A stretch of 64,000 bases of DNA from Cliona cf. orientalis. Lineage: Eukaryota; Porifera; Demospongiae; Clionaida; Clionaidae. Shown here piece by piece: positions 1 through 64,000 of the stretch. The stretch spans positions 1,798,001 through 1,862,000 of the forward strand of contig OZ005704.1 in NCBI GenBank assembly GCA_963930775.1. The letters are read 5' to 3'. How positions within the stretch are numbered: position 1 is the first letter of the stretch; each line of letters starts with the position of its first letter. The position numbers and the translations under genes were made by a program. A model generated the notes under the pieces. It ran no database searches, was not told the origin of the DNA, and was given only the letters and a program-made list of their open reading frames with translations.

Positions 1-3000
1 GAAGGGGATGCTGCCACATTTGTATGCCCGCTAAGTCCCACAGTCTCAGTTACTAGAACGTGTGGCGCTGGAGGAGTGTGGGAGCCATTCAGTGAGGAGG
101 CTTGTGGTGTGGTCAATGAGCAGCTTAACCAACTCAACGACTCATTCAATAATGTAAGATTAATGTTAAGTTATCAATAATTGGTTTTATGATGATAATG
201 TCACATGTATATATAGCTGACGGTTGAGACCTATGAAGTAGCAGTGGCAATGCTTTCTCAAATTATTGAGCAGTCGGAGAACAGCATAGTGGAGCAAAAC
301 AGTCAAGTCTTGAATACTGTTGCCAGCTATATTACTGAGTTGGCAATGTTTGTAAACAGTTCCATGGTCGAAATTAACATAACGGTAAGTTGAATTTTGG
401 CAATAATAATAATTTGCTAGTATATGAAATAAATTAAATAATCAGGTTGTCAACGATGTAATCCAAGTGGTAAGTTCTCTACTTCAATGGGAACCTCAAA
501 ATATCGAAGTAGCAAGCAGTTCAAGGTTAGTAATCTTTAATACAATCTGGTATCCTGAATATCAGTAACTATTAATAATACTTCTCTATTTCTTCCTATA
601 GCATAATCCAGTCTTTTGAAGTTGTAGTGTACCTCTATGCTCAACAGCTGTCTCTTGATGAGCCACCACAAAACTTTACCTTACCTTTGCTAACTCTTGT
701 GGCTGAACTGGTGAATAATTATGCTAATAAATATTGAAATGCATTAATTTTCATAATTATTTCCACACAGAGGAGTGTTGAGACCCTTCAAGATGAAGGA
801 AGAAGCTTTGCCATAGGTAAGTTACGTTTCTATCACCCATGGGCAATTAAAATTATGCTTAAATACCAGGTGACACTGAGGTGAGAGTTGATTCTGAAGA
901 AGGAGTAACGGCTGGACAACTTCCTCCTCAGCTAAATGCCGCCATTAGTCTTCCAGCCTCACTTTTTGGGATGATCAGTGATGATCGTGACAATGTCAGT
1001 GTCTTTTTTGCCCTCTATGACACACCCATACTGTTCCCCGTCAACGGAGGGAACAGCAGAAGCAGTGACGGATCAGTGCAGACTGAAGTTGGCTCTAGTG
1101 TTCTTGCAGCAACTGTTGGGCCTGATATAAACTTTCAGAATCTTATTGATCCGGTTATAGTTGTGCTTCGGCTGCAAACTACTGCTTCAGAAGGAAGAGT
1201 AAGATGTTATTTTATTTGGATTAAGTGCAAAGAGGCAGTTTAGAGTAGTACATAGAATGCACAGAACTATCAGTGCACATGTTACTATTGTGGTGACATA
1301 GCTAATAGTCAAATATAAATTTTTATGAATCAAGACTGGGTATTTTGACTTACAGTTTCCAATACCTGGTTCAGAAGTGTGTGTTAGTTGGGATTTTCTT
1401 CTTCAAAACTGGACTCCACAAGGCTGTGATACTACCGTTGGTGAAGGTGGAATAGTCACCTGTAGTTGTAATCATCTCACTAACTTCGCTGTCTTGGTGG
1501 TAAGAGGCTACAGTCATACAAATCATAAATCATTATTCATAGCTACAACCAACCATGCTTCTCTGATGCAGGATATTTGCTTAAGGCAAGATAATTGTCA
1601 GCCAGCAAATCCCATCTTTGCTGATACTCTAACCTTTGTCTCCTATATTGGAATGACAATCTCAATCATAGGCTTGGTGATCACTATAATAACCATGCTG
1701 GTATTCAGGTAAGCTTAAGTTTAGCTGACCATGCTAATAATACGTGTAAGCCCAACAAAACTAACTTGGTAGCAATGAGCCTTTACAAGTTTATTTATAC
1801 TTTGACCTACAAAGGAAGCTGCGTGAGAAGGATGCCTCCAAGTACCATATCCAACTGTCTCTTGCCATCCTTCTCATGCTGGTGGTGTCTCTTGCACTTA
1901 TTTCTTTGAGTGCTGAGAGTGTAGCTGCCCTCTATGGAGGTTGTGTGATGGTGTCTATTCTCGTTCACTACTTCACACTGGTGGCTGTGATGTGGATGGG
2001 AGCTGAGGCACTGCTCATGTTCCAGAAACTGGTCATCATCTTCACCCGAGTAACAACCAAATTTATGGTCTATGTCTCCATAATCTGTTGGAGTAAGTGA
2101 ATTTCAAGCCTCACTATGTAGCTACCATAATATGCCATTAATACTATGACTGTATCCATTAATAGGTGTTCCTATTGTTTTTGTCATCATTCCTCTGATT
2201 GCTGATCTAGCCACTGGCACTGATCGTGCAAGTGATATTATAATACACAGGGCTAATGAAACAACTGAGGATATCTCATTGTAAGAATTGATATTAAAAT
2301 TAATACAGTTTAGCTACGTGTATGCTATTATGTTCTCTTCCTTTATCATTAATAGTTGCTTCCTGTCTCATCCTGGGGCCTTCTGGGGAGCCTTTCTCGC
2401 TCCCATACTCGCAGTCATGGTTTTCAACATCGTAATCTTCGTCTGGGTGATTGTGGTACTGGTTCGTCACACTAGGGGCACAGCTGCTCGAAAGAAGGAG
2501 TCAGTCAGCAACAAAACCATCATACGTTTGATGATCAGCATCAGTGGAGTGATGTTCCTCTTTGGACTGACCTGGCTCTTTGCTATCCTAACCTTCTCTG
2601 CACCAGGACTTCGGGAGACCTTTCAAGCCCTTTTCACGGTCTTTAATTCCTTTCAAGGCTTCTTCATCTTCCTGTTCTTTTGCGTCTTCAGCAAGGAAGC
2701 CAGAGAGTACTGGAAAGAGGTGCTCTCTTGCGGCCGATACACATCCCAATTCCTCCATCCTTCTCAGACAAGAAACGTCTCATCCAGTGGAGCTGGTGTC
2801 AAGAAATTCAGGAAAATCACGGCTAGTACTGGAATTAACTCCTCATCTGCTTTGGAAAAGTCAGGATATGCTTCAGAAACGATCTCAAAAGTTGGCAACC
2901 ACTATGAATCCAACACAGTCATCAAGCAAGACTTAGCAGCTGCTGCTGCTAGTCAGGTTGAAAAGATTCCGCTGGATTATGAATGTCCTAAAGAGAGCAT

Positions 3001-3265
3001 TGCAACAGTGGAGCTCGCCACCCAGAATCTGAAGGGAGACTGCAATGAGTCAGCTTCAAAAGTAAATGAATCTGAAGTTAGCAAAGATGCACCAACTGCA
3101 AAGGATATCAATGAATCTGAATCTAAGGACAGTGTCTGTGAAGAAGTGGTAACATGTACAGTTACTGTTGTGATAGCAGAGACAGCCTTCAGTGGTGATG
3201 ACAATGCCAATGATCCACAGCAAAAGGAAGCAGAGGTAGTCGAGAGAGAGGGGAAGCAAGAATGA
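1..3265 (+). CDS. Adhesion G-protein-coupled receptor, 3' part (5' end outside window)
   Basis: Predicted plasma-membrane receptor with a GAIN/GPS autoproteolysis site followed by a seven-helix domain. Inferred exons: 1-153, 217-384, 446-525, 602-710, 771-816, 870-1198, 1356-1499, 1572-1708, 1815-2092, 2166-2280, 2356-3265. The first visible exon has a Cys/Trp pattern (TRTCGAGGVWEPF) like a hormone-receptor domain, and the next exons fit a GAIN domain. The GPS lies at about 1377-1499, with paired Cys and Trp and the signature CSCNHLTNF; cleavage in this family falls between Leu and Thr. Membrane helices span about 1640-2700 and include helix 7 with FNSFQGFFIFLFF. The last exon encodes a cytoplasmic tail of roughly 190 residues rich in Ser, Glu and Lys. 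The stop is at 3263-3265. The 5' ectodomain is missing only because the window begins here. Ligand and subfamily cannot be told. Confidence 0.9.
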
Positions 3266-3416
3266 TAATAATATCAATTTTATTGACAATAATTAATGCA
3301 GTATATAACAGTCTTGTTAGAAGAATCTGATAGTTTTCATACATTCATACTTTACTTGAAGTAATAATATTATGCATAATTCAGTCTGTCATAAATTAAT
3401 AATAATTATCAATGCA

Positions 3417-6400
3417 TTAGTTGTCTCTTGTAATCTTCACGGTGATCACAGTTCTCTCGGGTAGAGATAAATCATGACTTACAGTGACATAGTTTGTTGC
3501 TGGTGAGCTCCACTCAACTCCTGCATCACTAGGAGTGAGGGAGACTGAGTAGCCACTGCTGTAGTGAAGCTTCTCGTTCAGAAAAATCTGTGGCAGTTCA
3601 TGTGTGTGTGTGTGTGTTTATTGTGTGTAACACTAGATGATAATAATTATGGATTTCATGCATATAGGAAATGTGTAGGATAGGGAAAAATTTTCTACAC
3701 ATTTCATTTATTTTACAAAAATTCTGCCCTATCCTCTGACAAACAGGTATAGGAAAGTTCATGTTTTGGTAAGCACGACAAGGAAATCTTAGTTTTTTGG
3801 TCCAGTATAAGCTTATGAAGCTTATGACATTGTATAGCTGCATATAACATGTGTATGCATGGCTGTAGATGCTTTTATTGGTTGTAATAATGTAATCATG
3901 TGTGTGTACGTGTGTGTGTGTGTGTGCAACTACAGCCAATTATAATAGCAATGCTAATATTATTATGAGGAAAATTAATTCGAATTTCACTACTGTGGCC
4001 TCAATTAAACTAGCTAGTACATGAAGCCCATGACAATATGAGAAACATCATTCTACCTCTATGTACCATGATAACTAGTATGTTATTTAGTCCTATATAC
4101 CTCTGTGGAATTTGAAGTACAGACTTTAGTGGTGTGGTACTGAAGAGTGAAGTCTTTGCTCACAGCATCATACTTCATTTCCATGGCAACTCCTGCCACT
4201 GCTTGGGCATACGTTCTGCTAATATTCTGAGTATCACAATGCAATGTCATATGGAATAATAATATTATAACATGCTACCAATAATTTATGTAATGGTACA
4301 TGACAGTAGACAGTTTCACAAGGCTAGATTGTAAACAACAACAAAAATTTCAATAAGGACACGATTCTTACTTTAACAAGGTCCATATTCAGAATGCCCT
4401 TATCGTTCCATAGGGGATTGAATGATCCCTAAAAGTAGAAAAGCAGTGAAATAACAACAATATTTTTCCTGCTCATAATATGATTGCCAGCTCTAAGCTA
4501 CTGTGGGTATTATTGCACATTCTATAAGTAATTTTTTACGTGCATCTATTTTGGTAGCAATCTTTGGCACTGACCTGTTAACACACTAATGACCCTGTAT
4601 CCCCTCTAACCACCACATAATTAGGGGGTGAAAATTATGTTTAGTGGCCATGGTAACTACAATTCAACTTACAGTGACAACTGCATATCCTTTGTAGTCC
4701 CACGCAAGCCACGACTATAGAAAAGGATAATAGATTGTGATAAATGACGGAAGAGCCATCCAGAAATTGCTGTTGTCTACTCAATAAAGCAGTCTTACTA
4801 AAAGATATTTATCTGCAGCATCCATGACTGGTTGGTCTCCGAGTCCCATCTCAGTAATGAAACCTAGAAACGATCCATTCTAGTATTATACTGTATTAAA
4901 AGCAACTGATATTATCACTTACTACCACATTTGAGTCTCTCCACATCCTTTTCTCTCATTGGAAATGTGATTTCAGTGTTAAACTGAAGAAGAAAATGTG
5001 CACGAAATACATAAAAACTGTTCTACTCTAATTTGTGTTCTCATTTGTATACACCATTACCCTGATATCGTTACAAACAAGACCCTGAGAGATAATATAG
5101 GAAAGCTGGATAGTTTTTTTACGTGCAGGAAGTAATCAACACATCAAGCAAACACCATGGCATAGACATTGTATTATGTGTATATAACATACCATAGGTG
5201 GTATATAGAAGTGCCAGGCAAGGACGCTCCTGTTGGTGTAGTCATCTCCACCAGGCACTCTCTCAAAACCAACCTCACCTTCGTCCCAAGTTATGCTCTC
5301 GAAAAATAGGCTAGATTACACAGAAAAGAGTGGTAATTAGTTTGCACAGATAGCTCTATTATAGCTATGCTTTTACTAGTGAAGCTGATCAATCATGGAC
5401 TTACTTGTGGCACTGATCGTATTTTCTGACCTCTGCATTTATCTGGAGAAAGATTATTATACAGTACATATTGTGCATCAGCTAGACAGAGCTCAAATGA
5501 TAATGGCTTACTGGTTCATAAAAGGGAGCTAGGTTTTTCCTGTCAGCAATCTTTGGCAGCAATAGCAAGGGATCCTCATAAATATTGCCTTGATGGAAAA
5601 TGAAGAAGTTGTCATTAATTTTGACAAATTTATGGTGATAATTTGTACCATACCTGCCCATGGTTCATTTAGAAGTTCATAGCCAATGATATAGGGGTTC
5701 CCCACAAACTCTTGAGCCACCTTCGCCCAGAATGCAGCAAAGCTATCCCTTAGACCTAAAATTTGAACATAGTCATTATGATACCGATCTTACGTGAAAA
5801 AGAAGAGTTAGTAGGTCACCGTTTTTGTTCCTGTAGAGATTTTGATAAGCTGCACCAGTTGCATCGGCAAACTGATAATTAGGCCAGCCATGCTTGGCAC
5901 AGTCCTGTAACATTTAAAATTAAAGTTGCTCTGAGTTATCAATCAGTAATACATTGGCATATCAGGGCCGTCCCCACTTACAGAGTCTATCGACTCTTAT
6001 GATAATTGCAACTAAGCTATATAGGCATGATAGTAACTATCGCTCACGGATGCCGAAGGGTGTGATGTGTTGGGATCATTCTTGAAAGGAGTGTCAAGTG
6101 GTTCGGGGAATTTCAGTGCAGCTGAATTGAAAGTAAAATTATTCATCTCATATTATAGTATGCAAATAAATACTTTAGTCTTACAGCCTGTGTCCACAGC
6201 CCAGTCTGGTATACCTTCACCACAGAACTTTTGGGATAAAACATCTTGGTGTGCATCCAGTAGTGTATAGATGCCATACTTTGAAGCACTGTACACGAGT
6301 ACATGTAGGCAATGCATGAGATGTATGTGACACGTGACGTGGAAGTGTTGGTGTGTGTGTGCACATGTTTATTATCATTAAGGTACACCTGTATCTACAT

Positions 6401-7634
6401 TGTAAGTGTGTTACAGTATTGAAGTGTGTGGGTATGGATGGGTGTACACATGTATGTGCAGCAACTATTGATAAATTCACTGGAATCACCCCATGTCCAC
6501 AAGCACATGCACAATAATTATTATGCCATGCCATGCATTTGCATTACATGTGCTACGTAATTACACTGCATACCTGTTGACCAAGTCAATGGAGGCATCT
6601 AAGTATGTCTGGTTATAGTTTCCTCTCTCTGGTTCCACGCCTGGCCACATCATACCATACCTGCAAATCAAATGCCAGAGCTTTTCTGAGACTTACATGT
6701 ACTAACAATTATTAGTCAAAGAGGGAATCTGGCATGATGACCAATTGCTAATGCTTCTCAATCATGTATACATGTTGTATGCATACAATAAGGGAGGGAA
6801 GTTAACATACAAAGTAATTCAAATAACAGTAGAGTGTCTGGTAAGACTGAAAACTGGCATACGAACGCCAATCTTAGCTAGATTCAATGGCATGCCAACC
6901 TTTCGTACTCTCCCTTAGTATTCTTTCAGAATCGAGCAAGTGTTGCCTACTGTAATAATACACCATTATTAATCTGACCTGATTGCATTCAGTCCCCACT
7001 CTTTTATTAATTGCATATCTTCTTCCACGAAGCTCCAGTAAGGATCGAATTTGTCCTGCCTAGGGATCCATGGAGGCCCCTTCACCACCACATTAACGCC
7101 ATGAAAGTATCTCTCCCTGTGGTAGCCATCCACAAGACGATGAGTGGATGTGTTGACATGAATGCACCCAGGTCCTGGATCTCCTAGCTGATTGCCTGGG
7201 AAAGCATTATGGTCGAATTTTCCACCATGCCAAAACTGATCATCTGGTTGGTTGCTAGGGTGTTTGAAAAATGTCTGAACTCCCTGCATAAGAGGATAAA
7301 ATAAAATTCAATAGCATGGTACAGCCAAGTCAGTTCAAACATTGTCACTGAGACAAGCATAGATTTGGCAAGTTACACAGTGAACCAGAAGATAGGCAGA
7401 TTAGTAAATTATACACTAGAGGAAATTACAACTTTTAATAGTAGGCCTACTCACTGACTAGTATATATATAAATCTATGGTTGGCAGTTCTAAAGTTACT
7501 GTAGCAAAATTATTTGATGTAAAAGAGATTGACTTGATGTAGGAGGTTATTAGGTAGTCACTTACCTCTGCGGTAATGATAGGGAGCAGATATAGGGCAA
7601 CCACTAGTACTGTACTCTCCTTTCGCCACGGCAT
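3417..7634 (-). CDS. GH5 endoglycoceramidase-like glycosidase, 17 exons
   Basis: Predicted secreted glycoside hydrolase family 5 enzyme; the closest pattern is endoglycoceramidase, which cuts the oligosaccharide from glycosphingolipids to leave ceramide. Inferred exons in transcription order: 7634-7566, 7283-6979, 6660-6574, 6288-6185, 6121-6048, 5904-5820, 5755-5654, 5588-5512, 5432-5405, 5310-5193, 5084-5061, 4983-4923, 4863-4799, 4714-4673, 4428-4372, 4226-4101, 3587-3417. The protein is about 530 residues. The start at 7634 (MPWRKESTVL) gives a signal peptide. Motifs in order: GVNVVVKGPPW, YGIYTLLDAHQDV with FCGEGIPDW, GYELLNEP (acid/base Glu), FERVPGG, and FITEMG (presumed nucleophile Glu). 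Exons are tiny (24-305 bp) with short introns. It is head to head with ISCA2, with 155 bp between starts. Another GH5 subfamily is possible. Confidence 0.85.
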
Positions 7635-7789
7635 ACCGCGATTAATCGATCGAGTCGCGATAAAGCTGACGGCACATATGTACATAGGCTGACAGCCAGC
7701 ATGCCCCACCTGTGCCCCACCCATTGCCTATGCCCAAAATTCCACGTCAACATAAGTCGATTCCGATTCCTGCTGACGTCAGCAAATAA
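7635..7789. promoter_or_regulatory. Bidirectional promoter region between EGCase-like gene and ISCA2
   Basis: Only 155 bp separate the two divergent start codons, so both genes must draw promoter elements from here or from each other's first exons. It includes ATTAATCGATCGAGTCGCGA-type palindromic sequence at about 7640-7660. No clear TATA box is seen. Confidence 0.5.
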
Positions 7790-8771
7790 ATGGCCAAATT
7801 CCTGACAAGGTGTTCTTCACTACGTCTTTTGGCTTGGTCCAGAAGACCTTTGCACGAGAGAAATATCAACAGACTGTGTTCAGAGAGCCTGGTAAACTCT
7901 CCTTCTCTCTCTTGGGTCCAGCTTGTAAGCTTGAGAAAAAGATACTCCACAGAAAGTGTAGCAGGTTCTTCCCTGGAAGGTGTGGAGGAGGAGAGCATAA
8001 AAAAATCAAGTGATAAAGGACTGAGGCTGTCTGACAGCTGCGTGAAGGTATTACTCTCTTCTTATGGTTTAGTGATGATGATATCCACCGTGAAGTCCCT
8101 ATTTTAAGTCGAGAAAATTTATTGGATTTCAGCACGAGTTGTACATGTAATGTTTGAAAATCTTGACAGTCTTTTTTTCATTGATCACTTTCTATTTGTG
8201 TTATGCTTTCAGCGGTTGTTGTCGGTGACTGAGGGTGATCCTGATACAGTGTTGAGAGTCATCGTGGAGGGAGGGGGCTGCTCTGGATTCCAGTACAGGT
8301 TCAATCTGGACACCAAGATTAACGATGATGACAGGTCAGCAGTTATGCAAGAAAGTATAGCTATTAGCGTATGTATAATTTTATGCACACTCAAACATGT
8401 ACTTACATATAGCGAAACACATTCACACTCTCTCTCTCCCTCCCTCCTCCTCTCTCTCTTTCTCTCTCTCCCTCCCTCCCTCCTCCCCCCCCCCCCCTCT
8501 CTTTCTCTCTCTCTCCCTCCCCCCTTCCCGCCCCCTCTCTCTTTCTCCCTCCCTCTCTCCCTCCCTCCCTCCTCCCCCCCTCCCTTCCTCATCTTCCAGA
8601 GTGTTTGAGAGAGAAGGGGCCAAAGTTGTGATTGATGATCTGTCCCTGAGTCTTCTTGAAGGCTCCACCATAGACTATCACCAGGAGCTCATCCGGTCCT
8701 CCTTCCGAGTCACTGATAATCCAAACGCTGAGATGGGCTGTTCTTGTGGTGTTTCTTTTGCTCTCAAATAG
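7790..8771 (+). CDS. ISCA2: Mitochondrial iron-sulfur cluster assembly protein ISCA2
   Basis: A-type Fe-S carrier that works late in mitochondrial cluster assembly and helps make [4Fe-4S] clusters. Exons 7790-8047, 8213-8334 and 8600-8771 sum to 552 nt, giving 183 residues (the human protein is about 154). The N-terminus is rich in Arg/Ser/Leu with no early acids ([19 protein letters not shown]), fitting a mitochondrial presequence. The fold ends with the three conserved cysteines: one in [10 protein letters not shown] and two in [11 protein letters not shown] just before the stop. Both splice junctions keep frame; the second restores an Arg codon split AG|A. Intron 2 is mostly a long polypyrimidine tract. 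The gene converges on DEGS. Confidence 0.93.
8430..8597 (+). repeat. Long C/T polypyrimidine tract in ISCA2 intron 2
   Basis: About 165 bases almost wholly C and T (CTCTC, CCCTCC and a run of about 14 C) reach directly to the 3' splice site before exon 3. It is a low-complexity microsatellite and also an extreme polypyrimidine tract for that acceptor. Translations of it are artefacts. Confidence 0.9.
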
Positions 8772-9122
8772 CACCACCACAGTAAACTAAACTGTCATAG
8801 TGATTGTTATTACAGTGATCATGAGTTGTCGGTGTGTTTATGTATACATGTTCCTTTCGATGTCATGCCATTCAAAAAAATGCTCCAGATTCTGTATTCT
8901 TTTATTATAATTATTCATCAAAAAACTTACACAGCAGTGAATGACAGTGAACTAGAATCATCAGCAGCTGCTAAACTGAAGTGCAGCTATAATGCACACA
9001 GAATTACTGAGAGTAAAATTACGATAAGCTGTACAATAAGAGTTTGCATACAATTAAAAAGAAATGGTGCCACATAAATGTACATTCATGGAGTTTCCTG
9101 CTATAGTACACGTAGTGCAGCT
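8772..9122. other. Intergenic, 3' ends of ISCA2 and DEGS
   Basis: AT-rich spacer between the convergent stops. It contains an ATTCAAAAAAATGC stretch near 8870 and presumably both 3' UTRs. I see no other gene. Confidence 0.6.
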
Positions 9123-10937
9123 CTAATCTTCCTTAGCATGATCTGTTGTTGTGCTTGTCTGTTCGTTGATGGCGCCATTTTCCATCGTCTTAACATGTCC
9201 ATTTGCCACTCCCTCACTTGTCACGTTACTGCTTCCCTGTACATGTCCATTCGCGACTCTCTCCTTGTCTGCCGATGACGATGACCGGTTTCTTTTCCTT
9301 TTCCTCTCCTTAGCGAACGGCACCTTCTTAACAGGGTCTCCGGCAAGAACGGGCACCATCGTATTGTCCGCCTCGTAGTAAGGATTCTTCTTTCTCCCTT
9401 CACCGAACACGTCTTTGTAATCTCGCTTGACTCGTGCGTAGGGTCCCATGTGAGGCTTGAAGAGGAATATCCATATGACAGAAAGCCAGGACCTGTGTTG
9501 GGGAAGGTTGTCGTAAAATTCTGCGGCGATTCTCTTCACTTCCGGTAACCGAGAGCCGGGAATGTAGGGAAAATCGTGGTGCTCCATGTGATACCCGACG
9601 TTGAATGTGAGATAGTTCCAAGGGCCGTAGTAGGAATAAGTCTCGTAGCCACGATCGAACATGTAGTGCTCGGCGATGAAGTGGGCGGACATTGGGTGGA
9701 GCCCCATGCACAGGAGGGTACCAATGATGAGATAATAGAGAGACTTAAACCCAAAGAAGTACCAGATCAGTATATCAAAGGTGATCTGTACGACTGCGTT
9801 GAGTATCTCGAGACGAGTGGGAGGCTTCGGACGAACCACAAACGGGCGGAGGGCGTAGAACAGCGGCTGCAGAAACAGCCAGACAATCTTGAGAGGAATG
9901 TTGTGAAAGAACCTTCCCTCCCAGTCGGTCGGAAGGTCTACGTCATAGCCGTCAGTACCCTGATATCTGTGGTGCTCCACGTGGTATTTTTTGAACGAGA
10001 TCGACATTGGCACGCCAATGGGTAGGTTCGCCCAGATGCCAAACAGCCGATTGGCCGTAGGGTAGTAGTTCCCGAACACCACGTTGTGAGAGATGTCATG
10101 GATGGCCAGAGTGAGGGAGTGGTTTATGACGCCACCAAGGAAATACGAGATGACAGTCACCCAGAAGTAGGAGAGCTGCCCAATGAAGTAGCTGGAGATG
10201 ATGTTGAATATCACCATAGCTGAGACGATGTATTTGAACTCAGGATCTGGCCCCATCAGCTGCTTGATTTCAGGATACTTTTCTGCATGGGGTGGGGACA
10301 CAATGAACTACCACTAGTACTTGGATTATCACTGAAGCTGCACTATTCTAGGGGACACTTGATTACAATTGACCAGCTCAGAGTCAGGGTACCAACTGAC
10401 CACTACTGGTCAAATAGGGTAAGGTGAGCATGATTTCACAGGGCAATCAGATCATCTGAGGCTATGAATCAATGATTATGATTCTCTTTGATCAACACCT
10501 TGGCCTGTACAAAGGGAACTGTCATCAACACCTCTCTTTCATGCCACACCCAAACTTGTAATGGGAATTCACTGACTTGCAGGAACTAAGCATGAAGATG
10601 ACTCACATTCACTTGCATGTTTAAAAGAAACTGAAATTATGATAGTTGATTGAATTTATACTGATAGCTTTTAACAACCTTCCAGAAATCAATACAGGGA
10701 GAGGTCAAGTGGAACACAGACACGATTCTTTCACACTTTGGCAGACATCAGTTTTATGGTAATTAATAGCATCAATAGCCCCCTCCCCTCCCTCCCTTTT
10801 AATAGAGCTCTGTGTACTAGTACAGCACCAGCGTCACACTACAACTGAAACTCACCCAAAATGACTTTCCTCCTGTGCACATGCGGGTGCTGGGTGTAGA
10901 CCCACTCGAACTCGTCTCTAGAAACCTGTCCACCCAT
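9123..10937 (-). CDS. DEGS1: Sphingolipid delta(4)-desaturase, DEGS family
   Basis: ER-membrane desaturase that introduces the 4,5 double bond in dihydroceramide to make ceramide. Exon 1 is 10937-10856 ([15 protein letters not shown], the conserved DES N-terminus with an N-myristoylation-type glycine); exon 2 is 10282-9123. Together they give 1,242 nt and 413 residues. The three histidine boxes are present: HDISH, a [12 protein letters not shown] box and MEHHDFP. Membrane segments flank them. The family is usually about 320 residues; the excess is a C-terminal extension of about 90 residues after [11 protein letters not shown], rich in Lys/Arg then Ser/Asn/Gly, with two VANGHV copies. The only intron (10283-10855) is long for this region. 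It is divergent from the F-box/WD40 gene. The DEGS1 symbol is by family resemblance; DEGS2 is not excluded. Confidence 0.93.
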
Positions 10938-11282
10938 TTTTAACGAAAAATGGAGCTCGCTATGGTAGCCGAGAAGGTAGATCTACAGCCAAACGGGGTA
11001 CTGTACGGGCAACGCTCGGGGTAGATCTTGCTCACTGAGGTTGCGTGTTTCAAATTATTGCTCTTGTGGTTTTAATACTGACCCAAGAGTGCACATATGC
11101 ACCACACCTGACAATCTCGCCTGATCTGAATGTATTCACATGAAAGGTCATGCACGGGCGCGGAGTTGGTGGCGTGACCTTTGGTTGCATAAGATACGAG
11201 CCCCGCCCACAAAAACTGCACCCATGGCAACCACAAACACCTACGCACTTACAGCTACGTAGCTTGTATATACTCACAAGAG
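10938..11282. promoter_or_regulatory. Divergent promoter region, DEGS and F-box/WD40 gene
   Basis: A 345 bp spacer between divergent start codons. It is more GC-rich than nearby introns (for example GGGCGCGGAG near 11157) and must hold promoter sequence for one or both genes. No TATA box is obvious. Confidence 0.45.
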
Positions 11283-14200
11283 ATGTCAACCACATCATCC
11301 GCAAGGATAAAAGAATCGACAACCACTCTACCGCGAACATCGAGGAAATTAGAGTCCATCAAGGCTCACACTGGCACAAGAAACCAGCTGCCTACTCTAC
11401 GGGAATCCTCCACTCAGCAATCCCTAAACGAGACTGGCCCAGGGCTAGTAGGGAAATCCACTGGAAGCAATGCTCAGAGTAGAGACCATGATTTTATCAC
11501 CAAGTACAACATCAAGAGGATCACATGCTGGTTCAAGGCTTGGCGCACATGGCAGAGGAGGGTATTCACGTGCAGGGTGATAGAGCACTGTTCCAAGCAG
11601 CACCTGGAGCTACTTGCAACCTCCCTGGAGCCAGTGCTCCACTTTGATTTCTCCAGTAGTTTTTCAGCACCTCTTCAGTCCCTTCACTTGGACAGTGTGG
11701 CCACATTTCAGGTCCAGAGGACCATACTACAGAGTGTTGTGAATCCTGAGGTTCTGGAAGCAAGTGATAGCTTATCGTATCTCCCAACCTCTCTCTCAAG
11801 TTCAGAGTCAGCTGGTTCATCGTTGAAGAAAGCTTATTCCCATAATCAGCCTCACTCTTACCGTGAAGTTGGTGAATCAATGTCAAGCAAGGACGCGAGA
11901 AAGGGTGGTTCAAAATCTTTCAATAAAGTGAGAGAGACTATTCTTCCTACCCTACCTCTGGTTCATGTTCAGCATGCCCCATCGTTGAACTCGGAACGAC
12001 AGCACAGTGCTAGCATTGAAGACCTAGTGACACTTCAGCGAAATCATTTCAGCTCTATACCTGATTTTAAATCAACAACGGACCTTCTTAGGACGATTAG
12101 ACAGCAAGGCGTCACTAAGCCAAAGCATCACCATCGACGAGCCAAGACGATTGGAGCTTACCCTGTGTTTGTGAAGTCACAAGGGGAGGAGAGAAGGCAA
12201 GCCGAGCTGTTCAAGGAGCAACTGGCAGCTGCCTCAAATGTGAGCTACATACTATAGATAGTTTGTCTATAATATAGTCAAAAAACATTATGTTTTAATT
12301 TCTAATGGATGCTAAATTAATCTGCTATGGTTGTTTCAGTGGATGGGAAAGTGGAAGAAATCACAAATTTGTGTTCTTTTGCTGGAGGTGATCAAGCTGT
12401 GTGACAAAGAGCTTCTAGGCTATTTTGTTCAGTGTCTATATCAGAGGTAAGCTACCAAAAATTAAGATAATCAATAGTAATTTCTAGTAACTACTTTTTA
12501 CATGTACGTGTAGGTTGCGGGATAAAGTGTCCATTGATTCCCTACAAGATTCAATCCTGCTCAAAATCTTCTCCCATCTGGAGCCACCAACCTTGTGCAA
12601 GTGTGCTCAGGTGAATTCATTATTACTCTTTACTTCTTCTTAACTACCTCACCTCTTAAAATACATCACAACATCCTATTGCATGCCTAGAGTCTTCCAA
12701 TAATACGTAGCTATGGTTGTAATAATATGATTTTAGCCTCTTGGATTCACTCAGGCTATCACTATGACAGTATTACACTCATGAATCAATTCTATAGGTT
12801 TCTCGTAGATGGAAGCGACTGTCAGAGACACCATACCTATGGAGGGAGATGTCAAGACTTCTCGGGAGGCGGGAGGGAGTGGGTGACCTAGCCTCGGCCA
12901 TCGAGACGGCCGCTAGCTCTTTCATCATCCATGGAGTCCCCAGTGATGCGAGTGTCGGTAGCCAGGGTAGTAGGGAGAGCGGCCAGGGTGGAGATGCAGA
13001 GGTGGACTGGAAGAGAGCTTACCATGGATTGAGTAGGGTGATGCATCAGATCAAGGACATGGTGGTGAAAGCGGCAAAGGCTGCAGAGCAGAAGGAACTG
13101 GAGGATGCAAGAGCCATGTTTAACCCAACTAGCGCAGTCATCAGGAGCAAGTACTCTCTAAGAGAAATGCTACAAATTCGTAAGTTTCTTCTTATCTGGT
13201 GCTGTATTTCACTACTATTAAATGACGTAAGTAGCTATGTGAGTACATAGCTGGGGCGATGCTATAATATCTTGTCCTGATTAAGGGAGATATCCTTATT
13301 TCAGAGATATCCTTATAGAAGGGTTCTACTGTAGCTAGCTAGTCACCGAAGTAACACTAGGTGGACTTTGCAAACAGATCGACTTTTCTGTTGTACTTTA
13401 ATAATATGCAGTGCAGTCCAGGATGCAGCCTCCAGGCAGTGTTACTACACAGGAGCTCCTCCAGCTGGCTCCAGAGAGTGCAGCTGCTGTCAGGAAACGA
13501 CTGAGGGCCGAGAAGAAAGCCGCTGCTGAGTCAGCAAAGAGGGAGGAAGAGGAGAGACGGCTGTCGTCAAAGTTCCAACATCGACGGCCTCAACAACGAG
13601 GATCCGCTAGCTCAAGGTGAATTATTCTACCAGCATTCAAGTTCTCTCCAAGACAAATAATTTACAGTGACATAATTATTATGGAGAATTGGAGCATTGA
13701 TTCACTGAGTTAAAAATTCCAATCTATCAGGCCAAACCATGATGCTATGCTATTCATAATAATTATAGGATGACTCCGTTGTTTGGTTCCTCCGCTGGCT
13801 GGTCAAGCCGCAGGCCCTCCATGATGCACCAACTCATGAATCAAATTGCTGAGAAGGGAGAGCGACCAATATCATTCGAAGAGGAGTGGCAGCAGAGAAT
13901 GTCTGTGCTGGAGCTGGTTGACGTAGCTATTGACATGAGACCAGCTGTTCCCTACCTGGTCAGTCGAATGCATGCAATAATTACCAATCATTTCATTATC
14001 ATTTGGGATAGTGTTCTTAAAATACGTTTATGAGTAGCAAGTCTCCATTATCTTTCCTTTCTATATCATTATAGCAGTCTTTATGACAAATGTAAATCTG
14101 GTCCTATTGTAGATTAGCAACCAGGCTAGGATATTGAGCTAAATATTCCATTCTCATGACATGATGCATTTATTTTCTCCTTGTGCAGCCAAATGCCGAT

Positions 14201-17200
14201 GGAATCCAGTGCTTGATTCTCGCTGGTCTGCTTATGAGTGGTGAGATTCCCAAACCAGGCAAGGTGCAGCCCATCCCAAAGCTAAGAAGGCTAAAGGTAT
14301 GCTACTCTCTCTCTCCATCCCCCCCTCTCTCTCTCTGTCTCTCTCTCTCCCTCTCCTCATGCACACACCTAAATCTGGCCAACTACAAATAAGCCTATAT
14401 TGATCTTTACATGCAGCAATTTAACTCCATTGTTCTGTGCTTGCAAAGTGACAGCCAGAAGATTGTCATGGGAACAGATGAGAGGGAGATAATGTAAGTA
14501 TCATCCGTGCTCCACTGCATACTCTCGATCTCCACAAACATACACCATGCATGAGTACATGTTAACATTATTATCTTACAGTATACATGACATTCGAAGT
14601 GGAAGATATGTGGAGACATTGCTGGGACACAAGGTACTGAGTGCATTGCATGGCATGGCTCCCATACCTATAAGCAATGCTAGACAGTAATATTAAATTT
14701 GTGTTTGATATTGTACAGGGCAGCGTGCAATGCCTCCAGTTTGACAAATACAAGATTGTGTCAGGATCTTGGGATACATCCATCATCGTAAGTTCACTAC
14801 TGTAATAACATTTTCCACTTACATGTAGATAGTACTGTATATCGAGGGGTTCAATTTTCATGCATAGGCACTCTCAGGCTTCAATATTTGCAGATTTATT
14901 TTCATTGATCATGCCAGTATCTGCACGTACAAACGTGCTCTTTTGCTGGTTTAAAAACCACAAAAATTGGACCCCTCAAAGTTTCCTGCTATAGTACGGC
15001 ATGAATTATTTTTTCATCCATTGCATAAGGTATGGGATGTTGTCCACTTCACTGCTCTGAATGTACTGAATGGCCATGTGGACTGTGTCTCCTGCCTCCA
15101 GTTTGATGAAGATAAACTGTAAAATTGTTGCTTACTTAATACAATAGAAATTGCTATGAGATAATTATTGCTATGTATTATAGTATCACTGGTTCCTTTG
15201 ACCAAAGCTTGAGAGTGTGGAGTACCTCCACTTGGGAGTGCATTACTGTTATTGGCAGTGCTCACAAAGGTATGCATGGTACAGACATTTCCACATTATG
15301 AACAGAGCTTGCTAATTGACGTTTTGTATATAGGTCCAATCACATGTTTGCAATTTAACGAGTCCCTTCTTGCAAGTGGAGGAATGGACAAGTAAGCAAA
15401 TAATCTATTTTAGCCCTCCTATACATGTATACATGTACTGGTCATGTACTGGTCAAACTAATAAAATTTCTCGTGGATAATATCTACATTCAAGTCGGAA
15501 ACAAAATTTTTAGGCAAACAATAGGCATACCGATGGGCACTGACTGTGCCCCACTTCTAGCAAACCTTTTTCTTTTTTATTACGAGTACAATTTCATGAA
15601 AGAAAAACTTAAACATAATAGTCAAATAGCAAAAATTTTTAGTAACACTTTTCGATACATTGACGACCTACTTACACTTAACAATCCAACTTTTGAGCAG
15701 GAAATTAGGAATATATACCCGCGACAATTAGAACTAAAAAGGACCACGGAAACAGATAGTAGGCTTTCTTATTTAGACTTAGAAATAAACATTAGCGATA
15801 GGAGATTTACCACGGCAGTTTTTGACAAGCGCGATAATTTTAGTTTTCACATAGTCAATTTCCCTCACATGGATAGCAACATACCTAGCAAACCAGCCTA
15901 TGGGGTTTATATCTCTCAGTTAATTAGAATAGGGCGCATATGCGATAGTTACGAGAGTTTTTACACCAGACACCACAAATTAACCTGTAGATTAGTCAAA
16001 CAGGGTTTTTTATTCGATAAACTAGTTACTACTTTTAAAACATTTTGTAGCAGGTATCCTGAGATTTTTTCCAAATTTAAAATTTCCATTAGAAAGCACG
16101 TACAGGATGGTATTTGCCTTCCCACTGTAGCTATCAGTAGTCTGCCGAATAAAGTAAACATTAGATCTAGGTCTTCAAAAAAAATCTTAGTTTAAGGGGC
16201 GCCAATAGTCTGACATCAAATTAGTTACATCATAACACTAATTACCATACTGATAGCAACCTAAACGTATATAACTAGGGCCATTGGTTACAACAACTAA
16301 TACAAAAAGTTCCAGAGCCTAAAGAAGTAGACTACTCCAGCTCCTGCATGAACACCCGGGATTCGTGAGTTAACCCCTACAAAATTATGTAGTAGCTAGT
16401 AACAATACTGACTGGAGATTCTGTTTATTTCCCTGAATGTGTAATTATGGTCATATATGCATGCTGCCCGTGTCCATGAGCCACTTAGGTGGGTAGGGAG
16501 AGTTTCCATGGAACAAAAGAGCTTTTCAACCTACCACCCCTAGTTCTCAAGGCTAGGCACCTATGTGGCTCTGCCTTTTGCTTAAATTAGGTTTGCCTGA
16601 GCAGGCAGTGAGATGGTTTTCCCCTTAGGTTTGGATTGGTAGTAGAAGATAAACCTACTGAATTTTCATGTACAATATTATCATAGGTGTGTGAGATTAT
16701 GGACTGTGAATGGTTATCACTGCTTGGCAACACTGAATCATCCTACTCCCATCTCTGCTCTCAAGCTCTCCAATCTTCTACTGATTTCTGCAACATCCAT
16801 TTTTCCCACTTCTCCTAGTTCAGCTACTGAGAGCTACACCGACTCTATCCACCTGTGGAACCTTCACTCAAGTGCCAAGATCATGACGTGGCCAGTATCT
16901 GGTTTTGGTGCCTTCATCACTTCACTGGCGTCCAACGGGAGCAGAGTATATGGAGGGGGAAGGTGAGTATGCTTCAAAAGTTTTCTAAAATAATTACGTC
17001 CCGCTAACATGTTGCATGCTGAAAAGCAGGAGGGCTTTGGGAGTGACGAGTGAATATATACTGATTTAGCTGTCTTTGCTTTGTATGTAGTGATGGAGCT
17101 CTCTACGAATGGGACATCTCCACTGGTACACGTGTGAGAACACTCATATCACATTCAAAAGGAATCAATTTTGTTTATGTAAGTGCATAATAATATTGAT

Positions 17201-17514
17201 AATAGGTACTAATGGTAGGCAGCTCATGCACTGGTGGTATCATACTTTACAATTCTATAGGCAAGAGACCACAAAATCATCACAGCTGCTGAAGATTACA
17301 CTGTATGTGTGTGGAACACCAAGAAGCTAGCCCAAACTGTGAGTTAACTCAAAGTACCACCTACTAAAAACATTAGTATCATAATCATCGTGATGTTGTG
17401 TTTACCATGCAGGACTACCACGGGTGTGATGATGAAATTGTGGAAGACTCGGACAGTGATTATGTTGATATTCCCATTAAAGTAGTGACTCAATCAGACG
17501 TAACAGTTTCATGA
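11283..17514 (+). CDS. F-box and WD40-repeat protein (FBXW10/FBXO16-like N-terminal module)
   Basis: Predicted substrate receptor of an SCF (SKP1-cullin-F-box) ubiquitin ligase. Seventeen inferred exons sum to 3,021 nt (1,006 residues): 11283-12239, 12340-12446, 12514-12610, 12798-13179, 13412-13616, 13769-13958, 14189-14296, 14417-14493, 14582-14633, 14719-14787, 15030-15118, 15184-15269, 15334-15391, 16687-16962, 17091-17178, 17261-17338, 17413-17514. Near residues 85-120 lies CWFKAWRTWQRRVF followed by EHCSKQHLELLA, a WF..W...Q..R plus ..CS..Q pattern I associate with FBXO16 and FBXW10. The F-box (DSILLKIFSHLEPPTLCKCA) is split between exons 3 and 4. WD repeats run from exon 8 on, with repeat ends WDTSIIVWDV, RVWSTSTWEC, RLWTVNG, YEWDIST and CVWNTKK. 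The tail is acidic (DDEIVEDSDSDYVD). Intron 13 holds a reverse-transcriptase relic. Confidence 0.85.
15440..16195 (+). mobile_element. Retroelement relic: C-terminal part of a reverse transcriptase in an intron
   Basis: An open frame of about 250 codons in intron 13 (15392-16686) of the F-box/WD40 gene, same strand. It carries reverse-transcriptase motif B (GIPMGTDCAPLLANL) and the catalytic RYIDDLL, followed by family-typical LDLEINI, VNFPHMDSNIPS and AYGVYISQLIRIGR. This resembles a group of animal RTs usually discussed with Penelope-like elements; the class is inferred. The 5' RT motifs are missing, so the copy is 5'-truncated, but the remaining frame has no internal stop and ends at 16195. 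No GIY-YIG endonuclease is seen downstream. The remaining 3' intron sequence to about 16650 may be element tail. Confidence 0.8.
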
Positions 17515-17889
17515 CCTTAACTATAGCTAACTCACTGGAGTATCATAATTATTATTCTGTCTATCATAATATTATTCTATCTGTACTTGAGAGCCACTGC
17601 CAGTTTATGCATGCATGGGGCTACGAAGTATTACAATGTCATACGAGTAGCAAAGCAGGGGTATAAACCATGGACAGTCCAATCACAAATTTAACGTTAA
17701 TGCAAATGTAGCTATAATACTGATGTAGATACTTCAATAATAATTATAATCCTTATCAAAGCACAAGTACAAGTGACTACTACGCGAGGTAATGGTCGCT
17801 ATAGTGTAACGACCATTACCAAACTGAATGGAGACGCGTAACGACCATTACCAAGCTGACCTAGAGAAGATCCCTATACAGTGCAGCAG
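17515..17889. promoter_or_regulatory. Spacer and probable 5' region of UFSP1-like gene
   Basis: A 375 bp spacer between same-strand genes. The 11-mer CGACCATTACC occurs at 17810-17820 and 17842-17852, and its reverse complement GGTAATGGTCG at 17788-17798, so the region can form alternative hairpins just before the first ATG at 17890. Confidence 0.5.
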
Positions 17890-19061
17890 ATGTTGGACCT
17901 CCACAACCTCGCTGAGAAGACACCTAGTGATGGTTTGCCAGTGATCGAGAAGATCAGCTCCACTTGTAGCTACTATCATTATCTCTGTGATGGGGTGGAT
18001 GATAGGGTAAGTAGAATTGTGTTGATGCTGCTGTATACATGCATTTCTCAAGGAGAGATCGTCTGGCTTTGAAAGAGTGCAAGATACAGAAGAAACCATA
18101 AAATTTATGTTTATATATTAATGTTGAAAGTATTGGTAGTTTGGTGCAAGGTACAAGTATTAAAAGAAATTTATACGAGGCAGAATCTCACTGAACATTT
18201 AATAATAATTTTTCTCTTCTCAGGGTTGGGGTTGTGGATATAGAACTCTCCAATCTCTCTGTTCTTGGGCAGAAAACAAACTAAAACAACAGTCAGTATC
18301 GATTTCGCCACACACAGCAGCGCCTACTCAGAAACCAGGAGGAGTGGCTGCTGGTGTTCCTAGTCTGAGAAAGATCCAAGAGATTCTGGTTGAAGTAGGA
18401 GATAAACCACAATATTTCATCGGCTCCAAGGAATGGATTGGATCATTTGAAGCTTGTATCGTTCTCGATCATCTTTTTGGGGTCAGAGATTATGTTATTC
18501 TCTTGTAATAGTAACTCATCCTGCTCATTGTTGTAGGTGGCTAGTAAGATTGTTCATGTGAGCAAGGGACATGAAGTTGTGAATCATGTCCAGATTTTGA
18601 GTGATCACTTTAAACTTGTTGGATCACCAATAATGATTGGTAAGCATACCAGTATACATTCTTTGCATTAGTACAACACTTGTATAAATAATTGTACACT
18701 GTAGGCGGTGATGTTGATGGAGCATCCAAGACCCTCATTGGCATAGCCACTGAACCAGAACAGTTACAGAGAACCTCTTTCTTGATAGCAGTAAGCCCAG
18801 CCATACATTACTGCTACTAGTACTACTTTTCGAAGGGGTGATATTTACAGTAGTAACCAATCAATAGCCTGCATAACATCTACGTGCATGTACACATTAT
18901 TTCTTTAAAAGTCAACTGTTGATTCACAGGATCCTCACTATCATGGCCCACCGGATTCTGACAGGATCTTTAGTGAGAACTATGTAGCTTGGCATGGACT
19001 AGACTTATTCCAGGATTCTTCATTCTATAACTTCTGTATTCCACAACTTCCTTCTGTGTGA
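17890..19061 (+). CDS. UFSP1: UFM1-specific protease, UFSP1-like (peptidase C78)
   Basis: Cysteine protease that matures UFM1 and removes it from conjugates. Exons 17890-18006, 18224-18481, 18537-18639, 18705-18790 and 18930-19061 give 696 nt (231 residues), in the size range of short UFSP1 proteins rather than UFSP2, which has a long N-terminal domain. The catalytic Cys sits in [11 protein letters not shown] at the exon 1/2 junction; the DPHY motif supplying Asp and His opens exon 5; PIMIGG and [10 protein letters not shown] match the family core. The first in-frame ATG after an upstream stop (17857-17859) is 17890; an extra upstream exon cannot be excluded. Whether a separate UFSP2 exists is not visible here. 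Confidence 0.88.
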
Positions 19062-19531
19062 AATGAATGGTATGTATCTCTTTATCATTCTTTTCAAGTA
19101 CACAAAGTTTTTGTGGCAAGTATATTATACATGGACCACATTTCAACATTAAGTACACATGCACAGTTAAAGCAGTTTCAGATTGTGGGGAATTCCTATT
19201 TCATATTGCATTGCTGTGGGCACGCTTTACCTGTAATGTATATATCTGCAAGATTGTTAGTTTTTCAAGGTTTAGTGATCCAAAGGAAACGACGGTTTAT
19301 TTCCTTGCACACTTGTGATCTTTAATGTGATAGAATCACCTCCTGAGACAATCTTAGTCAGCTATTTACCTAGTACCTACTAAGTCTTGTCAATTGTCTG
19401 AAGCCTCATACCTTTCCCTGTGTAACTATAATATCCTATGTAATACATAATCAATTCTCAATGTCTATAGGATTATTAAAATAATTGACTAGAAATACTA
19501 TAATATTATAGTACTGCTTTGAGTTAATAAA
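19062..19531. other. Intergenic between convergent UFSP1-like and PAQR genes
   Basis: A 470 bp AT-rich spacer that should contain both 3' UTRs. Several short open frames here are not gene-like. Nothing else recognised. Confidence 0.5.
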
Positions 19532-20602
19532 CTACTTCAGATGACCTGATGGTGTGAGTTGACTACTGAATGACATTGCCAGGGCACAGGTGACCGCCAG
19601 CGTGGTAAAACTCCATCCGAGAGAAGAGTAGACCGTCATATCCCCCAGTAGGGTGTCCATGAGTGTACCCCTCTCGTGAATATCGGCACAAATCCCCCAC
19701 AAATGAGCCAGCGTTCCAAACGCAGTGAGTATGTGCATAAGTTGGTGGTTGTGGCCAATTATGTCAAACCTAGTGGGGAACATCCTCTCTGGAAACCGTG
19801 ACGCATTGAAAAAAGCTGCACCAAAGAAGCTGATCCACAAGATTACCAAGTAGTTGAGACCAAGTGTGCATTCCTGTCCAGTTAAAACGCACTCGGCAGT
19901 GCGATAGATGCTTGGAGCGTGAGTGTACAGAAATAGTGCCAAAAACGCAAGCGTTCTCACTACATATTTCTGTTTCTCCCACTTATGGCGAGATTTGCAC
20001 AGAACGTAAGCAACACCAAGACACAGGAGAGAGTTCAGACCTATGAAAAGGTTGGCTGATTTGTACAGAAAGAAATCGACATTGAGAGGACGAAGATAGT
20101 AAAATGTTGCACTGGCTGTACCACTTCCAAACATACAGATAGCCATGTAGTCAATGTAGAAGCAAGTGTGCCGTGTTTTAGGCGACATACAGTTGAAGGT
20201 GTGTGCTATACTGCTGCACAGTAGGTAAGCCAATGTAGATACTTGTTCAGAGAGGAGAGGGTAATAGCGAGGCTCGATTGCCGATAGGGGCCATAGCTGT
20301 GAAGGGAAGGTGCTCCAAAAATAGAAGCTGAAGGCCAAAAAGGGAATAAAATGAGTCCAGATGTTGAGCGTCTCGTTGTTTAGTCGAAAGGCACTCACAA
20401 TGCAATCCAGAAGAGAGGAATAGGGCTGTCTATATCCTGTGAGTATGAAGGGCTCCTTGTACTGGTTTGGAACTTTGTCCACTGTCACATACTCTTTACT
20501 GAACAGCTTCTTTAGGAGACCGAGGTCTTCTTTATGGGGCGATTTGATTTCTTTCTTTTCTCTAAATCTCGTATTTCCATCTCGATCTTCATCGTTCTCC
20601 AT
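19532..20602 (-). CDS. PAQR-family seven-transmembrane receptor (membrane progestin receptor-like)
   Basis: Single-exon gene, 356 residues, predicted multipass membrane protein of the progestin/adipoQ receptor family. Diagnostic blocks in order: FILTGYRQPY, NNETLNIWTHFIPF before helix 1, a long DYMAICMFGSG helix, and GHNHQLMHILTAFGTLAHL near the end with the conserved His residues that bind zinc in solved relatives. The GYR...NETLN.WTH form fits the membrane progestin receptor branch (PAQR5-9 type) more than adiponectin receptors; ligand and exact orthologue are not determined. The N-terminal 25 residues are charged and cytosolic-looking. No introns, unlike its neighbours. The start codons of this gene and the CatSper-like gene are 168 bp apart, divergent. 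Confidence 0.88.
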   Translation of the reverse strand: MENDEDRDGNTRFREKKEIKSPHKEDLGLLKKLFSKEYVTVDKVPNQYKEPFILTGYRQPYSSLLDCIVSAFRLNNETLNIWTHFIPFLAFSFYFWSTFPSQLWPLSAIEPRYYPLLSEQVSTLAYLLCSSIAHTFNCMSPKTRHTCFYIDYMAICMFGSGTASATFYYLRPLNVDFFLYKSANLFIGLNSLLCLGVAYVLCKSRHKWEKQKYVVRTLAFLALFLYTHAPSIYRTAECVLTGQECTLGLNYLVILWISFFGAAFFNASRFPERMFPTRFDIIGHNHQLMHILTAFGTLAHLWGICADIHERGTLMDTLLGDMTVYSSLGWSFTTLAVTCALAMSFSSQLTPSGHLK

Positions 20603-20770
20603 TGCGTTCCTAGTGTAATGAGGTTTTGCGGTCGTTGTGAGATTGGGTGAGGTTGCACTCTACCAGCTCCGCCTCCTGATTTTGGTTTGGCGGTCATACA
20701 TTTGCGCATGCGCTATTCGTGCGCGTGGAATGCGCGCGCATCCCGGGGCCATGGCACCTGCATTTGCATC
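20603..20770. promoter_or_regulatory. Bidirectional promoter with NRF1-like palindrome
   Basis: Compact GC-rich region between divergent start codons of the PAQR and CatSper-like genes. It contains TGCGCATGCGCT at 20703-20714, a close match to the palindromic NRF1 consensus, followed by GCGCGTGGAATGCGCGCGCA. No TATA box is seen. Confidence 0.55.
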
Positions 20771-27551
<6,781 letters not shown>

Positions 27552-28056
27552 CCACATCACTTAAGCCACATTATGTGTACAATATCTGTATTTAGTGTGT
27601 TTCAGTATGATACATTGACAACAGGTGGCTGGTTACTTTTACTTTGGTCCACCGATCCTACAGCATCTGTACACTCTACTTTACACTAAGAAAATTGACA
27701 TGGCATTATGATGAATTATTGAGAGAATAATGCCAGATTGGTGTAACACGATCTAGCTCGCAGCTATTCTCATGACAAACACCCAATCAAGAAGTTCACT
27801 GAAACTAAGAAAATTACCAGTAGTGCCACAAAGTTGTGATAAGTTAATAACAATAGCAAAATACAGAAATGAGCAATAACAATAATAATTATACACATGT
27901 CACTGTGTTTCGAAACAAGCAAGAACTAGTACAAGTATATACAGCAAATGGCAGCATCATGTCATGCATGATTGTAGACAATTCAGTAGTGCATGGTCAA
28001 AATTCTCGGAGCAGTGCACAATGGTCCAATTATTATTATTACGACACGATTGATCC
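27552..28056. other. Intergenic between convergent CatSper-like and small-protein genes
   Basis: A 505 bp AT-rich spacer with several AATAAT stretches (about 27865-27890). It should hold both 3' UTRs. No other gene seen. Confidence 0.5.
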
Positions 28057-28951
28057 CTAGCAGCCGTAGATACAACAAATTATCATCCAGATGAATACGT
28101 ACCAGGGGCAGAAGAAACAGATGACAAAGTGGAGTATGTGGTTAGGACGGTCTCTAGAATGGGGAAGAGAGAGAAAGACATGCATTGATAGGTTATGATT
28201 TTGTACTGTCGTATGTTTTGTACATGTAAATTTAATTTATTTCGTAGTACATAGGGCATGCGTACATGAATGCAAAACACTGCTCAACAATAGGATACCA
28301 CTATTATGTTTTCCATTTGGGGATCTATGTGTTCAATACAGCATACACTTTTCTCTTTTGAGTATCCTTCTTCCTCTCCCTCTCCCTCCCTCCCCCCCCC
28401 CCCATCCCTTCCTCACAAATACACACACATAAAACAGTTTATACCTGCCAACGACAGTTGTTGACTGAGTCGATTGCTGTTGGACAACGACCGTCGTTTG
28501 GTTGTTATTTGAGACCGGTGCTGGTGCTGGTGCTGGTGCTGGTGCCATCATGACAGGGTAGGTGGGTGCAGGGTAGCCCTGGTACGGTGATGGTGCTGGA
28601 TAGGGCTGCTGTGGCTGAGGTGGAGGGGCCATGGCATAACCTATGGGTATGAATGAACAAGGTTTAATACTGGTCATTAATTTTCATATGGGAGCATTAA
28701 AAAGGCACATAATTTGGGATTTTCTTCCCCAAAATGTCATATTTTAATAGGGCAGGACTAGCACCAAAAATATACACGTTATACATGTAACTACCTAGCT
28801 AGACGCCTATTTAACATGCAGCAGCATTGGAACGTGACACATCATAGCCAGCTACTTGTAGCTAACCTGCTGGAGGTGGTTGTGGTTGTCCCACAGGCTG
28901 TCCTGGAGGGGCGAAGTTGGGGTTGTATGGAGGGGGAGCTTCCGAGGCCAT
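28057..28951 (-). CDS. Small proline-rich membrane protein, copy 1 (RPNHxLHF tail)
   Basis: Function unknown. Exons 28951-28867, 28640-28445 and 28153-28057 total 378 nt (125 residues). The N-terminus MASEAPPPYNPNFAPPGQPV carries a PPPY motif of the type bound by WW domains. The middle is Pro/Ala/Tyr rich (an APAPAPAP run), then SNNNQTTVVVQQQ. The last exon gives VGRDRPNHILHF, a Cys-containing hydrophobic segment (ICFFCPWYVFIWMIICCIYGC) and the stop. The layout is a proline-rich cytosolic head with a short C-terminal membrane segment. The neighbouring gene 30042-31159 is a clear paralogue with the same three-exon structure, the same phases and the same tail. Confidence 0.8.
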
Positions 28952-30041
28952 TTTCAACGCCGCACAGCAGACAGGGATGAATATCAGCAACAATACGCAA
29001 GCACAGCTATGGCTGAAGTTTATATTTGTGGCAGAATTTCCGGGCCGGAAGATGGTAAACACGCCTCTTCCTGGTTGGGACGCGCGGATGAACAGAAAAT
29101 GCACATGCGCAGAAAGTTCCCCGCTGGCGCTGTAAACAGTAGGTAGAGGTCGTCAAGAGAACCGTTGCCGCTCAGAACATTTTCAGGGTCTATAATTATC
29201 ACTGTCTAAGATTAATGCTGATTTTATCAGTCTAAAAACTACAAAAGTGATACAAAAAAAATTTGGTCCAAAATCATCATTGTTGTAATCACTCTGTAAA
29301 ACTATCTGTAAAATCAAACGCCTCAGAGTCTATAAAATCACTGAAATCACATAGAAGAATTGATTCTTGTAAAGATTTTACTATTCAATCTTTGATGGAT
29401 TTTAATTTTCAATGTAGTGCATTAATTTTGGTAGTGTTTTTGTTGTGTTTTAATGACAGGGTAGAAGATTTTATGTAATATTCGATACTGCACCGCCCCG
29501 CCCCCCTCCTCTCCCCACATCACAATTGTGTTTACGCCAATGTTCTCTGTAGCTACCTATATAATGCAACCAGACTTACAATGCATATGATTGAAAACCT
29601 TAACATGTTGAGAATATATGATTGGGACTATTGATAAGCAGCTTACCAGCAAAGTCCCAACAACTGCACATGCACAGACATGTCCTGATGGCTTTCAGAT
29701 GTGATAAGGTCATACAATAGCAACAGCACAATAGAAATGATATATATAGCCACTAAATTACATTAGCACGTATCATAGTCGACCCTATAATTCAGTATTG
29801 TCACTTGTCGGACAAAACATTATTTTATCCTGCTCAAGCAATCAATCAATGTTAGTTTCAGTTAGTTGCATAACAATAAAAAAAGTGTACTGAGCATATC
29901 CATAATGAAAGGTACACAACGATATTATGTTATTGTACTTCTATAGACACAAATGATGAGTGTCAGCCAATGACATGAGTTATTGTTCAAATTCTCTTAA
30001 ATATTATGGTAATATTTATTACTATACTTTCGGTTGTAATA
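28952..30041. other. Intergenic between the two small-protein paralogues
   Basis: About 1.1 kb. The first 200 bp is the promoter side of copy 1, with ACATGCGCAG at 29103-29112, about 150 bp above its start. The rest is AT-rich with no convincing gene and includes the 3' UTR of copy 2. Confidence 0.5.
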
Positions 30042-31159
30042 TTAGCAACCATGGACAAGGCATATGATAAGCCAAACAAAGATCCACCACGGACAGAACA
30101 GGCAAATGATGAAGTGCAAAACGTGGTTAGGACGATCCCTATAGTACACATCAATAATTATGTAGACTTATGGTTAACACTCAATGCATGATCAAGAACA
30201 ATAATAATTAATTTTATTACTGATCATCATGTGCATGCAGTTAATAATGCAACAGTTATATTAATTTTACTAGCTATAGATAGCTATTCGTATTGTATCA
30301 GCTACTGCATGAAGTATATTATACTGCTGCATGGCACTGCACACTGTGTGAAGCTATCAGGATACATGTACGCATACACAGCGGCATGCGTGCACACACA
30401 CTCATACATACGCCAGTTTAATTCTAGTCTAATAATAGGTGAAGAATTAATGCACAGCATAACAATTATTATGGTGCAATAACTGCGATATTGCAGTATA
30501 CTAGCTATCAGGCCACTGGTACGTAGGTTACACTTGATCTCTAAATATGTACAATTATTAATGAGCTTACTTGATGACCACATTTGTTGCTTGCTGTTGC
30601 TGCTGTTGAACGACGACGGTGGTTTGGTTATTGTTGGACAGCTGGTTATTTGTCATTGGCATCGCTGGGGCAACTGGCTGAGCAGCCGGAGGGGGGTAAC
30701 CATATCCTAGCAATTGCAAGAATAAAAAAAATTTAACAATGTCATGATCATTATTATTGCAATTGCAACTTCGTGATTGTATTATGAACAGTTCAGCTTG
30801 CAATAACATGTACGCACGGTTTTTGCAGCTCCCTGGATCCAAGCATAGTAGTAGCTAATAAGTTACCGTTCTGATCACAGCAAAAATAATATTATTGATG
30901 CACTAGCCAGCATCGCATCAAAAAGTTTTGCTGTCAATTTGTCACAAAGTACTGCCATGGTGCAGTTGATACCTTCAAACAATTCCATTGCCATAATTTA
31001 ATTAATAGAGCTGCTATACACAGCTACAATTTTTCTATGGGAAGCTACATACTATATACCTGCAGGTGGAGGCCCTGGCGGTGGCTGGTAGCCCGCCGCC
31101 ACCGCTGCCTGCTGTTGCTGCGCAGCTGGATCGTAAGGTGGAGGAGCAGTAGCCATCAT
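30042..31159 (-). CDS. Small proline-rich membrane protein, copy 2 (RPNHxLHF tail)
   Basis: Function unknown; paralogue of the gene at 28057-28951. Exons 31159-31060, 30706-30571 and 30138-30042 total 333 nt (110 residues). It starts MMATAPPPYDPAAQQQQ, again with PPPY, then Pro/Gly-rich sequence, NNNQTTVVVQQQQQQ, and a last exon encoding KDRPNHVLHF with a hydrophobic FCPWWIFVWLIICLVHGC end. The exon phases match copy 1 and both last exons are exactly 97 nt, so the pair is a tandem duplication. The hydrophobic tail is the most conserved part, suggesting it carries the function, with the PPPY head a possible WW-domain ligand. Confidence 0.8.
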
Positions 31160-31697
31160 TCAATCAGTCACTCTCGATCGGCCGAGCTGGATCTTGGCAC
31201 AGGTTGCAATCAATATTCTGCTCGCGATCAGTCCAGCTGCAAATGATTTGAAATGGAAACTGCACCGATTTTTATGCTTGACAGGCGCGATGTGATACTA
31301 TGCACACGTGTACACACTTTATGTTGAATAGTGCGTGGTCTATGATGTGACAGTCACCGGCCCGCGGATGTTATTAATGTAGTTTAGAATAATTAGTACA
31401 CTAACATTAACTGGTACAGTCACATAGATCGCTAGTTTGTATTGTGCCACCGCACGAAAGCGCTACATAGCTAACATCACGAGCATGCGCGCTGTAATTT
31501 GCAGACGTGCCGGCCGGCGCGACATAATATTATTGTACGTCTCTAGACTCCACCCACTTTTAATATCCAACTTCAATGTATAATGATGAAAATATCCACA
31601 ATTATTATTAAACAAGATTATTGCCATGAATATCAACACAGAAGAGTTAGAGAAGTTGATAGCATAGAAGCTATCAGTCGTCACAATAGTTGCAGCA
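31160..31697. promoter_or_regulatory. Spacer: copy 2 promoter side and SNW1 3' end
   Basis: A 538 bp spacer. GAGCATGCGCGC at 31481-31492 is an NRF1-like CATGCGC motif about 325 bp above the copy 2 start. GC-rich patches (CCGGCCCGCGG near 31358, GCCGGCCGGCGCG near 31510) stand out from the AT-rich background. No gene seen. Confidence 0.45.
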
Positions 31698-34600
31698 CTA
31701 GTAGCGAGGTTTCTTTGGCTTGCTCAAACCAGCCTCCCTGAGAAGCAAATTGATTTCATTGCAATGTTACATGTAAATCTCTCTCCCCCTCTGCCCTCCT
31801 CTCTCCTTAGCTCCCTCCCCCCCCCTTTCCCGTTCACACACCTGGTGCTGGTATCTTCCGAAGGCCTCTTGGCTCTCTTAGCTTCTGTCAAGAATTTGTT
31901 CAGCCCAAATGGATCTTCTTCCACGTCTTTCTCAAACTGAACAGGACCATCTCTGGTCTGACCAGAATCAGCACCAGAGAATCCTTTGTCAGGCTGAAAC
32001 CTATAATTTTAATATAATATCAGGAAAGAAAAAAATCAACATTCAAAGAGAACTAAAATAGACTCAAGCAAAATTTAATGGCAAGAGCAGCACAGACTTA
32101 TAATACAGATGGCACAGAAGAATGGCTACAAGCTTTCTATTACTGCTTATAGCATAATATTGATAACCTTTACCGAATGATTACAGTAGAACCTCCAAAC
32201 AAAGGACACTTTGGGAACAATATAAATTCAGCTGTTTTGTCCCTTATAGAGAGGTTGTCCTCTTCTCTGAGGTTCTCAGAAACTATAGGGAATGGTAGTA
32301 TTTGGGACTCCAAACAGTGTCCCCTATAGAGAGGTTTAACATATAGTGTCCCTTTCTCAGAGGGTCCTTTATTAGAGGTTCGACTGTAGTAACTATTTTC
32401 CATAAATCAGTAAGGTGTTGAATAACTAGGTGCTAAAATTTAACTTTTAGGCTTCAGAAATATTATGGTACGATCATGAATTTCCTCTAAAATAAGTAGT
32501 AAGATTTCACATTAATTTTGTCACTCACTTGCTAGTCTGTATCAGCTTCTCCACATCATCGCCATAGATGTCCTTATCCATTCCCTTGCTCGGTCGGTAG
32601 ATCTTGTCTGCCAGTCCACCTCCAGCCCTCCACGGCTTGTCGTAGACATTGTACATGTCATCACTGCCACCAGCAAATCCAGAATCAAGACCCTACAAGC
32701 AAAATGAACGAGATACATCCACAAAACTACTGTGCATGTAGAGTGCTTTAGTTGGAGTCTACTCTACTGTGCCCCCAGTGAGGAATACTTGAGTGAATTA
32801 TTTTAGAATTTGCAGCAGTGCTTAATTGCGGTCATCACGTGTCAAGACCTTACAGATACATGTAAGGATCAACATTCACATTGATCACTTTATGCTCGTG
32901 TTCCTCAGTGGGTACACACTAGAGTGAATTCAATTCACATTAGGGAAGCCCATACGTGTACACACACACACACACGCACACACACTGACATTCATCCACC
33001 AACCTTGGTCTGGTTGAATAGCCTCTGGTCGAATAGCGACTCCTGAGTCTTGTTTCCTGACGGCAGTCCAAGGGCAATCTTCTCTGTGACGTCACGGTCT
33101 CTGTCTCTCTCCAACTTTGACCTCTTCTCGGGGTGAGCCCTGGCCAGTCGCCTCTGTCTCTCCCTCTCCTTGTGCCTCTCATACCGCAGCTGGTCTCTCT
33201 CCTGCACAGCACTGTCTTCCTCTGTGGAATAAAGCACCCCAAAGATTTGTAATTTTCAATATTTAATATCAAAGAAAAAGAAACTATAATTTTGTCCGTA
33301 AACACAATTTTCATAGGCGTCTGTATAGAATTCAGCAAAGATTGGGGATTTTCCTTCCATATTTCTCTATATCAAAGAAAAGCTAGTACTTAACTTGAGG
33401 CTTATAAGGCACATAATATATGCACCACGTTACGTGGTGTATGTACATGTACGCTTGGGAGAACACCCAAATTGATATCTATTTTCAACATCATAGTGAC
33501 ATTAATTTTGATTCCCCATTTTGGGACTGACTGTGGAAAACATCTAATCCTGTAATCAACAAGCATGGTTACATGTACATGCATTGCGTATCCTGGTGGC
33601 CTACCTTCAGTGGGGGCCGTCTCTTTGAGTCCTATCCTTGTGTTCCTGGCCTTCTGGGCCAGCTGCCTCAGGTTCTCCTCCTTCTTCTGCCTCTCAATGT
33701 TGGCAAGCTTCTTCTCCATCTGAGATCGAACTGCGATGGCCTTTCGAGCCTATAATAGATCAACAAGAGGGATAGCGAATAAACTTACATGTACACCCAC
33801 AATACCATAGCCACTTGCAAATAATTACATTTATCCTTATATCAGAGATCCCATAATATCTCAGTATGCAAGACCCACTAAAGAGCTTACATGATACAAT
33901 TAGCAGAGCTAGAGGGATATTTCATAAGCATCTTGGGTCAACTGAGAAAACCCCGAAACTTCATACAAGATCATACAATATCTTTTTAAACACGTATAGG
34001 GGGTCGTATCTACATGTAGCATTACATAATACATGTACACGTAGTAGAGACCACCATAAAAATAAAATATGAGGGGCTACCAAATAACGTAGGACTAACC
34101 TCTCTGTCGGCAGTGTAGAGAGCCTGGGCTAGCTTGGCAAAGTTATCGTTGATGGTGTGATCCTGAAGACCACGCCCATCAGCTGCTAGACGCTTATCAA
34201 GGGGAATGGTATAACCCTGCAGGTATGAAAAAGAGAGAATGCTGTTATGCATATAAACTATTTTAGGTATAGATGTACATAATTTTGTACATGCAAACGA
34301 CACAAACCTTTGGATTTTTCCAGTTCGATATACAGGGAGGTATCTTCCATTCCTGCTGTTCTTTCACTGATACCTACAAAGAAGTGCACAGGTATTAGAG
34401 AGAGAGAGAGAGCGAGAGTTGTATTCTATTTAATGCACACCTTCCTTGTCGGCGAGTGCAGCACAGGAGCAGGTGGTGATGGGGGTCCTCGTGGTATTTT
34501 GGTGTTTGTCTTAAACTTTGGTGGCTCCAGTGGGTCCTTCTGTGCCTCCACCATTCTAATGATTCTCTGCTTGGCCCCCGAGTTGTAGCTGATGCCCTGC

Positions 34601-35877
34601 TGTGCGGGGGTGTAGCGAATGTACTGGGCAGGGGCCGCCTTCTCTAGGGCTCTGACAGGGAGGGCAGCTGCCACCTTCTTCTGAATCAGCTTCTCTAGAG
34701 CTTGCCTTGTCTCCTCAGTTGTCTATATGAAATAACATTATACTGTAAGTGATATGGTAAAGGGTGGCCACTGGAGCTTACATGTACATGTACATGTATA
34801 CATGTACTAAGAAACTTTTTGGGGGCAATAGCCATGCATTGTGGAGCAAGGAGGGGCAATGGAAATTTTAATTTATTTTAGCCACTGATATCATGGGGAA
34901 GGGGGGTAGTGTCTCCCCCTTCTCCCAAAATGAAACTCTGGAGCCTATACTACATGTAAGAGTGCTTTCTCTCTCCTTCCTCTCTCTCTCCACTTCCTGC
35001 TCACCTTCTCTATCTCCTCCTCATCCGGCTTCATCAGCTCTGGGTCAGTAGGCCTCTCCTTGGGTACCATGGCTTGCAGTGAGGTGTGAACCACCTTGTC
35101 TTTTCGTTGGCCCATCTTGGCAATAATGTCGTACTTCACTTTGCCAGAAGCGTCCAACTGAAGTGGCACTACTGCAGAAGATGTCTGAGAAAAAGGAAAG
35201 CATAATATACACACTAATTATTGCTACTCTTGTACAGTAAGGTTTTTAACCAGAGGAGGTTGGTAACGATCTTCACAGAATATTGTTTTTATTGTGGCAG
35301 CTTTGCTTTTGTTGACTCAGCACGTTGTAGGGACATGCTAGATTTTATGACCACTATTGTTTTTTTTTTTTTTTTCGTACTCACCGTTGCTTTCTTCTTG
35401 CCCATGTTGAGAGGGTACTGGGCAATGTGGATCTCCGGGAAAGCACCTCCATCGCCGTAGTCCTCCAGTGAGCGGGGGATCCAGCCCTTACGGCGACCAT
35501 AGGGGGGAGGCTCCTTACGAACCACCGGCTGAATCAACTATATAATATTACAGGGATGTGTGCATAATGTGTGTGTGTGTGTGTGTGTGCAGGAAAAATT
35601 TATTAAACAACAATTTGCTGGTTATTCTGGAGGTACATGTACAAGGGGGAAATCAAACAATTTCCAGACTTAGTACTATTTCTGTGTACACTTCAGATAT
35701 CTTAAAAAAATATACTAGTCTATAAATTGACTCACGGTATTGTGGGTGGCTTCTTCATTTGCCTGGTCTTGAGCCAGCTGGGTAGGCTTTGGTAACAATC
35801 TATACGCCAAAGAAACGCGAGAAAACAATGATATAAAGGACAACAGATATCAACCATACTTACCTTGTGAGAGACAT
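31698..35877 (-). CDS. SNW1: SNW domain-containing protein 1 (SKIP, spliceosome/transcription cofactor)
   Basis: Nuclear protein of the activated spliceosome and transcriptional cofactor. Twelve inferred exons in order: 35877-35864, 35809-35736, 35537-35385, 35184-35005, 34722-34441, 34373-34308, 34216-34100, 33749-33605, 33221-33004, 32692-32529, 32000-31842, 31737-31698; about 536 residues, equal to the human protein. Conserved blocks: MSLTRLLPKPTQLAQDQ, PPPYGRRKGWIPRSLEDYG, IHIAQYPLNMG, then the SNW core with the PPAQYIRYTPAQQG-type block (here AAPAQYIRYTPAQQG), KIPPCISNWKNPKGYTIPLD, the charged RERQRR/RDRDRD helix, and a C-terminal EDPFGLNKFL. The stop is at 31698-31700. It is divergent from the ARM-ATE1 gene. 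Confidence 0.96.
32184..32386. mobile_element. MITE-like element with TA-flanked inverted ends, in an SNW1 intron
   Basis: A 203 bp non-coding element. The left end starts CAGTAGAACCTCCAAACAAA; the right end, reverse-complemented, starts CAGTCGAACCTCTAATAAAG. TA dinucleotides flank both ends (32182-32183 and 32387-32388), as left by Tc1/mariner-type insertion. Internally CTATAGAGAGG-type motifs recur. No transposase. Confidence 0.75.
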
Positions 35878-36325
35878 CTCTGAAACTCAGCTTTGAACCT
35901 TGTACCTACAACGTGTTGACGACTAAGATCACATGACTATCATGTGACTACACCCTTGCATTTCCTATGACGTCATCGAAAGTAAAACGGGCCGGCCGCA
36001 GTCGTGTTTTGGATGAAGAACGTCTTCCAAAAAGTAGTGTAACTGCTCACTTATTTTTGTCGTTTCCTCTTGGTTGGTAGTATATAAAGCCTCTTTAGAG
36101 AGTAGTCCCTTTGCTCGCCTCAGTTTCCCACATCCTGCAAGAAGCTAACAGCTCCTGCGGGGATGGACTAAACCGATAGGTAATTTTTTTTTCTTTTTAT
36201 ATCCGTGTGTTCTCAGTGTGATATTCTGGCTAAATTGTGTGTCTGGGTCATGCACGAGGTGTTTGGTGTAAGTGATGAGTTGTTTAAACTGTAGGCTTCT
36301 TGGCTTTTTTTTTGCAGGCTGGACT
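35878..36325. promoter_or_regulatory. Promoter region of SNW1 and the ARM-ATE1 gene, with TATA box and 5' UTR intron
   Basis: A TATATAAAG box at 36081-36089 faces the plus-strand gene. A plausible untranslated exon runs from about 36110 to 36179 and is spliced (GT at 36180, AG at 36316-36317) to the first coding exon. The untranslated exon has a minimal upstream ORF, ATG GAC TAA, at 36163-36171. A GGGCCGGCCGC patch near 35990 lies closer to SNW1. Confidence 0.6.
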
Positions 36326-39300
36326 ATGGGCCAAGTTACTTCTTCTACAAAAGCACCAAGACAGAGATCTTCTACTTCTCCAGAGGTACATATTTAATAC
36401 GTGTATAAACAGTCAAGCTAGCACATGTACAATTGTGCAGCTGCATGTACAGTACGTGTATAGCTAGGCCAACATGCAGCAGTCTATTGCATACATGTCT
36501 GTGTCAGCATGTGAAACTTGTCATACACCGACACTCTCTTGTACTTCGTGTTGTACATGTACACGTTTAACGGTTGAGCTGCTCTTTGCATTGCACAACC
36601 TTCAGTTCAGGGAGCCGTCCAGAGTCTATGTATACACTCAGCTATCTGTCGGTTGTCGCGGATGTATGCACACAATCGCACACAAACCACCTAAGGAGCC
36701 CCAGCTGCTTTGTCATTGTGTGTGTGCTGAGTGTATACATGAATGTATAGGTAGAAAATATTATTTCATGGCTGGAGTGTGAATGATGGTTATAATAAAC
36801 TTTAGAAGAGCTAATTTGTGTCAGTTGCACCTATTGGATCATGGAGGGGAAGTACGTAGCGTTTTCGTGTTTGGTGGCTACTTGTTGGTTGGGTACCTGA
36901 TGCCGTTTGGGGTGGGAAAATGACAGTATTGTTAGTTAGCAGGGGCGAGGCACTCCAGCCAAAGGGGAATGGAGATGGACTACATTGTTGTAAATGTCTC
37001 ACCTGATTTACAACTGCTTATTTGAACTGGTATTGTTAACTTGCTTGACTTTGTTGCTCACAGTGGGCATATCTAACATCACTGTGAATCTAATTAAAAA
37101 TTTGTGACATGCACTACAAATTCCTAAGCACCCATAATATAATTATGCTTCATTCTCAAATTTTTTCCTTCGATGATGATGCTCCTCATAGGTTGCGAGT
37201 GGAGATCATTCCCTTGGATCGCATACCAGTCGCCATTTGTCTTCCCACCCCTCTCCTCCCTCATCCATACAGCCACACCCACTAACCACACCCACCTCTA
37301 CCAGCGGCACCACCACTACTACTGCCGCTACCATGGACGGCCATCCTCAACGTCCAGGTGCCAGTTTGACCTTTGCATCTGGTGGTGTTCTGGTCGACGC
37401 CCTCACTAACGACCCGGATTTCACTCGTATCCAACAATTTGTGACAGAGAGAGTCAACACTGGTGAAGGCACAGTTGATGTGGATACCACTGTCCCTGAA
37501 GCTGAGCTAAACAGGTATACAAAGTTTCTGTGTACATGTACATGTACATGTACATGTATTGTAGTTGAATTTTGTAAGAGTAAGCTCTAACTGCCCTGCC
37601 CTCTGCATGATTCAGATGAGTGACAGAGTGAGCAGCAGGTGTTTTAGGATGGGTTCCCCCAGGTTTGGGATTAATCGTAATTTTTGTAAGCTGAACGTTG
37701 TACACTTACTCCTGCATGTCAGGCAGTATCACTGTGTGGTTGGTGTGATGTATAGGATAACCCTATACCATCTTAATGAATATCAATATATAGCTTCCAT
37801 GCATTACAGAAATCGGTGTACTATAATGCACAAGGCTGTAGGGATTAATCAATAATTTTTGTATGCTGAGCGTTGTATATTTACAACATGTACTCCTGCA
37901 TGCTAGGCAGTATCTCTGTGGTTGCTGGTAAGATACTTAATTTTGTATGATGAAAGGGGTCATCCAGTTGAGTAAATTTTGGTATGCATGATCATTAATT
38001 TATATGTATTATACCTCGTACTTACTCAGAATGAAAGTTCAGATGAATTATACCCTTATAAATACGTATATAGGTCAGGGAAAATGGAAATGTAAAGTTC
38101 TGTGGGATTGTTGTAGTAGAGAGCAATACAAGAGCTGTTGGTTTATGTACTATAGCTATGCATATACATGTAGTGTTCATGCTTTTGTAACCGTGAAATG
38201 TTTGTTCCTTTTCACTAAGAAATTTGGAAGTTTGCTTCCATTTATGGGAAAATCCTGAGCATACTACTCGGTAATTTACGAAGGCAAATTCAGATGAGAT
38301 AAACTTTTTAGCTTTTAAAATCATATCTTCAATGATATGTGTAGCAGATATTAGCGTCTCATACTTGCATGTAAGAAGTAGTGTTGGTGTGAAGGAGCTA
38401 TGATAGGTCTAAGTTTATTAATGGTTCGTAGATAGACAAGCTTCCACCGTGTGGCTTATATATGCATATTGTGTTTATATGTGTGTATGTGTGTGTGTTT
38501 TGGGGGCATTGCCATAGTGTCCCGTGTAGATATGATCGACCATACTGGCTCAGGAAAGAACAATAGAGCGCAAGACGGTCAGGTGTTAAATGAAGCTGAA
38601 TTAAACCAATTGAAGATGAATGCTCTGTGTGGTGTGTACAACTCCTTCACGCCAAACATTACTTCCTAATAAGATATGCACATGAGATTACCATGCTTTT
38701 TGCATTTAGTTTGGCCTGTAGAGGTTATATTTTCACTTTGTGGTGTTAGTAGGTTGAGTAGGAGAGAGAAAGAGCATGTGCCATCTTGATTATCATAATA
38801 TTTATAACTACATTATTATTACTAGACTTCAGATAGAATGATAGAAATAATCATTATCTTAGTTGAAGATGAATGCTTTTTATGGCATATGGGACAAGCT
38901 TCTCTTCTCGTCTCTCAGGTCGTCTCAGTGGAGGAAACGTTGCATACATTTCGCATCAGTTATTTGGTGTATGGGATGTGGTAATCTTCTGTTTCTCACT
39001 TACCTAGCTGACATAGTGGCTTAAGTGGCTGACTATAGAAGGAATAGCTGGTTGTACATTGTGGTCTATCACTGTCCGTTATCAACTTAATTTGTGAAGA
39101 TGAATGCTCTAGTGGTATGCGCCATGCAGAATATTTACTTTCTTTCTCTTAGTGCTAGTGGGTCTCTCCTGCCAGCTGAGTTACTGCAGGCAGTTAGTGG
39201 TTGGGGTTATGGCTATTCCGTGGTTTTCAAGTTGTGTATACTTTAAGTTTAAGTTACATCTTTTCATTCCGTTCACAATGCCATATATGTAATGTTTGCT

Positions 39301-42300
39301 TGCTTACTTGAACTGTCGGACGGATGGGCATTAATGCCACAGGATGGTGGTTTTTCTTGGAAATCGGTAGGAATTACTCTGAAGTCTTGCTTCTGTCGTT
39401 TGCTTTCAGTTTGGAGTTTCAGTGACATTATGATACTGTAACACTGAGTTGTTTGTGAGTCGCTCTCTAGACTTATGCATAATCACTGCCCTTTGCGTAC
39501 ACCACATTCATGAACATTGCCATGACATTAGAACTACATGTAGATCTACATGTACATGTAGGTGTATACATGTACATGCATGTATGTCATCAGAGTGATT
39601 ATTTGTTGGTCACATGATGCGTAGGACATAGTAGTTACTCGACCATGCATCTCGTGCATCCCTTTCATCATTAGGACCATCTACATTCATCCCATAGTTG
39701 ATCGATACATATTATAATGATTAATTAATGTGTAATAAATATATACAAGTACATGTACATGTTACTCAAAGAGCGTTGTTGGGGAAACACTGTGTATGTG
39801 TAGCCCGGCCTTATGCTTGTGTTTGCACCAGCCTGGCCTGTGGAAGGATTCCCCTGCCTCAGTTTTGGGATTAGTTATTAAAAGTCCAGTCTTCTAAACT
39901 TTCGGAGATGATAACTAGTACATGATGGTTGGTGTGTATAATTATGCAAAATATGATAGGATACAGGTATATTATGAAATTTATCAGCTACCAGTTTTTA
40001 ACTCGTAGAAACATGCGTGTACAAACGTGTAAACATGTAGCAGTGCATATTTGAGTGTCTGTATTAAACATCAATCGTAGCAGCCCTACCCACCTCTGTT
40101 TGTTTTGATACGCAAGAGAGCTTCTTAATTAGCCACAGATAGCCTGTTTGGGGGGTTATGGACGCTGTGTACAGACATGATGCTTCTCTTTCAGTTTTTA
40201 TTTGGGTAAAGTACATATTTGTAGCAGCAATGCTTGTGTAGCGGGACAAGCACCACATATATAGTATTATTGTAAACATTGGTATATATAGACATTGCTA
40301 TCATTGTATATGCTTTCCTGCGCTAAGGTATGGTATCATATGGTAGTTACCCCCAATGTGGTGTGTTGGATTACTGGAGGAAGTGGTGTTTGCTTACATA
40401 GGGACTTTTTCTTGCAAAGCGGTGCCTACACATTTCTAGGAGTTTTGTTATTGTTGGCTGTCGTGTGACTTGTCATGCTGTCACCGGTGTATTGTAGATG
40501 TACGTAGATGTACGTAAAGGTATATGAAAGTGATTGAACATCTCTCTATCTTTCTCTTTCTCTCTTTCTCTCTTCTCTCTCCTCTCTCTCTCTGTCATAT
40601 AGATTGCTCTCAGCCACGGCTCGAGTGTTTGCCAAATTCCCCACCGATGAGCGAGCATTAGTGGCAGCCATGAAAACCATCTGCCTCTGTCACAAGTCTC
40701 TACCCTCAGTTGCTCCCGTGAGCGTGACCGAGCTACAGATGCACGCCTTCGAGGCTTTTTCCCAAATCAACCTCCTAACGAAACCCGATCTCATCCAACT
40801 AGCCTGGCAGTTCACTGTCATCTTATGGAGCACGTACCCCACCACCCTCCCCGCTGCTTGTAACATCAAGCACTTGGCTTGTGTTGTCAATGCTGCCCTC
40901 GAGCAAGAGATCGAAGGTCAGTCACGGAAAAAGGAAGCTTTCGAGGCAGGGAGTGAATTTGTGACACACCTGATGCGTGTCTTGAGCGATAGTCAGCTCA
41001 ACGCTCTCGAATCGGAGGGAGTTTACGTCAAGCTTAGTCTGCTGATAGCGCTCTACGATGAGATGCCTGTCGACACGCTCAAACAGGTCGTGATCGGAAT
41101 TGGTATGTTTTCCGAAATTGACAGAGCGTCCATGTCGTTCATCGACGACAACCTCTCGTCGAGTCTGCTCTTTGCCGCTCAGAAGTATCACTCCCACCAA
41201 GTCCTACAGCAGCTCATCTGGCGCCTCTTCATTCTTTTCTGCCAGCGAGACCAGAGCTTCTGCAAATCTCTCCTATCTATGGACCTCCTTGGAGCAATTG
41301 TGGTCCTGTTCGAGCAAGAAGGCTCATATTTCGTTCCCGTTTTGGAGTTCCTCCATGACTGCTGTCGTGGAATCGGCGGATCATTCATATCCGCCTGCTT
41401 GGACAAGAGCGAGTTGATGAAGCAGCTCTGTCTGAAGCTCAAGGTGGATGGTGATGATGGTGACAGGGATGCTGTGAAAACCACCAAGCTTGATACGATA
41501 GCCTTGGTGTGTGATTTTCTAGCCTTTCTTTGTTCCAAGTGCGACCCCAGCATGGTGACCCAGATCATGGAGCATGACTGCGTGTTCATGTTGGAGAAGT
41601 GTGCTCGAAAATGGCCCGAATCTTGCATGTTGCCAGCATGCATTGCGATTGAGGGCGTGGTGAATAGGTTCCCTCCCGATATGGGAAACCTGCTCAGTTC
41701 CAAGGTACGCAACAGCGAGCTCTTCCAGAAGCTCCTAGCGAAGAAGAAGGAGTTTGCTCTACAGGATCACCACCTCTTTATTCAGGATGTGCTCTCGAAT
41801 TCGTCGGTCTACACAAACCCCACACTCACTGAGCTTGTGTATGTCACCTTCCAGAAGCTTCTCAAGATCTCCACCCAGGAGAGCCTGGCCCGAATGTGTA
41901 CCGACGAGTTTCTCGAGCTTTACGTCATCTCGTTCATCCGTGACACAAGCTGCTTTCCCAGTCAGGCCAATCGAATCTCTTTCACCACCCACTACTTTGT
42001 GTTTCAGATGAAATCAAAGGAGATGATCGAACTGCTCAAGAAGAACGACTTCCACACTGCTGTCTCGGAGCTTGTGAGCTCGGCCGAGAACTTTGACCTT
42101 CTCGTTGCTGCCATGGGCCTCCTTGCCTGCCTCATTAGCAAGTACTACGAGTACCTGAAGGACGTCCGGCCTTTTGTAGACTCCAAGGTACCCAGTATTC
42201 TCATCAACAAAGCCAAAACCATGGGCAGCATGGATAACACGCATTTTGGCGAGGATTTCAGTCGCATTCTCCTCAACATGACGGCGGATAAGGAGCTCTC

Positions 42301-44602
42301 CCTGGAGCTCTACAATCAGGGCTTTCTTTACCAACTCATCGAGCAGTTGGACAAGAATTATCTTCCTGTCGTGACGCGCTCCGTGATCCATGCTATCGGC
42401 AACATTGCACTAGGTGGGCAGCACATCAAACAGGTATTGCTTGACCGAAAAGTCTATGAGAATCTATTGCAGATTCTCAGCTCCAAGGTGGAAAGAGGGG
42501 ATGCTTTTCTCCTTTCTGCCTGTTGTCGAGTGCTCCATATTCTGGCATCTGGTGACTGGGCCAAGAGGAAGTTTGTGGAGCAGGGAAGTGTGGCGATTCT
42601 TCTCAAGATGCTCAACCTTCGCAAGGAGAATCCAGAAGTGTGCTGGCGTCCCTTGGGTCTCCTTAGCTCTCTCGGCTTCATGTCTGTCATGAACCGTCGA
42701 TTCATTCTCACGCCAGAAGTGGTGGAAACAGTGGCCAAGATCTTGAAGGAGAGCACTAACGGTAAGGTGATCAGCTACACCACCCTAGTCTTTCTCGGGA
42801 GCGGGGAGCTCGACGATGGCTCAGTAAAGCTTCGAAAGATGGAGGTCGGAAAGTACCTCCAAGAGGCCATGGATAAGCCTCAGTATCGAAAGCAAGCTCC
42901 AGATCTCGAGCGATGGGGCGTTCACGTCCTTGAGAAGCTTAACCTTCACACGGTGTCGATACCACGTGGGCTCTTTCAGCAACTCCCTTCCCCTCTAAAA
43001 CACTCTATTAGTGACTGGCCGCCTCTCATGGATGCCACATCCCCTCAGTCAGACGGTATCACCAACAGCATTGGTACTACTGTCAATTCACCTGTGTTGA
43101 TGCTCCCTCTGAAAGAGCCCTACTTTGCTCCAAATCACCCAACGGCAGAAAAGTTGAGCGAAGCCGCGTTGGGGCAGCTGGCGAGACTAGGCCTGAATCC
43201 CAACGAGCCGCTGTTTCGAATCGGAAGGATCTATGGTAGCACACACGGCCTGTGCACCAACTGTGAGAAAGATGGGATTTCAGAGGAGCTGGTGATCCGT
43301 CCACAGAGCATGACCCCGCAGCAGTATCAGCACTTGATCGATAACGGATGGTACAGGCGAGGTGGCGTGAAGATGTTCCGACTTCGACACAATCACAACG
43401 TGGTCTGCTGTGACTGGGAGACTAGAGTCAAGGTGAATGAATTTGACCATCGCTCGCACAAGAGCTACAAGAAGGTATTGAGAAAGATGCCCGGAGAGGG
43501 GAGGCTCACCGTTGAAACAAAACCAACGCACTTCTCTCGAGAGGCTTTCGATCTCTACAACGACTACCACGTCCAAAGACATGACAAACCACACAAGTCC
43601 GAGTATTCTTACTGTGAGCACATAGTCAACTCGCCAATAGCCAATCAGACTATAGACGGTGTTAGCTACGGCACCTTTCATCAGCTCTATCGACTGGATG
43701 GAAAGTTGGTCGCAATAGGAGTCATTGACGTCGTACCGAAGGGTATAGTTAGTATCTACATGTGGTATGATGTGTCGAAAGACGTCGCCAAGCTGTCGTT
43801 TGGTGTGTACTCTGCTCTCAAGGAGATCGAGATGGTGCAGAAGATGAGCAAAACGAACCCGACTGTGCAGTACTACTACCTTCAAGGATGGAACGGAAAC
43901 AACAAGAAGCTCTCATACAAGGCAAACTACACCCCTGAGGATTTCTACTGCCCGTGCATTGTGCCGGGCTGGGTACCCACCTTGGATGGTGTGAGAGATG
44001 CAAAAGAAAGGCTAAAAGCTTTGAAGAATCCACCAAAGAGTGGCAGTCCCTCTCAAGCTGTGAATGCCGAAGACACAACAATGGATAAAAAGAAAGAAGA
44101 GACGAGGAGTGATGACAAACCATCGAATGAAGAAGCTAAGAAGCCTACAGAATCCACAGATGGTGGAGAGGAAGCTATTGAGAAGAAAGCCACGACCCAA
44201 GGAGGAGTAAATCATGTTGAAGACTCCAAGCAAAAAGACGAAAAAGTAAAAGAATCTTGCGATCCACCGATAGCTTGTGAAGCTTTTCCAAATGACCTTG
44301 AGAGGTATCGCAAAGCGACAGGTCAAGACTCGATAGACCTGAGCAAAATAGTTGTCTGTTTGAACCATTCTGAATACATGCATCTCTCAGAGCTGTTCAA
44401 GTGTGCTTCCATAGACGACGGCCAGCGTGACATTATGGAGAAGAGACTGAGTGAACTGCTCGCAGCACTAGGACCTGAACTTAGTTCCCAGCTTATTATC
44501 GACCTCAAGGCCTGCGAGTGTGAGGGAACTGCCCCCTCACCGAGCAAACAAGAAGCCAATGATAGCGAGAGTTTGCCGATAGATAATATTATGATAGCAT
44601 GA
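36326..44602 (+). CDS. ARM-like repeat protein fused to arginyl-tRNA-protein transferase (ATE1) module
   Basis: Coding exons 36326-36385, 37192-37514 and 40603-44602 give 4,383 nt (1,460 residues). ATE1 transfers Arg from tRNA to N-terminal acidic residues (Arg/N-degron pathway) and is normally about 500 residues. Here the ATE module lies near residues 990-1255: CTNC and VVCC cysteine pairs (the pairs linked to Fe-S/heme binding in the family), YQHLIDNGWYRRG, RSHKSYKKVLRKM, GTFHQLYRLDGKLVAIGVIDVVP, SIYMWYD, YYLQGWNG and YKANYTPEDFYCP. Residues about 130-850 are helical, ARM/HEAT-like (for example VIHAIGNIALGGQHIKQVLL). The N-terminus MGQVTSST fits N-myristoylation. A charged linker and a helical tail follow the ATE part. 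The last exon is a 4 kb uninterrupted frame; intron 2 is 3.1 kb. Catalytic activity is inferred, not shown. Confidence 0.85.
37515..40602 (+). other. Large intron 2 of the ARM-ATE1 gene, with internal repeats
   Basis: A 3.1 kb intron. It holds (ACATGT)n tracts at 37534-37558, 39538-39585 and 39748-39762. A roughly 80 bp segment with GCTGAACGTTGTA and CTCCTGCATG..AGGCAGTATC occurs twice (about 37670-37745 and 37850-37930). A decayed copy resembling the end of exon 2 lies at about 38580-38640. No separate gene is supported. Confidence 0.6.
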
Positions 44603-44835
44603 TTATAATACTATTATTATTGAACTTTTTTATTATCTTTTTTTAGTGGATTTTGGCTCTATTGAGCTTGGTGTAAAATTATTGGTTGTCAATTTTTATG
44701 ATGATCACTTTCCATGAGTATGATGCACTGAGCATGCGCAGAATGTTATGTCGGAATTGATGACGAATAATAAGGGAAGTGACGATCTTTACCAACACAC
44801 TTAGCTCTGCTAGTCTAGCTCTGGAGAACTAAGAG

Positions 44836-45414
44836 ATGTTGATCTGTTTGTGTGCGGTATTATTGCTAGCTCTTTCGGGAGGCCACGCAGATATCGAGTC
44901 CCAGCGCCGTCTACACGATCCCAAAAACGTCCACAATGTCGAGTGAGTTGACAGAGCAAGAAAAACACTGTACTGTAGTGGGCAATATTTGGGATGTGAA
45001 AAGCAGAATCGGATACCTTAGTACTTCTACAAATTTTAATAATAATATTATGACCATGATAATTCCACTCGGTGCAGGCACATAAAGGAGCATATGGGTG
45101 AGTACTACCAGAACGAGAACATGACAGATGAGCTGAAACTCGATTCCGAAGAGGAGATGGAGTTCCACTACTTCAAGCTGCACGACTACGACGGCAACAA
45201 CAAGCTAGACGGCCTTGAGCTGGGAGCGGCCATGACTCACTTTCACGAGGGAGAGGGTGCCGCCAGGGCCCATAATATTGCCCTGGAAGATGAGGAAATG
45301 GCCAATCTTATTGATCAGATCCTGGCTGAAGACGACCTCAACCACGATGGCTATATCGACTACTACGAGTTTACGCACGCTCAGAGGAAGGGAACAGATA
45401 AAGATGCAGTTTAA
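44836..45414 (+). CDS. MCFD2: MCFD2-like EF-hand cargo receptor subunit
   Basis: Secretory-pathway EF-hand protein; in vertebrates MCFD2 pairs with the lectin LMAN1 to carry glycoproteins from ER to Golgi. Exons 44836-44942 and 45078-45414 give 147 residues, about the human length. A signal peptide opens the protein (MLICLCAVLLLALSGGHA), then DPKNVHNVEHIKEHMG, typical of the family. Two EF-hands: HDYDGNNKLDGLEL (about residues 70-83) and EDDLNHDGYIDYYEF (about 122-136), both with intact Asp/Asn and Glu positions for calcium. CATGCGC at 44733-44739 lies about 100 bp above the start. Confidence 0.9.
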
Positions 45415-45682
45415 TTGAAGCATGGATTATTAAACATACATGTAAACCAAGCATGGTTTATGCTTTGTGGCTAATAATAGTAATTATTATTATAGGAGCA
45501 TTTTTGTGTATTGTTCACAATCTGAATCATGGCAGCATTAAAAAAAATTAATTCTTCATCACAATGTTATTGTCATACACTTTAAACTCACAGGCACATG
45601 GAATTGCACTAGTACAATTCCTACATACATAATAATAATATATACTCCTACGAACAGCTATACAGCAACACAGACTACATTA

Positions 45683-47572
45683 CATAGCTTTCCTTGGTGG
45701 TTCAAATGGCCCGTACTTGTGATCAAATAGGCCGAACTGTTCGTGTCCCTCTGAGAAGCACCGAGTACAGTAGAGATCCCCATCACAGTCGAAGCACTGA
45801 ATGGTGGCATCCTCATTGCAGATACAACACCACGGGAAGTCTTCATTATCACCAAATCCGTAACTTCTCCCTCCGACAGCGCCTGACCAATAGTTGGCTG
45901 CAGTAGCACCCACACTGGCACCACCTTGACTGTCTGGTTTCACAGCAGATACAGCAGATACAGCAGATTTTGCTGCCCCGGAATTATCATCGTCCTTTTT
46001 CGTAGTAGTATCCAGATAGTGTCCGAGACCAGTTCTCTCCAGCTTGCTGTCCAGTTCAGCTTCTGCCATCACTTCTTTCATGAGTGCCTGTACCTCATCG
46101 CTGAGGTCTTCCTCCCTCTCTTCTTCGTAGTTTCCGCTGAGCTCAAGTCCCAGCTGTCGGGCGGCTGAGGGACCACTCACGGCAGTGGACGGTGGCTTGT
46201 CAGGGTGACTCCACTCGGAACCCCCAAAGTGAGACCACGTGAAATCGAGACTCTTTCTAGAGCCTTTCATAGTGGGTAGTTTGCTACGAACCTCTTCATC
46301 TTCTGCGATATCATCAAAGTTTGGTATCTGATGAGACTCTCCCCCTGTTGAGTCCTCCTTAGCTTGGCTTCTTAGCTTTGATAGACGCTCTGCTGCACCA
46401 GCAGTGAATTCCAGGTCTTCTTTTCGTCTCACTTCATCCTGTTTCACTTCCTCTGCCATATCTCTCATTAGATTGGTCACTTCTGGTGGTTGCATATCAT
46501 CGGAATGACCTTTGGACTTGTCAGTAGCGGACGCAGAGCCCGGTCCCAAGTCTGAGATTGGTGGATAGTATATGTTCGCACTAGCACCACTGGTAAGGTT
46601 TTGGCCACCCTCTTCAGGGAGGGGTTGCCCCTCTTCCCTCGCTAGCTCTCTGGCTTTGTCGACCAGAGCCAGTATATCATCTGACTGAGCTTCAGAGAGA
46701 GCGTGCTTCTCCTCTCTCGATTGGAACGCTTTCAAATCTTGAAGCAGATTTTCGGGGTCCTCGTCTGTAACAACCTGCACTTCCATACCCTCCAAAAAGT
46801 TCTGAATTCCTGCCATATCGGGAGGCTTTGATTTCCTTAATTGACTGGGTGATGACTCAGCAGTTTTCCCTTTCAGTGCCAGGAATCTCTGGTGAAGGTC
46901 TTTGTCTCTCTCTTGGTTGAATTCCTCCAGTTTTCCCTCGATTCTCATTTCGTCCTTCATCTGTTCAATGAGATCACTAGCTTGCTCCACTTGAGTTCCC
47001 TTTCCCTGCTCCCCTCCACCATTTCCGGTGTTGACTCCGCCCCCTCCAGCGTTGGCTCCACCCCCACCACTTCCCGTACCTGCATCGTCAGCACCAGCCT
47101 GACCATCGCTTGTCTTCTGCTCTGATTCCCCTCGAAGCTTAGCCAGCCTGTCTTTGACATTATCCTCATCGAAAGAGCCCTCCCCCGCTCTATGGGATTC
47201 CTTCAACTTCTTGTGTCTCTCTATTAAAGCTTTGTCCTCCTCCGTCAAACTCACAGCTGTCTTCTCAAACGGTTTAGGCTGTTTCGAGAAGTCAAGCTGT
47301 ACCCTGGTCTGAATCGGAGGCTCCGTGTGCGCGTGCTTGTAGAATCTCTCCTGGAAAGTTTCAAGAATTTCTTTCTCTTCACTCTCCTTCACTTGCTGGT
47401 GCTTTCTCGAGCAGTAGACGCAGGTGTCCTGGGCTATTTGAGCTCCTGACTTTCTCCCTTTCTTTGGAGGAGGGAGGCACAAGTTACAGAAGCTCCTCTG
47501 ACATTGAGGACATAGTGTCGGCTTCTCGAAGAACTTGTACTTGTTTGTACACCCAGCACATCTGTCAGACAT
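45683..47572 (-). CDS. ZFYVE19: ZFYVE19/ANCHR-like abscission checkpoint protein
   Basis: Cytoplasmic regulator that delays cytokinetic abscission (NoCut checkpoint) through VPS4 and the ESCRT-III machinery. Single exon, about 630 residues from the chosen start at 47572 (MSDRCAGC), where the family's zinc finger begins; an in-frame ATG at 47671 would add 33 residues. Two zinc modules: an N-terminal FYVE-type finger (CAGC, CPQC, FCNLCL, CVYC) and a C-terminal B-box-like finger (CCICNEDATIQCFDCDGDLY, then CTRCFSEGHEQF). Between them lies a long acidic, coiled-coil-rich and Gly-rich region (GSGGGGANAGGGG). The FYVE part lacks an obvious basic RRHHCR motif, as in ANCHR. It converges on MCFD2, with stops 268 bp apart. 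Confidence 0.92.
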
Positions 47573-48037
47573 CGTTCCTTTTGCAGCTTTGAAATATTGA
47601 AACTGGGCGTGGTGCATGTACCAGTGCTTTCGGATATTTGGAATGAGTTCCAGCCCCGCCCCCATTCCCACATAGAATTGCTGTGGGCCAGCTATCGAAC
47701 GATTCTTGATAAGTTAGCTAATCATGAATTCTACCAAGAGTAGATCTACTATTATTGCTTTAGTAGCTACTCAGCAGTCACATTTATGCAATTTTTTTTA
47801 TCACACCACAATACATATCTAATAGTAGTCTCGCGCGCCAGCCCCTCCTACCGCGTGCGTGAAAGGGGGCTGGGGACGAGACTAATCTAATAGCATGATC
47901 AATAAACAATTGCATTCCTATTAAACTTCCAATCTATTAATGTAATTCTACCACTACCAGATCTAGCACATATCTAAAATTGAGTAACAAACTCTTGTAA
48001 TGTTTATTTGAAGTTGTTTTCAGTACCAATCCGCTTT
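47573..48037. other. Spacer between ZFYVE19 and the deaminase array, with a 57 bp foldback
   Basis: A 465 bp AT-rich spacer. A GC-rich foldback stands out at 47827-47883: AGTCTCGCGCGCCAGCCCC on the left, GGGGCTGGGGACGAGACT on the right. No gene seen. Confidence 0.6.
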
Positions 48038-48937
48038 TCATTTTCCCGTTCTCCTTCTCTTTGATCCTGTTATTTTCTTCTTCTTTAGTGCATTAGAACA
48101 TATCTGATGGTAATCTTTTAGCCCAGCCATCTCATCGTATATGAATTCCACAATGTTCTTGGTTTTATTGTACCTCCCATCATATTTTTTAGTTGCACCA
48201 GTCATTTCATCAATGGCATCCTTGCATTCATCATTAGTGATATACTTTTTAAAATTACCCCAGTTCCATGGAACTATGGTAAATCCAGCATCCACAAGCA
48301 TGGTAAGACATTGCAAGTTTAGGATCTTATTTCCCCTTCCTGTTTTACCCTTTCCCCTGTACGGAAGGGCAATGTGTATGGACGGCTTTGGGTTATTATC
48401 GTACATATTGTACAGCTTCATTGCACAGTCTGGACAAGGAGCACTGGTCAAATAAAACTTAGTTGGAAGGCCGCATTGTGCTACCATGTTGTCTTCTGCA
48501 TGATTTCCATCCCCAGAAACATAGACGTTTCCTTTTTCACTCAACTTAGGGCACTCAGGAGCAAAGAGGTATGTCCTGGATGGAATATATTTATCTTCAG
48601 GTTTAAACCAGGCCTTTCCCTTGAATATGGTCATCATGGAATCCAATTTTGAAAGAGTTAAATCTTGACTCCACCCAGCTTTCTCTATACATTTTGTACT
48701 CTCTGAACACACATTAAAGCAATAATTGATAATATATATCAATAATTTAATAGAAGGTTACAGACCCATTGCATTAGCCGTGAATTCTTGTCCAGCTGCA
48801 GCAGCCATTATGAGTGCCAGCTCTTCCATGGCATCAGTACCATCCAAATCAACATTGTGTCTCGCCACAGATGTACTCAGACTCACTGAGCCTATGGCAA
48901 CCAACATGACCAGAGAAAGCAGTCCCTTGCTCTGCAT
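48038..48937 (-). CDS. Secreted deaminase-fold protein, array copy A
   Basis: Predicted secreted zinc-dependent deaminase of unknown substrate. Exon 1 is 48937-48766 (signal peptide, MQSKGLLSL, then HNVDLDGTDAMEELAL); exon 2 is 48702-48038. Total 278 residues. The zinc motif is NHAEDNM plus SAPCPDCAMKLYN, the H-x-E...P-C-x2-C signature of cytidine-deaminase-like enzymes (Glu as proton shuttle, His and two Cys as zinc ligands), with 18 residues between Glu and Pro. Other array-wide blocks: CIEKAGWSQ, YLFAPECPKL, GLPTKFYLTS, FTIVPWNW and YHQICSNALKKK. Eight cysteines are shared by all full copies. The tail is Lys/Arg-rich. It is likely secreted because exon 1 is a clean signal peptide and no later membrane segment is present. 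AID/APOBEC-like is inference from motif order. Confidence 0.82.
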
Positions 48938-50011
48938 TTTGCTAATCTATAAGTTAAACCATTGATTTGCTGATAATGTGCTGTAGTTTTGTGTTTAAAT
49001 AAAGTTAAGCTAGGGTGCTGAAACTTTAAAGTAGGAAAATAGGCTCTATTCATCTCTATTCATTAGTTAGACATGTCCGTGATTATAAGGATTTCTCTGA
49101 ATAATAACTAAAGTTAAGCTAGGGTGCTGAAACTTTAAAGTAGGAAAATAGGCTCCCATTCATTAGTTAGACATGTCCACGATTATAAGGATTTCTCTGA
49201 ATAATAACTGTAGTAAATAAATATGCAATGGCCGGAATCAAATCCAATTGATCTTTGCAATACCGGTTAGTTATAAGTCTGCCAAGTTTTAGTATACGTG
49301 GATCGATAGATTTGACTTGCAGCATAACAGATCATAATATTATTTTCAGTTCCTGTCAGTTTGCAAAATAATCAATTTTTCTGATTGCAAAACTGCACTA
49401 CTCCAAACTTGATGCATATACATGTAAGTACACGTACCTCTCTGTTTATTCTACTTTCCAGCCACTCCGATTCTAGTATCGTGGCTCATGTTTAGGATAG
49501 TCCTTCATCTCCTCAACAAGCCTATAGTTAGCCTTGCTCAGTGTGAAGAGATAGCCAAGCAGCTTTCCATGACCTCTTCAGTAGGCTTTGACCCATTATG
49601 CTGGCATAAGTTTAGAATAATAGGGACAAATTTTGGTGGTATTAGCATTGAGCATAATGCTAGCATAATAGGCTCAGATTTACCAAATTGTGGGTGTGGT
49701 TAGGGTGCGGTTAGCGAAATTGGGTTCACATGTGATTTGATCTTGACAAATACATATAGGTTGCAAAAAATTTCAAGGATAGCAAATTGGCTGTAAATTT
49801 CTACATTACAATGGTTGTAAACACACTTTTTTTTCCTGTGGTGATTTGATCTTGACCACATGGCACATGGTCTAAAAAAGCTTAAGACCTCCCCGAATGG
49901 TCGAATGCATGCAGGAAAGCACTTCTATTTCAACCATCATCAGCTGCATCAGAGAGAGTATTCTCTATTTTGTCAAATTCATTCAAAAATCACTAAGAAC
50001 AGTCCCTAAGA
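48938..50011. other. Upstream of copy A: tandem duplication and shared 5' block
   Basis: A segment beginning AAGTTAAGCTAGGGTGCTG is repeated in tandem at about 49002-49110 and 49111-49210. Next, at 49226-49345, is the block GGCCGGAATCAAATCCAATT and following, also found upstream of copies B and D. The rest is AT-rich, with no gene. It ends at the first MITE-like element. Confidence 0.65.
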
Positions 50012-50303
50012 CAGTGGCGGATTTAGGGGGGTTTCGGAGGTTTCGACCGAATCCCCCTTTGGGCTGCACCTAGTTGTGATGATACGCTAACTGGAACCCC
50101 CCTCTCTGGTTACAGAACTAAGAAAACTGCTGTTGTGGCTCACCTTAGCATGCTTCAGCAGAAAATTCGTTCAAAAATCGATCGGTTGGGCTGGTACCAG
50201 TGGTAGTTGCTCTCGAACGATCAAAATGGGCGTGGTTTTTAGCCGAAAGTGGGCGTGGCTTCTAAAACAGAACCCCCTTCAGGAAATTCTAGATCCGCCA
50301 CTG
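50012..50303. mobile_element. MITE-like element 1 (CAGTGGCGGAT ends)
   Basis: A 292 bp element with inverted ends CAGTGGCGGATTTAGG (left) and CCTAGATC-like ...ATCCGCCACTG (right). A perfect 5 bp repeat TAAGA flanks it on both sides (50007-50011 and 50304-50308). No open frame of interest. The CAGTGGCG start is common among non-autonomous DNA transposons; superfamily not assigned. Confidence 0.75.
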
Positions 50304-50641
50304 TAAGAGACTCTGATATAGCTACAAACCTCAATACAATTCACGATGCTGTATAATTTTATACTGATTAATTATGGATTTTGATCATTTTTACAAGCAT
50401 AATACATGCATAATGCGAGCATAATAGGGGCTGTTTTGTGACAGGCATGGTAGAATAATAGGCAGAACTCTGAGCATAAAAGAATAGAATAATAGGCAAT
50501 TTTTTGAGCATAATAATTGGTCAAAGCCTACTCTTCAGTTCAAGAAGCCATTTCAATATGTTAATGAATATTATAAATAATTTGGGTGCACATCGGACAT
50601 CTAGCTGCTTGGCTGCTATAAAATTAAATATATATTATATA

Positions 50642-50683
50642 CACTGGCGTAAGAAGCAGGGGGGCTGGGGGGGGGGGCTGTAG

Positions 50684-50723
<40 letters not shown>

Positions 50724-50943
50724 ATCTTGTCAACCAAGTGGGCCTAAACCTAGGAAGATATTTAGCTATTCTACTAGGCCTTGACATCTTCAGATTTGTG
50801 ATGTAAAGTCTACTTTACAGCCAAATTAGCATAATAATGGGAACGGTTTGAAGGAGTATCGTGTGATCCAAAAAAATTTTTGCGCGCTTTGCGCGCAATT
50901 TTATTTACAGCCCCCTGTTCAAAAACATCTTCCTACGCCACTG
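50642..50943. mobile_element. MITE-like element 2 with 40-base C run
   Basis: Ends are CACTGGCGTAAGAAG (left) and CTTCCTACGCCACTG (right), flanked by ATATA at 50637-50641 and 50944-50948. Subterminal GGGGGCTG occurs at both ends in inverted order. A G run and then a run of about 40 C (50684-50723) follow the left end, and GCGCGCTTTGCGCGC lies near the right end. The run length is likely to be a sequencing or assembly uncertainty. Confidence 0.7.
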
Positions 50944-51342
50944 ATATAGAAGAGTTTAAACAAAAAAATAGCCTAGCTAGGAGTAGTTTGAGCCAAAAAT
51001 TCCATTTCAACTCATCTTCTCCGACGTACATAGCTACATTATTTTATCCAATTGAGCTGTTTTTAACCAAACACTTCAGAAATGGTTGAAACTAATTTGA
51101 AATTGGTACCTAGCAAATTGAGTTCCCAAAATTCCCTGGAGCTCGAGGGGTGAACACCATGAAGTTATCCAAAATGCCACTACTATGGCACACAAAATTA
51201 ATATTGACTTTTGAATCCCTGAAGCCCTGCAATACCGGAAGTGTTTATAGCCCAACACTTTGGATACTGGAGTGATTCAGAAGTGCAAATTTGGTGTTCA
51301 TAGCACATTATAGTGAGTATAGTTATAATCCCTTGTTAGATA

Positions 51343-51790
51343 CCGTAGACTCTGGTTAATAAGCGCATGCGCTTATAGCGGTAAACGGAATGACAGTATG
51401 CGCTTAATAAAGGATATGCGCTTATATGGCACATAACCACGCCCACTAATGTTTGGGCGCGGCACGTGATGGATGCGAGGCCCGCTAGCACTAGCGCTCG
51501 ATCGATCGATCGATCGATCGAGCACTTTAACGTTTACAGTTGCCGCTCAAGATGACGAGTGCTGGCGATTTGTCGATCTTCTTGCACGATAACGTTATTC
51601 GTGGCCATCATTTCTCCAAAGATAGCTGGACTCCAAATACTTTCCAGCCGGTCAAGGTCAGGTTCATAGAACGCCACGCCTATTAAGCGCATGCGCTTAA
51701 TAAACAATAGCTTATGACAAGAAGAGGGCATGCGCTTAATAAATAATATGCGCTTAATAGCGAGGTGCGCTTAATAACCAGAGTTTACGG
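51343..51790. mobile_element. MITE-like element 3 (TA-flanked, CCGTAGACTCTGG ends)
   Basis: A 448 bp element. Left end CCGTAGACTCTGGTTAATAA; right end, reverse-complemented, CCGTAAACTCTGGTTATTAA. TA lies on both sides (51341-51342, 51791-51792), as in Tc1/mariner-type insertion. TGCGCTTAATA recurs at least five times inside, and an (ATCG)n run sits at about 51501-51525. No transposase. Confidence 0.8.
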
Positions 51791-52161
51791 TATGTGTATA
51801 TTTTTTATAGGCAATTTTTTGAATTCTGACATGCCTACTAGACTACTATTGCAAGTATCTAGTAATAGTAGTATAACAAAAAATATACGGTACCCTCGCC
51901 CAGATAGTGTGCCAATTGATAATTTAGCTGTTTGGGCCTGTAATGAGTTAATTAGTCCCCCACGACCACTTGTGTCATCATAGTAATAATTACAAGTGGT
52001 CCCCCCAACATCCTGTGTGCACCATAAAATTAATGGTCCCCCTGCTGTATAAGCAGTCCCCCATAGCATACACGTATATGCATATTTGACTCTAATATCA
52101 ACCATGGCAAAGACTTTTAATCGATAGGTTTAATAATTAAATGCAGTTAATAGTTCTACCA

Positions 52162-53185
52162 CTATATACCACTTATGAGCTTGTGTCCACAACTGAATGA
52201 CAGAATTAAAAAAAGAGCAATTATTTCTTGTCTTGTTTTACTATTAATTTTTCCTTCAGTGTCTCCATTTCTTTTTTTTTTTTTGCAATAATTGGTATTA
52301 CACTTTTTTCCTTTTTTTAGTGCATTAGAACATATCTCATAGTAAATTGGCCTGTGCATACTATTTACAATATCCACAACTTTCTTGGTTCCTTTGTGCC
52401 TCTTGTCATATAAATCGTCTTTGTGACCAGTCATTTCATTAAGGACCGCCTTGCATTTATCATTGGTGATATATCTTCTAGCAAACATTTGCCAGTCCCA
52501 TGGAATTATGACAAATCCAGCATTCACAAGCATGGCAAGACATTCCCTGTTTAACTTCATATTGCCAGCTCCTGTTTTCCCCCCTCCCCTGTATGGACGG
52601 GCAATGTGTATGGTCGGCTTTGGTTTATTATTGTATGCATTGTATAGCATCATTGCACAGTCTGGACAAGGAGCACTGCATGGTCAACTAAAACTCGGTT
52701 GGAAGGCCACATTTTTCTGCCATGTTGTCTTCTGCATGCTTTCCACGGCCGGAAATATAGACGTGCCCTTTTGTAATCAACTCAGGGCACTGAGGAGCAA
52801 AGAGGAACGTCTTGGATGGAACATATTTCGACCATGGCTTTCCCTTGAATATACTCATCATGGACTTCAACTTTGAAAGAGTTAAATCTTCCCTCCTGGA
52901 CCATCCAACTTTCTCTATACACTTTATACTACCTATAAAGCGCACAATGTCATAAAAATTAATAATTATAACCTTGTTAACCGTACAGTAACTATGATAA
53001 ACAAACTTACGGGCCATTGTATTAGCCGTGAATTCTTGTCCAGCTGCAGCAGCCATTATGAGTGCCATCTCTTCCATGACATCAGTACCATCCAAATCAA
53101 CATTGTGTCCCGCCACAGATGTACTCGGACTCACTGAGCCTACGGCAACCAACATGACCAAAGAAAGCAGTCCCTTGCTCTGCAT
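52162..53185 (-). pseudogene. Secreted deaminase-fold protein, array copy B, disrupted
   Basis: Same two-exon plan as its neighbours: exon 1 53185-53011 (MQSKGLLSLVMLVAVG signal peptide), exon 2 from 52932. Exon 2 keeps GKHAEDNM, but just before the PCxxC block it has an in-frame TAG at 52688-52690, where the other copies encode Tyr, and a 4-base insertion at about 52677-52682 that shifts frame. Downstream, the PCPDC-containing frame stays open to 52162. The lesions would remove half of the zinc site, so this copy should be inactive unless the assembly is wrong. The rest is well preserved, indicating recent loss. Confidence 0.85.
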
Positions 53186-53689
53186 TTTGCTTGAATTGCT
53201 ATAATAAGTGTAGATCAATCTAACCATTGAGCATGATTTGTTGATAATGAGTTGTAGCTTTGTGCTTAAATAATGGAAGCTGAAAATGTAAATGTGTAGG
53301 ATATAGGGCAAAATTTTCTACACATTAATTTTCATTTATTTTCTGCCCTCAGATCCTCTGACAAAATGAATGTAGGAAAAGGTCATGTTTTGGTCAGGAA
53401 ATCACTAGCTAAGCATGTACAAGGAGTTCTCTGAATGTAAATAAACATGGATTCTGAATGGCCGGAATCAAATTCGACTGATCTAAGTAATAGCTACCAG
53501 TTAGTTTTAAGTCAGCAAAATTTAAACTATACGTAGATAGATTTGACTGGATCATAATAATATAATATCATTACTTTCAGTTCCTGTCAGTTAGCCATTT
53601 TCTGGTTCAGCGGCAAGTGATTTACAAGCTATAATAATATTATAATCACTCATGGGATTTTCTTCCATTTTACGTATTTTTCACCACGA
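53186..53689. other. Upstream region of copy B with blocks shared by copies A and D
   Basis: About 500 bp. The block at 53455-53570 (GGCCGGAATCAAATTCGACT start) and GCCATTTTCTGGTTCAGCGG at about 53593-53612 match the upstream region of copy D almost base for base, and the first also matches copy A. Candidate promoter sequence or a duplication relic. Confidence 0.6.
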
Positions 53690-53790
53690 CCAGTACCATC
53701 CAAACCACTGTAACAGTTGTGTCTTGCACTCACACTCATTGTGCGTATGGCGACCATCATGATCAAAGATAGCAGTCCCTTACTCTGCAT
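53690..53790 (-). pseudogene. Secreted deaminase-fold protein, array copy C: exon 1 remnant
   Basis: Begins like the other exon 1 copies (MQSKGLLSLIMMVAI, then SVSARHN) but the acidic stretch is altered and the frame is lost after LDG. No exon 2 follows before copy D. Its upstream flank (about 53876-53980) matches the flank of copy E (about 57320-57420), so C and E arose from one duplicated unit and C later lost its body. Confidence 0.8.
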
Positions 53791-54482
53791 TTTGCTTCAA
53801 AAAATTAGGAAACTATTGATTCATCTAAGATGCATACTTTTGCTTTTGTAATTAGGATTAAAATTAACATGATATGAAAGTAGGAAGCTAATTAAGTTCC
53901 TACAGCCGAAGTCATGCATGACAGGTGCATTTAAAACATTAATTCTCTGAATTGTACCACATTCAGTGACTGGAATAACGCAGTGCAAGTGTGGGTAGCT
54001 CCATGGTATAATAAGTCCATGGAGCACAACAGTTGGTATGATCATGAGTTGAAGCATACAAAAGTAAACCTGCCACCATGCTAGTATGCATGATATTTTA
54101 TCATGTATGTACAGTGCAGTTCAGTGACGGCCATGCACCCAGTACACATAGCTATGCATCTAGACTATATCAGCAGTCATCCCAGCTGGGAAGTGGACCG
54201 AAATTATAATTATTATCATCACAAAAGTTCATTGACACGAAGATAACAATAATTGGTATATTATGACTCTACATTTTCAATACAAAGAAGTCCGAGGAAC
54301 TAGCTAATTAAAAATTACAATTGGCATATGACTCTATGTCTTCAATACAAAGACAATCATTCAAACCTGGGGCACTAATTAAAGTTAGCTAGCTATATAG
54401 CAGTACTACAAAATTTAAAGTATTAGTATAGTGGGCCAAAATTCTCTGTCACTACAGTTATGGAGGTTACAAGTGTTTGGTA
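53791..54482. other. Spacer between copy C and copy D
   Basis: About 690 bp. It holds the C/E-type flank at 53876-53980 (GTAGGAAGCTAATTAAGTTC). ATATGACTCTA..TTCAATACAAAG occurs twice at about 54250-54290 and 54325-54355. No gene seen. Confidence 0.55.
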
Positions 54483-55349
54483 TTATTTCCCATTTTTTGC
54501 AGCATTTGAACATATTTGAAAATGATCCCCACTCATCACATTTGCCTTCTTTATAGCTGTGTCTATCTTTTCGTACCGATCTTGGTACTTCATATCATCA
54601 ATCATATCCTTTAGGGAATTCTTGCAATCATTATTGTTGATGTAGTTATCTTTAAAAGTACTCCAATTCCACGGAGTTAATGTGAATCCAGCATTCATAA
54701 GCATGGCAAGACAGTGCAAATTTACATTTAGGTTGCCCTCAGATCCTTCTTTTCCTTTTCCCTGGTAACGACAGGCAATGTGTATGGTCGGCTTTGGTTT
54801 ATTATTGTATGCATTGTATAGCATCATTGCACAGTCTGGACAAGGAGCACTGGTCAAATAAAACTCGGTTGGAAGGCCGCAATGTGCTGCCATGTTGTCT
54901 TCTGCATGATTTCCACCCCCAGAAACATAGACGTGTCCTTTTGTACTCAATTTAGGGCACTCGGGAGCAAAGATGTATGTTACGGGTGGAATAAATACGT
55001 TTGACCAGGCCTTTCCCTTGAATATAGTCATCATATTATCCAATACTGTATCAGTTAAATCTTGACTCCAGCCAACTTTCTCAATACAATTTATCTCTAT
55101 AAAATACAATGTCATAGAAATAATAATTATGATCATGTTAACAGTATTTTAATAAATAGAAACTTACGGACCCATTGCATTAGCTGTGAATTCTTGCCTA
55201 GCTGCAGCAACCATTATGAGTGCCAGCTCTTCCATGGCATCAATACCATCCAAATCAACATTGTGTCTCGCCACAGATGTACTCAGACTCACTGAGCCTA
55301 TGGCGACCAACATGATCACAGTCAAAGAAAGAAGCCCCTTGCTCTGCAT
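54483..55349 (-). CDS. Secreted deaminase-fold protein, array copy D
   Basis: Intact two-exon member: exon 1 55349-55172, exon 2 55096-54483; 263 residues. The signal peptide (MQSKGLLSLTVIMLVAIGSV) and the next 40 residues are nearly identical to copy F. The zinc motif is complete: NHAEDNM and SAPCPDCAMMLYN. Other blocks: CIEKVGWSQ, YIFAPECPKL, FTLTPWNW, HFQICSNAAKNGK. It lacks the long basic tail of F and ends soon after the last cysteine. All eight family cysteines are present plus one extra (IACRYQ). The donor ATGG|GTCCGT matches the phase used by A and F. Confidence 0.84.
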
Positions 55350-55867
55350 CTTGTTTGAATCTTAGACTAGCTAATTCTGCAAACTTTTGACTTGTTTACA
55401 ATTTTTGTGGACTGAGAATGATTTCCCAATCATTTCCTACTAGGGAAGAACCCACCCCCCCCCCCCCCAAGAGAATTTGGTCTCTGTGTAAGCTATGCGT
55501 TGATCTTTGTGTTTTGGTACAGTGAATCACTAGCTAAGCACGTACAAGGAGTTCTCTGTATGTAAATAACATGGAATGGCCGGAATCAAATTCGATTGAT
55601 CTATGTAATAGCTCCCAGTTAGTTTTACATCAGCAAAATTTAAAGTACACGTAGATACATTTGACTGGATCATAATATTTATTATTATTACTTTCAGTTC
55701 CTGTCAGTTAGCCATTTTCTGGTTCAGCGGTAAGTGATTTACAAGAATAATAATATTATTATGAAGAAGGATACAATTTTGGGCAAATTTAATCTGAGGC
55801 TAATGTCTAGAGCAGCTCTAATAGTTCTGACTAGATACCACTTAATTTGCATAATCTATGACAAAAA
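55350..55867. other. Upstream of copy D: flank shared with copy F and 5' blocks shared with B
   Basis: Bases 55350-55512 are almost identical to 58842-59015 upstream of copy F, including a C run. Bases 55570-55745 match the upstream blocks of copy B. The flank therefore mixes F-like and B-like parts. Confidence 0.65.
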
Positions 55868-57226
55868 TTATTGCTCACTGAAAAGGTATCTCTCATTATT
55901 GACATCATTTGCAGTGTACCTTGCATAATCAACGTAATTACTTGCTGCAATATACCTCTCGTCATTCGCAGGGGATTTCTCATTATTTGTGGTGTATCTT
56001 TCACTATTTGCAGTGTACCTCTCATTATTGACATTATTTGTAATATATCTCTCGTTTTTTGCAGCATACCTCTCGTTATTTGCAATATTATTATACCTCT
56101 CATTATCGACAATATTTATAGGATTCTTCTCAGTGTACCTCTCGTTATCAACAGTGCTGGCAGCATCTCGACATATTCTATAATTATGATCATGACCCCA
56201 AGTCATCACATCCATTGCTCGCTGAATAGTGGTCATTGCCTTACTGTACCTCATGTTGTACGATGAATCCGAATCACTAGTCATTTCATTTATGGCTTCC
56301 GTGCAGTCCGCATTGGTGATGTAATCATGCTCAAAGTCAACCCAACTCCATGGAACTATTGTGAATCCAGCATCCATAAGCATGGCAAGACAGTGCAAAT
56401 TTGCTTTCTTACTGCCTGGTTTTTCTTTCCCCTGATATGATCGGGCAATATGAATGACTGGCTTATAATCCTTCGCTTTGTATTTATTGTACAGCATCAT
56501 CGCACAGTCTGGACAAGGTGCACTGGTCAAATAAAACTCAGTTGGAAGGCCGCACTGTGCTGCCATGTTGTCTTCTACATGCTTTCCACCCCCAGAAACA
56601 AAGACATGTCCTTGAGTACGGAGGTTGGGGCACTGAGGAGCAAAGAGGTATGTTGTGCCCCACCTTACACCGAGAAAGGTTTTCATCATCTCATCCAATA
56701 TTTGAAGAGTTAAATCGCCACTCCAGCCTTCTTTCCTTATACAGGGTGAAGCTGCAGATAACCACAATGATTTGTGACACTTTTCCTTATAAAATTACTT
56801 GACTCATGCATATACTGACTGTAAAATAATTATTAATATTTGACAATGTAGGGAAGCCGGTTGAAATCAACACAAACTTGACCGGGGACAGTACTTCAAA
56901 TACAAAATAAGTGCATGTGTTATCAAAGATTCTGTCTCCAGAAATTGAAGCCATCTTCGGTACTACAACTAGTGTCATAGGAAGCATTTCAAGGACTGGT
57001 GATGCATGCAATCTAGGTTATCTACAACATGCATACAATGTTCCCTGACAGGTGCATCCTTACCGCTTCCCATTGCTTTAGCTGTGAACTCTTGTACAGC
57101 ATCCATCACAAGTGCCGGCTCTTCTATAGCATTAGTACCATCCAAATCGATGTTGTGTCTTGCACTCAGACTCACTTGGCCAATGGCGATCATCATGATC
57201 AAAGAGAGCAGTCCCTTGCTCTGCAT
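55868..57226 (-). CDS. Secreted deaminase-fold protein, array copy E, with NERY-repeat tail
   Basis: Exon 1 57226-57064 (MQSKGLLSLIMMIAIGQVSL signal peptide), exon 2 56751-55868; 348 residues, the longest copy. The zinc site reads KHVEDNM instead of HAE, with SAPCPDCAMMLYN intact, so the His, Glu and Cys residues remain. Eight cysteines are kept. After the conserved RICRDAAS end comes a tail of about 95 residues built of eight (N/S/D)ERY motifs plus a degenerate ARY (NERYTEK, NERYAAK, NERYTAN and so on), rich in Asn, Ala, Thr and free of cysteine. No other copy has it. The frame through the repeat is open, which argues for a real coding repeat. It may be an adhesive or low-complexity surface region; function unknown. 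Confidence 0.8.
55874..56160 (-). repeat. Coding repeat: NERY motifs in copy E tail
   Basis: An irregular tandem repeat of about 21-45 bp units around a core reading GAGAGGTA on the minus strand (TACCTCTC on the plus). It encodes the NERY tail of copy E and looks like recent slippage-type expansion. Confidence 0.8.
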
Positions 57227-57848
57227 TTTGCTTCAGTGAATAGATGTAGACTAAAATGTTTGATTTGGAAACTATTGATTTATCAAAGGTGCTTTTGTTT
57301 TAAAGGACTAAAACTATCATGATATTGAAAGTAGGAAGCTAATTAAGTTCCTACAACCGAAGTCATGGCAGGTGCATTCGAGACATTCTCTGAATTGTAG
57401 TACATTCAGTGACCGGAATAATTATCTCTTAGCTTCAACTTGCATGAAGTTAAGAGGATCACTGACAGTTGAATGATACAAGATTGTAGCTATATTTGTG
57501 TTGCTATCACAGTGTGAGCTCTTGTGTTTCGATCAGTTCTCATGTATCTAAATTATAATAAATGTCTCCCACTATGCAGCATTGATAGCATTTCATGTCA
57601 CATGCCTCTCATAATCAATATTATTATAATGATACCTCTGATAATAATGAACCACATGTACAATATATAGATCATGATCTAAGTGATTAACTTTTGCTAT
57701 CTAGTAAAATTTTACACCTTGCTTGATCAGTTCTGTAACTAGCTACTTAACAAGGCGCATGCATGCAGTATATGCACTATAATATTAATTGTATGACCTT
57801 TATATTATGCACTGAAATACTATCTGTTATAATAGCTAGATGTTGATA
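57227..57848. other. Spacer between copy E and copy F
   Basis: About 620 bp. Bases 57320-57420 match the flank of remnant C (53876-53980). The rest is AT-rich and probably includes the copy F 3' UTR. No gene seen. Confidence 0.55.
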
Positions 57849-58841
57849 TTATTTCCCTCTTTTTTTCCCTCCTTTTCCTTTGATTACCTTTCTCCAATTT
57901 TTATTTTTATTCCAAGTTTTCTTTTTATTATATTTTGGTGCCTTCACTGTTTTCTTTTTTAATGCATTAGAGCATATCTGATGATAATCCTTTGTGGCAC
58001 CGGCCATCTCCTTATTTATGAACTTCACAACTTCATTGGTTTCACCATACCGCTCGTCATATATATCCGCACCAGTCATTTCGTTAATGGCAGCCTTACA
58101 TATATCATTAGTGATATATCTTTTAGCAAAATTACTCCAATTCCATGGAACTATGGTAAATCCAGCTTTCACAAGCATGGTAAGACATTCCAAGTTTAGG
58201 ATCTTATTTCCCCTTCCTGTTTTACCCTTTCCCCTGTACGGACGGGCAATGTATATGGTTGGCTTTCGTCTATAATAGTACCTATTGTACAGCATCATCG
58301 CACAGTCTGGACAAGGAGCACTGGTCAAATAAAATTCAGTAGGAAGCCCACACTGTGCTGCCATGTTGTCTTCTGCATGGTTTCTATGGCCACCCCCAGA
58401 AACATAGACGTGCCCTTTTGATCTTGTACGCATGTTTAACTTAGGGCACCGAGGAGCAAAGAGGTATGTTCTTGGTGGAATATATTTGTTTTTAGGTTTG
58501 AACCAGGCCTTCCCCTTGAATATAGTCATCATAGAATTCAAATTTGAAAGAGTTAGATCTTGACTCCAGCCATGTTTCTTGATACATTTTGTACTATCTA
58601 AGCACATGCATTATAATGGAATAAACTTGATAATAATTTAACAGATTCTGAAGGCTTACATACCCATTGCATTAGCTGTGAGTTCTTGTCCAGCTGCAGC
58701 AGCCATTATGAGTGCCAGCTCTTCCATGGCATCAATACCATCCAAATCAACATTGTGTCCCGCCACAGATGTACTCAGACTCACTGAGCCTATGGCAACC
58801 AACATGATCACAGTCAAAGAAAGAAGCCCCTTGCTCTGCAT
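57849..58841 (-). CDS. Secreted deaminase-fold protein, array copy F, basic tail
   Basis: Intact two-exon member: exon 1 58841-58664, exon 2 58597-57849; 308 residues. The signal-peptide exon is nearly identical to copy D, but exon 2 is closest to copy A (RGKGKTGRGNKILNL, FTIVPWNW, YHQICSNALKKK). The zinc motif is complete: NHAEDNM, SAPCPDCAMMLYN. It has a small insert (NMRTRSK) before GHVYVSGGG and a second (HR) before NHAED. The tail after the last cysteine is about 40 residues and strongly basic (KKKTVKAPKYNKKK, then KGKGGKKRGK), unlike D and E. A basic tail on a secreted enzyme could bind nucleic acid or anionic matrix; that is inference. Confidence 0.84.
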
Positions 58842-60733
58842 CTTGTTTGAATCTTAGACTAGCTAATTCTGCAAACTTTTGACTTGTTTACAATTTTTGT
58901 GGACTAAGAATGATTTCCCAATCATTTCCTACTAGGGAAGAATCATCACCCCCCCCCCCCCCCCAAGAGAACTTAATTGGTCTCTGTGGTAGCTATGCGT
59001 TGATCTTTGTGTTTAGTAGCTACCCTGTTAATGTTTTGTTGTTATTAGGTTGCGCTCTCACTTGTGTTACTATAGTATATGTCTGCAGGCATCTATACTA
59101 GGTGGTTGTGTAGCTAGTTAGCGGGCAGATTATATGATTGGATGACTGCATGCATGGACAATATACAAAGCTAACGAGCCAGTGAATTGCCTAACAGGAA
59201 AGCCATACACACATCATGATGCAGACTTGATATAGCTACCGTACTAAGCCAACCCAGTGAAGGCAAGATAAACAATCTCAGGACTAAGCCATGATTCGAA
59301 TCCAGGCCACGCTTTATCCCACTTGTAGCTATTAAATCCTTCAATCTTAGTATGCCTTCATTGAATACCGGTATAAGTATGTATAAAATATAGAAAAAAG
59401 TTAGTAAATACCCACGTATACTAGACTAAGTCTGTCTGACTGCCAGAAAGGGCTGGCACCCAGACTGCATGTATACGCTGTGCAGAAAATATCAAGTTAA
59501 GGGTGCACTGTACAGTATTGCCGCAAGCCAACCCAGTGAAGGGAAGAGAAAAAAATCTCAGGACTAAGCCATGCAGGATTCGAATCCAGGACTTTCTGGG
59601 TTTTTTCTCATAACTTGAATTCATGCCAAGTGCTCCTGACCCATGCATGGCCACCTTTAATCTTATAGCCTATACATGTATATAAAATTACAATCCTTCA
59701 ATTTTAGTTTGCCTCTTGAGCCTCTATAATAATAATATTATAGAAATCCCAATTAGTGGACTAGTAGGTTTGGGTGCTTTGTGATGTTACCTTACTGAAT
59801 CAGGGGAGGGAAACTCTTAAATTATTCAGCTATATAGAAGTTACCGATAGTAGCTAGAAGCTGAGTAGCTATATACCCCTACAATCTAATAGATGCATGC
59901 ACACAGCAAGAAATGTATGGTAAGTATGTCTTGGACTCTTGGGGCAGGGCCCCGATCAAAGATGGTAGTGTTTGTAGATTCATCTGCACAGGACAGTGCA
60001 CCCTCAACTTCAATGTTTATGCAACCTCAAAAGGATTAGTCTCACAAGCCATAATATAATTATACCCTCCCCTCTAATGGCTAGCAACACAACCCCCTAG
60101 CTATAATACTAGATGCCTGCTGTGCAGCAAGCCATAGCTACACAACCACCTACCTATAGATGTCTGCACAGTAAGCCATCTATAGCTACACAACCATGCA
60201 CCTATAGCTATAGTTGCCTGCGCAGAAAGCCGTAGCTACACAACCATCTAGCTATAGTTGCCTGCGCAGAAAGCCATAGCTACACAACCACCTAGCTATA
60301 GTTGCTTGCGCAGAAAGCCATAGCTACACAACCACCTAGCTATTAGTTACCTGCGCAGAAAGCCGTAGATACACAACCACAGCCAGCCATAATAGCTACA
60401 TGCATGGTACGTATTGCGTCCCTTGTACAAAATAGCTATTAATTTTAATATTGTGTGATTTGTATATATAAATATGAAGAATGTCTCAGGTCAATTGAAA
60501 TATCTTATTTTCTAATTTATGCGAGGATGGATAAATATTATGTACAAAAGTTATTATGGGGCTGCAAATCAGGCTGCTGGACAGCATATATGGGGAGCCA
60601 CTCCCACTTCACTGTCTCCCAGTGTGCGGGGCTACTGAAACTTTCAGCTTGAAATTCTATAAATAGCTTTCAATCTCACTCAAAAGTTGAATACTGTTTG
60701 CCAAGTGCATGATCCATTTCCTCACTAATTATC
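58842..60733. other. Spacer downstream of array: flank of copy F and interspersed repeats
   Basis: Starts with the D/F-type flank (58842-59015, C run at about 58951-58964). A roughly 65 bp segment (AGCCAACCCAGTGAAGG..CTCAGGACTAAGCC) occurs at about 59248-59310 and 59526-59590. TCCTTCAAT.TTAG.TTGCCT-type fragments recur at about 59336, 59692 and 62075. A minisatellite follows at 60080-60382. The last 170 bp is upstream of the first short-chain-collagen-type gene. No other gene seen. Confidence 0.6.
60080..60382. repeat. Minisatellite, unit about 44 bp, about 7 copies
   Basis: Unit built on TAGCTACACAACCACCTAGC then TATAGTTGCCTGCGCAGAAAGCC. The last four copies are the most regular; the first three are degenerate. 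Confidence 0.85.
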
Positions 60734-61597
60734 ATGGAATCGACTGTTCCAAGCTTGATGTTTGCCACCGTGATCATAACCTTATTTTCTTCTTCCGCTC
60801 ATGGTCAGCAGCAGGGAAACACTTGCAATGCCTGCAATTGTCAATTCAATAATGTCGAAGTTCTCACTCACTTAATTAAGTCAGTCACAGCTGAATCTCT
60901 AGGTATATAAGCCATCATTGTAATTATTATTGTTACTTATTGCAACTATTAGCGCTGACTACTTGATTAAAATTAATGTATACTATAATATATTATTATG
61001 GGACATTTATACAAAAGTTCCACTGCCTAACTGTACAATTATTTTCCAGTTTCTGGAGTGACTTACACCAGGTGGGGAAAGACTGCTTGTCCAACTTCTA
61101 CTGGAGCTCAGCTGGTCTACTCTGGAAGAGCTGGGGGATCTCGTCACAATGTTCACGGAGGATCAGCTGAAAAGCTTTGTCTACCTGACGATCCTGATTA
61201 CACTCCTGAAACTGCGGGTGTCGACCCTGCTACTGCTAAAAGTGTCATCTATGGCGCTGAGTATGAAGTTTTTGTTGGTCCACTTGCAAATGCCTCTGAG
61301 TATAATGCACCATGTGCTATCTGCTTTGTTCCTACTAGAGCTTCAGTTATCATGATTCCTGCTAAGACAGTTTGCCCTTCTTCCTGGACAAGAGAGTACT
61401 ATGGCTACTTGACAACCAATATTCACCGTCGATCATCTTTCACCTGTCTTGATAATAGCCCAGAAGGAATACCAGGGACTGGAACTAGTACTACTGCTAC
61501 TGCATTCTTCTACTACACTATTACTACTTGCAATGGCCTCTCATGTCCTCCTTACGAAAACAACCGAATACTCTCATGTGTGGTCTGTACTAAGTGA
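60734..61597 (+). CDS. Secreted protein with sponge short-chain-collagen-type C-terminal domain, copy 1
   Basis: Exons 60734-60902 and 61050-61597 give 238 residues. Exon 1 encodes a signal peptide (MESTVPSLMFATVIITLFSS, ending SSAHGQQQ) and a Cys motif, CNACNC. Exon 2 encodes a domain found in secreted proteins of sponges, cnidarians and molluscs and at the C-terminus of sponge short-chain collagen C4: VTYTRWGKTACP, LVYSGRAGGSRHNVHGG, CLPDDPDY, YGAEYEVF, CAICFVPTRASVIMIPAKTV, YYGYLTTN, CPPYENNRILSCVVC. There is no Gly-X-Y collagen stretch, so this is the domain alone. Probably an extracellular matrix or secreted lectin-like factor; function not established. A tandem paralogue starts at 63391. 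Confidence 0.85.
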
Positions 61598-63390
61598 CAA
61601 GACTTAGTAACTGAAATACGGACAGCTACAAGGCATGGACTAAATTGAAAACACTGAATTCTTAGCTAGAGCTACATGCAGTAAGGCTTATACTGTTAGT
61701 TTTATACATACACCAGGCAGTTACATTATGCATGCATAATAATTTTCTGTAGTCAAATTACGATATTAATAGTATAATAATATTGATAGAGAACAAAATT
61801 TAATGAAGGCCCTGGAGTACAGAACTGCCACCATGCACTACATGATCATGTATTATAATATTGAAGCTTAATTGGGAACGGCCTGATGACGAGGATGCAT
61901 GTATGTTTGGACCAATCAAAATGTGAAGAATTGAATGTATCCAAAATATTATTATTATAGCATGGCTGTGACTAGTCTAGCGAGCTAAACCCTCTCTCGC
62001 TCGCCGCTTAGTGGGTGTGGTTTCAACTGTGACTGAATGCAACCTATAATGTCATGGATGTAAAATTATGATCCCTCAATCTTAGTTCATCTTCATTGAT
62101 ACCAATAGTTATTCTTCGGGTCTCTACAGAAATCCTGGACCACTTTAATGAGCTAGAAGAAGCAGGCTCACTGGCTATAGAGGAGTTTCATTGCTCCCTC
62201 TCTGAGCTTGAAAAGTTCTTTCTCACTTTCTTGATCTTCTCCACACCCACCTTCCTCAAATTGCGGGAGACTTTTAATATTCGAGACCCTCTATATTAGA
62301 CCAAAAATAATTAATAAGTGTAGGTAATTAATTTTGGTCATGGGATCCAAAAAAGCGCAAATAATATTAGAGTAGCTATTAAATTAAATGAAGCGCTCAG
62401 AAGCAAAGTGGGCTAACTCACAGATGTCAAGAGTAGATTAGGATACTGACTGAGAGTGTTCGAACAATGTTCCGGTAGAATGACATCACAGATGATCGAA
62501 CTCTACAGTGTTGAATATAATAACAATGTTATAGTACATGACAGTTTGCACCTGTCAGGTGACCACCAGGTCATGTCCTAGGTACTTGTACAGTGCATAT
62601 AGAGCAGCATTGCAGCTGTGTTTACAGCACTAATTAAACCACTAGTGAGACTGATTACTACTTTTGCTGGCATCATTCTACGTACCAGAACGTTGTGTAG
62701 ACTTTTCTAAAAATTAATAGTTCAACACTCTTATCCTAATCTACTCGAAGCTACTTGAATGCTTTCTTTCCCTAAACTATTACGACAGGAATACGTTACT
62801 TTTAGCTATTATTATACATGTATCGTGATAAGAGGCCATTGTACAAGCACTATTATGTTAAGTCAAGAGTAAATATTAGGTGTGTACATAAACAATAAGT
62901 GCCAGCTGGACCGGAAGAGGGCATGTAACTGCCATACAATCCTGTGTACCTAGCAAAATTCAGATCAGACAGTGGCTTGTAACTAGTTACAGTAGCAGCT
63001 GCTGTCTGGACTTCACTACGCATAATATTTAGGATTTCTATACTACCGGTATTATTAGCTTACATATTTTGCCAGGTGCCTACTTGCATGCAAGCCCTTG
63101 GCCATGGTGACAGAAGACTGTATTGGAGTTTGGACTCAGCTGCAGGTTGAAGCATCTTATTTTTCTATCTTTCTAATTTTATGCGTGGATATACAAAATT
63201 TAATGCTATGGTGCTGCAAATATGCCGGACAACATATGGGGAGCCATTCCCACTTTACTCCTCCCAATACAGGAAATGGGCAGGGCTAGGGAATAATATC
63301 AATTCTACAAAAGATTCCTCAAAAGTTAGACCACTTGTATTATTTACCAAGTATATGAAATATTTCCTCTCAGTATTTAAGAATTCTGCC
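61598..63390. other. Spacer between the two short-chain-collagen-type genes
   Basis: About 1.8 kb, AT-rich. A 67-codon open frame at 62096-62299 has no recognisable domain and I do not call it. Bases 63220-63290 (ACATATGGGGAGCCATTCCC and following) resemble 60575-60650 upstream of copy 1, so the promoter was duplicated with the gene. Confidence 0.55.
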
Positions 63391-64000
63391 ATGGAATTGG
63401 TGGTTCCAAGTTTGATGTTTGTCACCATGATCATCATAATCTTATCCTCTTCTACACCGGTTCTTGCTCAGCAGCAGGGAAGCACTTGCAATGCCTGCAA
63501 TTGTAAAATAAACAATGTCGACGTTCTTACTCAATTAATTGAGTCAATCAAAGCTGAACCTGTAGGTAAGCTATAATATTACCTATGACATAGTTACTTA
63601 TTGCAATTATATAGCTACTTTGATGGTTTGATTTTATCTAATGCCAGGGTTATTAAATTTTATCAGTGATATTAAATTAATGTATATGTATAATAGTATT
63701 ATGCTGATCAAGTGGTGCAATCATGGTTAATTTGAACACTTACTAGAGCTAACCTTTCTTCCTGAATTCTCGCTAACCTTTGCCCCACAATTTATCCCAA
63801 TTGAGAGATGTGTCCTATAATATGGCAATCATGCCATATTATAGGACACATCTCTCAATTGGGATAAATTGTGGGGCAAAGAATAGCGAGAATTCAGGAT
63901 ATATAAAGGTTAGCTCTTATATCATGGTTGCATGCACTCCTTTAATGAGAGTAGCTACATGCGTGATAACCTTAATGATTAATCCAGTTTCTGGAGTGAC
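63391..64000 (+). CDS. Secreted protein with sponge short-chain-collagen-type domain, copy 2 (cut by window end)
   Basis: Tandem paralogue of the gene at 60734. Exon 1 63391-63565 encodes a signal peptide (MELVVPSLMFVTMIIIILSS) and CNACNCKINNVDVL, nearly parallel to copy 1. The intron (63566-63987) is longer than in copy 1 because it holds a 171 bp hairpin element. Exon 2 begins at 63988 with the same VSGV start in the same phase and runs off the window, so the body of the domain is not visible. Confidence 0.85.
63746..63916. mobile_element. Large near-perfect hairpin (foldback/MITE-like) in copy 2 intron
   Basis: Two arms of about 82 and 85 bp are reverse complements with few mismatches. 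The left arm starts GAGCTAACCTTTCTTCCTGA, the right arm ends TATATAAAGGTTAGCTC, and the turn is about 4 bases at 63828-63831. Copy 1's intron has nothing like it, so it inserted after duplication. Confidence 0.88.

What the first reader, a model, noticed from the sequence alone, without database searches (positions are those of the whole stretch)
48038..58841. Tandem array of secreted deaminase-fold genes
Seen: six copies of one two-exon gene on one strand, each starting MQSKGLLSL, each full copy with a signal peptide and an H-x-E plus P-C-x2-C zinc signature. Known: this signature defines cytidine-deaminase-like enzymes, and secreted AID/APOBEC-like deaminases have been described in animals and tied to immunity. 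Inference: a rapidly turning-over secreted deaminase family, possibly acting on foreign nucleic acid or nucleotides outside the cell. A tandem, birth-and-death array of this kind in a sponge-like genome would be notable.
Basis: partly seen in the sequence, partly recalled or inferred. Interest (0 to 1): 0.92.

Follow-up and report, generated by a model that had tools for sequence, protein, structure and literature searches.

The report
Tandem sponge-type secreted deaminase genes
A row of duplicated genes encodes secreted-looking proteins folded like the antibody- and antiviral-editing enzymes AID and APOBEC; they look like a sponge family that is already named but whose job nobody has tested.

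The parts
48766..48937 (-). Gene A exon 1: signal peptide (by inspection) plus about 30-residue linker
   Evidence: donor GTCTGT
48038..48702 (-). Gene A exon 2: AID/APOBEC-fold domain (HAE, PCPDC) and K/R-rich tail; stop included
53011..53185 (-). Copy B exon 1 (open)
52162..52932 (-). Copy B exon 2, broken: in-frame TAG and frame change between HAE and PCPDC
53691..53790 (-). X: exon-1-like fragment without deaminase exon
55172..55349 (-). Gene D exon 1
54483..55096 (-). Gene D exon 2: deaminase domain, no long tail
57064..57226 (-). Gene E exon 1
55868..56751 (-). Gene E exon 2: deaminase domain (HVE, PCPDC) plus NERY-repeat tail
58664..58841 (-). Gene F exon 1
57849..58597 (-). Gene F exon 2: deaminase domain (HAE, PCPDC) and long basic tail

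Best explanation
The array encodes secreted zinc-dependent cytosine deaminases of the AID/APOBEC superfamily, of the sponge SNAD4 kind. Exon 1 supplies a signal peptide and a short linker. Exon 2 supplies one AID/APOBEC domain, probably disulfide-stabilised: His67 with Cys89 and Cys92 (model numbering) hold zinc, and Glu69 shuttles the proton for C-to-U conversion. The loop after strand 4 ('IARPYxGKGK') matches the loop-7 region of the APOBECs and probably grips a single-stranded substrate, with the basic tails of A and F adding affinity. The likely target is foreign RNA or ssDNA outside the cell or in the endosome. Shown: gene structure, motifs, predicted fold. Inferred: secretion, zinc binding, catalysis, substrate, immune role.
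Against: No activity, expression or localisation data for these genes. Pfam SNAD4 version 7 scores below its cut-off for all four intact copies (14.5-20.6 versus 27 bits; the piece of B scanned had no hit), and in the own-genome search none of the 4 of 15 matches over the cut-off lies in this array. AID and APOBEC3 models match more members of the alignment than SNAD4 does (44 and 36 against 32 of 46). The HxE-PC spacer is 18, shorter than the 25-30 given for classical AADs (PMC11004436 passage), and the Trp of the APOBEC 'WSPC' is Ser in 45 of 46.
Confidence: 0.72

Rival explanations
1. A secreted free-nucleoside or nucleotide (cytidine/dCMP) deaminase used for salvage or feeding.
For: Same zinc chemistry; Pfam dCMP_cyt_deam_1 appears weakly in 3 of 4 intact copies (best E 0.018), and deoxycytidylate deaminase structures appear at E 0.35 and 0.52 in a profile search. 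The pocket, with Ser for Trp, might take free nucleotides.
Against: AID/APOBEC structures fill all rows shown; the loop-7 'ARxY' is of the nucleic-acid-acting type; named dCMP-type viral deaminases reach only E 0.05 at best, and two unnamed viral proteins 0.008 and 0.028.
Confidence: 0.08
2. A deaminase effector released against microbes or neighbours, acting like a bacterial polymorphic-toxin deaminase after entry into the target cell.
For: Secreted architecture, tandem copies, tails that differ between copies (basic in A and F, NERY repeats in E). PMC8201067 (passage) states that SNADs may come from bacterial toxin proteins.
Against: No entry or delivery domain was seen in the Pfam scan. No relative was confirmed in the genome contigs or viral contigs collections at the tool's sensitivity (13 and 19 pattern hits, none confirmed).
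Confidence: 0.13
3. A lineage in decline: mostly decaying duplicates with little function.
For: Two of six copies in the window and the C16:1948 kb copy are broken or partial.
Against: Four open reading frames here and one on C12 keep HxE and PCxxC; dN/dS 0.29-0.61; close relatives of each intact copy exist elsewhere.
Confidence: 0.05

Closest known systems
[quoted passage not shown]
   Same: Precomputed tag PF18750.9 on P0001 (the window's own exon 2), on 25 of 29 and 43 of 53 homologs listed; signal peptide (by inspection); HxE/PCxxC; AID/APOBEC fold; published as identified only in sponges (PMC11004436, passage).
   Different: Below the cut-off of the PF18750.7 model held here. My searches showed no description of such a tandem array, but the founding paper (Krishnan 2018) was not held and may contain one.
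SNAD1-3 of fish and other vertebrates
   Same: Secreted AID/APOBEC-like domain; many paralogs; two- or three-exon genes in the carp rows shown (PMC11004436, passages).
   Different: SNAD1 has CVxxC where these have CPDC; no SNAD1 model hit was listed for the four window copies at E <= 10.
APOBEC3 / AID (vertebrate, intracellular)
   Different: Those are intracellular; here Ser replaces the WSPC Trp, the HxE-PC spacer is 18, and six extra cysteines are shared.

Membership tests
AID/APOBEC superfamily | AID/APOBEC-type deaminase fold | tested here: met
AID/APOBEC superfamily | HxE and PCx2-4C zinc motif | tested here: met
   4 of 4 intact window copies; H, E and C92 in 46 of 46, P and C89 in 45 of 46 of A2
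AID/APOBEC, classical (intracellular) division | Spacer of 25-30 between HxE and PC | tested here: not met
   Spacer is 18 in 5 of 5 genes; the value is given for classical, not secreted, members (PMC11004436 passage)
SNAD (secreted) division | N-terminal signal peptide | tested here: inconclusive
   Clear by inspection in 4 of 4; no predictor run
SNAD4 (PF18750) | Score over the Pfam cut-off | tested here: inconclusive
   Version 7: 14.5-20.6 of 27 bits, not reached; precomputed version 9 tag present on P0001; AID and APOBEC3 models match more members (44 and 36 of 46, against 32 for SNAD4)
SNAD4 (PF18750) | Occurs in sponges | not testable with these tools
   The genome (216.8 Mb, 149 contigs) is unnamed
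SNAD4 / AID/APOBEC | C-to-U deaminase activity | not testable with these tools
   Needs an assay; stated as unknown for SNADs (PMC11004436, PMC8201067, passages)
Free cytidine/dCMP deaminase | dCMP/CDA-type domain | tested here: inconclusive
   PF00383 E 0.018-0.033 in 3 of 4 intact copies, below cut-off

The most novel reading that the evidence does not exclude
This animal runs a two-part secreted AID/APOBEC system: active tandem deaminases whose 5' blocks are exchanged between copies, plus a separately conserved secreted clade that has lost His and Glu of the active site but keeps fold, Cys pair and substrate loop. The dead clade would serve as decoy, binder or regulator of the active one in extracellular nucleic-acid defence.
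Probability: 0.15. Interest if true: 0.7.

Novelty: new member of a known kind. Interest (0 to 1): 0.42.

Why it matters
AID and APOBEC3 drive antibody diversification and antiviral mutation in vertebrates. Secreted relatives in what looks like a sponge bear on where that chemistry began, and the papers seen (passages only) state that SNAD activity and role are unknown. Short genes, likely disulfides and a confident model make these proteins practical to express and assay. The HxE-less sister clade offers a built-in contrast.

Tried and rejected
PDB sequence search with copy E alone: none of 177,635 distinct sequences matched at E <= 10. NCBIfam: one weak unrelated hit over 4 proteins. 'Pizza' designs that topped the A2 profile search (best E 0.0016) are sums of sub-threshold repeats and were rejected. 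Viral structure library: 145 matches at E <= 10, none at E <= 0.001. No confirmed relative in genome contigs or viral contigs. Rfam: nothing at gathering score in the window.

Gene conversion: in a pairwise alignment D and F share the 5' block (upstream 200 nt 84.5%, exon 1 96.6%, intron 43.5%, exon 2 73.8%), but a circular-shift test gave 53 of 1058, so it is suggestive only (the multiple alignment shows 92-100% windows there and 62-88% further on, falling to 55% at the 3' end). For A-F and A-D only exon 1 is alike and the upstream flank is not, which constraint could explain as well; dS in exon 1 is nevertheless lower than in exon 2 for all six pairs.

The PF18750 search also rings below cut-off in 8 of 14 control genomes (over it in 0), so weak hits count for little. 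In one search I tallied column 3 as if it were the first cysteine (it is residue 4), so that cysteine has no count. The loop length 0 comes from a truncated row (P0011).

Papers: PMC11004436, PMC8201067, PMC5956068, PMC3482391, PMC7159879, PMC8195603 and PMC13402138 were seen as passages only. In PMC13402138 the passages returned for 'SNAD4' were gene symbols such as snad_409, not the clade. PMC5956068 holds no mention of 'sponge', 'porifera' or 'signal peptide' in its main text. Krishnan 2018 was not read; what I say of it is from citing papers or recalled. Literature searches.

Full report
OBSERVATION. Six exon-1 starts reading MQSKGLLSL occur on the minus strand. Joining exons at GT..AG phase-1 introns gives four complete genes: A 278 aa, D 263 aa, E 348 aa and F 308 aa, with introns of 63, 75, 312 and 66 nt. 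Copy B has an open exon 1, but its exon 2 carries an in-frame TAG and a frame change between the two halves of the zinc motif. X at 53790 is an exon-1 fragment. So the count is four intact genes, one broken gene and one fragment. The splice model is supported by two database relatives: P0028 carries an intron-like stretch after its 'AKEMD' that P0029 lacks (alignment); that P0029 comes from RNA is my inference.

ACTIVE SITE AND OTHER FEATURES. In 46 aligned proteins H67, E69 and C92 are invariant, and P88 and C89 hold in 45. The spacer between HxE and PC is 18 in the four window genes and the C12 gene, against 25-30 given for classical AADs (PMC11004436, passage). The profile aligns 'LTSAPCP' with 'LTWSPCP' of APOBEC3H, so the APOBEC Trp is Ser here in 45 of 46. 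The stretch 'IARPYxGKGK' aligns with the loop-7 region of APOBEC3F and is conserved (mean 0.92 bits for residues 111-120, against 2.3-2.6 for 161-200), while the loop before strand 1 takes eight lengths from 5 to 20 in untruncated rows. Within the array that loop motif itself varies: ALPY (A), ACRY (D), ARSY (E), ARPY (F). Six cysteines besides the zinc pair are shared by A, D, E and F; C50, C76 and C131 hold in 46 of 46, C159 in 45 of 46 and C201 in 45 of 45. In the HxE-less paralogs the counterparts of C50 and C76 are both missing while the other four remain (much the same), which suggests that C50 and C76 pair. Tails differ: K/R-rich in A and F (mature pI 8.85 and 9.84), none in D, NERY repeats in E.

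GENOME CONTEXT. The window is C16:1798001-1862000 of an unnamed 216.8 Mb assembly. Of 13 matches of copy A's exon 2, six are in the window (B in two pieces); the others are an intact C12 gene with the same MQSKG exon 1, a broken E-like copy at C16:1948 kb (two pieces; 88.6% over 1235 nt to the E region), and distant paralogs on C8, C18 (two) and C3. Ten other reading frames of the window were scanned with Pfam; the nearest to the array are an ANCHR-like B-box protein, an EF-hand protein and arginyl-tRNA-protein transferase, with nothing that points to immunity.

EVOLUTION. Pairwise dN/dS in exon 2 is 0.29-0.61 over six pairs: purifying overall, no sign of positive selection at this level. The tree (54 rows) places A, F and C12 in one 12-row clade (97/94) and D and E together in a 13-row group (92/91). 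A, E and F have relatives at 85-93% in other sources, and D one at 99%. So the lineages are older than these splits, although the sources are unnamed and some may be the same species. Exon 1 is more alike than exon 2, and D and F share a 5' block, suggesting exchange between copies, but the formal test is weak. Homologs listed with equal longest-contig lengths, for example 11,292 (P0004, P0005) and 96,094 (P0039, P0042, P0045), suggest clusters elsewhere; that is inference from the lengths.

WHAT IT IS. [quoted passage not shown] The window proteins fit: P0001, the window's own exon 2, carries the precomputed tag PF18750.9. Against simple filing: version 7 of the model does not reach its cut-off, other paralogs score higher with it, and AID and APOBEC3 models match more members. 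I treat it as SNAD4-kind with moderate confidence; AID/APOBEC superfamily membership is firm.

HOW IT PROBABLY WORKS. A secreted, disulfide-braced zinc deaminase that converts C to U in single-stranded nucleic acid outside the cell or in endosomes, most plausibly against viruses or other microbes. The gene, motif and predicted-fold steps are shown; secretion, catalysis, substrate and target are inferred.

Noticed in passing
C18:3552.8-3556.7 kb, C8:4529.3 kb, C3:1072.8 kb (L029, L030, L031): AID/APOBEC-like paralogs that keep a PCxxC motif (SPCPxC in three, SPCLLC in C3) and the loop-7 region but lack the HxE; 29 of 29 listed homologs share this at the usual place.
   Followed up: partly
C13:8395.9-8413.0 kb and C17:1328.9 kb (L024-L026, L032): A second cluster of HxE/PCxxC deaminase-like reading frames of another type, some with a transmembrane-like N-terminus by eye; the two scanned give NAD1 27.3 bits each, SNAD4 27.0 and 24.9.
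   Followed up: partly
C16:1948 kb (L027): Copy of the gene E region, 88.6% over 1235 nt, on the opposite strand about 93 kb away and frame-broken.
   Followed up: partly
55868-56180: Copy E's C-terminus is a run of degenerate NERY repeats (21-nt period at DNA level); homologs P0013, P0016, P0031 and P0032 carry similar tails.
   Followed up: no
61031-61594: Plus-strand reading frame that reminds me of short-chain collagen C-terminal regions (recalled; no Pfam hit).
   Followed up: no
50684-50723: A run of 40 C in the gap between A and B.
   Followed up: no
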